Shown: positions 1 to 42,003 of the stretch, piece after piece
Layout of the letters: the number at the start of each line of letters is the position of its first letter
How positions within the stretch are numbered: the stretch's first letter is position 1
DNA from: Lachnospiraceae bacterium
Lineage (GTDB): Bacteria > Bacillota > Clostridia > Lachnospirales > Lachnospiraceae
Length of the DNA stretch: 42,003 bases
Direction: 5' to 3'
Assembly (NCBI GenBank): GCA_016284175.1
Contig: JAEEOJ010000056.1
Coordinates: 1 to 42,003, forward strand
Made by a program: the position numbers and the translations under genes
Notes under the pieces: model-generated
Seen by the model: the letters and a program-made list of their open reading frames with translations, nothing else
What the model was told of the DNA's origin: nothing
Databases searched by the model: none

Positions 1-750
1 ACCGCTCACACTCTTTGTATCCGTGATGCATATCGAATAATCCGACAAATCGGAATCTATTTTTTCAATTACGGGATCTGCGGGATTTGAAAAATCAATA
101 TATACAAATCCGCCTACCGAGCAGGCTGTCTGATCCATCAATCCAGAAGGTTTTCCGAAATAAATGTTTTCGGAATACTGACCGATCTGCGCTATTTCTC
201 TGGCACTGATTTTCATATCGTTGAAAAGTCCCGATACAATATTGCCAAGGAGTGTTTCGAATGCGGCCGAAGAAGCAAATGCCGAGCCTACGGGAATGTC
301 CGAGGTTATGTAGGCAGCGAATCCGCCTAAGTTATAGCCCATGTCCTTAAGGCCGTTTAACATTCCTTTTATGAGCGCCGTTGTGCTCTTTGCCTCTTCG
401 TCACTGATCTCAAGCGCATTGATATCAATCTTAATCTCGGGGTTTTCTCCCGAAACCATTCTTACAAAATCATCTTCAGATTTTTTTACAACAGCAATTA
501 CATCCGCATTTACGGCTGCGGCTATAACTTTTCCGTGCTGGTGATCGGTATTGTTTCCGATGATTTCTATTCTTCCGGGAGCGGAGAAAATGCTTAAATC
601 TCCGCTTCCGAATAAGATTTCAAATTTTTCGCACGCGGCAATATATCTTGCGCACTGATAATCAAGTTTTGTTTCGTCTAAGTAGATGTCGACAAGAATA
701 TTGTCAAGCGATCCGTTTCTTATGCTTTCAACTAGTTCGCTTTTTTGCAT
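1..750 (-). CDS. galK: galactokinase, C-terminus cut by window edge
   Basis: GHMP-family sugar kinase, expected to phosphorylate galactose to galactose-1-phosphate in the cytoplasm (Leloir pathway). The 250 visible codons read without a stop from an ATG at 750 to the window edge, so the C-terminal part lies outside. The N-terminal signature APGRIEIIGNNTDHQHG is the galactokinase substrate motif in the form usual for Clostridia, and the GHMP ATP-binding loop appears as SDIPVGSAFASSAAFE. A ribosome binding site AGGGTGG lies just upstream. The gene begins 21 bp after the stop of the PutP-like symporter on the same strand, so the two may be co-transcribed. Family assignment is firm. The exact sugar (galactose versus a related sugar) is inferred. 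Confidence 0.88.
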   Translation of the reverse strand, partial: MQKSELVESIRNGSLDNILVDIYLDETKLDYQCARYIAACEKFEILFGSGDLSIFSAPGRIEIIGNNTDHQHGKVIAAAVNADVIAVVKKSEDDFVRMVSGENPEIKIDINALEISDEEAKSTTALIKGMLNGLKDMGYNLGGFAAYITSDIPVGSAFASSAAFETLLGNIVSGLFNDMKISAREIAQIGQYSENIYFGKPSGLMDQTACSVGGFVYIDFSNPADPVIEKIDSDLSDYSICITDTKSVSG

Positions 751-771
751 ATAACCACCCTGTCAGAAGAA

Positions 772-2295
772 TTAATCCTCTTTCATTCTTGATACTTCAT
801 CAAACAAATCACTGATTTCTCTTGCGGGCTTTTTGTCGATAAGTGAAACAACGATAGCCACGATCATACTGAAGATAAATCCGGGGATAATCTCGTAAAG
901 TCCTGTGTTGAAGATGCAGAGCTTTTCAACAGAACCTGAAAGGCAACAGTACCAGAAAGCATCCATTGCGAAACCTGCAACGATACCTGCGATAGCGCCT
1001 TTGTAAGTAAATCTCTTCCAGTAAAGAGCAAGAATGATAGCAGGTCCGAATGCCGCACCGAATGCACCCCATGCACATTCAACCAGCGCCATGATACCTT
1101 TACAGTTAGGATTAACCGCAATCATAAGTGCAATAACCGAGATAAATGCAACTACGCCTCTGCCGACAACAAGCATTTCCTTATCGCCTGCTTTTTTACG
1201 AAGAACAGGTTTGTAGAAGTCTGTTGCAAAAGCGGAGGATGAAGCAAGAAGCTGTGAGTCCGCCGTTGACATTGAAGCTGCAAGAATTGCCGATAAAAGA
1301 ATACCTGCAATAAGTGCGGGGAACAATGCACGAACCATTGTGATAAATACAAAGCTTCTGTCATCTGCGCCAAGGCTTGTGCCAAGATACTGATGAGCAA
1401 CAAGTGCAACTACGGAAGCCATGATAAGAATAAGTGTTGTCCAGAAACATCCGATAATCTGAGATCTTCTCATTTCTTTTTCGGACTTAATAGACATATA
1501 TCTTACAAGGATATGAGGCATACCCATGTAGCCGAGGCCCCAGCCGAGACCGCTCAAGATATCCTTAAGACTGTTATAATCAAATTTACCACTTGATAAA
1601 ATGTTGTAGTAGTTTTCATCGGTTACTACCTGAGCAACAGGAGTAAATCCGGGTCTGTTCATGACTATAAGTGCAACGATAGGTGCAGCCATGAGAGCCA
1701 TTAACATTAACATTCCCTGGAAGAAGTCGGTCCAGCAAACCGCATTGAAACCGCCTAAGAATGTGTAAAGAAGGATGATGATTGTAGCGCCGATCATGGC
1801 AACAAGGGGATCCCATCCGAATATATTGTTAAAGAGTGAACCGCATGCATAAATACTTGATGCGGAATAGATACAGTAAACAACAATGAAAATTACCGCA
1901 CATACTGCCTGAAGTGCAGGATTCTTTTCCTTGAATCTGTTTGTCAAAAACTGAGGAATTGTAATTGAGTCATCAGCCTTGATTGAATACTTTCTGAGTC
2001 TCGGTGCAATGAAAATCCATGCACAGATGGTTCCTATCATAAGACCTACGGAAATCCAAACCTGACCCATACCCCAAAGGTAAATGGATCCAGGAAGGCC
2101 CATGAGAACCCACGCACTCATGTCGGAAGCACCTGCCGAAAGTGCTGCAACAAATCCGTTCATCTGTCTGCCGCCAAGAAAATATGCCTTGTCACCGGTC
2201 TGTTTTCTGCCCTTTACGAAGAAGAAAATACCGATTGCAAGAACAAGCACCAGATAAACTATAAAAGCTGCCATTTCCAAATAATTTTTTTCCAT
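772..2295 (-). CDS. putP: sodium:proline symporter (SSS family)
   Basis: Membrane carrier of 507 residues, typical PutP length, with about 13 hydrophobic segments. Visible family marks are the TM2 region SAGASDMSAWVLMGLPG, which contributes to Na+ and proline binding in PutP, the ITIPQFLTNRF segment after TM3, the TFLGGFNAVCWTDFFQG stretch, and the SAILAASMSTADSQLLASSS segment of TM8 with its Na+-site serine/threonine residues. It should import proline (possibly another small solute) with Na+. The ribosome binding site GGTGGAG is 5 nt before ATG. A plausible sigma-A promoter lies at 2344-2372. The gene is divergent from trxA. Substrate is inferred from overall PutP resemblance; other SSS substrates cannot be excluded, and the adjacent galK is an odd partner. 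Confidence 0.88.
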   Translation of the reverse strand: MEKNYLEMAAFIVYLVLVLAIGIFFFVKGRKQTGDKAYFLGGRQMNGFVAALSAGASDMSAWVLMGLPGSIYLWGMGQVWISVGLMIGTICAWIFIAPRLRKYSIKADDSITIPQFLTNRFKEKNPALQAVCAVIFIVVYCIYSASSIYACGSLFNNIFGWDPLVAMIGATIIILLYTFLGGFNAVCWTDFFQGMLMLMALMAAPIVALIVMNRPGFTPVAQVVTDENYYNILSSGKFDYNSLKDILSGLGWGLGYMGMPHILVRYMSIKSEKEMRRSQIIGCFWTTLILIMASVVALVAHQYLGTSLGADDRSFVFITMVRALFPALIAGILLSAILAASMSTADSQLLASSSAFATDFYKPVLRKKAGDKEMLVVGRGVVAFISVIALMIAVNPNCKGIMALVECAWGAFGAAFGPAIILALYWKRFTYKGAIAGIVAGFAMDAFWYCCLSGSVEKLCIFNTGLYEIIPGFIFSMIVAIVVSLIDKKPAREISDLFDEVSRMKED

Positions 2296-2343
2296 AATTT
2301 CTCCACCGCTTTCTGCTTTATTTAAATAAAATCAACCTCTTTT

Positions 2344-2372
2344 AGAATACAATTTATATGCGATATTTGCAA
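2344..2372 (-). promoter_or_regulatory. putative sigma-A promoter of putP
   Basis: On the minus strand TTGCAA (2367-2372) and TATTCT (2344-2349) are separated by exactly 17 nt. The predicted start of transcription is about 40 nt before the putP ATG. No other good hexamer pair was seen in this intergenic region on this strand. Confidence 0.5.
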
Positions 2373-2432
2373 GTATTATTGACGGGGCAAATCTTACCTA
2401 AAAAAGCCGATTTTAATTGGCATTTTGTCACA

Positions 2433-2461
2433 TTGATTTTTATTTTTTATCAACTTATAAT
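2433..2461 (+). promoter_or_regulatory. sigma-A promoter of trxA
   Basis: TTGATT (2433-2438), a 17-nt spacer, and a perfect TATAAT (2456-2461). Transcription should start near 2468, giving a leader of about 42 nt that contains the GAAAGGGG ribosome binding site. Confidence 0.7.
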
Positions 2462-2509
2462 AGTTACTATAGGAGTACGAATAAAAGTGATTCCGGAAAG
2501 GGGTGTAAT

Positions 2510-2815
2510 ATGTCAGTAATAAATGTAACAAATGATAATATCGAAGAGATTAAAAAGAGTGATAAAAAGGTTCTTTTAGACTTCTTCGCAACATGGTGCG
2601 GACCCTGTCAGATGGTTTCTCCTTTGGTAGATGAAATCGCAGAGGAACATCCTGAATTTACCGTCGGTAAAATTGATATCGACGAAGAGCAGGATCTGGC
2701 AGAAGAGTTCGGTGTAATGAGTATTCCCACACTCGTAGTGCTTAAAGACGGCGAAATCGTTACAAAGCATGTCGGCGCGCTTTCCAAAGCAAGAATCCTC
2801 GAGCTGCTTCAGTAG
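2510..2815 (+). CDS. trxA: thioredoxin
   Basis: Cytoplasmic dithiol/disulfide carrier, 101 residues, the normal single-domain thioredoxin length. The active site reads ATWCGPCQ (Cys30 and Cys33), with the conserved cis-proline in GVMSIPTLVV and the glycine-rich end HVGALSKARI. The ATG at 2510 is chosen over an upstream in-frame ATG at 2417 because it follows GAAAGGGG at correct spacing and begins the thioredoxin fold directly; the upstream ATG also lies before the promoter's -10 box. The superoxide reductase gene follows 34 bp later on the same strand, suggesting a small redox-defence operon ended by the hairpin at 3251-3284. Confidence 0.95.
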   Translation: MSVINVTNDNIEEIKKSDKKVLLDFFATWCGPCQMVSPLVDEIAEEHPEFTVGKIDIDEEQDLAEEFGVMSIPTLVVLKDGEIVTKHVGALSKARILELLQ

Positions 2816-2849
2816 TTAAGAGTACAAAATTTTTAAGGAGGAAATAAAA

Positions 2850-3233
2850 ATGAGTGAAGTTAAGTTTTACATCTGTGAAAGATGCGGAAAGATAATCGGT
2901 GTTATTAATCCCACAGCCGTTCCAACAATGTGCTGCGGCGAAGCTATGAAGCCCCTTGTTCCCGGAACAGTTGACGCAAGTCTCGAAAAACATGTTCCCG
3001 TTGTAACAGTTGAAGGCAGCATCGTAAAAGTTAATGTAGGAAGCGTTGACCATCCCATGCTCGAAGAGCACAGCATTCTCTGGGTATATCTTCAGACCGA
3101 AAACGGTGGCCAGAGAAAGAACCTTGCAGTCGGCGGCGCACCCGCTGTTGAATTCGCTCTCGCAGCAGACGACAAGCCCGTTGCCGTATATGCATACTGC
3201 AACCTCCACGGACTCTGGAAAGCAGATATTTAA
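2850..3233 (+). CDS. dfx: desulfoferrodoxin (two-iron superoxide reductase)
   Basis: Reduces superoxide to hydrogen peroxide in the cytoplasm without releasing oxygen, a typical defence of strict anaerobes. At 127 residues it has both iron centres: an N-terminal rubredoxin-like Cys4 site (Cys9, Cys12, Cys28, Cys29) and the catalytic His4Cys site (His48 in the EKHVP motif with Lys47, His68, His74, Cys117, His120 in YCNLHGLW). All expected ligands are present, so the enzyme looks intact. A strong ribosome binding site AAGGAGG precedes ATG. It lies downstream of trxA, which is in keeping with supply of electrons or co-induction under oxidative stress (inference). Electron donor such as rubredoxin is not encoded in the window. 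Confidence 0.95.
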   Translation: MSEVKFYICERCGKIIGVINPTAVPTMCCGEAMKPLVPGTVDASLEKHVPVVTVEGSIVKVNVGSVDHPMLEEHSILWVYLQTENGGQRKNLAVGGAPAVEFALAADDKPVAVYAYCNLHGLWKADI

Positions 3234-3250
3234 TTCTTTTATGATAATGA

Positions 3251-3284
3251 AAATCCCTCCGTTAATGCGGAGGGATTTTTTTAT
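3251..3284. terminator. bidirectional intrinsic terminator
   Basis: An 11-bp perfect stem, AAATCCCTCCG (3251-3261) with CGGAGGGATTT (3268-3278), 6-nt loop, followed by a T tract on the + strand. It sits between the convergent dfx and lipoprotein genes and can end both; the opposite strand has a shorter U run. Confidence 0.85.
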
Positions 3285-4217
3285 TTAGTCCTCATAAAAG
3301 ATTTTAAACGGCACATTTAATTCTGTCATTACTGCTTCTGCCGTATCCAGATCGTATACCGGTTTGATTTCTTCAGCATCGGAATTAAATCTGGGCGCTG
3401 CAGCGAAACCTGTGGTAAAAATATACATTACATTACCTTTCTGACAGATAAAAGCCTGCATGGCCGTACCTGATTGTTTCAGGAAGAAATTAGAAAGGGT
3501 TCTGCTGTTTTCTTCAGAGCTTACAGTTAAATCAATTTTGTCGTAACTGTTATATGAATCCGCATAATCCAAAAATTTTTGGTCTGCAACTTCAACGGTT
3601 TCATATTCAAATATAGAAACTTCAAAAGATGTCTTGTCTGCTTCCTGCGGGTTTAAAACACCGCTTACCCGGGTAAGTGACTTCCAGTCAATAGTTTGCT
3701 GTTCGTCAGAATCCATGACCATAACATCGTTATACGGTTCTTCATAACCCGAGTCTTTCATGACTTCAAGTATCACATTCGAAACGTCATACGGGTCATA
3801 CTTATAATTTTCTTCAATCGGAGCATACTGTATATCTATATGCTCATAATGATATTCTCTTCCGTCGGCGGTAATAACAATGTCGGCAGCTTTTAAATCT
3901 CCGTCGGCTTCCGGCGGTGCAGTCTGGCCCGCCATTCCATATGAGGTATATGAGGTCTGATTTGTGTGAACTACCACCAATCCCGGATACTTATCCTCAT
4001 CTTCTGACGCCTTTTTGTCGGCTGCCGTATTCTCTTCCGCGGTACTGTCGGATGTTGTTTCAGTCGATGTAGTATCTTCAGTCGCCGGCTGATCAATTAA
4101 TTCTTCTATACCCGAAACGTCTATCGTCTCAGGCTTTTCTTTACATGCTGCTGTAGCGGCCAAAAGTGCCGCGGTTACAATAACTCCCATAATCCTATAA
4201 TATTTTTTGTATCCCAT
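3285..4217 (-). CDS. putative lipoprotein of unknown function
   Basis: Not recognised. The 310-residue product has a positively charged N-terminus and hydrophobic stretch ending in ALLAATAAC, so Cys25 is a plausible lipid-attachment site although the lipobox is weak. A Thr/Ser/Glu/Asp-rich linker (about residues 40-75) precedes a globular acidic region. The chosen ATG (4217) follows GAGAGGAGAAAACT; an in-frame ATG at 4265 has no ribosome binding site and would spoil the signal peptide. It follows the MFS gene by 79 bp on the same strand and ends at the shared terminator with dfx. Likely anchored outside the cell membrane; function unknown. Confidence 0.7.
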   Translation of the reverse strand: MGYKKYYRIMGVIVTAALLAATAACKEKPETIDVSGIEELIDQPATEDTTSTETTSDSTAEENTAADKKASEDEDKYPGLVVVHTNQTSYTSYGMAGQTAPPEADGDLKAADIVITADGREYHYEHIDIQYAPIEENYKYDPYDVSNVILEVMKDSGYEEPYNDVMVMDSDEQQTIDWKSLTRVSGVLNPQEADKTSFEVSIFEYETVEVADQKFLDYADSYNSYDKIDLTVSSEENSRTLSNFFLKQSGTAMQAFICQKGNVMYIFTTGFAAAPRFNSDAEEIKPVYDLDTAEAVMTELNVPFKIFYED

Positions 4218-4296
4218 AGTTTTCTCCTCTCGTCTGCTCCGTTTGCTGTTACCATATGAATACATTTTTATAATATCACAAATTTTTTCCGATTTG

Positions 4297-5487
4297 CTAT
4301 ATCTTCCTTTTGGAATTGTCCGATTTATGTCCGATAATAAAAAGCATTATTATGAGCACTATCGGGAAAACGAGGCCCACTCTCATACCGACTCTTATAT
4401 CATCCCCCGCAAACTGCGTCACGCGTCCGACAATCGCAGGTCCTATGCTTCCGCCCAAATCTCCCGCCATCGCAAGAAGTGCAAACATCGCAGTTCCGCC
4501 TGTCGGAAATTTCTTCGAAGATATACTGATGGTTCCGGGCCACATAATTCCTACCGAAAATCCGCAGAAAATACAACCGATAAGTCCGATAATCGGATTA
4601 GCCGAAAGCGATGCAAGAAGGTAACACACAACGCATAACAATCCCGAACCTATCATGAATTTTTTAAGATCAAATTTCTCTCCGTACTTACCGTATATGA
4701 TACGGCTTATGCCCATTGTAACGGCAAAAAGGCACGGTCCTAAAAGATCCCCGACCGCTTTTGAAAGCCCGAGTGCTGCCTCCGCATAGGCAGATGCCCA
4801 CTGCGCCATAGCAAGCTCCGAAGCGCCTGCGCAGACCATAAGACAAATCGCCACCCAGAAAATCGGCTTTTTGCCGAGCTGTCTAATCCCCATGCCCTTT
4901 CCTTCTTCAACTATCGGAACTAACGGGCATGTAGCAAAATTATATATATTAATGGCCGGAACAAGAGCCCAGATAACTGCCAGCCATCTCCAGCTGTCCA
5001 TTCCGAATATCGCGAAGAAAAGCGTAGATATTCCGATTGTTCCGACACATCCCCAGCAGTAGAAGGAATGCAGAAGGCTCATTGTCGCTTCTTTATTTTC
5101 AAATGGACATGCTTCGATTATCGGGCTTGCCAGAACCTCAATCAGTCCGCAGCCCACAGCATATACCGTTACGCTTATAAGAATTCCGACAAATGCATTC
5201 GGCAGCAATTCCGGCAGAAACGCAAGTCCAACTAGTCCCGCCGCCGAGCATATTTCCGACACCACTATCGAAACCCTGTATCCAATCTTATCCACAAACT
5301 TCGCGCAGAAAAGATCCACAAGCAACTGTGTGAAAAAATACACGGTAGAAATAAGCGCAATATTTCCTAACGATATCCCATAGTCCTTATGAAATTTCAA
5401 AAATAAAAGCGGAGCAAAATTCGCCGCTATCGCCTGGGTAATAAAACCCAGATAGCATGCTAATTTCGTTTTTCTGTAATTAGGCAT
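4297..5487 (-). CDS. MFS transporter, probably sugar or small organic solute
   Basis: Major facilitator carrier of 396 residues with about 12 hydrophobic segments. The first half contains an MFS loop-2/3-like stretch (KFVDKIGYRVSI) and LLHSFYCWGCVGT; the second half has FCGFSVGIMWPGTISISS and MAGDLGGSIGP, resembling FucP-like members. The start at 5487 is preferred: the AGAGG ribosome binding site (5494-5498) is 6 nt before it, whereas the alternative ATG at 5493 directly abuts that site. Direction and substrate are unknown. The upstream region contains the 63-bp repeat array (5567-5792), which could influence its expression. Confidence 0.82.
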   Translation of the reverse strand: MPNYRKTKLACYLGFITQAIAANFAPLLFLKFHKDYGISLGNIALISTVYFFTQLLVDLFCAKFVDKIGYRVSIVVSEICSAAGLVGLAFLPELLPNAFVGILISVTVYAVGCGLIEVLASPIIEACPFENKEATMSLLHSFYCWGCVGTIGISTLFFAIFGMDSWRWLAVIWALVPAINIYNFATCPLVPIVEEGKGMGIRQLGKKPIFWVAICLMVCAGASELAMAQWASAYAEAALGLSKAVGDLLGPCLFAVTMGISRIIYGKYGEKFDLKKFMIGSGLLCVVCYLLASLSANPIIGLIGCIFCGFSVGIMWPGTISISSKKFPTGGTAMFALLAMAGDLGGSIGPAIVGRVTQFAGDDIRVGMRVGLVFPIVLIIMLFIIGHKSDNSKRKI

Positions 5488-5566
5488 ATACATCCTCTCA
5501 TACCGGCTGTTTTTTCAAAACAGCCCGCTTGCAGTAATCGCAATTATCGCTGTAATTACGGATTTT

Positions 5567-5792
5567 TACGCGCGTTAAGCGGAAATTCTCTAATATGCGC
5601 GTAGCTTTTATGGTCATTCCTTAAAATCTTACGTGCAAAATTCAAGAACTATTTAAAACGCGCGTAGGTTTTATATTTTTCTCTCAGTTTTTTACGCGCA
5701 TAATTCAAGATATACTCTAAACACACGTAATATCGGATATCCACTCTTAAAATTCTACGCGCTTAATTCTTGTTATGTTCAAAACGCGTGTA
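5567..5792. repeat. four-copy 63-bp tandem array of spaced inverted repeats
   Basis: Four units begin at 5567, 5630, 5693 and 5756, exactly 63 bp apart. Each is 37 nt bounded by TACGYGC and a complementary RYRYGTA arm (for example TACGCGC at 5567-5573 and GCGCGTA at 5597-5603), followed by a 26-nt divergent, AT-rich spacer. Units 2-4 share an internal AATTC box, extended to AATTCAAGA in units 2 and 3. Spacers 1 and 3 end in nearly the same CTTAAAAT. The stretch 5488-5910 holds no credible gene: apart from the MFS ribosome binding site and the rpsI terminator it consists of this array. Left and right arms alternate 30 and 33 nt apart, an average of 31.5 nt or three DNA turns. Confidence 0.85.
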
Positions 5793-5859
5793 ATTTCAAA
5801 TAAATTAGATATTTTTATCCCCGGTAATCATCATTTTATCATAAAAGAATCGAGCAAAC

Positions 5860-5890
5860 AAAAAAATCCCTCCGCATTTTGCGGAGGGAT
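5860..5890 (-). terminator. intrinsic terminator of rplM-rpsI
   Basis: ATCCCTCCGC (5866-5875), loop ATTTT, GCGGAGGGAT (5881-5890): a perfect 10-bp stem followed on the minus strand by a run of seven T. It lies 20 nt after the rpsI stop codon. Confidence 0.88.
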
Positions 5891-5910
5891 ATGTTTTGTT
5901 CCAAGTATAA

Positions 5911-6312
5911 TTATCTCTTTGAGAACTGAGGTGCACGACGAGCAGCTTTGAGACCGTATTTCTTTCTTTCTTTCATACGAGGATCTCTTGTGAGATAACC
6001 CTCTTTCTTAAGAATCTGTCTGTTGTCTTCATCTGCTTTAACAAGTGCACGTGCAAGACCGTGTCTGATGGCACCGGCCTGGCCTGTTGTTCCGCCACCC
6101 TTTACGGTAACGATTACGTCGAACTTATCTGTAGCATTTAAAGCTACGAGGGGCTGACGTACAACAACCTTTAAGGTTTCCATACCGAAGTACTCTTCGA
6201 TATCTCTCTTGTTAACAGTTATATTTCCTTTGCCGGGCATGATATACACTCTGGCAATTGATTTTTTTCTTCTACCTGTTCCGTAGAACTTTTCTGCAGC
6301 TTTCTTAGCCAT
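5911..6312 (-). CDS. rpsI: 30S ribosomal protein S9
   Basis: Component of the small ribosomal subunit head, 133 residues, normal bacterial length. Shows [32 protein letters not shown], the [19 protein letters not shown] signature and the basic tail ending APQFSKR, which reaches the tRNA P site. ATG at 6312 is preferred; a TTG two codons upstream sits too close to the AGGAGG site. It follows rplM by 30 bp, the universal bacterial L13-S9 operon order. Confidence 0.98.
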
Positions 6313-6342
6313 TATCAATATCCTCCTATTTAAACTTCAGGT

Positions 6343-6771
6343 TTAAAATGTTAAAACTTCGGGCTTCTGAGCCTGATGCTTGTGATCAGGTCCGGCATAT
6401 ACGAATAACTTCTTGTACATTTCTCTTCCTAAAGGTCCTTTGGGAAGCATACCGATTACTGCATGCTCGATTACTTCTTCGGGATGCTTAGCAAGTTTTT
6501 CTTTAAGAACTACCTGCTTGTCACCACCTACGTAATCTGAGTGGCTGAAGTATGTCTTCTGCTCCATCTTCTTACCTGTAACCTGAATTTTCTCTGCGTT
6601 GATAACGATTACATAATCGCCTGTATCGATGTGAGGAGTAAAGGTGGGTTTGTTCTTTCCTCTTAACACCTTAGCAACCTCGCTAGCTAAACGGCCGAGT
6701 GTCTGGCCTTCAGCATCTACTACGTACCATTTTCTTTCAATGGTAGCAGGGCTTGCCATATAAGATTTCAT
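6343..6771 (-). CDS. rplM: 50S ribosomal protein L13
   Basis: Large-subunit assembly protein of 142 residues. Begins [20 protein letters not shown] and contains the family signatures [31 protein letters not shown] and [17 protein letters not shown]. The ATG at 6771 follows TGGAGG at 8 nt; a longer in-frame extension to 6816 would lie within the structured leader and is rejected. Transcription is from the consensus promoter at 6930-6958 through a leader with two hairpins, which may mediate autoregulation. Confidence 0.98.
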
Positions 6772-6923
6772 TTTGTTTTCCTCCATTAGTCTGACCCCGA
6801 AACGGTCTCCATCCACCGTTTATGGGTTTTTACATTTATTGTCAAACCGTCGGATGTCCGGGCCGCCGGTCAACTTTTCTCTCTGTTCTTTCTATTATTA
6901 GGGCAAATAATGAAAGACTCGCA
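6772..6923 (-). ncRNA. structured 5' leader of rplM, candidate L13 autoregulatory leader
   Basis: About 150 nt separate the predicted transcription start from the rplM ATG. Two hairpins are visible: ACCGGCGG (minus strand, 6870-6863) with CCGACGGT (6853-6846), 7 of 8 pairs, loop 9 nt; and AAACGGT with ACCGTTT (6800-6806/6815-6821), perfect 7 bp, loop GGATGGAG. Firmicutes commonly have an autoregulatory L13 leader RNA here; assignment to that family is inferred from position and structure, not from a covariance search. Confidence 0.55.
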
Positions 6924-6929
6924 CGAAAC

Positions 6930-6958
6930 ATTATACAAAAAGAGTACTATAGTGTCAA
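6930..6958 (-). promoter_or_regulatory. consensus sigma-A promoter of rplM-rpsI
   Basis: Perfect TTGACA (6953-6958), 17-nt spacer and perfect TATAAT (6930-6935) on the minus strand. This is the best promoter in the window, as expected for ribosomal protein genes. Confidence 0.92.
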
Positions 6959-6980
6959 CAAAAAAGTGATTTTTACGGGA

Positions 6981-7012
6981 AAAAACCTCCGGAGAGCTTT
7001 CCCCGGAGGATT
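6981..7012 (-). terminator. intrinsic terminator downstream of mscL
   Basis: CCTCCGG (6987-6993) pairs with CCGGAGG (7003-7009), 9-nt loop; on the minus strand the stem is followed by six T. It lies about 35 nt after the mscL stop and just upstream of the rplM promoter, insulating it. Confidence 0.75.
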
Positions 7013-7044
7013 TTATCTTTTATGAGTAATAATTTCCGCCTGTA

Positions 7045-7521
7045 TTATTCAGCTGGCTGATCGGATGTACAGTGAGGACATTTTGTAGCTTCAATGTCGA
7101 TTTCGCTCTTACAGAAAGGACAAATCTTTGTGGTAGGAGCTGCTTCCTCTTCTGCTTCTTTGTCTTTTTTAAGTTTAGCTGCTGCTGCTTCTGCTGCCTT
7201 TGTAGCGGTGTTGATTGCTTTGAGCATGATGAAAAGAATAACTGCTAAAATAAGGAAGTTAATTACTGCTGTGATGAATCCGCCGTAGTTAATGGATAAA
7301 GCAAGTGCTGCTTCGGAATCAAGACCTGTGTAGTCCACCCAGGGAAGTTTGAGCGCGCCTGCAACTTCTGCGCCACCCACACTGTTAATCAAAGGATTGA
7401 TAAAGCAGGTTGTAAGTGCTGTAACGATTGCGGAGAATGCGCCGCCGATGATAACACCGATAGCCATATCCATAACGTTGCCCTTCAAAGCAAATTCCTT
7501 AAATTCTTTTAAAAGTTTCAT
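7045..7521 (-). CDS. mscL: large-conductance mechanosensitive channel with zinc-ribbon tail
   Basis: Membrane tension-gated channel that releases solutes on osmotic downshock. The N-terminal amphipathic helix MKLLKEFKEFALKGNVMDMA leads into the pore helix IGVIIGGAFSAIVTALTT, and TM2 is about residues 78-100, followed by an Ala/Lys/Glu-rich cytoplasmic bundle. Length 158 exceeds the usual 130-150 because of a C-terminal zinc-ribbon-like module with two CxxC pairs (CPFC and CPHC, about residues 133-151). A good AAGGAGG site precedes ATG. It follows the 143-residue membrane protein by 30 bp on the same strand, so it probably sits at the end of the nuclease/ATPase operon and stops at the hairpin 6981-7012. 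Confidence 0.96.
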   Translation of the reverse strand: MKLLKEFKEFALKGNVMDMAIGVIIGGAFSAIVTALTTCFINPLINSVGGAEVAGALKLPWVDYTGLDSEAALALSINYGGFITAVINFLILAVILFIMLKAINTATKAAEAAAAKLKKDKEAEEEAAPTTKICPFCKSEIDIEATKCPHCTSDQPAE

Positions 7522-7551
7522 AATCTTTCCTCCTTGTATTTAAGATGAAAA

Positions 7552-7983
7552 TTATTTACCAATATTTATGCCGAACTGATTCAGGAAATTATTCATTCCG
7601 TCGCCCACACGCTTCATAAACTGAGTTGCATCATCTATTTTCTCAAGCGTAGAGTTTAGCTTGTCGACATCTATTCCGTTTAGAACCTTGCTGAATCCGT
7701 CGAAATCCAGTTTGCCGATGGCATCAAGTGTTTCGTTGATCTTAAATACGTCCACTGCATTGTTCAACGTACTTATTGTCTTGTTAAGTCCCTCGACGTC
7801 TATTCCGTTTAAAACCTCAAGCGCAGGCTCCAGCATATTTGCAAAATTCTTTATCTGAACTCCGAGATAAATCGTTCCGCAAAGGTTTCCGATAAGCAGG
7901 AAAAACACCAGTATAAGAATTACTCTGTCGATTATCTGACCGATAAAAATGCTTTTAAGTCTTTTTTGATCTTTTTCTTCCAT
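7552..7983 (-). CDS. small membrane protein with an internal duplication, unknown function
   Basis: Not recognised. The 143-residue protein has one strong hydrophobic segment (about residues 20-42) after a short charged N-terminus, then a helical, probably extracytoplasmic region. Two similar motifs are present, VLNGIDVEGLNKTISTLNNA (57-76) and VLNGIDVDKLNSTLEKIDDA (100-119), which indicates an internal repeat of 43 residues. The pattern of regularly spaced leucine/isoleucine suggests a coiled coil, as in DUF948-like proteins, but no firm family can be named. It begins 3 bp after the YhaN-like ATPase stop, so it is almost certainly co-translated with the nuclease/ATPase pair and may localise it to the membrane (inference). 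Confidence 0.75.
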   Translation of the reverse strand: MEEKDQKRLKSIFIGQIIDRVILILVFFLLIGNLCGTIYLGVQIKNFANMLEPALEVLNGIDVEGLNKTISTLNNAVDVFKINETLDAIGKLDFDGFSKVLNGIDVDKLNSTLEKIDDATQFMKRVGDGMNNFLNQFGINIGK

Positions 7984-7986
7984 AAC

Positions 7987-10437
7987 TTAACCCCCGTTTG
8001 TTCTGCTCTCATGGCAGGTAAAATATATTATCTGGTAATCTTCGGAAATCTTATCGAGCACCTTCATGGCTCCCGAAAGATTGCTCTCGTCGTAGTTTAC
8101 GAACGGATCGTCCAGTATTACAAAAGGCTTTTCTTTCTGATACATTGCATCAATTAAAGCAAGTCTTAAACAGAAATCCGTTACCTCCTGCAGACCGAGA
8201 CTTAAATCGCTTATGCGGCGCTGCATTCCCTCTTCGGTCTTTGTCAGGTTTAAATCGGTATCGATTCTGAAAGAGTCAGTATCTTCCTCTTCAAAATACT
8301 CCGAATACTTTTTGAAACCTTCCATGGTCGGTCCGGTGTATTTAAGTGAAAGCTCGTTCTTTGCCTTGGTAAGAAACTCTAAAGTTTTCTGCATCAGAGC
8401 ATAATCTTTTTCGTACTCCGCCAATCTTTCTTTATCCTCGTCGATTTTAACGCCCAATCCTAAAAGAGAATCTCTTTCTTCCTGACGTTCTTCGAGACGT
8501 TTCCTGAAATTAATCAGAACTTCGGATTCTTTTTCAATCTCTTCCTCAAGTTCCGAAACTTCGTCTCTTAAGTCGTCGATATCGGGCAAATCTTCAGGCA
8601 GTTCCTTACATATTTCTGTTATATCATTTTCCGACTCAAATTGCACTAAAATATTCTTTTTTCTTTCGCTTTCTTCCATGCATGAAACAAACCTTACAGA
8701 CTTCTTCTGATACTCGTCTAACTGTGCATCGTCAGCAGCACTTCCGCTCTTTCCGATTCGCGCATAAAATTCGTTTACTTCGTCGCCGTTTTTTATAAAA
8801 TCAGCTTTGCATTTTTCGAATATTTCGAGTTTCTTTTTGCCTTCCGTATAAACCTTTACGTCTTCTAAAAGTTTTACGAGGTCGTCGGTCACGGTGCTTT
8901 CGTTGAAAGGCACATTGTATTTGTCCAAAAAGTTTTTAACCTGGTTGTTCGTAAAAAGAATATCGTCTTTGCCGGACTTGATGACATTTCTCGTAAAATG
9001 TGAAGAATCGACTTTCGAGATTGCCTCATCCTTTGTGATATCCGTATCACGCTTTAAGTTGAATTCGCCCTTCTTAAAGAGTCTCATGACTAAAATAAGA
9101 ATTACGAATATTACTCCTAAAACAAACGCAGCCACTTCCGGAATAAGTATGAAGCTGTCGCGCATGCCCTTTATTCCGAGCACGGTAAGTGCGATTGCCG
9201 TACCGAAGAAAAGAAGCGCAAGGATTAAAAAGATAATGAGTTTTGTCTTTCTCTTTTTCTCGCTTACACGAAAAGCCTCAAGGCCTTTCTCGTATTTTTC
9301 TCTCTGTTCTTCTTTCTGCTGTTCAATATACTCCTCGGCTTCGGTCTTTAAGTCGTTTTCCTTGCCTAAGATATCCTGCTTTTTAGTCTGGGTTTCGTTC
9401 CAGAGAGAGATGTATTTCTTAACCTCTTCTTCACTGCAGGTTCCGTTCTTAAACTTGTCTTCAAGATCCATCCAGTTCTCGTCTTTTACGATGGCATTTT
9501 CCTTCATCTCTTCTTCGAGATGTTTCATCTTAATGCCCTTGTCGCGGACTGCATTGATGTCGCTTAACGACGGAACATGGCCCGCAAAGAAATCAAATAT
9601 CTCATCGGTCTTTTTGCGGCTCTCTTCGTATTCGCCTTTTAGCGAATCGTACATTTTTTTCTTGGCTTTTATTGAGTCCGCCTTCATTACTTCGGATTCT
9701 TTTCTTTTAAGATCTTTTATCTTTCGGCGGTCATTGTCGATTCTCTCGGTCTGTGCCATTATCTGGCCTTCAAGAATATCGGTCGCTTTTTCTGTATCCT
9801 CAAGATTTCTGAAACGGTTGTTTTCTTCGGATAATTCAATCTGAAGACACTTAATTTTCCCGGGCTTTCTGTCGGGAGAATACTCGTTTAATTTCTTTTC
9901 AAATCTGGCGCATGCGGTATCGAAATTGTTGATATCGTCTGTCGCATCGGTAAGATTGCCGAGCTTTGCTCTGATTGAATCGGTTACGGAATCGTCGTTT
10001 TTCTGCAAATCGGGTGATGCGATATAAGCGGTTCTGAAGAATGAATCTTTGTCTATTCCAAAAATCGTGTTGCCTAAAGTCTTCTTATCAAACGCGTTGC
10101 TGACTGCATTCGAAGGAAGTTCTCTGACTTCAAACGAATCGGAATTGTCGTTTTTGCCGAATGTTCTCGATACTTCGTATTCTTTGCCCGCATATTCGAA
10201 AGTGATGCTTCCGCCATAGATACCGTTGTTCCAGGGGCGGAATTTTTCTCTCTCTTTATCTTTTAAACTCTTTTTGTTTTCATCCTCAAAGCCGTAAAGC
10301 ATAACTTTAATAAACGATGCTAAAGTGCTCTTTCCAAAGCCGTTGTCTTCGCAGAACACATTGAGCCCGTCATTAAAATCAAACTTTTCATCATGGATTT
10401 TTCCAAAGCCGGAAATATAACAGGAAATCAGTTTCAT
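7987..10437 (-). CDS. YhaN-like SMC/RecF-type ATPase, subunit of a DNA-processing complex
   Basis: ABC-type ATPase of 816 residues related to SbcC/Rad50 and B. subtilis YhaN. Walker A is EDNGFGKST (30-38), the ABC signature region is near LSLGLQEVTDF, and Walker B is PFVILDDPF (771-779) followed by a D-loop. Between the nucleotide-binding halves are long charged coiled coils. Two hydrophobic segments (about 400-420 and 430-453) interrupt the coils, a feature of YhaN proteins but not of classical SbcC, suggesting membrane attachment. The ATG overlaps the stop of the SbcD-like nuclease gene by 4 bp, so the two are translationally coupled. Probable role: ATP-driven partner of the nuclease in DNA end processing. 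Exact substrate unknown. Confidence 0.88.
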   Translation of the reverse strand: MKLISCYISGFGKIHDEKFDFNDGLNVFCEDNGFGKSTLASFIKVMLYGFEDENKKSLKDKEREKFRPWNNGIYGGSITFEYAGKEYEVSRTFGKNDNSDSFEVRELPSNAVSNAFDKKTLGNTIFGIDKDSFFRTAYIASPDLQKNDDSVTDSIRAKLGNLTDATDDINNFDTACARFEKKLNEYSPDRKPGKIKCLQIELSEENNRFRNLEDTEKATDILEGQIMAQTERIDNDRRKIKDLKRKESEVMKADSIKAKKKMYDSLKGEYEESRKKTDEIFDFFAGHVPSLSDINAVRDKGIKMKHLEEEMKENAIVKDENWMDLEDKFKNGTCSEEEVKKYISLWNETQTKKQDILGKENDLKTEAEEYIEQQKEEQREKYEKGLEAFRVSEKKRKTKLIIFLILALLFFGTAIALTVLGIKGMRDSFILIPEVAAFVLGVIFVILILVMRLFKKGEFNLKRDTDITKDEAISKVDSSHFTRNVIKSGKDDILFTNNQVKNFLDKYNVPFNESTVTDDLVKLLEDVKVYTEGKKKLEIFEKCKADFIKNGDEVNEFYARIGKSGSAADDAQLDEYQKKSVRFVSCMEESERKKNILVQFESENDITEICKELPEDLPDIDDLRDEVSELEEEIEKESEVLINFRKRLEERQEERDSLLGLGVKIDEDKERLAEYEKDYALMQKTLEFLTKAKNELSLKYTGPTMEGFKKYSEYFEEEDTDSFRIDTDLNLTKTEEGMQRRISDLSLGLQEVTDFCLRLALIDAMYQKEKPFVILDDPFVNYDESNLSGAMKVLDKISEDYQIIYFTCHESRTNGG

Positions 10438-11555
10438 TGTATAATCTCCTCTCCGGAAAGTGCTCTGAGTCCCATGCGTACTATCTGTCCCTTGGTCTCT
10501 TCGTCAATCTCGTCGGACTCTTCGACAAGACGGATAAACCAGCCCTTTAACGATTCGTCGAGCGCATACTTTCTGTAATCAACGCTCACGCGACTTTCGT
10601 TTTTGGCTTTTACGAAGAAGTAATCATCCATTACGGATGCAGCGATTAAATTCTCGTTAACCTCCGCATTCTCATCCACGTTTCCGATGAGACGGATTTT
10701 TATCATGTCGCGCCCGCTGTAACGCTTTGAGAAAAGTTCGCTTTTAACTTTTTCTATAATCTCGCCCGAGTTGTCGAGGCCCGAAATATCCACATCGAGT
10801 GTATGAAGTTTTCTGTATGCGAAATCCACGAACTGCGGAATGATGTCGCCCTTCTCTTCATCCACGTCAAGAAGCACGAAACCGTGGTCTCCGCACTCAT
10901 CAAATCCCCTGCCTTCAAGACAGCCGGGATAGCAGTATACGCCTCTTGAATCGAGGGTTTTAAGTTTGTACTCGTGCACATGTCCAAGCGCAAGGTAATC
11001 TATGCCTCTGCCGCGAAGCTCCGAAACAGGAACTGTTTCGGTCTTGTCTTTTCCCTTGTACTCATTCTCCTGACCGTGAAGAGTAACAATGTTTATATCA
11101 TCAAAATCTGCGGTAAAAAGTTTCATGAGCGAAGAAACATTTTCGTTAAATTCCGCGCCGTAGAGTTTTATCTTTTTGCCCGTTGAACCGGGATTTAAAA
11201 CATACGAAGTCCAGGTATCTTCAAACATGTGGAAATTCGCGGGTACGTCTCCCGTGCCTTTTATGAAGCTTATAAAACTTTCCCTGTCATGGTTTCCGCG
11301 AAGGTAATAGAAATCTATGTCTTTGTATTTGTTTATCTGTGTAAGGACGATGCTCGCAACTTTTTTGGCAACGCTCTTTGTGTCAAAAAGGTCGCCCGCG
11401 ATGATTATCGCTTTAACGCCTAAGTCTGCGGCAGACTCGCAAAGGCGCGTGAAATTAAGCGTAAGTTCGTCTTTACGCTTCGCTGCTTTTTCGCCTTCAA
11501 GATGTGTTTTCATCGACGAATCAAGATGTAAATCCGCCGTGTGGATAATCTTCAT
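10434..11555 (-). CDS. SbcD/Mre11-like metallophosphoesterase (YhaO-type nuclease)
   Basis: Metal-dependent DNA nuclease, 373 residues. The calcineurin-type motifs occur in order: DLHLDS (Asp8, His10), GDLFD, GNHD, LHGQE and GHVHE, together forming the two-metal centre. The C-terminal region (about 270-373) resembles the DNA-binding cap. The ATG at 11555 is chosen because GGAG is 7 nt upstream and the conserved KIIHTADLHLD strand starts immediately; the ORF can be extended upstream without a good ribosome binding site. It is the first gene of the operon and overlaps the YhaN-like ATPase gene by 4 bp. The pair order matches B. subtilis yhaO-yhaN. Confidence 0.9.
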   Translation of the reverse strand: MKIIHTADLHLDSSMKTHLEGEKAAKRKDELTLNFTRLCESAADLGVKAIIIAGDLFDTKSVAKKVASIVLTQINKYKDIDFYYLRGNHDRESFISFIKGTGDVPANFHMFEDTWTSYVLNPGSTGKKIKLYGAEFNENVSSLMKLFTADFDDINIVTLHGQENEYKGKDKTETVPVSELRGRGIDYLALGHVHEYKLKTLDSRGVYCYPGCLEGRGFDECGDHGFVLLDVDEEKGDIIPQFVDFAYRKLHTLDVDISGLDNSGEIIEKVKSELFSKRYSGRDMIKIRLIGNVDENAEVNENLIAASVMDDYFFVKAKNESRVSVDYRKYALDESLKGWFIRLVEESDEIDEETKGQIVRMGLRALSGEEIIQ

Positions 11556-11577
11556 TTTTTTCTCCGTTTTTATCTTT

Positions 11578-11592
11578 CGGACCCGCGGTCCG
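11578..11592. promoter_or_regulatory. perfect inverted repeat at the start of the nuclease operon transcript
   Basis: CGGACC-CGC-GGTCCG, a 6-bp perfect palindrome, lies immediately downstream of the predicted transcription start of the nuclease operon. It could be a repressor operator or a 5' stabilising hairpin; nothing distinguishes these. Confidence 0.4.
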
Positions 11593-11602
11593 CACACGAT
11601 TA

Positions 11603-11611
11603 ATTATACCA
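11603..11611 (-). promoter_or_regulatory. extended -10 promoter of the nuclease/ATPase/mscL operon
   Basis: Minus-strand TGGTATAAT: a perfect TATAAT (11603-11608) with an upstream TG, the extended -10 form. No good -35 box is visible 16-18 nt upstream, in keeping with an extended -10 promoter. Predicted start near 11596. Confidence 0.6.
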
Positions 11612-11698
11612 TAGCCGGACGCGAAAATATATATTTCTTGCTCTTGAAAAAAGAAAGATACTCATCTAAAATTTTGATATGTGAATGAGGAAAATGCC

Positions 11699-12499
11699 AT
11701 GAAAAAAACCTTTAACGACGATTTTAATCTGAGTGTAATCGCCGAGAGCGGCCAGTGCTTCAGATTTAACAGAATAGATGAAAATACTTACAGGATTGTT
11801 GCTTTCGGAAAGGTTCTGACCATAAAAGATTCAGGCGGGAACTCCTTTGATTTTGACTGCAGCGCAGACGATTTTAAAAAGATCTGGAAGAACTATTTTG
11901 ATCTTGATACAAATTATTCTTCTATCCGCGAATCCGTAAAAGACGATGCGTTTTTATGCGACTGTGCGGCTCGCTCCGTGGGCATGAGAATTTTGAATCA
12001 GGATAAATGGGAAATGACTGTTTCTTTTATCATCTCGCAGAGAAAAAGCATTCCGGCAATCAAAACTTCGATTGAAAGACTCTGCAAGACCTGCGGTACG
12101 CTGATTGAAGGCGATACTTATGCTTTCCCGACACCCGTACAGATACTCGGCGCGCCTTTGGATAAACTCGCCGAGTGCGGTCTCGGTTACAGACTGCCTT
12201 ATATAAGACTGGCTGCAGAAGCTTTTTATTCGGAGCCTGATATTATTTCACGTCTGGATGAGCTCTCTGATGAGGAACTCTTGGAGGAGTTAAAAAAGAT
12301 GCAGGGCGTCGGTGACAAGGTTGCTTCATGCATTGCATTATTCGGCTTCCATCGTTTGGATTTCTTCCCCAAGGATGTCTGGATTAACCGTGCTCTCGCA
12401 GAGCATTTTCCGACAGGTTTTGATTTCGAAGCTTATGCGCCTTACAACGGAGTTATTCAGCAGTATATCTTTTATGCTTACAGAAATGCGAAAAGATAA
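11699..12499 (+). CDS. ogg: 8-oxoguanine DNA glycosylase/AP lyase (OGG1 type)
   Basis: Base-excision repair enzyme removing 8-oxoguanine opposite C. The 266-residue product has the OGG N-terminal domain (SGQCFRFNRIDENTYRIV) and the helix-hairpin-helix-GPD domain. The catalytic lysine is in KMQGVGDKVASCIALFG (Lys207), and the conserved aspartate in FPKDVWI (Asp226), matching Lys249 and Asp268 of the human enzyme. The ATG at 11699 follows GAGG at 8 nt; a GTG at 11681 in frame overlaps that site and is less likely. Divergent from the nuclease operon, giving a local DNA-repair cluster. Ends at a strong bidirectional terminator. Confidence 0.9.
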   Translation: MKKTFNDDFNLSVIAESGQCFRFNRIDENTYRIVAFGKVLTIKDSGGNSFDFDCSADDFKKIWKNYFDLDTNYSSIRESVKDDAFLCDCAARSVGMRILNQDKWEMTVSFIISQRKSIPAIKTSIERLCKTCGTLIEGDTYAFPTPVQILGAPLDKLAECGLGYRLPYIRLAAEAFYSEPDIISRLDELSDEELLEELKKMQGVGDKVASCIALFGFHRLDFFPKDVWINRALAEHFPTGFDFEAYAPYNGVIQQYIFYAYRNAKR

Positions 12500-12502
12500 A
12501 AC

Positions 12503-12532
12503 AAAAAGTGCAGGCAGGCCTGCACTTTTTTA
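12503..12532. terminator. bidirectional intrinsic terminator between ogg and truB
   Basis: AAAAAGTGCAGG with CCTGCACTTTTT, loop CAGG: 12-bp stem with A and T tracts on both sides. It serves the convergent ogg (+) and truB (-) genes; its right arm abuts and slightly overlaps the truB stop codon. Confidence 0.92.
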
Positions 12533-13432
12533 AGTCATAAACATTTTATAAGGTTTGAAGTAATTCTTTTCTTTCTCGAATGCGTACACCGCACAGAAAT
12601 CACCCTCTGCGTTATAGACTTTATACATCTTTCCGTCTGCAGGTTCTGTGCTTAATTCTTTTACATTATCAATCAGCAGAGGGTTTCCGTTATCAATGAT
12701 TCTTTTAGATTCAGAAAGAACATATAGCGAATCCAGGTCTTTAAATACTTCCTCAGTCTTTAAGATAAAATCATCAATCTTCCCGGCTTTCGCAAGTTCT
12801 TCAATCTGCGATAATTTGAGCGAATCTTTCTCTTCGAAAAACGATACTGCGGTTCTTTTAAGATGTTCCATGCATCCGCCGCAGCCAAGCTTTTCTCCTA
12901 TATCTCTGCAAAGTGATCTTATGTATGTTCCTTTTGAACATTTTACGGTAAATGTTACGTAGGGAACTGCTATCTCTTTTATCTCTATTTGATAGATTTT
13001 TATATCTCTTGCTTCGCGCTCAATTTCGATTCCGGCTCTGGCAAGTTCGTAAAGTTTCTTTCCGTCTTTTTTTAATGCCGAATACATCGGCGGAACCTGC
13101 TTTATATCTCCGACGAAAGAATTTATTGCTTTTATGATTTCTTCGTCAGTGCAGTCCACGTTTTTTTGACTTAAGGCTTTGCCCGTGGTGTCTTCGGTAT
13201 CGGTCGTGGTGCCAAGCAGCATTTTGCACTCGTATTCCTTGTCTTTGTCTTCAAGAAAAGAACAGAGCTTGGTCGCATTGCCGAGGCACACCATCAGTAC
13301 GCCTTCCGCTGCGGGATCGAGTGTTCCCGTATGGCCTATTTTCTTTTGTTTTAAAATTCCGCGAAGAACCGCTACCGCATCAAGCGATGTGAAGCCCGGC
13401 TCTTTGTAGACATTTATTAATCCGTTGTACAT
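12530..13432 (-). CDS. truB: tRNA pseudouridine-55 synthase
   Basis: Forms pseudouridine 55 in the T-psi-C loop of tRNAs. The 300-residue protein has the TruB catalytic motif IGHTGTLDPAAEGVL with catalytic Asp39, the KEYECKMLLGTTTDTEDTTG segment, QVPPMYSALKKDGKKLYELA and the KCSKGTYIRSLCRDIGEKLG motif. Length and order are normal. The start at 13432 lies 16 bp inside the 3' end of hydF, so the genes are overlapping and probably translationally coupled. The gene ends in the shared hairpin with ogg. In many bacteria truB follows rbfA; here it follows hydF. Confidence 0.97.
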   Translation of the reverse strand: MYNGLINVYKEPGFTSLDAVAVLRGILKQKKIGHTGTLDPAAEGVLMVCLGNATKLCSFLEDKDKEYECKMLLGTTTDTEDTTGKALSQKNVDCTDEEIIKAINSFVGDIKQVPPMYSALKKDGKKLYELARAGIEIEREARDIKIYQIEIKEIAVPYVTFTVKCSKGTYIRSLCRDIGEKLGCGGCMEHLKRTAVSFFEEKDSLKLSQIEELAKAGKIDDFILKTEEVFKDLDSLYVLSESKRIIDNGNPLLIDNVKELSTEPADGKMYKVYNAEGDFCAVYAFEKEKNYFKPYKMFMT

Positions 13433-14622
13433 AAAGGTTTCATACTTCTTTCAAGCACGCCTGTCAGATATGCTATCGTCATGCCGTAATTTGTTATTGC
13501 AATATTGTGCTTCTTTGCTGCTTCGATACGCGCTTTCATTTCTTTTTCGTTTAACATGCACCCGCCGCAGTGAATGATGACCTTGTATTTTTCAAGGTCG
13601 TCGGGATATTCGGTTCCCTGCGTAAAATCAATCTGCACGTCGGCTTTTTTGCGAAGCATTGCGGGAATCTTTTCGGTTCCGATATCTCCGCACTGTCTAT
13701 GATGTGTGCAACCCTCAGCGATGAGCACATAGTCTCCGTCCTTAAGACTTTCAACCGCTTTGATTCCGTCGAGCTGATAATCAAGCTCACCCTTATATCT
13801 TGCAAAAAGAATTGAGAATGATGTAAGCGGAATTTCTTCAGGCACGATTGCCGCAACCTTCTTAAAAGCCTGGCTGTCGGTAATGACAAGCTTTGCATCT
13901 TTGCCATATCTTGCAATAACATCTGCTAATTCGCTGTCTCTGCAGACGATAGGAACTGCACCGTGGTCAAGCAAGTCTCTGATGGTCTGCTGCTGCGGTA
14001 AAATAAGTCTTCCTTTAGGTGCAGCCTTGTCAATCGGAACTACAAGAATTACAAGGTCGTTCGGCTCAATTAAATCTCCGACAAGTACTTTATCATCCTT
14101 TGTATCGTTAAGGAGTTTTGCGATCGTTTCCTTAAGTTCAAAAATGCCTTCTCCGGTTACAGCACTTACGGAAAGCGTAGCGGATAATTCGGAATCATCG
14201 TCTTTTTTAGGAATGTCTTTTGTGGATGCTATGTCCGATTTGTTGTACACCTTGATTACCGGAACTTTTCTCTCTTCTATGAGTGAGAGAATCTCCGCGT
14301 CTTCGGGCGCAAATCCTTTTTCGGTATCAATAACCAGAACCGCAAGGTCTGTCTTTCTTAAGACGCCTTTGGCCTTCTCAATTCTGAGTTCGCCCAGTTC
14401 TCCGACATCATCAAGACCCGGTGTATCAATCACAACCACAGGTCCCGCAGGAAGAAGTTCCATCGATTTGTACACAGGGTCAGTAGTTGTTCCCGGCACA
14501 TTGGACACTATCGCAAACTTCTGTCCGGTAACAGCGTTTAAAAGACTGCTTTTACCTGCATTCCTGCACCCAAAAAACGCTATATGTTTTCTCTCCGATC
14601 CCGGAGTATCATTTAATCCCAT
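13417..14622 (-). CDS. hydF: [FeFe]-hydrogenase H-cluster maturation GTPase HydF
   Basis: Scaffold GTPase that assembles the 2Fe subcluster and delivers it to [FeFe]-hydrogenase. The 401-residue product has the N-terminal GTPase domain with G1 GCRNAGKSS (18-26), G3 DTPG and G4 NKSD, and a C-terminal iron-sulfur domain with Cys305-x-His307 and His351-Cys352-x2-Cys355, the metal-binding signature of HydF. The ribosome binding site TGGAG precedes ATG. Partners HydE and HydG are absent from the window, so this copy is separated from them or they lie elsewhere. It overlaps truB by 16 bp. The REP-like element 14661-14759 lies just upstream. Confidence 0.95.
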   Translation of the reverse strand: MGLNDTPGSERKHIAFFGCRNAGKSSLLNAVTGQKFAIVSNVPGTTTDPVYKSMELLPAGPVVVIDTPGLDDVGELGELRIEKAKGVLRKTDLAVLVIDTEKGFAPEDAEILSLIEERKVPVIKVYNKSDIASTKDIPKKDDDSELSATLSVSAVTGEGIFELKETIAKLLNDTKDDKVLVGDLIEPNDLVILVVPIDKAAPKGRLILPQQQTIRDLLDHGAVPIVCRDSELADVIARYGKDAKLVITDSQAFKKVAAIVPEEIPLTSFSILFARYKGELDYQLDGIKAVESLKDGDYVLIAEGCTHHRQCGDIGTEKIPAMLRKKADVQIDFTQGTEYPDDLEKYKVIIHCGGCMLNEKEMKARIEAAKKHNIAITNYGMTIAYLTGVLERSMKPLCTTD

Positions 14623-14660
14623 TGTTTTTTCTCCATTTAATTATTTATAGAACTGGTCTT

Positions 14661-14759
14661 CCACTAGGTTCGAAAGAACCTCACCAAGTGGAATCCCATG
14701 GCACGCACTAGGCTCGAAAAAACCTCGCCAAGTGCTCCGCACACGTCCCCAATTGGCTC
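14661..14759. repeat. REP-like palindromic repeat cluster (type 1)
   Basis: Two similar palindromes with a 44-bp period: CCACTAGG with CCAAGTGG (14661/14684 region) and GCACTAGG (14705-14712) with CCAAGTGC (14728-14735), each enclosing a short inner inverted repeat around GAAA. The outer pair changes from C-G to G-C while keeping pairing. On the minus strand the cluster begins GAGCCAATTGGGGACG (14759-14744), the same GAGCCAnnnGGGGACG start as the element at 32247. It begins within the stop codon of the 83-residue gene and may act as its terminator. Confidence 0.65.
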
Positions 14760-15009
14760 AAGTCCAGTAAGGCTTCTGGTCCTTGTGGGTGAAGCCCTGC
14801 ATTTTGGTCCTGTATTCTTCGAGCTTATCGCTGTAGGCTGCCTTGACTTTTTCTTTGAGCACGCCCTGTTCACAGAGCTTGTTATAAAGCTCTTCGAACT
14901 CGCGGAAGTTGGCCTGTGCGGCATCTTTGTAGTTGTTGCTCATGTTGGCATCGATATGTTTTATGATGTCATCCATTGCTTTTTCGTACTGGTTTTTAAA
15001 TAATCCCAT
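14758..15009 (-). CDS. small conserved-looking protein, unknown function
   Basis: Not recognised. The product has 83 residues, is soluble and mostly helical by composition (KNQYEKAMDDIIKHIDAN, QANFREFEELYNKLCEQG), with no signal peptide or membrane segment. A ribosome binding site AGGTGA sits 6 nt before ATG. It starts 7 bp after the stop of the GGDEF protein on the same strand, so co-transcription is likely. The stop codon merges with the REP-like cluster. Probably genuine because of its ribosome binding site, spacing and codon pattern. Function unknown. Confidence 0.65.
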   Translation of the reverse strand: MGLFKNQYEKAMDDIIKHIDANMSNNYKDAAQANFREFEELYNKLCEQGVLKEKVKAAYSDKLEEYRTKMQGFTHKDQKPYWT

Positions 15010-15016
15010 AAGTCAC

Positions 15017-17236
15017 CTACTCACTGAATCTGTATCTGTTCTTACCGTGTTCCTTCGAGTAATAAAGTGCTTTGTCGGTCTTCTCATACATTTCATCAAA
15101 GCTTGATATCTGACCGTCATTTACGCTGATACCGATGGACGAGCCGACAATCGGAGGCAGGCTCGAACGCGCCATTTTATCGGAAAGTCCTGAAATGATT
15201 TTGCCTGCGTATTCCGCCATGGTTACCCTGTCGGTATCATTCTTAACATAGATTGTAAATTCATCACCGCCGAGACGGCATACAATTGCGTCCGTGTCTT
15301 TAAAGCAGTTAACTAGATGCTCGGCGTATGCAATGAGAACGGCATCACCTGTCGCATGGCCGTAGAGGTCATTTACGCTTTTAAAATTATCAAGGTCGGT
15401 CATAAAGAGTGTACCGATATTTCCTGCGGCAATTTCCGCATCAACCAGTTTTTCAAGATATACTCTGTTGTAAAGACCTGTGAGTCCGTCCGTTTCAGCT
15501 AAGTTCTTTATTTCGTTGAAAACTTCAACCTGGTTGGTGATATCTGAAGCCCAGACCATGTAGCCCTGAATGACACCGTTTTCGTTTAATGGCTCTTTTC
15601 TGAAGCCGTAAACATGGTCATCTTTTTCCATTGTGTTTCTTTTATCATCCAGAATATCTTTTAATACTCTGTATCTTTTAACATTTTTACCGGTCTGTAC
15701 GTAAGGGAAAAGTGCCTTTCCGTTTTCGTTCATCATCAATACTTCACCGGTCATATCAATAACGACGACGCTCTCAGAAGTGTGGTTTAACGCACTCGCC
15801 GCAATAACCTTCGTGTTGTTGTTAAAGCCGTATTTGAGCGTTCCGTACGAGACTATGCAGATGGCAGCGATAACGCCGAATGCAATCAGATCGTAGGGTG
15901 AAATTCCGACTACCTTAAGCGCGATGAAGAACCAGAGTGCAAATACCGCGTAGTTAATTATCATCCTTCTCTGATGCTCGATATACGAAGTCTCGCGGCT
16001 GGAAATATAGTTGGCCACAAGAAAGCCCGCAAATACAAGCACAATGCAGATATAAAAGATGATATAAAGGATGCCGGGCTCAATTATCGCTACAGGGTAA
16101 GCCAAGTCTCCGCCTACTTCAAAGCTCTTGTAGAAAAGTGTATTGCTGTCCATTGTGTATACACCGAACACTGTCAGCGCACTCACGCAACCCTCAATTA
16201 TATAAACCGTGACGGGAACTTTCATTCTAAGGAAATCCGCCACAAACCATGTGAAGCAGATTAAGAATCCGCAGTCCGCAACATACTCAATTTTGACTAC
16301 TTCTTTTATGGTCTCATACGTGGGATTTATGATTTCTCCGAAGAATCCGACCATGAACAAAAGTCCGAAAATAAGTGTCGCGATAATCGATGCGTTGGAC
16401 GATTTTTTGCTCTGAACCGCAGCCATTGCAATAAGGACCGCAATCAGCAGAATCGATGTTCCCTGCACTATGATAAAGATGCTTCTTATATCCGTCATGG
16501 TTGAGAATGCAATCGATAAAACCAAAAGATGTGCGGGATAATAAACATAAAAGAATGAAGACGAAAAACGGTTTCCGCCCTTTTCTCCGTTGTAGAAATA
16601 AATAAGGGCAAGCGGCAGAATAAATCCTAAAAGATACAGCTTGTCATACCATTTCCAGTCAACGTCAAGCATATGAACATTGCCGTTTATGATGGAAAAA
16701 ACCGTGACGACAACGACCATGATAACCGTCGCTATGGAGAAGAAAAGGCAAATCTTTCCGAATTTGTTTCTGAAGAAATAGAAAATTAATACATAAACCA
16801 TCGGAAGAATAGGCCATCCGCCGAGAGTCGCCGAGATGATTCCGAGGCATATGATTGCTATGATTTTTGCAGAAAGCGAATTGTTTTCGCTCGCCGCAAT
16901 CATAATTGTAAGAAGCGCTATAAGAAGGTCTATGATGATGTTCTGCCTGTAGCCGTACATAGACCCGAAAAACATGTAAAAAGGCGTTGCTGAGATGATT
17001 CCGAAGATAAGAAGGCGCAGGGCATATTTTACGATATTGCCCGTGTGAATATAGCCCTCCACGATCGCAAAGCACATAATCGGAATCGTAAATCTTCCGA
17101 CCACATGCATTATCTGACCGAGCACGGAATCAAAAGGAATGCAGGCCCACGCAACATGATCTATGGTCATTGCAAAAATCGCTATGAACTTTAAAGTAAA
17201 AAGGTTTAAGCCCTTAAAATTCTTAGTGTTTGACAT
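15017..17236 (-). CDS. membrane diguanylate cyclase with TraX-like, 7TM-like and PAS regions
   Basis: Predicted to make cyclic di-GMP in response to an unknown signal. The 739-residue protein has an N-terminal multi-spanning region resembling TraX/acyltransferase-like proteins (LKFIAIFAMTIDHVAWAC), a second set of helices like the 7TM histidine-kinase sensor, a PAS-like segment (ESVVVIDMTGEVLMMNENG) and a C-terminal GGDEF domain with DTDGLTGLYNR, LYGHATGDAVL and an intact GGDEF at about 656-660. No RxxD inhibitory site is seen at the usual spacing, so product feedback may be absent. ATG at 17236 has a weak GAGGC site; an upstream extension to 17329 lacks one. The 83-residue gene follows by 7 bp. 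Confidence 0.85.
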   Translation of the reverse strand: MSNTKNFKGLNLFTLKFIAIFAMTIDHVAWACIPFDSVLGQIMHVVGRFTIPIMCFAIVEGYIHTGNIVKYALRLLIFGIISATPFYMFFGSMYGYRQNIIIDLLIALLTIMIAASENNSLSAKIIAIICLGIISATLGGWPILPMVYVLIFYFFRNKFGKICLFFSIATVIMVVVVTVFSIINGNVHMLDVDWKWYDKLYLLGFILPLALIYFYNGEKGGNRFSSSFFYVYYPAHLLVLSIAFSTMTDIRSIFIIVQGTSILLIAVLIAMAAVQSKKSSNASIIATLIFGLLFMVGFFGEIINPTYETIKEVVKIEYVADCGFLICFTWFVADFLRMKVPVTVYIIEGCVSALTVFGVYTMDSNTLFYKSFEVGGDLAYPVAIIEPGILYIIFYICIVLVFAGFLVANYISSRETSYIEHQRRMIINYAVFALWFFIALKVVGISPYDLIAFGVIAAICIVSYGTLKYGFNNNTKVIAASALNHTSESVVVIDMTGEVLMMNENGKALFPYVQTGKNVKRYRVLKDILDDKRNTMEKDDHVYGFRKEPLNENGVIQGYMVWASDITNQVEVFNEIKNLAETDGLTGLYNRVYLEKLVDAEIAAGNIGTLFMTDLDNFKSVNDLYGHATGDAVLIAYAEHLVNCFKDTDAIVCRLGGDEFTIYVKNDTDRVTMAEYAGKIISGLSDKMARSSLPPIVGSSIGISVNDGQISSFDEMYEKTDKALYYSKEHGKNRYRFSE

Positions 17237-17353
17237 CTTTTTTATGCCTCGTAAACGTATAAAATTATTATATCTGAGGCCACCCCTAAAATCAACAAAG
17301 TTAGACGTGTGACAAACATTAGGTAACAAACTAAAATCCGCATAACAGTTTTA

Positions 17354-17382
17354 TTGGAAAAATATCAGATTTAGAGTAAAAT
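17354..17382 (+). promoter_or_regulatory. putative promoter giving a leaderless NlpC/P60 transcript
   Basis: TTGGAA (17354-17359), a 17-nt spacer, TAAAAT (17377-17382). The expected start of transcription falls at or next to the ATG at 17389, and no Shine-Dalgarno sequence is seen before that ATG. Confidence 0.45.
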
Positions 17383-17388
17383 ATATGT

Positions 17389-18135
17389 ATGAGTTTCAGG
17401 TTGAAGACATCGAGGGTTGTCGGAATTTCTTCTCTTTTAGTCTTCCTTTCTTTCAATTTAGGCGTTGCAGTTCTGCCTGGTATTATTGCAAAGAAAAACG
17501 AAGTCGACTGGGTTGATATCGCCGAGTTACAAGACGAGCCCGAAGTGCCTGTAATAATCGAAGAGGAAGAGGGAACCGAGTCTTACGTAAGTGAGACCGT
17601 TATTTTGACGCGCTCTTCCAATATCCAAAGCGAACCTGAAGAAATAGAAATAACAACCACCGGAATTCCTGAAGGAATGGTGGCAATAATGATAGACGGT
17701 CAGGAAATCTTTGTAAGCGTTGATGAACTGTATTCATCCGATGACACATTAACCACCTCCGCAGATGACCTCGTAAAATGGGCTTTCAGAGCTTATTACG
17801 AAAGCTGGGAATATGTTTACGGCGGCTGCGAGGAAGGTCATGTAGACTGTTCCGGACTCATAAAATCCAAAGTTGAGGTATGTGCGAGGGGCACTGAAGA
17901 ACTGCTGGCGGAATCGCCTTTAAGCGGACCTATAGAAACAATCCCCGACATACCGGGCTTAGGTGTTTATACCTTCGGCCACGTTGGTATATATGTCGGG
18001 GACGGAATGGTTATTGATGCAAGAACCGAAAACTCCGGTATCGGATATGATTCGATCGAATATGAAACCTGGACTAACTGGTTTGAAATAAAGGGTGTCG
18101 ATTATTCACGCTACGTTAACAGCGGAAGCGAATAA
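17389..18135 (+). CDS. secreted or membrane-anchored NlpC/P60 peptidoglycan endopeptidase
   Basis: Likely cleaves peptide stems of the cell wall. The 248-residue protein starts with a basic stretch and hydrophobic segment (about residues 10-34), then an acidic linker (about 40-110) and a C-terminal NlpC/P60 domain. The catalytic cysteine is in YVYGGCEEGHVDCSGLI and the histidine in TFGHVGIYVGDGMVIDAR; a further acidic/polar residue completes the triad. No Shine-Dalgarno is visible before the ATG, yet the signal sequence starts there and a promoter lies just upstream, so leaderless translation is possible. The stop codon directly abuts the stop of the convergent GH5 gene, with no room for a terminator. 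Confidence 0.85.
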   Translation: MSFRLKTSRVVGISSLLVFLSFNLGVAVLPGIIAKKNEVDWVDIAELQDEPEVPVIIEEEEGTESYVSETVILTRSSNIQSEPEEIEITTTGIPEGMVAIMIDGQEIFVSVDELYSSDDTLTTSADDLVKWAFRAYYESWEYVYGGCEEGHVDCSGLIKSKVEVCARGTEELLAESPLSGPIETIPDIPGLGVYTFGHVGIYVGDGMVIDARTENSGIGYDSIEYETWTNWFEIKGVDYSRYVNSGSE

Positions 18136-19131
18136 TCAGTTTTTAAAATCCTCGCTTATTTCAAAATCCATCTCTTTGTAAGTCCATACACATCTGCCAA
18201 TATTGTATTTATCCATTACTGCATGGAAGTCGTGAAACCATTTTTCGGCTTCTTTTTTATTTGCTCTGTCTATTACGCCGTACTCGCCGCAGTAGAGGGC
18301 TACGTTTCTTTCTTTGGCAACTTCGATTGCTTCTTTTAGGAGGTATTCGAAATATCTTTCATCGGGGCAGTCATCCTTGTCGAAAGGAGGGAATGCTCTG
18401 TATGCGTCTTTCGTATGAATCCTGCTTAATTCATCATATTTCCAGTAAGGCATTTTATAATCACATCTGAAATACACGTCCATTGTGGGAATCCAGTGTG
18501 CGCCCTGATGTGTGAAAAGAAGCGGCTCATAGCAGTGGAATGTGTAAACGATATTGTCGTCGTAAGGCATTGCGAGATCTTTAACTGCCTCAAGGCTGTT
18601 GTTGTAATAACCGCCTACGATGATTCTTATATCCGCTGCTGTTTCACGAATCATTTTAATACAGTTAACCGATATCTCATTCCACTTGTCGCAGAATGCT
18701 TTGTCCGTAACTTCGTTTAAAAGTTCGAAGGTCAGAATATCTTTTTCTTTGCCGTATCTTCTTGCAAATTCTTTCCAGATTGTATAGAAAATATTCTGAT
18801 ATTCTTCGCTGTCAAAAAAGCCCATTTCTCCGTGTGCGGGATCAAATGAATATCCGGGAGTACGGTGAAGGTCAAGTATCATATTAAGTCCGTACTTTTT
18901 GCACATTGCGATGGCGAAATCTATATATGAAAATCCCTCTTCATTAAAAGAATAGTCATCGTTTAAAATAAGATCGTAGTCAACGGGAATTCTGACATGG
19001 TCAAATTTTTTTGAAACCTTTTCAAAATCGGCTTCGGTGATAAATGTATCGTAGCGTTCTTTCGTATGGTCGCACTGCGAGAGCCATCCGCCCAAATCTA
19101 CGCCATGTTCGTAACCTTCAAATTTTTTCAT
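18136..19131 (-). CDS. cytoplasmic GH5 family beta-glucanase/glucosidase
   Basis: Retaining (beta/alpha)8 glycoside hydrolase of 331 residues with no signal peptide. The acid/base is Glu140 in TFELLNEV and the nucleophile Glu283 in LYCGEYGV, both canonical for GH5; DLHRTPG and the ARG-type VRIPVDYD strand are also present. Substrate probably beta-glucan oligosaccharides, possibly beta-1,3-linked, since it follows a GH16 laminarinase-like lipoprotein by only 2 bp in an apparent operon. The extracellular GH16 would cut the polymer and this enzyme the imported fragments. Substrate is inferred; the family is firm. Confidence 0.88.
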   Translation of the reverse strand: MKKFEGYEHGVDLGGWLSQCDHTKERYDTFITEADFEKVSKKFDHVRIPVDYDLILNDDYSFNEEGFSYIDFAIAMCKKYGLNMILDLHRTPGYSFDPAHGEMGFFDSEEYQNIFYTIWKEFARRYGKEKDILTFELLNEVTDKAFCDKWNEISVNCIKMIRETAADIRIIVGGYYNNSLEAVKDLAMPYDDNIVYTFHCYEPLLFTHQGAHWIPTMDVYFRCDYKMPYWKYDELSRIHTKDAYRAFPPFDKDDCPDERYFEYLLKEAIEVAKERNVALYCGEYGVIDRANKKEAEKWFHDFHAVMDKYNIGRCVWTYKEMDFEISEDFKN

Positions 19132-19133
19132 AA

Positions 19134-20573
19134 TTATTCCTCCACGGGTGTGAGTTCTTCAATTTCCTCCACGCGCACATTCTGAATATAAATGGTTGCG
19201 TCCGATCCCTTATTGCCCATGTTGAATTCAAGACGGCCGTTGTTATCGTTCTTTTCGGTCATTGTGAATTCGTATACAAAGGTCTGAGGCTCGGTGGTTA
19301 CGTCGAAAAGTGTATCCGGGAAATATCTGATCCAGCCTGCGTTGGGTGCGGAAATACATACGATTAAGTTTCTGTCTTCTTCTGCCCAGCAGTCGAATGT
19401 GATGCGGTAGTTCTTACCCTTAATCATCGGAAGGTCGGGCTGTACGAGCTGAACGGAATAATCAACCGTACCCATTGCATCTGTATAGATAATCATTGTG
19501 TTGTCTTTGATTTCTGCGCTGCCTTCGCCGCCTTCGAAAAGAAGGAATTTCCAGTCTTCGTCATCGTCGAGATTTTCTGCTACGCTGAAATCACAGTTTC
19601 TGATGAAGTTGCCTGTTTCGTCAGCTTCCAGGAATACCTTTTCGGGTTTCTTTACATTTGTATCATACTCGTCTTTCTGATAAACACGAACGTAGTCAAT
19701 TAAAAATTCTGCATTGTCAAAGTTTGTGGTTTCGTCGGGATTTCCGGGCCATGTTCCGCCAACCGCAAGGTTTAACTGAACATAAAATGTCTGATCGAAA
19801 GGTGCGGGATAAGGCTTCTCGTCTGCGCCCACTTCTCCGGTAAACCAGTCATTTACGGTAAGATACAAATTGTCGTCGATGTACCATCTCATTTCCCCGG
19901 GTTCCCATTCAACAGAGTACTCGTGGAATGAATCTGCAAATGAACCTGATTCAAGTGTTACAACGCCCTGCTGCTCTGCGTGAGGCTCGCCGTAATGAAC
20001 GGTTCCGTAAGCTGTTTTTACATCGCTTCCAAGTACTTCCATTATATCAATTTCACCGCATTTAGGCCACTGTCCGTACTTCATTTCTTCGGTAGGCATC
20101 ATCCAGATCGCAGGCCAGAGTCCCTGACCTTCGGGAACCTTTGCTCTGGCAACTACTTTGCCGTACATAAAGTCCTCTTTATCTTTGGTTTTTACCTTAC
20201 CTGAAGTATAGTAATTCTGTCCGTCGATGTTCTTCTTGATAGCCTTTAAAACAAGGTTTCCGTCTTTTACGAACACGTTATCTGTTTTCTGTGTGTATTC
20301 CTGAAGTTCGTTGTTGGTCCAGCCGGGTGCATGGGGATCGTAGCTCCATGTGTTAAAATCAAGCTCTGTGCCGTCAAATTCGTCGTGCCAGAGAAGGTTG
20401 TAGCCTTCGAGTTCGGGCGCGGGTGTGGCTTCTACAACTTCTTCCACATCGGGGTTCGGCACAAGATCGATGTCGGGCTGGTATGAACCGTTGTTGCAGC
20501 CTGCAAAGGTTGCCACAGATGTCAAAAGTGTCATTACCGAAACTACTGAAATAACTCTTTTAAAATTCTTCAT
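19134..20573 (-). CDS. GH16 laminarinase-like lipoprotein with C-terminal carbohydrate-binding module
   Basis: Cell-surface endo-beta-1,3(1,4)-glucanase. After a lipoprotein signal (lipobox TFAGC, Cys26) and a Pro/Glu linker, the GH16 domain spans about residues 58-305, with catalytic motif GEIDIMEV (Glu174, Asp176, Glu179) and the aromatic LWPAIWMMP strand. A C-terminal region (about 330-475) resembles a CBM4/9-type beta-sandwich (FIRNCDFSVAENLDDD, then YRITFDCWAEED). The ATG at 20573 is used: AGGAG is 8 nt upstream, while an in-frame GTG at 20582 overlaps that site. It heads an operon with GH5 and is divergent from an AraC regulator that probably controls it. Confidence 0.9.
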   Translation of the reverse strand: MKNFKRVISVVSVMTLLTSVATFAGCNNGSYQPDIDLVPNPDVEEVVEATPAPELEGYNLLWHDEFDGTELDFNTWSYDPHAPGWTNNELQEYTQKTDNVFVKDGNLVLKAIKKNIDGQNYYTSGKVKTKDKEDFMYGKVVARAKVPEGQGLWPAIWMMPTEEMKYGQWPKCGEIDIMEVLGSDVKTAYGTVHYGEPHAEQQGVVTLESGSFADSFHEYSVEWEPGEMRWYIDDNLYLTVNDWFTGEVGADEKPYPAPFDQTFYVQLNLAVGGTWPGNPDETTNFDNAEFLIDYVRVYQKDEYDTNVKKPEKVFLEADETGNFIRNCDFSVAENLDDDEDWKFLLFEGGEGSAEIKDNTMIIYTDAMGTVDYSVQLVQPDLPMIKGKNYRITFDCWAEEDRNLIVCISAPNAGWIRYFPDTLFDVTTEPQTFVYEFTMTEKNDNNGRLEFNMGNKGSDATIYIQNVRVEEIEELTPVEE

Positions 20574-20684
20574 AATCTTCACTCCTAAACCATAAAATAC
20601 ATTGTTTTTGCTACATTAACTTAACAATAAAACAATTCTTTTATGATTTATATTAAAATTCTGATTTTTTTATCAAAATAATGA

Positions 20685-20690
20685 TATAAT
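20685..20690 (+). promoter_or_regulatory. -10 box of the araC-type regulator gene
   Basis: Perfect TATAAT in an AT-rich region, 34 nt before the ATG at 20725. The -35 region (TGATTT, 17 nt upstream) is poor, as is common for genes that need an activator. Confidence 0.4.
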
Positions 20691-20724
20691 ATAAAGGCAA
20701 AAGCTGATAAAAAGGGAGTTATCT

Positions 20725-21468
20725 ATGGATATTATTTCTCAGGAATTAGGATATAAAGAATATGTCATGCGTGAGGACTATTCCTTTCACGCACCGTACA
20801 ATCCGGAGTTAGAATTTTATGAGGCTGTAAGGGACGGAAACAAAGAGGCTGTGGAAAAGACCCTTGAGGAAGATTTCTGCGATAAAAAGGGCCTTGGCGA
20901 GCTCTCGCTTAACTCTCTTCAGAGTTTTAAATACCACTTTGTCATCACTGCGGCGATGCTCTCAAGATACTGCATCGACGGCGGAATGGAGCACGAACAG
21001 GCTTACCATTTAAGCGATCTTTACATCAACAAAGCCGATATCTGCACATCAAAAAAAGAGCTCTCCGCCCTTCATAAAAAGATGGTAAAAGACTATCTGA
21101 AACGTATGATAAATCTTAAAACCGACAAGGTTTATTCAAAGCATGTCGTTTTGTGCATCAACTATATTTACGACCATCTGCATGAAAAAATAACGATAAC
21201 CGATGCGGCTGAAGAAACCGGCATCAGCGAGGGCCATCTTTCGAGGCTTTTTAAGAAGGAAACCGGAATGACCTTTAACGAGTACGTAATGCGCAAAAAA
21301 ACCGAAACAGCCCGTAACATGATAGACTATTCCGGTTATTCTTTGTCGCAGATAGCGAATATACTGGCTTTCGGAAGCCAGAGCTATTTTGTAAAGGTTT
21401 TCAAAAAATACGAAGGAATTACTCCTGGCAAATATTATTCAACCCATTTGCCGTCGGCAACCATCTGA
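20725..21468 (+). CDS. AraC-family transcriptional regulator of the beta-glucan locus
   Basis: The 247-residue protein has an N-terminal alpha-helical region with no recognised ligand fold (about 1-140), close in type to AraC proteins without a cupin, and a C-terminal double helix-turn-helix (about 145-245) with ITDAAEETGISEGHLSRLFK and the second helix SLSQIANILAFGSQSYFVKVFKKYEGITP, the AraC signature. RBS GGGAG precedes ATG. Divergent from the GH16-GH5 operon, so it most likely regulates it (inference). Its last 34 nt overlap the 3' end of the convergent gene at 21435. Confidence 0.88.
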   Translation: MDIISQELGYKEYVMREDYSFHAPYNPELEFYEAVRDGNKEAVEKTLEEDFCDKKGLGELSLNSLQSFKYHFVITAAMLSRYCIDGGMEHEQAYHLSDLYINKADICTSKKELSALHKKMVKDYLKRMINLKTDKVYSKHVVLCINYIYDHLHEKITITDAAEETGISEGHLSRLFKKETGMTFNEYVMRKKTETARNMIDYSGYSLSQIANILAFGSQSYFVKVFKKYEGITPGKYYSTHLPSATI

Positions 21469-21917
21469 TCGATCCAGAGCTTAAGAGACTCGATGGAAAC
21501 GGTCATTTTGTCGAGTTCGGTTTTGATTAAAAGGAAATCCTTCATTTCGTCTTTTGTAATTTTTCCGTCAACAGTGATTTCAACAAGGCGGTCTTTCTGC
21601 TTTGACAGAATATTTATGGTTGAAAGCATCTCGAGTGTAATCTGAGCGAGATCTTTTTCCTTTAATTCGGGAACGTGAAGCTGTCCGATGGGACACTCGT
21701 TTGAACAGTAATAATTGCAGAGGCTGGGCCTCTTGTAAGCCTTAGCCATTGCTAAAATTTCATCGGGATGAGGTTCGCACTTTTCGCTCTCAATTTTTTC
21801 AATTCTGGAATCGCTCATAAAGATTAGAGCTTCGCTTGCCTGAGAACGAGTTAAACCCGCATCTTCTCTTGAAATCTGGTAAATGTTTTTGTTTTCTTTA
21901 ATAGATTTTTTGCCCAT
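21435..21917 (-). CDS. XRE/HTH-like protein with a cysteine cluster
   Basis: The 160-residue protein has an N-terminal region resembling an XRE helix-turn-helix (IYQISREDAGLTRSQASEAL, then SDSRIEKIESEKCEPHPDEI), followed by a Cys cluster CNYYCSNECPIG (about residues 67-78) that could bind metal or an iron-sulfur cluster, then a long helical, coiled-coil-like tail. RBS AAGGGG precedes ATG, and the promoter TTCACA-17-TATAAT lies upstream. It is divergent from the MATE exporter, so it might regulate it. The 3' ends of this gene and the AraC gene overlap by 34 bp, convergent. The family is known in Clostridia but the function is not. Confidence 0.75.
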   Translation of the reverse strand: MGKKSIKENKNIYQISREDAGLTRSQASEALIFMSDSRIEKIESEKCEPHPDEILAMAKAYKRPSLCNYYCSNECPIGQLHVPELKEKDLAQITLEMLSTINILSKQKDRLVEITVDGKITKDEMKDFLLIKTELDKMTVSIESLKLWIDQMVADGKWVE

Positions 21918-21958
21918 TTCTAACCCCTTTTAAAAGTATTACAGTAACACACAATTTG

Positions 21959-21987
21959 ATTATATGATAAATAGGGACTTTTGTGAA
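21959..21987 (-). promoter_or_regulatory. sigma-A promoter of the HTH/Cys gene
   Basis: TTCACA (21982-21987), 17-nt spacer, perfect TATAAT (21959-21964) on the minus strand, about 40 nt before the ATG. Confidence 0.7.
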
Positions 21988-22005
21988 GTATCTGTCCTAC
22001 ATCTA

Positions 22006-22034
22006 TTGAATATAAATCGGTTTTGATATATGAT
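22006..22034 (+). promoter_or_regulatory. sigma-A promoter of the MATE gene
   Basis: TTGAAT (22006-22011), 17-nt spacer, TATGAT (22029-22034). The start of transcription is about 42 nt before the ATG. The promoter is back-to-back with that of the HTH/Cys gene, 18 bp between -35 boxes, so one protein could control both. Confidence 0.65.
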
Positions 22035-22082
22035 ATTCACTAATTTCTCTTAAAATAAGAAACGACACGAAAGGAGGTCCGT

Positions 22083-23435
22083 ATGAAAAGTAAAAACGAA
22101 ATGGATATGTGTTCCGGATCCATATTCGGCAAAATGCTTATATTTACTATTCCGCTGATGCTTTCAAGCATGCTTCAGCTTCTTTTTAATGCGGCCGACA
22201 TCGTTGTTGTAGGAAACTTTGCAGGTGACAATTCACTCGGCGCCGTAGGTTCAACCGGCTCGCTTATTAATCTTTTAACAAACCTTTTTATTGGTCTTTC
22301 CGTAGGTGTAAACGTTCTGGTTGCAAGATATTACGGCTCGGGACAGAAAGACAATCTGCATGATACGGTACAGACTGCCGTTACATTAAGCTGCGTGCTC
22401 GGAGTAGTTGTAGCTGTATTCGGATTTTTCTGTACTCCGATTTTCTTAAAATGGATGAAACTTGAAGGAGAAATCCTCTCTCTCGCAAGCGTTTACCTTC
22501 GTATCTATTTCCTCGGAATGCCCGCAGTTATGGTTTATAACTTCGGAAGTGCCGTACTTCGTGCAGTCGGCGATACCAGAAGGCCTCTTCTTTTTATGAT
22601 CCTTTCCGGTATCGTGAACGTCGGATTAAACCTGCTTTTCGTAATCGTATTCGACATGAATGTTGCAGGCGTTGCGATAGCAACTGTGATTTCTCAGACT
22701 ATCTCCGCACTGCTTGTAATACTCTGTCTTATCCTTGAAAAAGGTAATATTCATTTTGACGTAAGGCATCTTTACATAGATAAGAATATCCTCGTAAAAA
22801 TCCTAAGTATCGGCCTTCCCGCAGGCTTTCAGGGTACACTTTTTTCGCTTTCGAATGTTTTCATCCAGTCGAGTGTTAACTCTTTCGGAGACATCACTAT
22901 CACAGGTAATTCGTCAGCGATCAACATTGAAGGCTTTGTCTATGTTGCAATGAACGCCTTCCATCAGGCAGTCATTTCTTTCGTAAGCCAGAATATCGGC
23001 GCAGGAAAGAAAGAGAGAATCAACAAAATCACGGTTATCGGACTTCTCCTGGTAAGTTCAACCGGCCTTTTACTCGGCTCTCTTGCCAACTACTTCGGAC
23101 GTGAGCTTTTATCCATTTATTCGAGAAATCCCGCGATTATCGAAGCCGGACTTATAAGAATCCGTATTATCTGTTCCATTTATTTTCTTTGCGGAATTAT
23201 GGACGTAATTGTAGGCGCCTTAAGAGGCCTTGGCTATTCAACAATGCCTGCGATAGTATCTTTACTGGGTGCCTGCGTTTTCAGACTTATATGGCTCGCT
23301 ACAGTCTTTCAGTTTGATCAGTGGCATACAGTTCAAACTATTTATTATTCATATCCGATATCTTGGATTTTAACGTTCTCGGTACATGTGGTGTGTTACA
23401 TCATAGTTAAGAGAAAATACGACAGAGAGCATTAA
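22083..23435 (+). CDS. MATE family multidrug/Na+ or H+ antiporter
   Basis: Export carrier of 450 residues with 12 predicted helices in two halves, the usual MATE (NorM/DinF) arrangement. Family marks include FTIPLMLSSMLQLLFNAADI at helix 1, VGNFAGDNSLGAVGSTGSLI, VGVNVLVARYYGSGQ and LRAVGDTRRPLLFMILS. RBS AAAGGAGG precedes ATG, and a promoter is found upstream. Probable role is efflux of toxic organic cations or metabolites; the substrate is unknown. It ends in a strong bidirectional hairpin. The divergent HTH/Cys protein could be its regulator. Confidence 0.93.
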   Translation: MKSKNEMDMCSGSIFGKMLIFTIPLMLSSMLQLLFNAADIVVVGNFAGDNSLGAVGSTGSLINLLTNLFIGLSVGVNVLVARYYGSGQKDNLHDTVQTAVTLSCVLGVVVAVFGFFCTPIFLKWMKLEGEILSLASVYLRIYFLGMPAVMVYNFGSAVLRAVGDTRRPLLFMILSGIVNVGLNLLFVIVFDMNVAGVAIATVISQTISALLVILCLILEKGNIHFDVRHLYIDKNILVKILSIGLPAGFQGTLFSLSNVFIQSSVNSFGDITITGNSSAINIEGFVYVAMNAFHQAVISFVSQNIGAGKKERINKITVIGLLLVSSTGLLLGSLANYFGRELLSIYSRNPAIIEAGLIRIRIICSIYFLCGIMDVIVGALRGLGYSTMPAIVSLLGACVFRLIWLATVFQFDQWHTVQTIYYSYPISWILTFSVHVVCYIIVKRKYDREH

Positions 23436-23453
23436 TTTATTTAATTGAACATA

Positions 23454-23487
23454 AAAATACCACATACTTTCGTATGTGGTATTTTTT
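23454..23487. terminator. bidirectional intrinsic terminator
   Basis: AAAATACCACATAC (23454-23467), loop TTTC, GTATGTGGTATTTT (23472-23485): 14-bp perfect stem with T tracts on both strands. It serves the MATE gene (+) and the ABC importer operon (-). Confidence 0.93.
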
Positions 23488-23505
23488 GTATGATTAAAAT
23501 TTTTA

Positions 23506-24390
23506 TTAACCTTTTACTGAACCGAGAGCAACACCGGCTACGATGTACTTTGATAAGAAGATGTAAACGATAATCAAAGGTAAAATCGTAAGTGTAAGAC
23601 CTGCGTAAATTGAGCCGTACTCTGTCTTGTAGATATCAGCTCTAAGCAAACTTACCATCATGGGCATTGTATACTTCTTGGTACTGTTGATAAGAACCAT
23701 AGGAGTGAAGAGGTTGTTCCAGCTACCTACGAAAGCGAAAATAGCCTGTGTAGCAATAGCGGGTTTCATGATGGGAAGCACAATCTTGTTAAAGATGTAA
23801 AACTCTCTTGCACCATCGATACGCGCCGAGTGAACAATTTCAATCGGTAGTGCCGGATGCAGGTACTGCTTCATGAAGAATACCATTGAAGGTGCTGCGA
23901 TAGCCGGAATGATAAGCATTAAGAGGTTATCGGTAAGATGAAGCTTGTAGCACATCTGAAGGAAACCAATCAATGTCAGCTGTCCGGGCAGCATCATGAT
24001 TGCCATAATGAATGAGAAGAATGCATTTCTCAATTTCCATTCATATACAACCTGTGCATATGCTGTAAGTGATGAGAAGTATACAGCAAGGATTGTTGAA
24101 CCACCTGCACAGATGAAAGAGTTCAGGAAACCTTTTAAAGGTTTGAACATATTCTTCGATGAAAGAATCTTAATATTGTCGAACAAATGTGTCGAAGGAA
24201 GGAATGAAATCGCTGTCGACTGAATCTGAGGAGTTGATCTGGTAGCGTTAACGAACATCAACCAGAAAGGAAGTATACTTAAAATTGAAAGTGAAATACT
24301 TACTACGTAAATAATAATTTTCTGTACTACACCGCCTTTGCCTTTTTCTCTTCCTTCTACAGTTAATTGTAAATTAGAATTATTAGACAT
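23506..24390 (-). CDS. carbohydrate ABC importer permease (MalG/CUT1 type)
   Basis: Inner-membrane permease of 294 residues with six predicted helices. The EAA-type loop that docks on the ATPase reads HSARIDGAREFYIFNKIVLP. It is the second permease of a CUT1 importer and follows the first by 17 bp with RBS AAAGGAGGAG. The operon order is binding protein, permease 1, permease 2, with no ATPase gene; CUT1 importers of Firmicutes usually share a common MsmX-like ATPase encoded elsewhere. Substrate probably xylo- or other plant oligosaccharide given the flanking GH3/GH43/GH39 genes (inference). Confidence 0.93.
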   Translation of the reverse strand: MSNNSNLQLTVEGREKGKGGVVQKIIIYVVSISLSILSILPFWLMFVNATRSTPQIQSTAISFLPSTHLFDNIKILSSKNMFKPLKGFLNSFICAGGSTILAVYFSSLTAYAQVVYEWKLRNAFFSFIMAIMMLPGQLTLIGFLQMCYKLHLTDNLLMLIIPAIAAPSMVFFMKQYLHPALPIEIVHSARIDGAREFYIFNKIVLPIMKPAIATQAIFAFVGSWNNLFTPMVLINSTKKYTMPMMVSLLRADIYKTEYGSIYAGLTLTILPLIIVYIFLSKYIVAGVALGSVKG

Positions 24391-24407
24391 ATGTTTCTCC
24401 TCCTTTC

Positions 24408-25385
24408 CTACATTTTACTCATTTTCAATTTTCTCTTGTATTCTTTTTCCTGTTTTCTTACGAGACGTCTGAGTTCAACCTCATCCTTATCTCTCAACAG
24501 ATAGAATACGATACATGACAGGAATACGATAATGAAGAACATGATCATACTCGCTGCAGAAGCTTCGCCGTAGAGATAACCACCCTGGAAAGCTTTGTTG
24601 TAAATATATAATGAAGTGGTAAGTGTTGCGTTGTTAGGTCCACCGTTTAAGAACAGTTTAGGAATATCGAACATATTCAAACCACCGATAAGTGATGTAA
24701 CCAATGTGAACAGCAACATTGTCTTGATACTGGGAATTGTTACTCTGAAGAATGTCTGCCACTGGTTTGCACCGTCAACTTCGGCAGCTTCAAACAATTC
24801 AGGTGAAATACCAAGGACACCGGATATAAGAACGATAGCTGTATAGCCATACCACATCCATGTCTGAATAAAGATAACGAATCCTTTTGCGACATTAGCA
24901 ATTCGTTGCATATCAACAGGTTGCTTAATTATCTTTAACATCAAAAGTAAATCGTTAAGAACTCCCTTAGGATACAGTGACAACTGGAAGAACAACATAG
25001 CTACGGTTGCCTGTGTAATAATGTTGGGGAGATAGAATAATACTTTGAAAATACCCTGAGCCTTAATTGTGGATCTTCTGTTTGTAAACCAAGCAGCGAT
25101 CAACAAAGCAAGGAGAATCTGAGGAACGAAGTTTAAGCCCCAGATAATAAGGGTATTACCGAACGCAATTTTGAATGATTTGTTTTTAAGAACGGTGATA
25201 AAGTTCTTAAAAGGTTCGCTCCACATGATATTAAAATCAGTGTTGCCGGCACCCTTAAGGTCGGTAAAACCTAAAAGGAGTGTATAAAGAATAGGGTATA
25301 ACTGAAAAACTAACCAGGCAAGAACAAAGGGAATACTGAATATGTAGCCGAATCTTGCATAATCGTAACTCTTTTTCCTTTTCAT
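24408..25385 (-). CDS. carbohydrate ABC importer permease (MalF/CUT1 type)
   Basis: Inner-membrane permease of 325 residues with about six helices. The EAA loop reads FEAAEVDGANQWQTFFRVTIP with the conserved Glu-Ala-Ala/Asp-Gly pattern. It pairs with the downstream MalG-type gene. RBS GAGGAGG is 8 nt before ATG. It lies 164 bp after the binding-protein gene, a gap that contains a strong hairpin without a full T tract (25481-25515), expected to lower permease relative to binding-protein expression. The highly charged C-terminus (about 300-325) is cytoplasmic. Confidence 0.93.
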   Translation of the reverse strand: MKRKKSYDYARFGYIFSIPFVLAWLVFQLYPILYTLLLGFTDLKGAGNTDFNIMWSEPFKNFITVLKNKSFKIAFGNTLIIWGLNFVPQILLALLIAAWFTNRRSTIKAQGIFKVLFYLPNIITQATVAMLFFQLSLYPKGVLNDLLLMLKIIKQPVDMQRIANVAKGFVIFIQTWMWYGYTAIVLISGVLGISPELFEAAEVDGANQWQTFFRVTIPSIKTMLLFTLVTSLIGGLNMFDIPKLFLNGGPNNATLTTSLYIYNKAFQGGYLYGEASAASMIMFFIIVFLSCIVFYLLRDKDEVELRRLVRKQEKEYKRKLKMSKM

Positions 25386-25480
25386 ACGCCCAACCTCCTC
25401 GAATTAATTTAATGTGCTACACACCCGTAAAAACCTCGTATTGCCGAATCTAATCAAGTGTGGTAAATAAGAATCTTGAA

Positions 25481-25515
25481 AAGAGCAGGTCGGACGAAAA
25501 GTCCGCCCTGCTCTT
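25481..25515 (-). terminator. intercistronic hairpin between binding protein and permease genes
   Basis: AAGAGCAGG (25481-25489) with CCTGCTCTT (25507-25515), one mismatch, then CGGAC with GTCCG, loop 5 nt: 14 pairs. On the minus strand only four T follow directly, so it is a leaky terminator or mRNA-stabilising stem rather than a full stop. It is placed just after the binding-protein stop. Confidence 0.75.
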
Positions 25516-25549
25516 ATTTCAGTTTAACTTAACTACGTAAGAGTCGTAA

Positions 25550-27034
25550 TTAGTCGATAGCAATACCTAACTGCTCGTTAACGTCAGTCTTGAATGCTTC
25601 GATAGCTTCATCCTTAGAAAGGTTGCCAGCTGTGTATTCACGAACCTTATCACGGAAGATGTTGTTGATCTTCTCATCGTACTGAGTGAGGTTCTTACCA
25701 TTTGCAAAAGCGTTAGCGGGAACGAATACATCAAACATGTTCTGACCTGCTAAGAAATCAGGAGTACATTTTGACTTAGCCATAACTGTACCGGAAGCAA
25801 CGCAGTCACCAGCGGAGCCTAAACCTTCAGGCTTATTACCACAGTTATCAAGCATTGTGTAGTTGATTAACCAAGCGGGACCGAAGAAACCAAGAACCTG
25901 CTTCTCGCCCTGACCCTTCATATCTGCGAACCAAGCATCGCCCCAGTCCTGAGTATCATTGTGATATCCGTTGTCTTTGAGCTTCTTGGAGATATCGAAG
26001 AACTCTTCTCTCTTAGGATCGATGTAAAGCTTGTCGTCTACGATCCAACCCTTGTCAGAGCTGTTCTCGATAGCGTGCCACATATCACCATCACCTGAGC
26101 AGATGCCGTAGCCATGAGCCTTAAGTTCTTCAGCTGCAGCCCAGTATGTATCCCATGAACCTGTGCCACCACCGATTTTCTCTTTAACTACTGCGGGATC
26201 ATCTGAACCCCAAACGTCCTTAGCGATTGAACGTCTGTAAATAAATACACCACCTGTAGCCTGATAGCCTAAACCAACTAACTTGCCATCAGAAGGTCTT
26301 GTTCCGATATCAATTGTGTAACCAGCGATGTCAGCTGCCTTTGTAGCTGCTGCTGCATCGATGCCGAGTGCTTCGTAAGGAGCTGCGAACTTAGCCATGT
26401 CGCCCTGTGTATACTTAAGAACGAAAGCTGACTCACAACCATAAACGTCAACCTGACCATTCATAAGAGCCTGGTCAAGAGCATCCTGGTATCCATCACC
26501 TGTACCCTTGATTGTAACGTGTACGTTGTAACCAAAGTCAGGATGATCCTGTACGAACTGATAAACCATCTTAGGAATTTCGTTTGTGAAGTTCCAAAGT
26601 TCGATTGTTCCCTTGTCACCACCGTTAGCGGGTTTGATGTTCTCAAGGTCAACATCGTCAGATACGTTGAAAGTACCGTTAGCCCAAGCGTACTGAAGGC
26701 CTGATTCAGAATCATCAAGTGTGATGTATTCCATGATAGCCTTAACGCCTTCAGCCTTACCAGCATCAACAGCTGCCTGGCTGGAAACTACCCATGTACC
26801 ACCCCAGAAGAAACCGATGGGAGACTCTGTGATAGCCCAATCACCGTATGTACCGTCTGTAGGTGCAGCGATAGGCTCAAATGTCTGAGCGGGTTCTGTT
26901 GTAGTTGTCTGAGCGGGCTCAGTTGTTCCGGGATCTGTAGTTGTTGTTGTAGTAGTTGTTGTGCTAGGATCACAAGCAACCATTGTTGCAGCAACCATGC
27001 ATGTACTTAATGCACAAGCCATAAATTTTTTCAT
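25550..27034 (-). CDS. sugar-binding lipoprotein of CUT1 ABC importer with a displaced internal segment
   Basis: Extracellular solute-binding protein (MalE-like, family 1), 494 residues. Lipobox TMVAC with Cys21, then a Thr/Pro/Glu-rich linker (22-58, with nine consecutive Thr). The usual first strand KGTIELWNFTNEIP only begins at residue 141. Before it lies a block, about 62-139 (GDWAITESPIGFFWGGTWVV, then AIMEYITLDDSESGLQ), that corresponds to the MalE region after the GPWAW strand, normally C-terminal. At its expected site (residues 409-411) the chain instead runs SAGD directly into CVASGTVMAK. The order is therefore permuted, though the reading frame is intact. RBS AAGGAGG precedes ATG. 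It heads the operon with the two permeases; palindrome 27080-27116 lies upstream. Confidence 0.9.
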   Translation of the reverse strand: MKKFMACALSTCMVAATMVACDPSTTTTTTTTTDPGTTEPAQTTTTEPAQTFEPIAAPTDGTYGDWAITESPIGFFWGGTWVVSSQAAVDAGKAEGVKAIMEYITLDDSESGLQYAWANGTFNVSDDVDLENIKPANGGDKGTIELWNFTNEIPKMVYQFVQDHPDFGYNVHVTIKGTGDGYQDALDQALMNGQVDVYGCESAFVLKYTQGDMAKFAAPYEALGIDAAAATKAADIAGYTIDIGTRPSDGKLVGLGYQATGGVFIYRRSIAKDVWGSDDPAVVKEKIGGGTGSWDTYWAAAEELKAHGYGICSGDGDMWHAIENSSDKGWIVDDKLYIDPKREEFFDISKKLKDNGYHNDTQDWGDAWFADMKGQGEKQVLGFFGPAWLINYTMLDNCGNKPEGLGSAGDCVASGTVMAKSKCTPDFLAGQNMFDVFVPANAFANGKNLTQYDEKINNIFRDKVREYTAGNLSKDEAIEAFKTDVNEQLGIAID

Positions 27035-27079
27035 TACTTTTTCCTCCTTAAATAGGTTTTTGACATCTCATTGTTCTCT

Positions 27080-27116
27080 TTGTTCAATTTGTATGTAAAA
27101 TGTACAATTCGAACAA
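27080..27116. promoter_or_regulatory. imperfect 37-nt palindrome over the importer promoter
   Basis: Arms TTGTTCAATTTGTA (27080-27093) and TACAATTCGAACAA (27103-27116) match as inverted repeats at 12 of 14 positions with a 9-nt centre. They cover the candidate -10 box of the importer operon. Another TTGTTC lies at 27071-27076. Likely an operator, but the binding protein is unknown. Confidence 0.5.
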
Positions 27117-27198
27117 TAAAAATGTCGACTTTTGTAATAACAACCCAATTATAATCGTTATGAAAGGTTATTACTTTACATATCTTGCTTCGTTTTTT

Positions 27199-27210
27199 AC
27201 AAATATTGCT
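27199..27210. promoter_or_regulatory. ACAAATATTGCT motif, copy 1
   Basis: The 12-mer is identical to the one at 31178-31189 and one base different from 31196-31207. Both sites are in divergent regions of the same sugar locus, which suggests a shared regulator, possibly the AraC protein at 31273. Confidence 0.45.
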
Positions 27211-27370
27211 ATATGCATTTCATTTTGCATATTTTTTGCACTAAATAAGATAAAATTCGCACAAAAGCATGTTTTGTCCTCTAAATTATGATATACTCGT
27301 ACGTAATTTGAGTCGGAAAAAAACAGTTTTCTTACTATATAAAAATAAATATTCTTTTAGGAGTATATAT

Positions 27371-28081
27371 ATGAGAAATATATTTTCACCGGACAGTTTA
27401 TTAATTAAGGCGCTCACTCTTTTATGCGACCTTATGTATCTAAATATCCTTTTCCTTATATGCAGCATTCCGATTTTTACGATCGGCGCCTCAGCCACTG
27501 CTCTTTATGCCGTTCTTTTTAAGAGAATCCGCGGCAAAGACGTTAAAATAGGTAAAACTTACTTTGCGGAATTCAAATCCAATTTCAAGCAGGCAACACT
27601 TTTCTGGATTCCTTTCTTTTTAATAGTAGCTTTCCTTGCAGCCGATGTTTATATTTCGCATAACATTCTGCCGGAGGCTTACAGATTTTTACAGTATCCG
27701 GTTTCTATCGCGCTTTTCATTATTTTATGGGTGACAGTGCTTGTTTTCCCGCAGATGGCGCTTTTTAACTCGCCCACACGCCAGATAATCAAAAACTCTG
27801 CCATTCTGAGCTTTGTTAACTTTCCTGTTATAGGAATGGTGTTCGTTATCCACATCTTCTTATTCTTAATAGCTGACTTATCCGCCAAAGCCGAAGCTAT
27901 AGTCGTTTCAGTATTATTATTCTTCGGCATTGCAGCTTTGGCATGGTTCTTCTGCATCTTTTACAGAAGAATATTCATTAAAGTCATGGGCAGCGAATTT
28001 CCCGAAGAAAAAGAATCCGCCGAGAATGGTGAACTTCTCGACGGAGAAAAAGATCCTGATGACGATCTTCCCATTATTTAA
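27371..28081 (+). CDS. DUF624 (YesL-type) membrane protein
   Basis: The 236-residue protein has about five hydrophobic helices and begins MRNIFSPDSLLIKALTLLCD, the DUF624 N-terminus; SIPIFTIGASATALYAVLFK is also typical. The tail (about 205-236) is strongly acidic. ATG at 27371 is chosen because AGGAG is 8 nt upstream; the in-frame extension to 27269 lacks a ribosome binding site and overlaps the promoter region. YesL-type proteins are encoded with carbohydrate ABC importers in Firmicutes, and this one is divergent from the importer operon. Biochemical role is unknown. It is convergent with the gene at 28101, 19 bp apart. Confidence 0.85.
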   Translation: MRNIFSPDSLLIKALTLLCDLMYLNILFLICSIPIFTIGASATALYAVLFKRIRGKDVKIGKTYFAEFKSNFKQATLFWIPFFLIVAFLAADVYISHNILPEAYRFLQYPVSIALFIILWVTVLVFPQMALFNSPTRQIIKNSAILSFVNFPVIGMVFVIHIFLFLIADLSAKAEAIVVSVLLFFGIAALAWFFCIFYRRIFIKVMGSEFPEEKESAENGELLDGEKDPDDDLPII

Positions 28082-28100
28082 TTACTCATAAAAGATATAA

Positions 28101-28895
28101 TTATTCACTCTCAGAAAGAAGCCACTCCATAAAACGTCTGGCTTCTTCTTTATGTTTGGAAGTATCAAAGGAAACCGCAAGGGGTTCTGCATCTTCGGGA
28201 TATACATCTTTTACGACCTTGGCATCAATATAGAATGCTACGGGAATCTTTTCTCCCGATGAATCTCTGGCGTAATAAACCTTGTCTTCATGGTCTTTTA
28301 AGAAATCTTCATCGAATATTTCCCTCAAATCCAGTGTGGAATCCGTCACGGAATAATCGTTTACAACCCAGGACTCCGTAAGCGCGATATCAACTCTGCC
28401 CGAAATAACGCTGGCATTGAATTTCTGCATTGAAACATTATCTGCCTGAGTGAAGTTTTCCGCTCCCGTTGAGGTATCGGGATAACGAATATCATACACT
28501 ATTCTTATATCATCGCCCGTAATGTTTTCGCCGGTATACGCGATAAAATCATTTTCTACGGCGTACATCAGGTCAGGAATTTCATACTGAGCATTTGTAA
28601 TGGTTAATTCGAGTGCTCTTTCCCTGCTTTCGTTTAAATAAGAAGTAATCATAATTACCGTAATTACAATAATTATTGCGGGAATGATTACAAACCATTT
28701 GTAGTAATCCAAAAAGAAGCCTATCTTCCTTTTAAAAATGCCCCAGGCCGAATCATCTATTTCTTCCTCGACTTCTTCTTCCTCTTCTTTGTCAAGGAAA
28801 CGCTCTTCTTTTGCCAGAAGAAGTTTTTCCGCATCGGTCAGGCCTTCGAATTCTTCGGCCTTCTCTTCTTCTGTTTTAATGTTTTCGTCACTCAT
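28101..28895 (-). CDS. single-span membrane protein with acidic cytoplasmic N-terminus, unknown function
   Basis: Not recognised. The 264-residue protein has a very acidic N-terminal region (about 1-50, with a five-Glu run at about 37-41), one transmembrane helix (about 67-86, VIIPAIIIVITVIMITSYL) and an extracytoplasmic domain (about 90-264) with GRVDIALTESWVV and a C-terminal FMEWLLSESE. The end pattern (DTSKHKEEARRFMEWL) is reminiscent of solute-binding proteins, but similarity is too weak to call. It starts 14 bp after the GH3 stop on the same strand with a poor ribosome binding site (AGAAAGAAG), so it is probably translationally dependent on GH3. Confidence 0.7.
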   Translation of the reverse strand: MSDENIKTEEEKAEEFEGLTDAEKLLLAKEERFLDKEEEEEVEEEIDDSAWGIFKRKIGFFLDYYKWFVIIPAIIIVITVIMITSYLNESRERALELTITNAQYEIPDLMYAVENDFIAYTGENITGDDIRIVYDIRYPDTSTGAENFTQADNVSMQKFNASVISGRVDIALTESWVVNDYSVTDSTLDLREIFDEDFLKDHEDKVYYARDSSGEKIPVAFYIDAKVVKDVYPEDAEPLAVSFDTSKHKEEARRFMEWLLSESE

Positions 28896-28909
28896 TTTTC
28901 TGCTTCTTT

Positions 28910-31030
28910 CTATTTAAGATTAAGCACTGCTGCCTTAGTACCCGTAAGTTCTTCGGTTCGCTTGTCAGCTCCGTTAAAGCCTACATAGATATCGGCTGCA
29001 TTTCCGGTAACGCTTCGTATGCCTTCGTCGTCAACGGTGGTAAATGCGTATGCAGGAACGGTGATTTCAAATTCCTTTTCTTCGTTTGCGCCAAATTTTA
29101 CTCTCATAAAAGCAGCAAGTTTGGTATTTAAAACCTCATCCTTTGTGCCGTTAACATGCACATAAACCTGAAGTACGTCTTCTGTTTCGATTGCGCTTGC
29201 GTTTACGGCCTTTACGTTAATTGTAATACCTTCCTTTGAAGCCGCATCAAAACTCTTTGCATCCTTAAAAGATGCATCCGTAACTTTGACATCTGCATAA
29301 GAAAGTCCGTATCCGAAAGGATAAAGCGGTGCTTTTTCAATATATCTGTAGGTTCTGCCCTTCATCGAATAATCTTCGAAATCAGGCATGTCCTTAAGAT
29401 CTTCGTCTCTGTAGAAGGTTAAGGGAAGTTTGCCCGAAGGTGAATATTCACCGAAGAGAAGTTCTGCAACTTCCTTACCGCCTCTTGCGCCGGGATACCA
29501 CGCCTGTACGATTGCGTTGGCATTTGCATCCGCAAGTGAATAGTCTAAGGCACTTCCCGCCATTGTTACAACAATGAACGGAACCTTCATCTCAATAATT
29601 GTTTCGAGAAGTTTAAGCTGTGAAGGCGGGAACTTTAAGTCATTCTTGTCGCCCGAGCTGTATGCGTTACCTGTATCTCCCTCTTCTCCTTCGAGTGTTT
29701 CGTCAAGGCCGAGGCAGAGTACTACAACATCAGAATTTGCCGCAACAGCTTTTGCTTCCGAAAGTCTGCCGTATTCCCTGCCTAAGGCCTCGGTCTTGGG
29801 TGCGAAGAGATGGCAGCCTTCCGAGAAGTATACTCTCACATCGTCGCCCACATAATCCTGAATACCTTCAAGAACTGTAATATATCTCGAAGATGTTCCG
29901 TGATAGTTACCGATAAGGGACGCTCTGCTGTTTGCGTTAGGTCCGATAACGCCGATCTTTTTAATTTTGTTTTTATCAAGCGGAAGTATTCCGTCGTTTT
30001 TAAGAAGAACAAGGCTCTCCTTTGTCGCACGTGAAGCAACTGCCAGGTGTTCCTTGCATTCGATTACGTCAAAAGGAATCGAATCAAACTCGGTCTTATC
30101 AAACATTCCGAGTAAATATCTTGTTGTGAAAAGACGAACGGCTGCTCTCTTTAAAAGCTCCTCATTGATAAGGCCTTCGTCGTAAGCATCCATTATTTTC
30201 TGGTATGTACATCCGCAGTTTAAATCACAGCCTTTTTCGAGTGCAAGTTTAACGCTCTCTTCAGGGCTTGATGTAACCTTGTGATTCTCATGGAAATCTC
30301 TTACAGCCCAGCAGTCCGAAACATAGTGGCCTTCAAAGCCCCATTTTCCGCGAAGGACTTCTTCCATAAGATATGAATGTGCGCAGCAGACTTCACCGTT
30401 GGTTCTGTTGTAAGCTCCCATTACGGATTCAACCTTGCCTTCGATTACACAGGCTTCAAACTGGGGAAGGTATGTTTCCCACATATCCTTCATGTTTGCA
30501 ACCGCATTAAAATGATGTCTTAAAGCTTCAGGTCCGGAATGTACCGCAAAATGCTTTGCGCATGCAGCAGTCTTTAAATACTCGCCGTCGCCCTGTAAGC
30601 CTTCGATAAAATTAACGCCGAGACGGCTGATAAGATAGGGGTCTTCGCCGTAAGTTTCATGTCCTCTGCCCCATCTCGGATCTCTGAAAAGATTTACGTT
30701 GGGAGACCACAATGTGATTCCCTTGTAAATATCCCTGTCACCGTCGGCAGACTGGAAATTGTATTTTGCTCTGGCTTCCGTTGAAATAACGTCGCCTGTT
30801 TCTTTTAGAAGCTCTTCGTCAAAGGTTGCACCGAGTCCGATTGCCTGAGGGAACATGGTTGCCACGCCCGCTCTGGCAACGCCGTGAAGGCCCTCATTCC
30901 ACCAGTTGTATTCGGGAATGCCGAGTCTGTCGATGGCAGGTGCATCATATCTTAACTGTGAAGCGATTTCCTCAACGGTCATTTTCTCCACAAGTTCGGT
31001 TGCTCTTTTTCTTGCTTCTTCTCTATTCAT
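28910..31030 (-). CDS. cytoplasmic GH3 family beta-glycosidase, probably beta-xylosidase
   Basis: Releases terminal sugars from imported oligosaccharides. The 706-residue protein has the GH3 N-terminal TIM barrel with the nucleophile Asp239 in GHYVSDCWAV, the substrate-binding KHFAVHSGPE, and GRGHETYGEDPYL, then the GH3 C-terminal sandwich (AFASRATKES-like VASRATKESLVLLKNDGILP) and a fibronectin type III-like end (from about 590). No signal peptide. The ATG at 31030 follows AAAGGAGAGGG; the in-frame start at 31114 is upstream of that site. KHFAVHSGPE with YNWWNEGLHG is commonly seen in xylosidase-type GH3 enzymes, and GH43/GH39 neighbours fit; glucosidase activity remains possible. Confidence 0.88.
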   Translation of the reverse strand: MNREEARKRATELVEKMTVEEIASQLRYDAPAIDRLGIPEYNWWNEGLHGVARAGVATMFPQAIGLGATFDEELLKETGDVISTEARAKYNFQSADGDRDIYKGITLWSPNVNLFRDPRWGRGHETYGEDPYLISRLGVNFIEGLQGDGEYLKTAACAKHFAVHSGPEALRHHFNAVANMKDMWETYLPQFEACVIEGKVESVMGAYNRTNGEVCCAHSYLMEEVLRGKWGFEGHYVSDCWAVRDFHENHKVTSSPEESVKLALEKGCDLNCGCTYQKIMDAYDEGLINEELLKRAAVRLFTTRYLLGMFDKTEFDSIPFDVIECKEHLAVASRATKESLVLLKNDGILPLDKNKIKKIGVIGPNANSRASLIGNYHGTSSRYITVLEGIQDYVGDDVRVYFSEGCHLFAPKTEALGREYGRLSEAKAVAANSDVVVLCLGLDETLEGEEGDTGNAYSSGDKNDLKFPPSQLKLLETIIEMKVPFIVVTMAGSALDYSLADANANAIVQAWYPGARGGKEVAELLFGEYSPSGKLPLTFYRDEDLKDMPDFEDYSMKGRTYRYIEKAPLYPFGYGLSYADVKVTDASFKDAKSFDAASKEGITINVKAVNASAIETEDVLQVYVHVNGTKDEVLNTKLAAFMRVKFGANEEKEFEITVPAYAFTTVDDEGIRSVTGNAADIYVGFNGADKRTEELTGTKAAVLNLK

Positions 31031-31177
31031 TAATCCCTCTCCTTTTGTACGTTTCCGTACATCAACATTTATAGTTTTTCTGCAACCCTCATAAAAAAAA
31101 ATTGCAATAATCATTTTACTATGTTTTTACTATTATAACAATCAAAACACGCATTTTTCACATTAATTTTCTGTTTT

Positions 31178-31207
31178 ACAAATATTGCTTTTTTGACAGA
31201 TATTGCT
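31178..31207. promoter_or_regulatory. two ACARATATTGCT motifs, candidate AraC operator
   Basis: ACAAATATTGCT (31178-31189) and ACAGATATTGCT (31196-31207), start to start 18 bp, same orientation. The second covers the candidate -35 element (TTGCTA) of the araC gene. Located between divergent GH3 and araC genes. Confidence 0.5.
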
Positions 31208-31232
31208 ACAAAGCCGTCCTCTGTTATATAAT
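31203..31232 (+). promoter_or_regulatory. promoter of the araC-type gene
   Basis: TTGCTA (31203-31208), 18-nt spacer, perfect TATAAT (31227-31232); 40 nt before the ATG. Overlap of the -35 with the repeated motif suggests autoregulation. Confidence 0.5.
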
Positions 31233-31272
31233 ATAAATGTACGTAGTTTTAAAACAAATTTCGGAGGAAAAT

Positions 31273-32241
31273 ATGCCCTCATCCAAAAATACCCAGGCGG
31301 ATTTTTCCCAGCCTTTCGGAAAATTCGTCTCAAGAAAAATCGAGCATGACGAAGAGACCATAGATTACCTTCCGGGGTATCGTTACCGTATCTGGCATAA
31401 CGACCAGCCGGTCAACTTCGGAGACCATAAGCACAACGCCTTTGAAATCATTCTTTGCACACAGAATACCTATTCGGTTACGGTTGAAAATGAAGTCTAC
31501 AAATTACACGAAGGAGATATCATTTTCATTCCGCCGATGTCGGTTCATTCCATCACGGCTCCCGAAACCGGTGAGCGTTTTATCATGCTCTTTGATTCGA
31601 AATTCTTTGACTATTTCAAATCCAAAAAAGAAATCTTAAATTTCTTTTCCACAACAAAGGTTATCGGAATCAACTCTACGACGCACCTTTATCCGTTAAT
31701 TTATTCTTCCCTAAACAGAATTATCCAGTTGTACTTTGCTTTCAGTGAATTGAATGAAGTGGAAATTTATTCGGAGCTTTTGAAAATCGTAAGTCTGATG
31801 ACACACTCTACGGAAGCCACAGATGAAGAAGATGAAAAGATAATTACGCATTCCGAAATCTACAATAAATTCGTCAGAGTCCTAACCTATATCGAGACTA
31901 ACTATTCGGAAGATCTGGATCTCGAAAGCGTCGCAAAGACCGCGGGCTTTTCAAAATATCATTTTTCGAGACTCTTTAAGCAGTACACGGATTCAACCTT
32001 TTATGATTACCTTTGCAGCAAGCGAATACTCGAAGCGAAAAAGCTTCTTTTAACCAACACTCCCGTAACGGATGTTGCGTTCCAGGTGGGCTTTAACAAC
32101 TTAACCACCTTCTGCCGCTGCTTTAAGAAATACTCGGGCTGCTCGCCCACGCAGTATAAAAACATGATCTCAAAAGAAGAAGGCATCGTTCTCGACAGCA
32201 TCGGAGACATATACCATCTAAAACCTGAAGAAAGCAATTAA
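31273..32241 (+). CDS. AraC-family regulator with N-terminal cupin domain
   Basis: The 322-residue protein has a cupin sugar-binding domain (about 25-150, with GDHKHNAFEIILCTQNTY and EGDIIFIPPMSVHSI) and a C-terminal double HTH (about 205-305) with LDLESVAKTAGFSKYHFSRL and PVTDVAFQVGFNNLTTFCRC. ATG at 31273 follows CGGAGG at good spacing; the ORF extension to 31237 has no site. Divergent from GH3 and convergent with GH43, so it is the likely sugar-responsive regulator of this locus (inference). A REP-like element follows its stop codon. Confidence 0.9.
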   Translation: MPSSKNTQADFSQPFGKFVSRKIEHDEETIDYLPGYRYRIWHNDQPVNFGDHKHNAFEIILCTQNTYSVTVENEVYKLHEGDIIFIPPMSVHSITAPETGERFIMLFDSKFFDYFKSKKEILNFFSTTKVIGINSTTHLYPLIYSSLNRIIQLYFAFSELNEVEIYSELLKIVSLMTHSTEATDEEDEKIITHSEIYNKFVRVLTYIETNYSEDLDLESVAKTAGFSKYHFSRLFKQYTDSTFYDYLCSKRILEAKKLLLTNTPVTDVAFQVGFNNLTTFCRCFKKYSGCSPTQYKNMISKEEGIVLDSIGDIYHLKPEESN

Positions 32242-32246
32242 AAAAA

Positions 32247-32345
32247 GAGCCATCCGGGGACGGTTCTGTTTTGGCTTTTTTTACCACTTGGGGACGGTTC
32301 TATTTTGGCCTTTTTTACCATTTTAGAACCGTCCCCGTTTGGCTC
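32247..32345. repeat. REP-like palindromic repeat (type 1, GGGGACGG core)
   Basis: Two direct copies of GGGGACGGTTCT (32256 and 32290, 34 bp apart, each followed by nTTTTGGCnTTTTTTACCA) and one inverted copy AGAACCGTCCCC (32325-32336), enclosed by GAGCCA (32247-32252) and TGGCTC (32340-32345). The right pair can form a 12-bp hairpin. Repeats of the GGGGACGGTTC kind are known in Firmicutes in connection with REP-associated tyrosine transposases; none is in this window. It lies between convergent genes and could terminate both. Confidence 0.75.
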
Positions 32346-32346
32346 A

Positions 32347-33321
32347 TTAGTCTTCGTAAGGTTTCATTGTGATGATCTTGCCGTTCTCATCATATTTAAG
32401 TTCTCTGAATTTAACACATCTTCTGTGATTAACTCCGCCCGAAAGTGAAGAATCGTGATAGAAAAGATACCACTTGCCTTCGATTTCAACGATTGAGTGA
32501 TGTGTGGTCCAGCCGATTACGGGCTCAAGAATTCTGCCTGCGTATGTGAAAGGTCCTTTGGGTGAATCGCCGATTGCATAAACAAGGTAATGTGTTGTAC
32601 CTGTGGAGTATGAAAGATAATACTTTCCGTTGTATTTATGCATCCAGGGACCTTCGAAATATCTTCTGTCTTCGTCGCCTGCCTTTAAGGGTTCGCCGTT
32701 CTCGTCAAGAATTGTAATCTCCTGAGGAGCTTCCGCAAACTGAAGCATGTCGTCTGTAAGTTTTGCAACCTGAGGTCCGAGTGCCTTTGCATCTGCAGGA
32801 ATCTCTGCGGGATTTTCAACGAATTCGCCGGTCTGCCATTTTTCAAGCTGACCACCCCAGAGTCCGCCGAAATAAATGTAAGCTGCTCCGTCATCATCCA
32901 CAAATACTGCGGGATCGATACTGAAGCTGCCCTTAATGTAATCGGGTTCGGGCTTGAAAGGTCCTGCAGGGTTATCAGATACAGCTACACCGATATGGAA
33001 TCTTAAATCCTTGTCACGTGCAGGGAAGTAAAGATAATACTTTCCGTCCTTTTCTGCACAGTCGGGTGCCCACATCTGCTTGCTTACCCAGGGAACGTCT
33101 CTCATGTTTAAAGCTTCGCCGTTATCTACACAGGGAGCATCCACATTGTCCATAGAAAGGATGTGGTAGTCCTCCATCTGATATTCATCGCCTTCGTCGT
33201 TATCCTCGCCGTCATGTTCAAGGTCGTGTGAAGGATAAACATATATTTTTCCGTTAAAAACGTGAGCGGAAGGGTCCGCTGTATAAATATGTGTTACCAA
33301 AGGTTCATTTTGTTTTGCCAT
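32347..33321 (-). CDS. cytoplasmic GH43 family glycosidase (xylosidase/arabinofuranosidase type)
   Basis: Inverting five-bladed propeller hydrolase, 324 residues, no signal peptide. The three catalytic carboxylates are visible: Asp16 in YTADPSAHV (general base), Asp136 in FSIDPAVF (pKa modulator) and Glu223 in YFEGPWMHK (general acid). Acts on xylo- or arabino-oligosaccharides. RBS AAAGGAG is about 10 nt before ATG. It follows the PPIase gene by 52 bp and GH39 upstream of that, forming a probable GH39-PPIase-GH43 operon. A single catalytic domain without accessory module; substrate inferred from family. Confidence 0.92.
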   Translation of the reverse strand: MAKQNEPLVTHIYTADPSAHVFNGKIYVYPSHDLEHDGEDNDEGDEYQMEDYHILSMDNVDAPCVDNGEALNMRDVPWVSKQMWAPDCAEKDGKYYLYFPARDKDLRFHIGVAVSDNPAGPFKPEPDYIKGSFSIDPAVFVDDDGAAYIYFGGLWGGQLEKWQTGEFVENPAEIPADAKALGPQVAKLTDDMLQFAEAPQEITILDENGEPLKAGDEDRRYFEGPWMHKYNGKYYLSYSTGTTHYLVYAIGDSPKGPFTYAGRILEPVIGWTTHHSIVEIEGKWYLFYHDSSLSGGVNHRRCVKFRELKYDENGKIITMKPYED

Positions 33322-33373
33322 TTTTAGGATCTCCTTTCAGGAACTATATATAATAATATATTACAAAACCCGC

Positions 33374-34561
33374 TCAGTTATCAATCAGATTGTAATTTTC
33401 TGCAAGGTAATTGTCTACTTTGGTTTTCATCGCCTGCTGATAGAGGTAAGGTTCGCCGAATCTCTCTACAGCCTTGTCGTATTCACCCTCATTGAACCCG
33501 AGCGTTATAATCAGCGCATCAAGATCTTCTTTTGATACAGATAAACCAAACTTTTCGAAAAGTGCCTGATAAATAAGGTTCTTTTCAGCCTGCTCTTTGG
33601 CAGATTTTTTGATTTCCTCTTTATATTCCTTCTTGGTCATCTTTCGCATATCAAGAACGTCTTTGTAAGCATCTGTCTGGTAAAGGTTCTGATATGTGGA
33701 ATTAGTGGTCTCCATCTGCTTGTAATCTTTCGCTTTCATGAAAGTCTTCATTTTTGAAAGATATGAAACAGGATAGGATTTAACCTTGGATTCGCTTATT
33801 GCATAATCCTGAACATACTGGTCAAATTTTGTCTGTGCGGCGTTCATTCTGTATTTGTTTAAGAAATCCTCGGCACTTTCAACACTGTAGCCGAAATTCT
33901 TCTGCACAAATTCATCGTTAAATTCCGCAGCTTCATATACACCGTTTAAAGTGATTGTATAAACAACAATCTTTCCTGCGAGTTCTTCGTTTTCAAAGTC
34001 CGTTCTGAAAGGAACGGATACGTCAAATGTCTCGCCTGTCTTATGACCGATGATTCCGCTTTCAAACTCTGTGGGATAAGTACCTAAACCGAGTGTAACT
34101 CTGATACCCATTCCGTTGGTGTTTCCGCCTTCGTATTCCTTCTTACCGTCGATGCGGCCTACATAATCAACGTTTACGGTATCTCTTTCTTTAACTTCCA
34201 CACCCTTCTTGTCAGAAAGGTCGGGATAGGATTCAACGACTGCGTTAATGTAAGTCTGCTCTTCCGCTTCGGTAGGATAGTAATCGCTATTGTTCATGTT
34301 AAGTGCGTTAAAGTCCGCAAGCTCAACATATTTTTCAGCCTTTACTCCTTTTATCTTTCCTTCCTCATTAAGTCCGATGGAATAATTAAGTTCCTTTTCG
34401 GCTTTCTTCGAAGCATCAAATATAAGTGCTCCGGCTATAATTGCGACTACGAGTACTATGAAAACTACTCCGATCACTCTTCCGATTGCCTGGTTTCGCT
34501 CAGCTTTTTTTAATGCTTCTTCTCTTCTTTTTCTCTCAAGCATTCTTTTTTTCTGGCTCAT
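33374..34561 (-). CDS. membrane-anchored FKBP/trigger-factor-like peptidyl-prolyl isomerase
   Basis: Extracytoplasmic foldase of 395 residues. A charged cytoplasmic N-terminus (1-26, MSQKKRMLERKRREEALKKA) is followed by one membrane helix (about 27-49), a FKBP-type domain (about 120-215, with DTVNVDYVGRIDGKKEYEGG, LGLGTYPTEFESGIIGHKTG and VPFRTDF), and a trigger-factor-like C-terminal helical region (about 220-395). Likely helps fold secreted proteins. RBS GGAGG precedes ATG; the gene starts 12 bp after the GH39 stop, inside the apparent GH39-PPIase-GH43 operon. Its presence between two cytoplasmic glycosidases is unexpected. Confidence 0.88.
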   Translation of the reverse strand: MSQKKRMLERKRREEALKKAERNQAIGRVIGVVFIVLVVAIIAGALIFDASKKAEKELNYSIGLNEEGKIKGVKAEKYVELADFNALNMNNSDYYPTEAEEQTYINAVVESYPDLSDKKGVEVKERDTVNVDYVGRIDGKKEYEGGNTNGMGIRVTLGLGTYPTEFESGIIGHKTGETFDVSVPFRTDFENEELAGKIVVYTITLNGVYEAAEFNDEFVQKNFGYSVESAEDFLNKYRMNAAQTKFDQYVQDYAISESKVKSYPVSYLSKMKTFMKAKDYKQMETTNSTYQNLYQTDAYKDVLDMRKMTKKEYKEEIKKSAKEQAEKNLIYQALFEKFGLSVSKEDLDALIITLGFNEGEYDKAVERFGEPYLYQQAMKTKVDNYLAENYNLIDN

Positions 34562-34573
34562 AAAATCCTCCGA

Positions 34574-36097
34574 TTATGCCTGATTTTCATCCGGCACGCA
34601 TTTCTGCGCGATTACCGCTTCATAATCATAGCCGGTATCAGACGTTCTCTTAATTTTCTTTATTTCAAAATATCTTAATTCATTCGGATTAAGATTAAAT
34701 GCAAGGCTTAACTTTCCGTCTTTTACGATCTTGTTTGAAGACTCGATTCCGGGTTCTGCTGCCGCTCTTAAAAGAATCTTCTGCTCATTGTTCATCGATG
34801 CGGGCTCGCCCATTTCATGCCACATCTTCAAAGGATTTGCATGATTCTCATCTACAAACTTCTCAATCATAAAATATTCGCCGTCTTCAAGACTCTCGAT
34901 TTCTATTTCGATTTCTTTGTTTTTGTCTTCGTTATAAAGGTCCGCATTCCATACAAGGCCTCTGATATCGCCGTTCTCTGCTTTTACAACAATGGCGTCT
35001 TCACCTCTTAAAAGACAGTCGCCCTGAAGTTTTTTATAAAAAGCGAATGTGTAGAACGTCGGCTTCTTGATAAGACCGTCTGCAACGAGACCGAATCCGC
35101 CGTGGAAAGGAGTGAAAGGAACTCCGAACTCCTCAAACAGATCGCCGAATGTCCAGTATGAATATGACTCATGCTTGTCACCAAGGCGTGAAAGCATGTG
35201 TGCTACATATGTTGCGTTAAGCACGGTATCATGGATAGGCGCGTTGGGAACATAGGATGTGTTAAATTCGGTGATGAATATTTCCATTCCCTTAAACTCA
35301 TCATATGAATCAACGATATCTCTGGATCTCTCAAGCCACTTGAAAGCATTCTCGGGCTCGTGAAGATCGATATATGCATAATGTCCGTCAAGTCTGGGCG
35401 TATAGCTTGTGTAATGGTGTCTTGAAACAAAATCCATCGGGAGATTTTTTTCTTTTACGAAGTCAAGGAAAGACTTAAGCCATCTCTCATCATCCACGCC
35501 ACAGATAGCGGGACCGCCGACTCTTATCTGATTGTCTACTTCTTTTACGGCCCTGGATGTAAGTTCGTACAGTTTGAAATACTCATCCATGTCCGCATCT
35601 TTCCAGAAAGAAGGGAGGTTCGGCTCATTCCATACTTCCACGGGCCAGTTTCTGATTTCGTCAATGCCGTATCTTTCGATTAAATGACGAAGAGTGGCCT
35701 GAACAAGATCGGTCCATTTCTTATAATCCTTCGGAGGAGAAATTTTTCCCTTCCAGAAGAATGTGGTCTCGGTGCCTGAAGCAAGATCGTCGGGCATGAA
35801 ACCGAGCTCCAGGATAGGGCGGATATTCATTTCAAGATAAGAATCCATAACCATATCAAGATAAGTAAAGCAGTATTCCGCCTTACCTTCCATATGTCTG
35901 AACTCTCTGTAAATACCCATGTATTTTGAGAAAAGGCCATGACCTCTGATGTATGAAAAACCAATCTCATCCTGTGTCAGTTTGAGCTGGTCGAGGTACT
36001 CTTTGTGAAGGGCCAAATCCATTCTGCCGGTACCCACACAGTGAGTGGTTTTGTTATTAAATGCAACGTTTTTTTTCAGGTCTGCAGTATATTTCAT
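34574..36097 (-). CDS. GH39 family beta-xylosidase
   Basis: Retaining exo-acting xylosidase of 507 residues, no signal peptide. Acid/base Glu158 in VEVWNEPNLPSFW and nucleophile Glu277 in MEIFITEFNTSY; these agree closely with the catalytic positions of the classical Thermoanaerobacterium XynB GH39 enzymes. The C-terminal portion (about 370-500) is a beta-sandwich domain. RBS GGAG precedes ATG. First gene of the GH39-PPIase-GH43 unit, and adjacent to the xylose-type CUT2 importer ending at 36282 behind a terminator. Expected to release xylose from imported xylobiose/xylo-oligosaccharides. Confidence 0.93.
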   Translation of the reverse strand: MKYTADLKKNVAFNNKTTHCVGTGRMDLALHKEYLDQLKLTQDEIGFSYIRGHGLFSKYMGIYREFRHMEGKAEYCFTYLDMVMDSYLEMNIRPILELGFMPDDLASGTETTFFWKGKISPPKDYKKWTDLVQATLRHLIERYGIDEIRNWPVEVWNEPNLPSFWKDADMDEYFKLYELTSRAVKEVDNQIRVGGPAICGVDDERWLKSFLDFVKEKNLPMDFVSRHHYTSYTPRLDGHYAYIDLHEPENAFKWLERSRDIVDSYDEFKGMEIFITEFNTSYVPNAPIHDTVLNATYVAHMLSRLGDKHESYSYWTFGDLFEEFGVPFTPFHGGFGLVADGLIKKPTFYTFAFYKKLQGDCLLRGEDAIVVKAENGDIRGLVWNADLYNEDKNKEIEIEIESLEDGEYFMIEKFVDENHANPLKMWHEMGEPASMNNEQKILLRAAAEPGIESSNKIVKDGKLSLAFNLNPNELRYFEIKKIKRTSDTGYDYEAVIAQKCVPDENQA

Positions 36098-36213
36098 CTT
36101 TGTCTCCGTTTCTAAAATCTTTCCTCATAAAATATGCAGAAAACAACACTAACTGATTGTATCACATATAAACTTCATATTCTACCTTATAAATTCTATT
36201 TTTATGCGAAAAA

Positions 36214-36239
36214 AACACCACTCCGAGCGGCCGGAGTGG
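36214..36239 (-). terminator. intrinsic terminator of the CUT2 importer operon
   Basis: CCACTCCG (36218-36225), loop AGCGGC, CGGAGTGG (36232-36239); on the minus strand followed by a T tract (seven T within nine bases). It lies about 40 nt after the permease stop. Confidence 0.8.
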
Positions 36240-36281
36240 CATTTTCTTTTATGTTATTACACCTATTTACACTTTTTATGA

Positions 36282-37499
36282 TTAGTTCTTTGCGATAAGC
36301 TTGAAGCCTCTCTTTGATACTACGTCGAAGATAACGGCTGCAAGAAGAACCAGACCTTTAACAACCTTCTGCATGTTCTGGTCTACACCCATGATAAGCA
36401 TGCCCAGGTTGATAACACCCATAAGGGTTGCACCGATGATAGCGCCGGGAACCGTACCGATTCCGCCGTATGCGGAAGCACCACCGATGAAACAGGAAGC
36501 GATAGCATCCATTTCGTAGTTCTGGCCGTATGTAGGCTGTGCGGATGTCATACGTGCGATTGTAATCATACCTGCCAAAGCTGCAAGGAAGCCCATGTTC
36601 ATGTATGCAAGGAAGTATGTCTTGTTTGTGTTGATACCGGAAAGTCTTGTTGCTTTCTCGTTACCACCTACTGCGTAGAAGTAACGTCCTGTCGTTGTAT
36701 TGGAAGTAATGTATGAGTAAATAAGAACTACAATACTTACAATGATAAGAACTGAAGGAATACCCTTGAATAATGAAAGAAGGATTGTTACTGCAACAAC
36801 TACTGCAGAGATAAGCACAAGCTTGATGATCCAGGGAACAATCTTATCTACTTCATAACCTTTTTTAAGTCTCTTTAATCTTCCGTAGATTTCAAGTCCG
36901 ATGAATAACAATACTGCAACAAATCCGACTACAAGACATGTAACGTTAATTGTAAATACATCTCCGAAGAGTTTTCCGATGAAGTCGGGGATAAAGCAGT
37001 CAGCACCGCCGCCGAATAATTTAAGGAAACCGACTTTGTCGTTAATTGTAACTGTAAGACCGTTAAGTACTACGTTACTCAAACCTCTGAAGATAAGCAT
37101 TCCGGCAAGTGTTACGATGAACGGCGGAATTCTTACGTATGCAATCCAGAAAGCCTGTGTTGCACCGATTGCGATACCTACCGTAAACATAACGATTACC
37201 GCTACCGGCCAGGGAACTCCGAATGAAGCCATAAGTGTGGCACCTACCGCACCTACGAAACATACTACCGAGCCGACCGAAAGATCGATGTTACCACCGG
37301 TTAAGATACAAAGAAGCATACCGGTTGCCAGAACGAACACGTATGCGTTCTGTGAAATAATGTTACTTATATTGTTGGGTAAAAGGATTTTACCCTGAGT
37401 TGTAACTGTGAAAAATATCAAAACTAATGCGAGCACGATAACCATTGCATATTTTTTGATAAATTCAATGACTTTTGCGCTGTCATTCTTTTTTTCCAT
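36282..37499 (-). CDS. mmsB: CUT2 sugar ABC importer permease (XylH/MmsB/GguB type)
   Basis: Inner-membrane permease of 405 residues, with about ten helices in the ribose/xylose-permease family. TM motifs LATGMLLCILTGGNIDLSVG, PFIVTLAGMLIFRGL and ATRLSGINTNKTYFLAYMNM are characteristic. Length and the long loop (about 145-180) match multiple-monosaccharide/xylose permeases rather than ribose RbsC. The start at 37499 (ATG) is preferred, AAGGAG being 7 nt upstream; a GTG one codon earlier is in frame. Follows the ATPase by 29 bp. Terminates at 36214-36239. Confidence 0.92.
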   Translation of the reverse strand: MEKKNDSAKVIEFIKKYAMVIVLALVLIFFTVTTQGKILLPNNISNIISQNAYVFVLATGMLLCILTGGNIDLSVGSVVCFVGAVGATLMASFGVPWPVAVIVMFTVGIAIGATQAFWIAYVRIPPFIVTLAGMLIFRGLSNVVLNGLTVTINDKVGFLKLFGGGADCFIPDFIGKLFGDVFTINVTCLVVGFVAVLLFIGLEIYGRLKRLKKGYEVDKIVPWIIKLVLISAVVVAVTILLSLFKGIPSVLIIVSIVVLIYSYITSNTTTGRYFYAVGGNEKATRLSGINTNKTYFLAYMNMGFLAALAGMITIARMTSAQPTYGQNYEMDAIASCFIGGASAYGGIGTVPGAIIGATLMGVINLGMLIMGVDQNMQKVVKGLVLLAAVIFDVVSKRGFKLIAKN

Positions 37500-37528
37500 C
37501 ACATTTCTCCTTTTCCTAAAAATTATTT

Positions 37529-39061
37529 TTATTCGCTTTCACTCTGAATAATGCGTGCCATAATAGATTCCTGTGTAGCTTCTTCGGCCTGCATTTCTCC
37601 GACTATTCTGCCTTCGTTCATGATGTAAAGTCTGTCGCACATTCCGAGAAGTTCGGGCATTTCCGATGAAATCATGATAACTGTCTTGCCTTCTGTAGCA
37701 AGCTGGTTCATGATACAGTAAATCTCGTACTTCGCACCTACGTCGATACCTCTGGTAGGTTCGTCAAGGATCAAAATATCCGGATCCGCGAACATCCATT
37801 TTGCAAGGAGAACTTTCTGCTGGTTACCACCACTCAAGTTTCCTACATTCTGCTCTACGGTCGGGCATTTGGTTTTAAGTTTTTCCTTATACTCAACCGC
37901 TACCGCATATTCTTTATCTTTGTTGATTACCGAATTTTTACTTACTTCACCAAGATTAGCAAGTGTGGTATTAAACTTAATCGAATTACTTAAAATAAGT
38001 CCGTTACCCTTTCTGTCTTCGGTAACATATGCAAGTTTGTTTTTGATGGCTTCCTGAACATTGTTAAGATGGATTTCTTTGCCGTCCTTAATAATCGTTC
38101 CTTTGATCTTCTCGCCGTAGCTCTTGCCGAAAACGCTCATTGCAAATTCGGTACGGCCTGCACCCTGAAGACCGCAGATGCCGAGGATTTCTCCCTTTCT
38201 TGCATAAATACTTACATGATCGATAATCTTTTTCTCACTGTAAATAGGATGATATGCATTCCAGTCTTTAACCTCGAAGTTAATCTCTCCGATGTTCTTT
38301 TCTCTCTTCGGGAATCTGTCGGAAATTTCACGTCCAACCATTCCTTTTATGATTCTTGCTTCGGAAATATCATCTGTCTGCTTATCAAGAGTTTCGATTG
38401 TGGAACCGTCACGGATAACCGTAATCTTGTCTGCTACGTATGAAATCTCGTTAAGCTTGTGAGAAATGATAATTGATGTAAGACCTTCCTGTTTGAATTT
38501 AAGAAGCAAATCCAAAAGGTCTTTTGATTCATTTTCGTTAAGTGATGATGTCGGCTCATCAAGAATAAGAAGTTTGGCATTCTTTGCAAGCGCTTTTGCG
38601 ATTTCAACCAGCTGCTGCTTACCAACGCCTATATCTTTAATCAAGGTACGCGATGATTCTTTTAATCCGACCGTTCTTAAATATTCATCGCTCTTACCGT
38701 AAGTTTCAGCCCAATCAATCTTCCAGGACTTTCCCTGTTCATTACCCAGGAACATGTTCTCTCCGATTGTCATATAAGGAATAAGTGCAAGCTCCTGATG
38801 GATAATGACGATTCCCAGTGCTTCACTGTCCTTTATGTTAGTGAATTTACATTCTTGACCGTCGTATATGATTTTTCCTTCGTAAGTACCGTAAGGATAA
38901 ATACCGCTTAATACGTTCATCAATGTCGACTTACCTGCTCCGTTTTCACCAACAAGAGCATGGATTTCACCTTCTTCTACCTGAAGGTTGACATTGTCAA
39001 GTGCCTTAACGCCCGGGAATATCTTGGTAATATTTTGCATTTCAAGTAATATTTTGGCCAA
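37529..39061 (-). CDS. mmsA: CUT2 sugar ABC importer ATPase (XylG/MmsA/GguA type), TTG start
   Basis: Duplicated ABC ATPase of 510 residues. First half: Walker [10 protein letters not shown], degenerate signature [15 protein letters not shown], Walker [12 protein letters not shown]. Second half: Walker A-like GLQGAGRTE (degenerate, usual in this family), canonical signature LSGGNQQKV and Walker [14 protein letters not shown]. Powers uptake of xylose and related sugars. The start codon is TTG at 39061, six nt after AGGAGGG; the first ATG is seven codons later, has no site, and would cut the first beta-strand. It is preceded by a 14-bp intercistronic hairpin (39130-39164) and follows the binding protein gene. 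Confidence 0.92.
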
Positions 39062-39129
39062 TTTTATCCCTCCTGTTCAGATTACTAAAATTATTTGTCT
39101 TTACTTGTGTCACAATTTTGTTTTTACAT

Positions 39130-39164
39130 AGTTAAGTCCCCTTTTATTCGAAGGGGACTTAACT
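39130..39164 (-). terminator. intercistronic hairpin between binding protein and ATPase genes
   Basis: AGTTAAGTCCCCTT (39130-39143), 7-nt loop, AAGGGGACTTAACT (39151-39164): a perfect 14-bp stem. No T run follows on the minus strand (ATGTAAAAAC), so it more likely stabilises the upstream mRNA or partly attenuates than fully terminates. Same position relative to the binding-protein gene as the hairpin at 25481. Confidence 0.75.
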
Positions 39165-39214
39165 TTATGTAGGGAATGAGTTAAATCATTTTTAACGATC
39201 TACTCATAGGGGAA

Positions 39215-40276
39215 TTACTGTAACTGATCTGCTGTATAGTAACCGGAATCAATTAAGAGTTCCTTGTAGTTGTTAACGTCAGCAAATACCGGCTCGCAAA
39301 GGTATGAAGGAACAACCTTAACACCATTGTTGTATGTAGAAGTATCGTTTGTAGGAGCTGTGCCGCCCTTAAGGATAGCGTCTACCATTTCAACTGTCTT
39401 CTGAGCAAGTGTACGTGTATCTTTGAAGATTGACATTGACTGCTTTCCGTCAAGCATGTTCTTAACGTTAGCGATGTCACAGTCCTGACCTGTGATGATA
39501 GGATAAGGGCTGATGTTGTTAGCTACGAGTGCGTTTGTAACACCGAATGCTGTAGAGTCGTTTGAGCAGAGAACTGCGTCAAGCTTTGTACCGTCAGCGT
39601 AGTTGGAAGAAATGATAGCTTCCATTCTAGCCTGTGCTGCATCTGATGCCCAGTTAGCTGTAGCAACTGTATCAAAATCGATCTGTCCTGAAGGAACTGT
39701 GATCTGACCTGCTTCGATGTAAGGATTAAGAACGTCCATAGCGCCGCCATAGAAGAATCTAGCGTTGTTGTCACCGGGGTCACCAGTGAAGATTTCCATG
39801 TTGTAGCCGCCCTTGCCTTCCTTAAGGCCTAACTGCTCTTCAATGTACTGGCCCTGCTTTGTACCTACCATGTAGTTATCGAATGTTGCATAGTATGTAA
39901 CAGCGTCAGAGTTCATGATAAGACGGTCATAAGCGATTACAGGAATCTTTTTCTGCTTAGCCTGCTCAAGAACTGTTCCGAGTGAATCACCATCGATAGA
40001 AGCGATAACGAGAACGTCGCAACCTGATGAAATCATGTTTTCAATCTGTGTAACCTGTGTGTTGATGTCGTTTGATGCATACTGAAGGTCTACATCATAT
40101 CCTGCTTCCTTAAGAAGCTTCTCCATGTTAGAACCGTCCTGGTTCCATCTCTGAAGATCCTTTGTAGGCATTGCAACGCCGACTTTCTTATTTCCTGAAC
40201 CACCTATTGAACAACCAACGAGTGTAGTTGCTACCATACCTGATGCAAGAAGAACACTGAGTAATCTTTTTTTCAT
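39215..40276 (-). CDS. chvE: xylose/multi-sugar-binding lipoprotein (ChvE/XylF type)
   Basis: Extracellular sugar-binding component of the CUT2 importer, 353 residues. Lipobox TTLVGC gives Cys22 after a basic N-terminus. Pentose-binding features: KVGVAMPTKDLQRWNQDGSN, NDINTQVTQIENMISSGCDV, IAYDRLIMNSDAVTYYATFD and AVLCSNDSTAFGV, with the ITGQDCD strand. ATG at 40276 follows GGGAGG; an in-frame ATG five codons earlier is possible but overlaps that site. Heads the operon to the ATPase (hairpin between) and permease. Direct repeats TCTCATGA (40314, 40328) lie in the leader. Confidence 0.93.
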   Translation of the reverse strand: MKKRLLSVLLASGMVATTLVGCSIGGSGNKKVGVAMPTKDLQRWNQDGSNMEKLLKEAGYDVDLQYASNDINTQVTQIENMISSGCDVLVIASIDGDSLGTVLEQAKQKKIPVIAYDRLIMNSDAVTYYATFDNYMVGTKQGQYIEEQLGLKEGKGGYNMEIFTGDPGDNNARFFYGGAMDVLNPYIEAGQITVPSGQIDFDTVATANWASDAAQARMEAIISSNYADGTKLDAVLCSNDSTAFGVTNALVANNISPYPIITGQDCDIANVKNMLDGKQSMSIFKDTRTLAQKTVEMVDAILKGGTAPTNDTSTYNNGVKVVPSYLCEPVFADVNNYKELLIDSGYYTADQLQ

Positions 40277-40313
40277 TTCTTTACCTCCCATTAAAAAATG
40301 TGATAAGTTATTT

Positions 40314-40335
40314 TCTCATGATGTTGGTCTCATGA
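40314..40335. promoter_or_regulatory. direct repeat TCTCATGA, 14-bp period
   Basis: Two perfect 8-mers (40314-40321 and 40328-40335) in the region upstream of the xylose-binding gene. A tandem site of this kind could be bound by a response regulator, but the spacing is unusual and it may be chance. Confidence 0.3.
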
Positions 40336-40411
40336 ATACAAATACACATTAACACACCTTTTTGCAAAATAAATTGTTACATTCTGCATTTTTTTGATAA
40401 CTTTAAAAATC

Positions 40412-40452
40412 AAAAAAAGTGTATGCTATCAAAAAATTGTCAGCATACACTT
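40412..40452 (-). terminator. intrinsic terminator of the sensor lipoprotein gene
   Basis: AAGTGTATGCT (40417-40427) with AGCATACACTT (40442-40452), 11-bp perfect stem, 14-nt loop, followed on the minus strand by seven consecutive T. It separates the sensor gene at 40508 from the importer operon. Confidence 0.85.
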
Positions 40453-40475
40453 ATCTTTGACAAAAAAATGCTATA

Positions 40476-40506
40476 CGGAGTCTGGCTCGCGCAGCGTGCC
40501 TGGCAC
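40476..40506. repeat. REP-like palindrome (type 2), left copy
   Basis: CGGAGTCTGGC, then TCGCGCAGCGTGCCTGGCAC: an inverted repeat around GGCtCGC and GCGtGCC with a 3-nt centre, plus GTGCCTGGCAC. It aligns with the copy at 41594-41623 with few differences and one indel, in the same orientation. It lies just after the stop of the 40508 gene. Confidence 0.6.
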
Positions 40507-40507
40507 T

Positions 40508-41569
40508 TTAATCTGTAACGTTGAGGTAAACATCCTCTCTTGTATGGAAACCGCTGTTTATAATGACTTCGTCCATATTGTCCTTCGTCACGGGAATGGG
40601 CTCTAAAAGAATGCAGGGAACATCATATGCTCCGTTATTCATGGTCTGGTCGGTTGCCAAAACTTCATGGTTTGCCAGTTTAATCGCACACTCCGCTGCC
40701 TTCTTCGCAAGATTGTCCACGGGTTTATAAACTGTCATAAGCTGCGTGCCCTCCACTATTCTCTGGCAGGCTTCAAGATCCGCATCCTGACCTGTCACGG
40801 GAATACGGCCCGCAAGACGCTGTTCGGAAAGTGCGGATACGACTTTACTTGCTATATTGTCGTTACCGCACATAATTGCGTCGGCACCTGAAATCGTTTC
40901 CATATTTTCATATACATAATCGTAAGCAATCTCCGCTCTCCAGGCTTCGCAATGGGTTCTGTCCAAAATATTAACTTTATTTTCATCCATTACGCTTATA
41001 AAACCTTCTTCAAGCGCGGGAACATTGTAGTCAGCGGGAGAACCGCCTATCATTACGATATTGCTGCCTTCACCTATACCGGAAGTAACGAGGGTCTCGC
41101 CCATCATCTTTCCAACTTCGGCGTTGTCAAACGATACATAAAGGTCAATATCCGCATCTCTTATGATACGGTCATATGCGATTACTTTTATGCCCGCATT
41201 CTTTGCTTTTTTAACTTCTTCGGAAAGAGTATCGGCGTCAATACAGATAATAACGATGACATCAACATTCTGCTCTATAAAATACATAATCTGTCTTTTC
41301 TGTTCTTCGATATTACCGTTGGCATTCTGGACATTTACTTCCGCGCCCATTTCCTTGGCCGTGGAAACAAATACGTCTCTGTCTCTCTGCCATCTTTCAA
41401 TAACGAAGGAGTCAAAGGACATTCCTATATTAATGGTGTCCGGAACATTTTCCGTATTATCTCCGGTTTCACCCTCTTTGACAGTGCAGGAAGATAAAGG
41501 CATCAAAACCATCGCCATTGTCAGAAATACGCTGATTAACTTTGCTGTTCTTTTAAAAATGTTTTTCAT
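40508..41569 (-). CDS. xylose-binding-like sensor lipoprotein (XylFII type)
   Basis: The 353-residue lipoprotein (lipobox PLSSC, Cys28) has the XylF-type pentose-binding fold: NIGMSFDSFVIERWQRD, VNVQNANGNIEEQKRQIMYF, GIKVIAYDRIIRDADIDLYV, GADAIMCGNDNIAS and VTGQDADLEACQ. RBS AGGG precedes ATG. It is separated from the CUT2 importer genes by its own terminator and lies right behind a response-regulator gene, so it is more likely the sugar-sensing partner of a two-component system than a transport component, as described for XylFII in clostridia (inference from context). Confidence 0.75.
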   Translation of the reverse strand: MKNIFKRTAKLISVFLTMAMVLMPLSSCTVKEGETGDNTENVPDTINIGMSFDSFVIERWQRDRDVFVSTAKEMGAEVNVQNANGNIEEQKRQIMYFIEQNVDVIVIICIDADTLSEEVKKAKNAGIKVIAYDRIIRDADIDLYVSFDNAEVGKMMGETLVTSGIGEGSNIVMIGGSPADYNVPALEEGFISVMDENKVNILDRTHCEAWRAEIAYDYVYENMETISGADAIMCGNDNIASKVVSALSEQRLAGRIPVTGQDADLEACQRIVEGTQLMTVYKPVDNLAKKAAECAIKLANHEVLATDQTMNNGAYDVPCILLEPIPVTKDNMDEVIINSGFHTREDVYLNVTD

Positions 41570-41593
41570 ATATTAACCCTAAAATAATCAATT

Positions 41594-41623
41594 CGGAGCC
41601 GGGCACGCAATCGTGCCGGGCAC
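41594..41623. repeat. REP-like palindrome (type 2), right copy
   Basis: CGGAGCCG, then GGCACG-CAAT-CGTGCC (41602-41617) and GGGCAC. The central 6-bp stem is perfect with a 4-nt loop. Same orientation as the copy at 40476, so the two flank the sensor lipoprotein gene as direct repeats. Confidence 0.65.
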
Positions 41624-41629
41624 CGTTTA

Positions 41630-42003
41630 TTACAGTGCGTCCTTGTACTCCGTAGGAGATACTCCCTCGTATTTTTTGAAGGCTCTCGAAAAATAATTCG
41701 GATCCGAAAAGCCGACCGAGTAGCTTATTTCTTTTATGGAGGCTTCCGACTCGGTCAGCATCTTCTTCGCATTCTCGATTCTTACCCTGCCTAAATATTC
41801 GACATAGTTTTCACCGGTCTCCTGCTTGAAGAGCTTGCTGAAATAGTAAGAACTGATATTGCAGTATCTGGAAATATCGTCGAGCGAGATATCCTTCATA
41901 TAATTCTTGTTGATGTAGTTTTCTGCTTTTTCGATAAGGCTTTCACTCTTGTCGCTTCTGTTGTTCTCTATCTTCTGAGTGGTTTCGACAATTTTGTCGA
42001 GGA
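41630..42003 (-). CDS. AraC-type response regulator, C-terminal part (YesN-like), cut by window edge
   Basis: The open frame runs from the window edge (first complete codon at 42001) to a stop at 41630-41632. It is read beyond the internal ATG at 41899: upstream in-frame sequence (LDKIVETTQKIENN, then ESLIEKAENYINKNY) continues the helix leading into the DNA-binding domain, so this is not a start. The visible end is a complete AraC double HTH: DISLDDISRYCNISSYYFSK and ASIKEISYSVGFSDPNYFSR. Expected to continue upstream into a receiver domain, as in YesN; this cannot be seen. It is followed by the sensor lipoprotein gene. Confidence 0.85.
   Translation of the reverse strand, partial: LDKIVETTQKIENNRSDKSESLIEKAENYINKNYMKDISLDDISRYCNISSYYFSKLFKQETGENYVEYLGRVRIENAKKMLTESEASIKEISYSVGFSDPNYFSRAFKKYEGVSPTEYKDAL

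Follow-up and report, generated by a model that had tools for sequence, protein, structure and literature searches.

A natural non-cyclic permutation, with an internal segment moved to the N-terminal side, in a putative oligosaccharide-importer lipoprotein of Lachnospiraceae

The nearest natural case found for the protein described here, judged from the accessible part of PMC4990184, is TpMglB-2 (Tp0684) of Treponema pallidum, for which the designation 'Type Ic / Cluster Bc' was proposed in that part of the source. Non-cyclic permutations, or segment swaps, in which two segments are exchanged and the rest stays in order, are a known category, and the binding site of one kinase pair is built from swapped parts (PMC2096629 and PMC2213659, both as far as accessible). 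A domain dislocation linking type I and type II binding proteins was put forward by Fukami-Kobayashi in 1999, as cited in the accessible part of PMC9815098. Where the accessible text of these sources describes natural permutations other than circular ones, these are for the most part structural look-alikes.

The window, that is, the whole stretch of 42,003 nucleotides of Lachnospiraceae DNA that was analysed, contains a gene whose product departs from the canonical segment order of MalE/CebE-type proteins. The gene is laid out as follows.

25550..27034, minus strand: permuted solute-binding lipoprotein gene, 494 aa, order X-A-C (open reading frame and BLASTP)
26852..27034, minus strand: signal peptide, cysteine, and Thr/Pro-rich linker, residues 1-61 (lipobox recognized by eye)
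26672..26851, minus strand: moved block X, residues 62-121, holding FFWGGTW
26615..26671, minus strand: linker from X to A, residues 122-140
25808..26614, minus strand: block A, residues 141-409, from the canonical first strand to GPAWLINYT and the following loop
25553..25807, minus strand: block C, residues 410-494, the C-terminal part, fused directly to A

Three queries (X, residues 62-138; A, residues 139-412; C, residues 412-494) were compared by BLASTP with the open reading frames of the fetched loci. The alignment blocks were crossed, the window protein reading X-A-C and its relatives A-X-C, which bears out the original prediction that a segment had moved from the C-terminal third to the N-terminus. 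The extent given there, about residues 62-139, holds for residues 62-121 as the conserved moved block; residues 122-140 are a linker, present in all 10 permuted genes displayed and missing from five canonical relatives of the genus. Homology was kept in the exchanged segments: permuted L001 (the window gene), L008, and L010 are 73-75% identical to canonical L012 in X, 78-79% in A, and 82-86% in C, and block identity to L012 and L059 together is 73-86%. Since C is still C-terminal and X alone has moved, the rearrangement is a non-cyclic permutation (segment swap), not a circular one. The window protein had no match to an SBP family model in Pfam or NCBIfam; SBP_bac_8 was matched by one of 25 canonical relatives, so these models are weak for the subfamily whatever its order. 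Taken as a whole, the gene very probably represents a natural non-cyclic permutation of an oligosaccharide-importer lipoprotein that retains the usual fold and has one origin, by duplication and deletion.

The neighbourhood of the gene contains the following features.

22083..23435, plus strand: MatE-family transporter, conserved neighbour
23506..24390, minus strand: permease, BPD_transp_1, presumably MalG-type
24408..25385, minus strand: permease, BPD_transp_1, which we take from its place and family to be MalF-type
27269..28081, plus strand: DUF624 protein, conserved neighbour
28101..28895, minus strand: 264-aa protein without a Pfam match, conserved neighbour
28910..31114, minus strand: GH3 glycosidase, conserved neighbour

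The slot content common to both orders comprises the GH3 glycosidase, the 264-aa protein, the DUF624 protein, the binding protein, the two permeases, and the MatE transporter. The partner permeases, two conserved BPD_transp_1 proteins, adjoin the gene downstream, and the DUF624 and MatE genes lie on the strand opposite to the binding protein. All six neighbours are present in permuted L003-L006, L008, L010, and L011 and in canonical L012 and L059. Canonical orthologues of the genus, for example L012, L059, and L068, occupy the same slot and differ in carrying X between A and C and in having no X-A linker. No ABC ATPase was found among the Pfam-scanned open reading frames at 22083-31114, and an Rfam scan of the window at the gathering threshold gave no match.

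Judged from its sequence and place, the window protein would serve an ABC importer of oligosaccharides as its substrate-binding lipoprotein. The glycosidase and sugar ABC neighbours, together with the CebE relative considered below, point to oligosaccharides of plant walls (cello-, mixed-linkage gluco-, or xylo-) as the likely ligands. The 264-aa protein (28101-28895) evolves fast, with 44-64% identity between L012 and five others; it has one hydrophobic stretch, and its C-terminal part resembles a single binding-protein lobe (both by eye). The wider region of the window, 19134-41569, is a plant-polysaccharide region, where the open reading frames scanned include GH16, GH3, GH43, and GH39 genes, two AraC regulators, and an FKBP-type isomerase protein; the GH16 neighbour carries a carbohydrate-binding domain, and two Peripla_BP_4 proteins belong to a further sugar ABC system encoded there. 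In L003, a self-complementary stretch (7632-7709; 79 aligned bases, 96%) falls in the interval between the second permease gene and the MatE gene.

The AlphaFold2 model of the permuted chain had a mean pLDDT of 87.2 and a pTM of 0.83, with residues 1-47 under 50; for canonical L012 the values were 85.0 and 0.81. X forms strands 66-69 and 80-85 and helices 86-90, 94-106, and 113-118 in the permuted model, and strands 317-320 and 331-336 and helices 337-341, 345-357, and 364-369 in the L012 model, which are the same residues of the block. By DSSP, the permuted model keeps the canonical set of elements with X transposed and agrees with the L012 model element by element. Both models were compared with solved structures, and 5ixp and 8bfy headed both lists. 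From L012 to the permuted model, the aligned residues fell from 378 to 328 (5ixp) and from 377 to 327 (8bfy), 50 fewer each, and the rmsd rose from 2.6 to 2.8 and from 4.2 to 4.5 Å, respectively. The structure aligner is sequential and cannot show X in place; a loss of 50 residues is what it gives if X alone is out of order. The permuted model has a two-lobed fold that superposes on solved members, its top matches being MalE/CebE-type. Of the 85 rows in the predictor alignment, 75 were the separate X, A, and C blocks of 25 canonical relatives, and these fragments may have biased the model towards the canonical fold. The earlier suggestion that the permuted chain might still fold is supported by this confident model, and X probably docks at its usual place, as the model confidence, the DSSP agreement, and the homology to CebE indicate.

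No relative came up when solved structures were searched with the single sequence; a sequence-profile search yielded just one solved chain, CebE (8bfy; E 6.7e-13). In CebE, domain 1 consists of residues 62-176 and 330-386 and domain 2 of residues 177-329 and 387-454, with three hinges (PMC10714786, accessible part). By HMMER alignment to the CebE residues given in that part, the hinges would lie in the window protein at the following places.

26249..26254, minus strand: G261/G262, corresponding to CebE hinge 1 (P176-M177)
26807..26812, minus strand: F75/F76, inside X, corresponding to CebE hinge 2 (G329-N330)
25763..25768, minus strand: C423/T424, corresponding approximately to CebE hinge 3 (A386-K387)

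The claim that the moved block belongs to the same lobe as the N-terminus therefore needs amending: on the domain limits in the accessible source, X is not purely of that lobe, since its first strand belongs to lobe 2 and it includes hinge 2. The idea that the move of X makes the lobes contiguous, leaving one crossover, was likewise rejected, since by the same homology X starts with lobe 2 and hinge 2 and C starts in lobe 1. The permuted chain would run through lobes 2, 1, 2, 1, and 2, with four crossings instead of three, and the lipid-anchored N-terminus would be attached to lobe 2 rather than lobe 1. Of the CebE ligand residues named in the accessible text, W331, G333, and S334 map to W77, G79, and T80 in X, so that X brings part of the predicted binding site; W303 and E125 map to W388 and E201, both in A, and D173 corresponds to Q258. 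An oligosaccharide would presumably be bound in the usual two-lobe way.

The loci of relatives were the best 80 of 225 relatives from one scan of genome contigs. Among these 80, the order was X-A-C in 9 and A-X-C in 71; the X-A-C loci are L003-L011, besides the window protein itself, and the A-X-C loci are L012-L082. L009 shows X-A alone, its contig ending after A. L005 (X-A-C) comes from the isolate Lachnospiraceae bacterium G41, and several other permuted loci are titled buffalo or yak rumen or abomasum. In the genus, 22 of 31 genomes had a match at E 1e-20; X-A-C was found in 11 of the 31 (G016 with the gene split over two contigs and G020 as a fusion, L092) and a close A-X-C orthologue in 5, G020 holding both, and 7 had distant relatives alone (best match 33-40% identity). 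Some of these genomes are probably the ones from which L003-L011 derive, so that not all of them are new evidence. A profile search for the X-A junction in samples, not censuses, of the family (397 genomes, 30 with a match) and the class (391 genomes, 18 with a match), both counts including the window's own genome, found it spanned solely in that genome; of the 30 family loci fetched, 29 were A-X-C, and the single X-A-C locus was again the window's own. No relative of the binding protein was found in the viral contigs searched. X-A-C is thus a small genus-level group in one gut-bacterial genus, found largely in ruminants. The original prediction had allowed that the order would count as that of an established family if relatives shared it; such a group does exist, but canonical orthologues stand in the same operon slot.

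The two G016 contigs (C4 and C120; L090 and L105) have 115 bases in common, up to a point shortly beyond the A/C junction; this overlap is possibly an assembly-graph branch. In G020, L092:550-2850 encodes a 767-aa protein with a zinc ribbon, a putative membrane helix by eye, and weak TPR matches; its C-terminus is a divergent X-A-C binding domain, 48% identical, with two key tryptophans apparently lost, and its full architecture was matched in one of the 31 genus genomes. In the window's own genome, a second close copy was absent, the sole other match at E 0.001 being to residues 1-57; it lies in L002 (G000:C130:26471-26638), a 600-aa open frame that shares these residues (signal peptide and linker) alone, at 45% identity.

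Selection was estimated per block as dN/dS by NG86. Values for four main-clade permuted pairs were 0.086-0.108 in X, 0.058-0.097 in A, and 0.064-0.308 in C; three canonical pairs gave 0.137-0.380 over the three blocks (X and A, 0.20-0.38). The pair L001 and L011 gave 0.287-0.455, a weaker constraint. The main clade is under purifying selection and about as constrained as canonical genes, and L011 is less so.

The sequences at the three junctions of the window gene are listed below.

26841..26845, minus strand: GGTGA at the N/X junction
26615..26620, minus strand: GGTGAC at the X/A junction
25805..25810, minus strand: GGTGAC at the A/C junction

GGTGA does occur at all three junctions, as had been noticed (26845-26841, 26620-26616, and 25810-25806), and GGTGAC is exact at the last two (X/A and A/C). 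The 5-mer has six occurrences in the gene, and one common to three random codon positions was obtained in 1.1% of draws within ±6 nt and in 0.17% within ±3 nt; the triple microhomology is only modestly unlikely by chance and as evidence is suggestive only. In all 10 permuted genes displayed, GT(Y/F)GD precedes the tryptophan of X, the linker leading into A contains I-x-P-x-N-G-G-(D/S), and A is followed by C-G-N-x-P-E. GEGT(Y/F)GD precedes X in four of the five canonical genus members displayed (L012 differs), and the A/C loop of the permuted genes is as long as in those four. The moved copy carries the GT(Y/F)GD region while the A/C loop retains its canonical length, which implies that this region was once present twice. 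In canonical L059, GGTGAC stands at both X boundaries (A/X and X/C), and a deletion between such copies would give the observed A/C junction.

Of the explanations that compete with this account, a misassembled or chimeric contig, with the order as a computational artefact, is practically inconceivable, because nine further loci with separate record titles and 59-97% identity carry X ahead of A, one of them from an isolate; the split gene of G016 shows that the region troubled an assembler at least once. It is very unlikely that the permuted gene is decaying or has become a relic without function. L011 and L092 do have very long branches in the binding-protein tree, and L092 is by alignment without tryptophan at two ligand positions (FYTGG for FFWGG; GDSRF for GPAWL), but the reading frames are open, FFWGGTW is unbroken in 9 of 9 permuted lipoproteins aligned, the operon slot is conserved, the window's own genome contains no other close copy, and main-clade dN/dS in X and A is about 0.1, below that of the canonical pairs. 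As to the route, one clean, microhomology-mediated cut-and-paste of a 225-bp block, as originally proposed, would accord with the 3 permuted genes, of the 10 displayed, that carry GGTGA at every junction (L001, L003, and L011) and with the GGTGAC that L059 retains on either side of X. It is nevertheless unlikely, and another route fits better: the ends that were copied and deleted overlap (the native GT(Y/F)GD moved, yet the A/C loop kept its canonical length), the 19-residue X/A linker is left unexplained, and in 7 of the 10 genes at least one junction is without GGTGA, L092 having it at none. Duplication followed by deletion appears from the junction sequences to be the better reading, in which X, or the whole gene, would have been duplicated to the N-terminal side and the old X then deleted between two GGTGAC copies. 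No remnants of a second binding-protein copy were found beside the gene in 12 loci and the window (E 0.05), nor was an intermediate with two X copies found.

Whether the order arose once or repeatedly was approached with trees. In the binding-protein tree (46 of 85 rows), the permuted rows need two changes and do not form one clade; without L092 (33 rows), one permuted clade had an AU p of 0.06. The two-permease tree (31 rows) requires three changes (one clade, AU p 0.051), and in the six-neighbour tree (15 rows) one permuted clade was rejected (AU p 0.0008), canonical L012 nesting among permuted loci (99/97 and 97/95) and the order of L059 versus L011 being weakly supported (72/66). In the binding-protein tree, L012 pairs with L059 (98/94). 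At the DNA level, L012 resembles L059 more closely over the first third of A (85 vs 73-77%) and over X (81 vs 73-76%), but the permuted genes are the closer match upstream (85-92 vs 80%), over the final third of A (84-87 vs 81%), and over the latter half of C (86-89 vs 78%). This mosaic is not clean, since the final third of A is part of the tract that a replacement would need, and a higher rate of change near the beginning of A among the permuted genes could also explain it. Two or more independent origins of the new order, to which the separate position of L011 from the main clade and the three changes required in the neighbour trees would point, are quite improbable: the junction residues and linker ending common to all 10 permuted genes displayed would be unexpected, and gene replacement between the orders could account for the trees. 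Since the shared junction residues argue for one origin, gene replacement is the likeliest reconciliation; a single origin of X-A-C stands in tension with the trees. If replacement is true, a single pair of permeases has functioned with either order.

The chances are about even that the two orders are interchangeable transporter parts, the slot having switched while the permeases stayed, with the anchor on lobe 2 and a fourth crossing; evolution would then have run a topology-swap experiment in a living importer. The locus offers a rare recent natural example of a change in chain order, unusual in that close unpermuted orthologues occupy the same slot, and such natural pairs make testable how chain order changes, at what cost, and how far motion depends on the lobe-crossing topology. 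It is also a warning that such proteins are partly lost by sequential alignment and family models. In agreement with the original prediction, no internal-segment permutation of a binding protein was found described in the open-licence literature, which is weak evidence of absence.

Among known systems, as far as the accessible parts of the sources describe them, TpMglB-2 is likewise a tethered, sugar-binding ABC-importer protein with a natural permutation that creates a fourth lobe crossing, but it is a circular permutation of the type I/cluster B fold with a poorly conserved permuted part (PMC4990184). In the window protein, which has a MalE/CebE-type fold, the shifted block is internal and the origin of neither chain end has changed; there are also close canonical orthologues. 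An assignment of the window protein to a TpMglB-2-like Type Ic was rejected, as C is still C-terminal and the top structural matches are MalE/CebE-type. The domain dislocation hypothesis similarly involves segments rearranged between lobes in this superfamily, but it concerns an ancient origin, whereas a modern rearrangement is observed here (PMC9815098, accessible part). The published segment swaps, within the accessible text, are structural pairs, whereas the present event is seen at the sequence level, with syntenic unpermuted orthologues.
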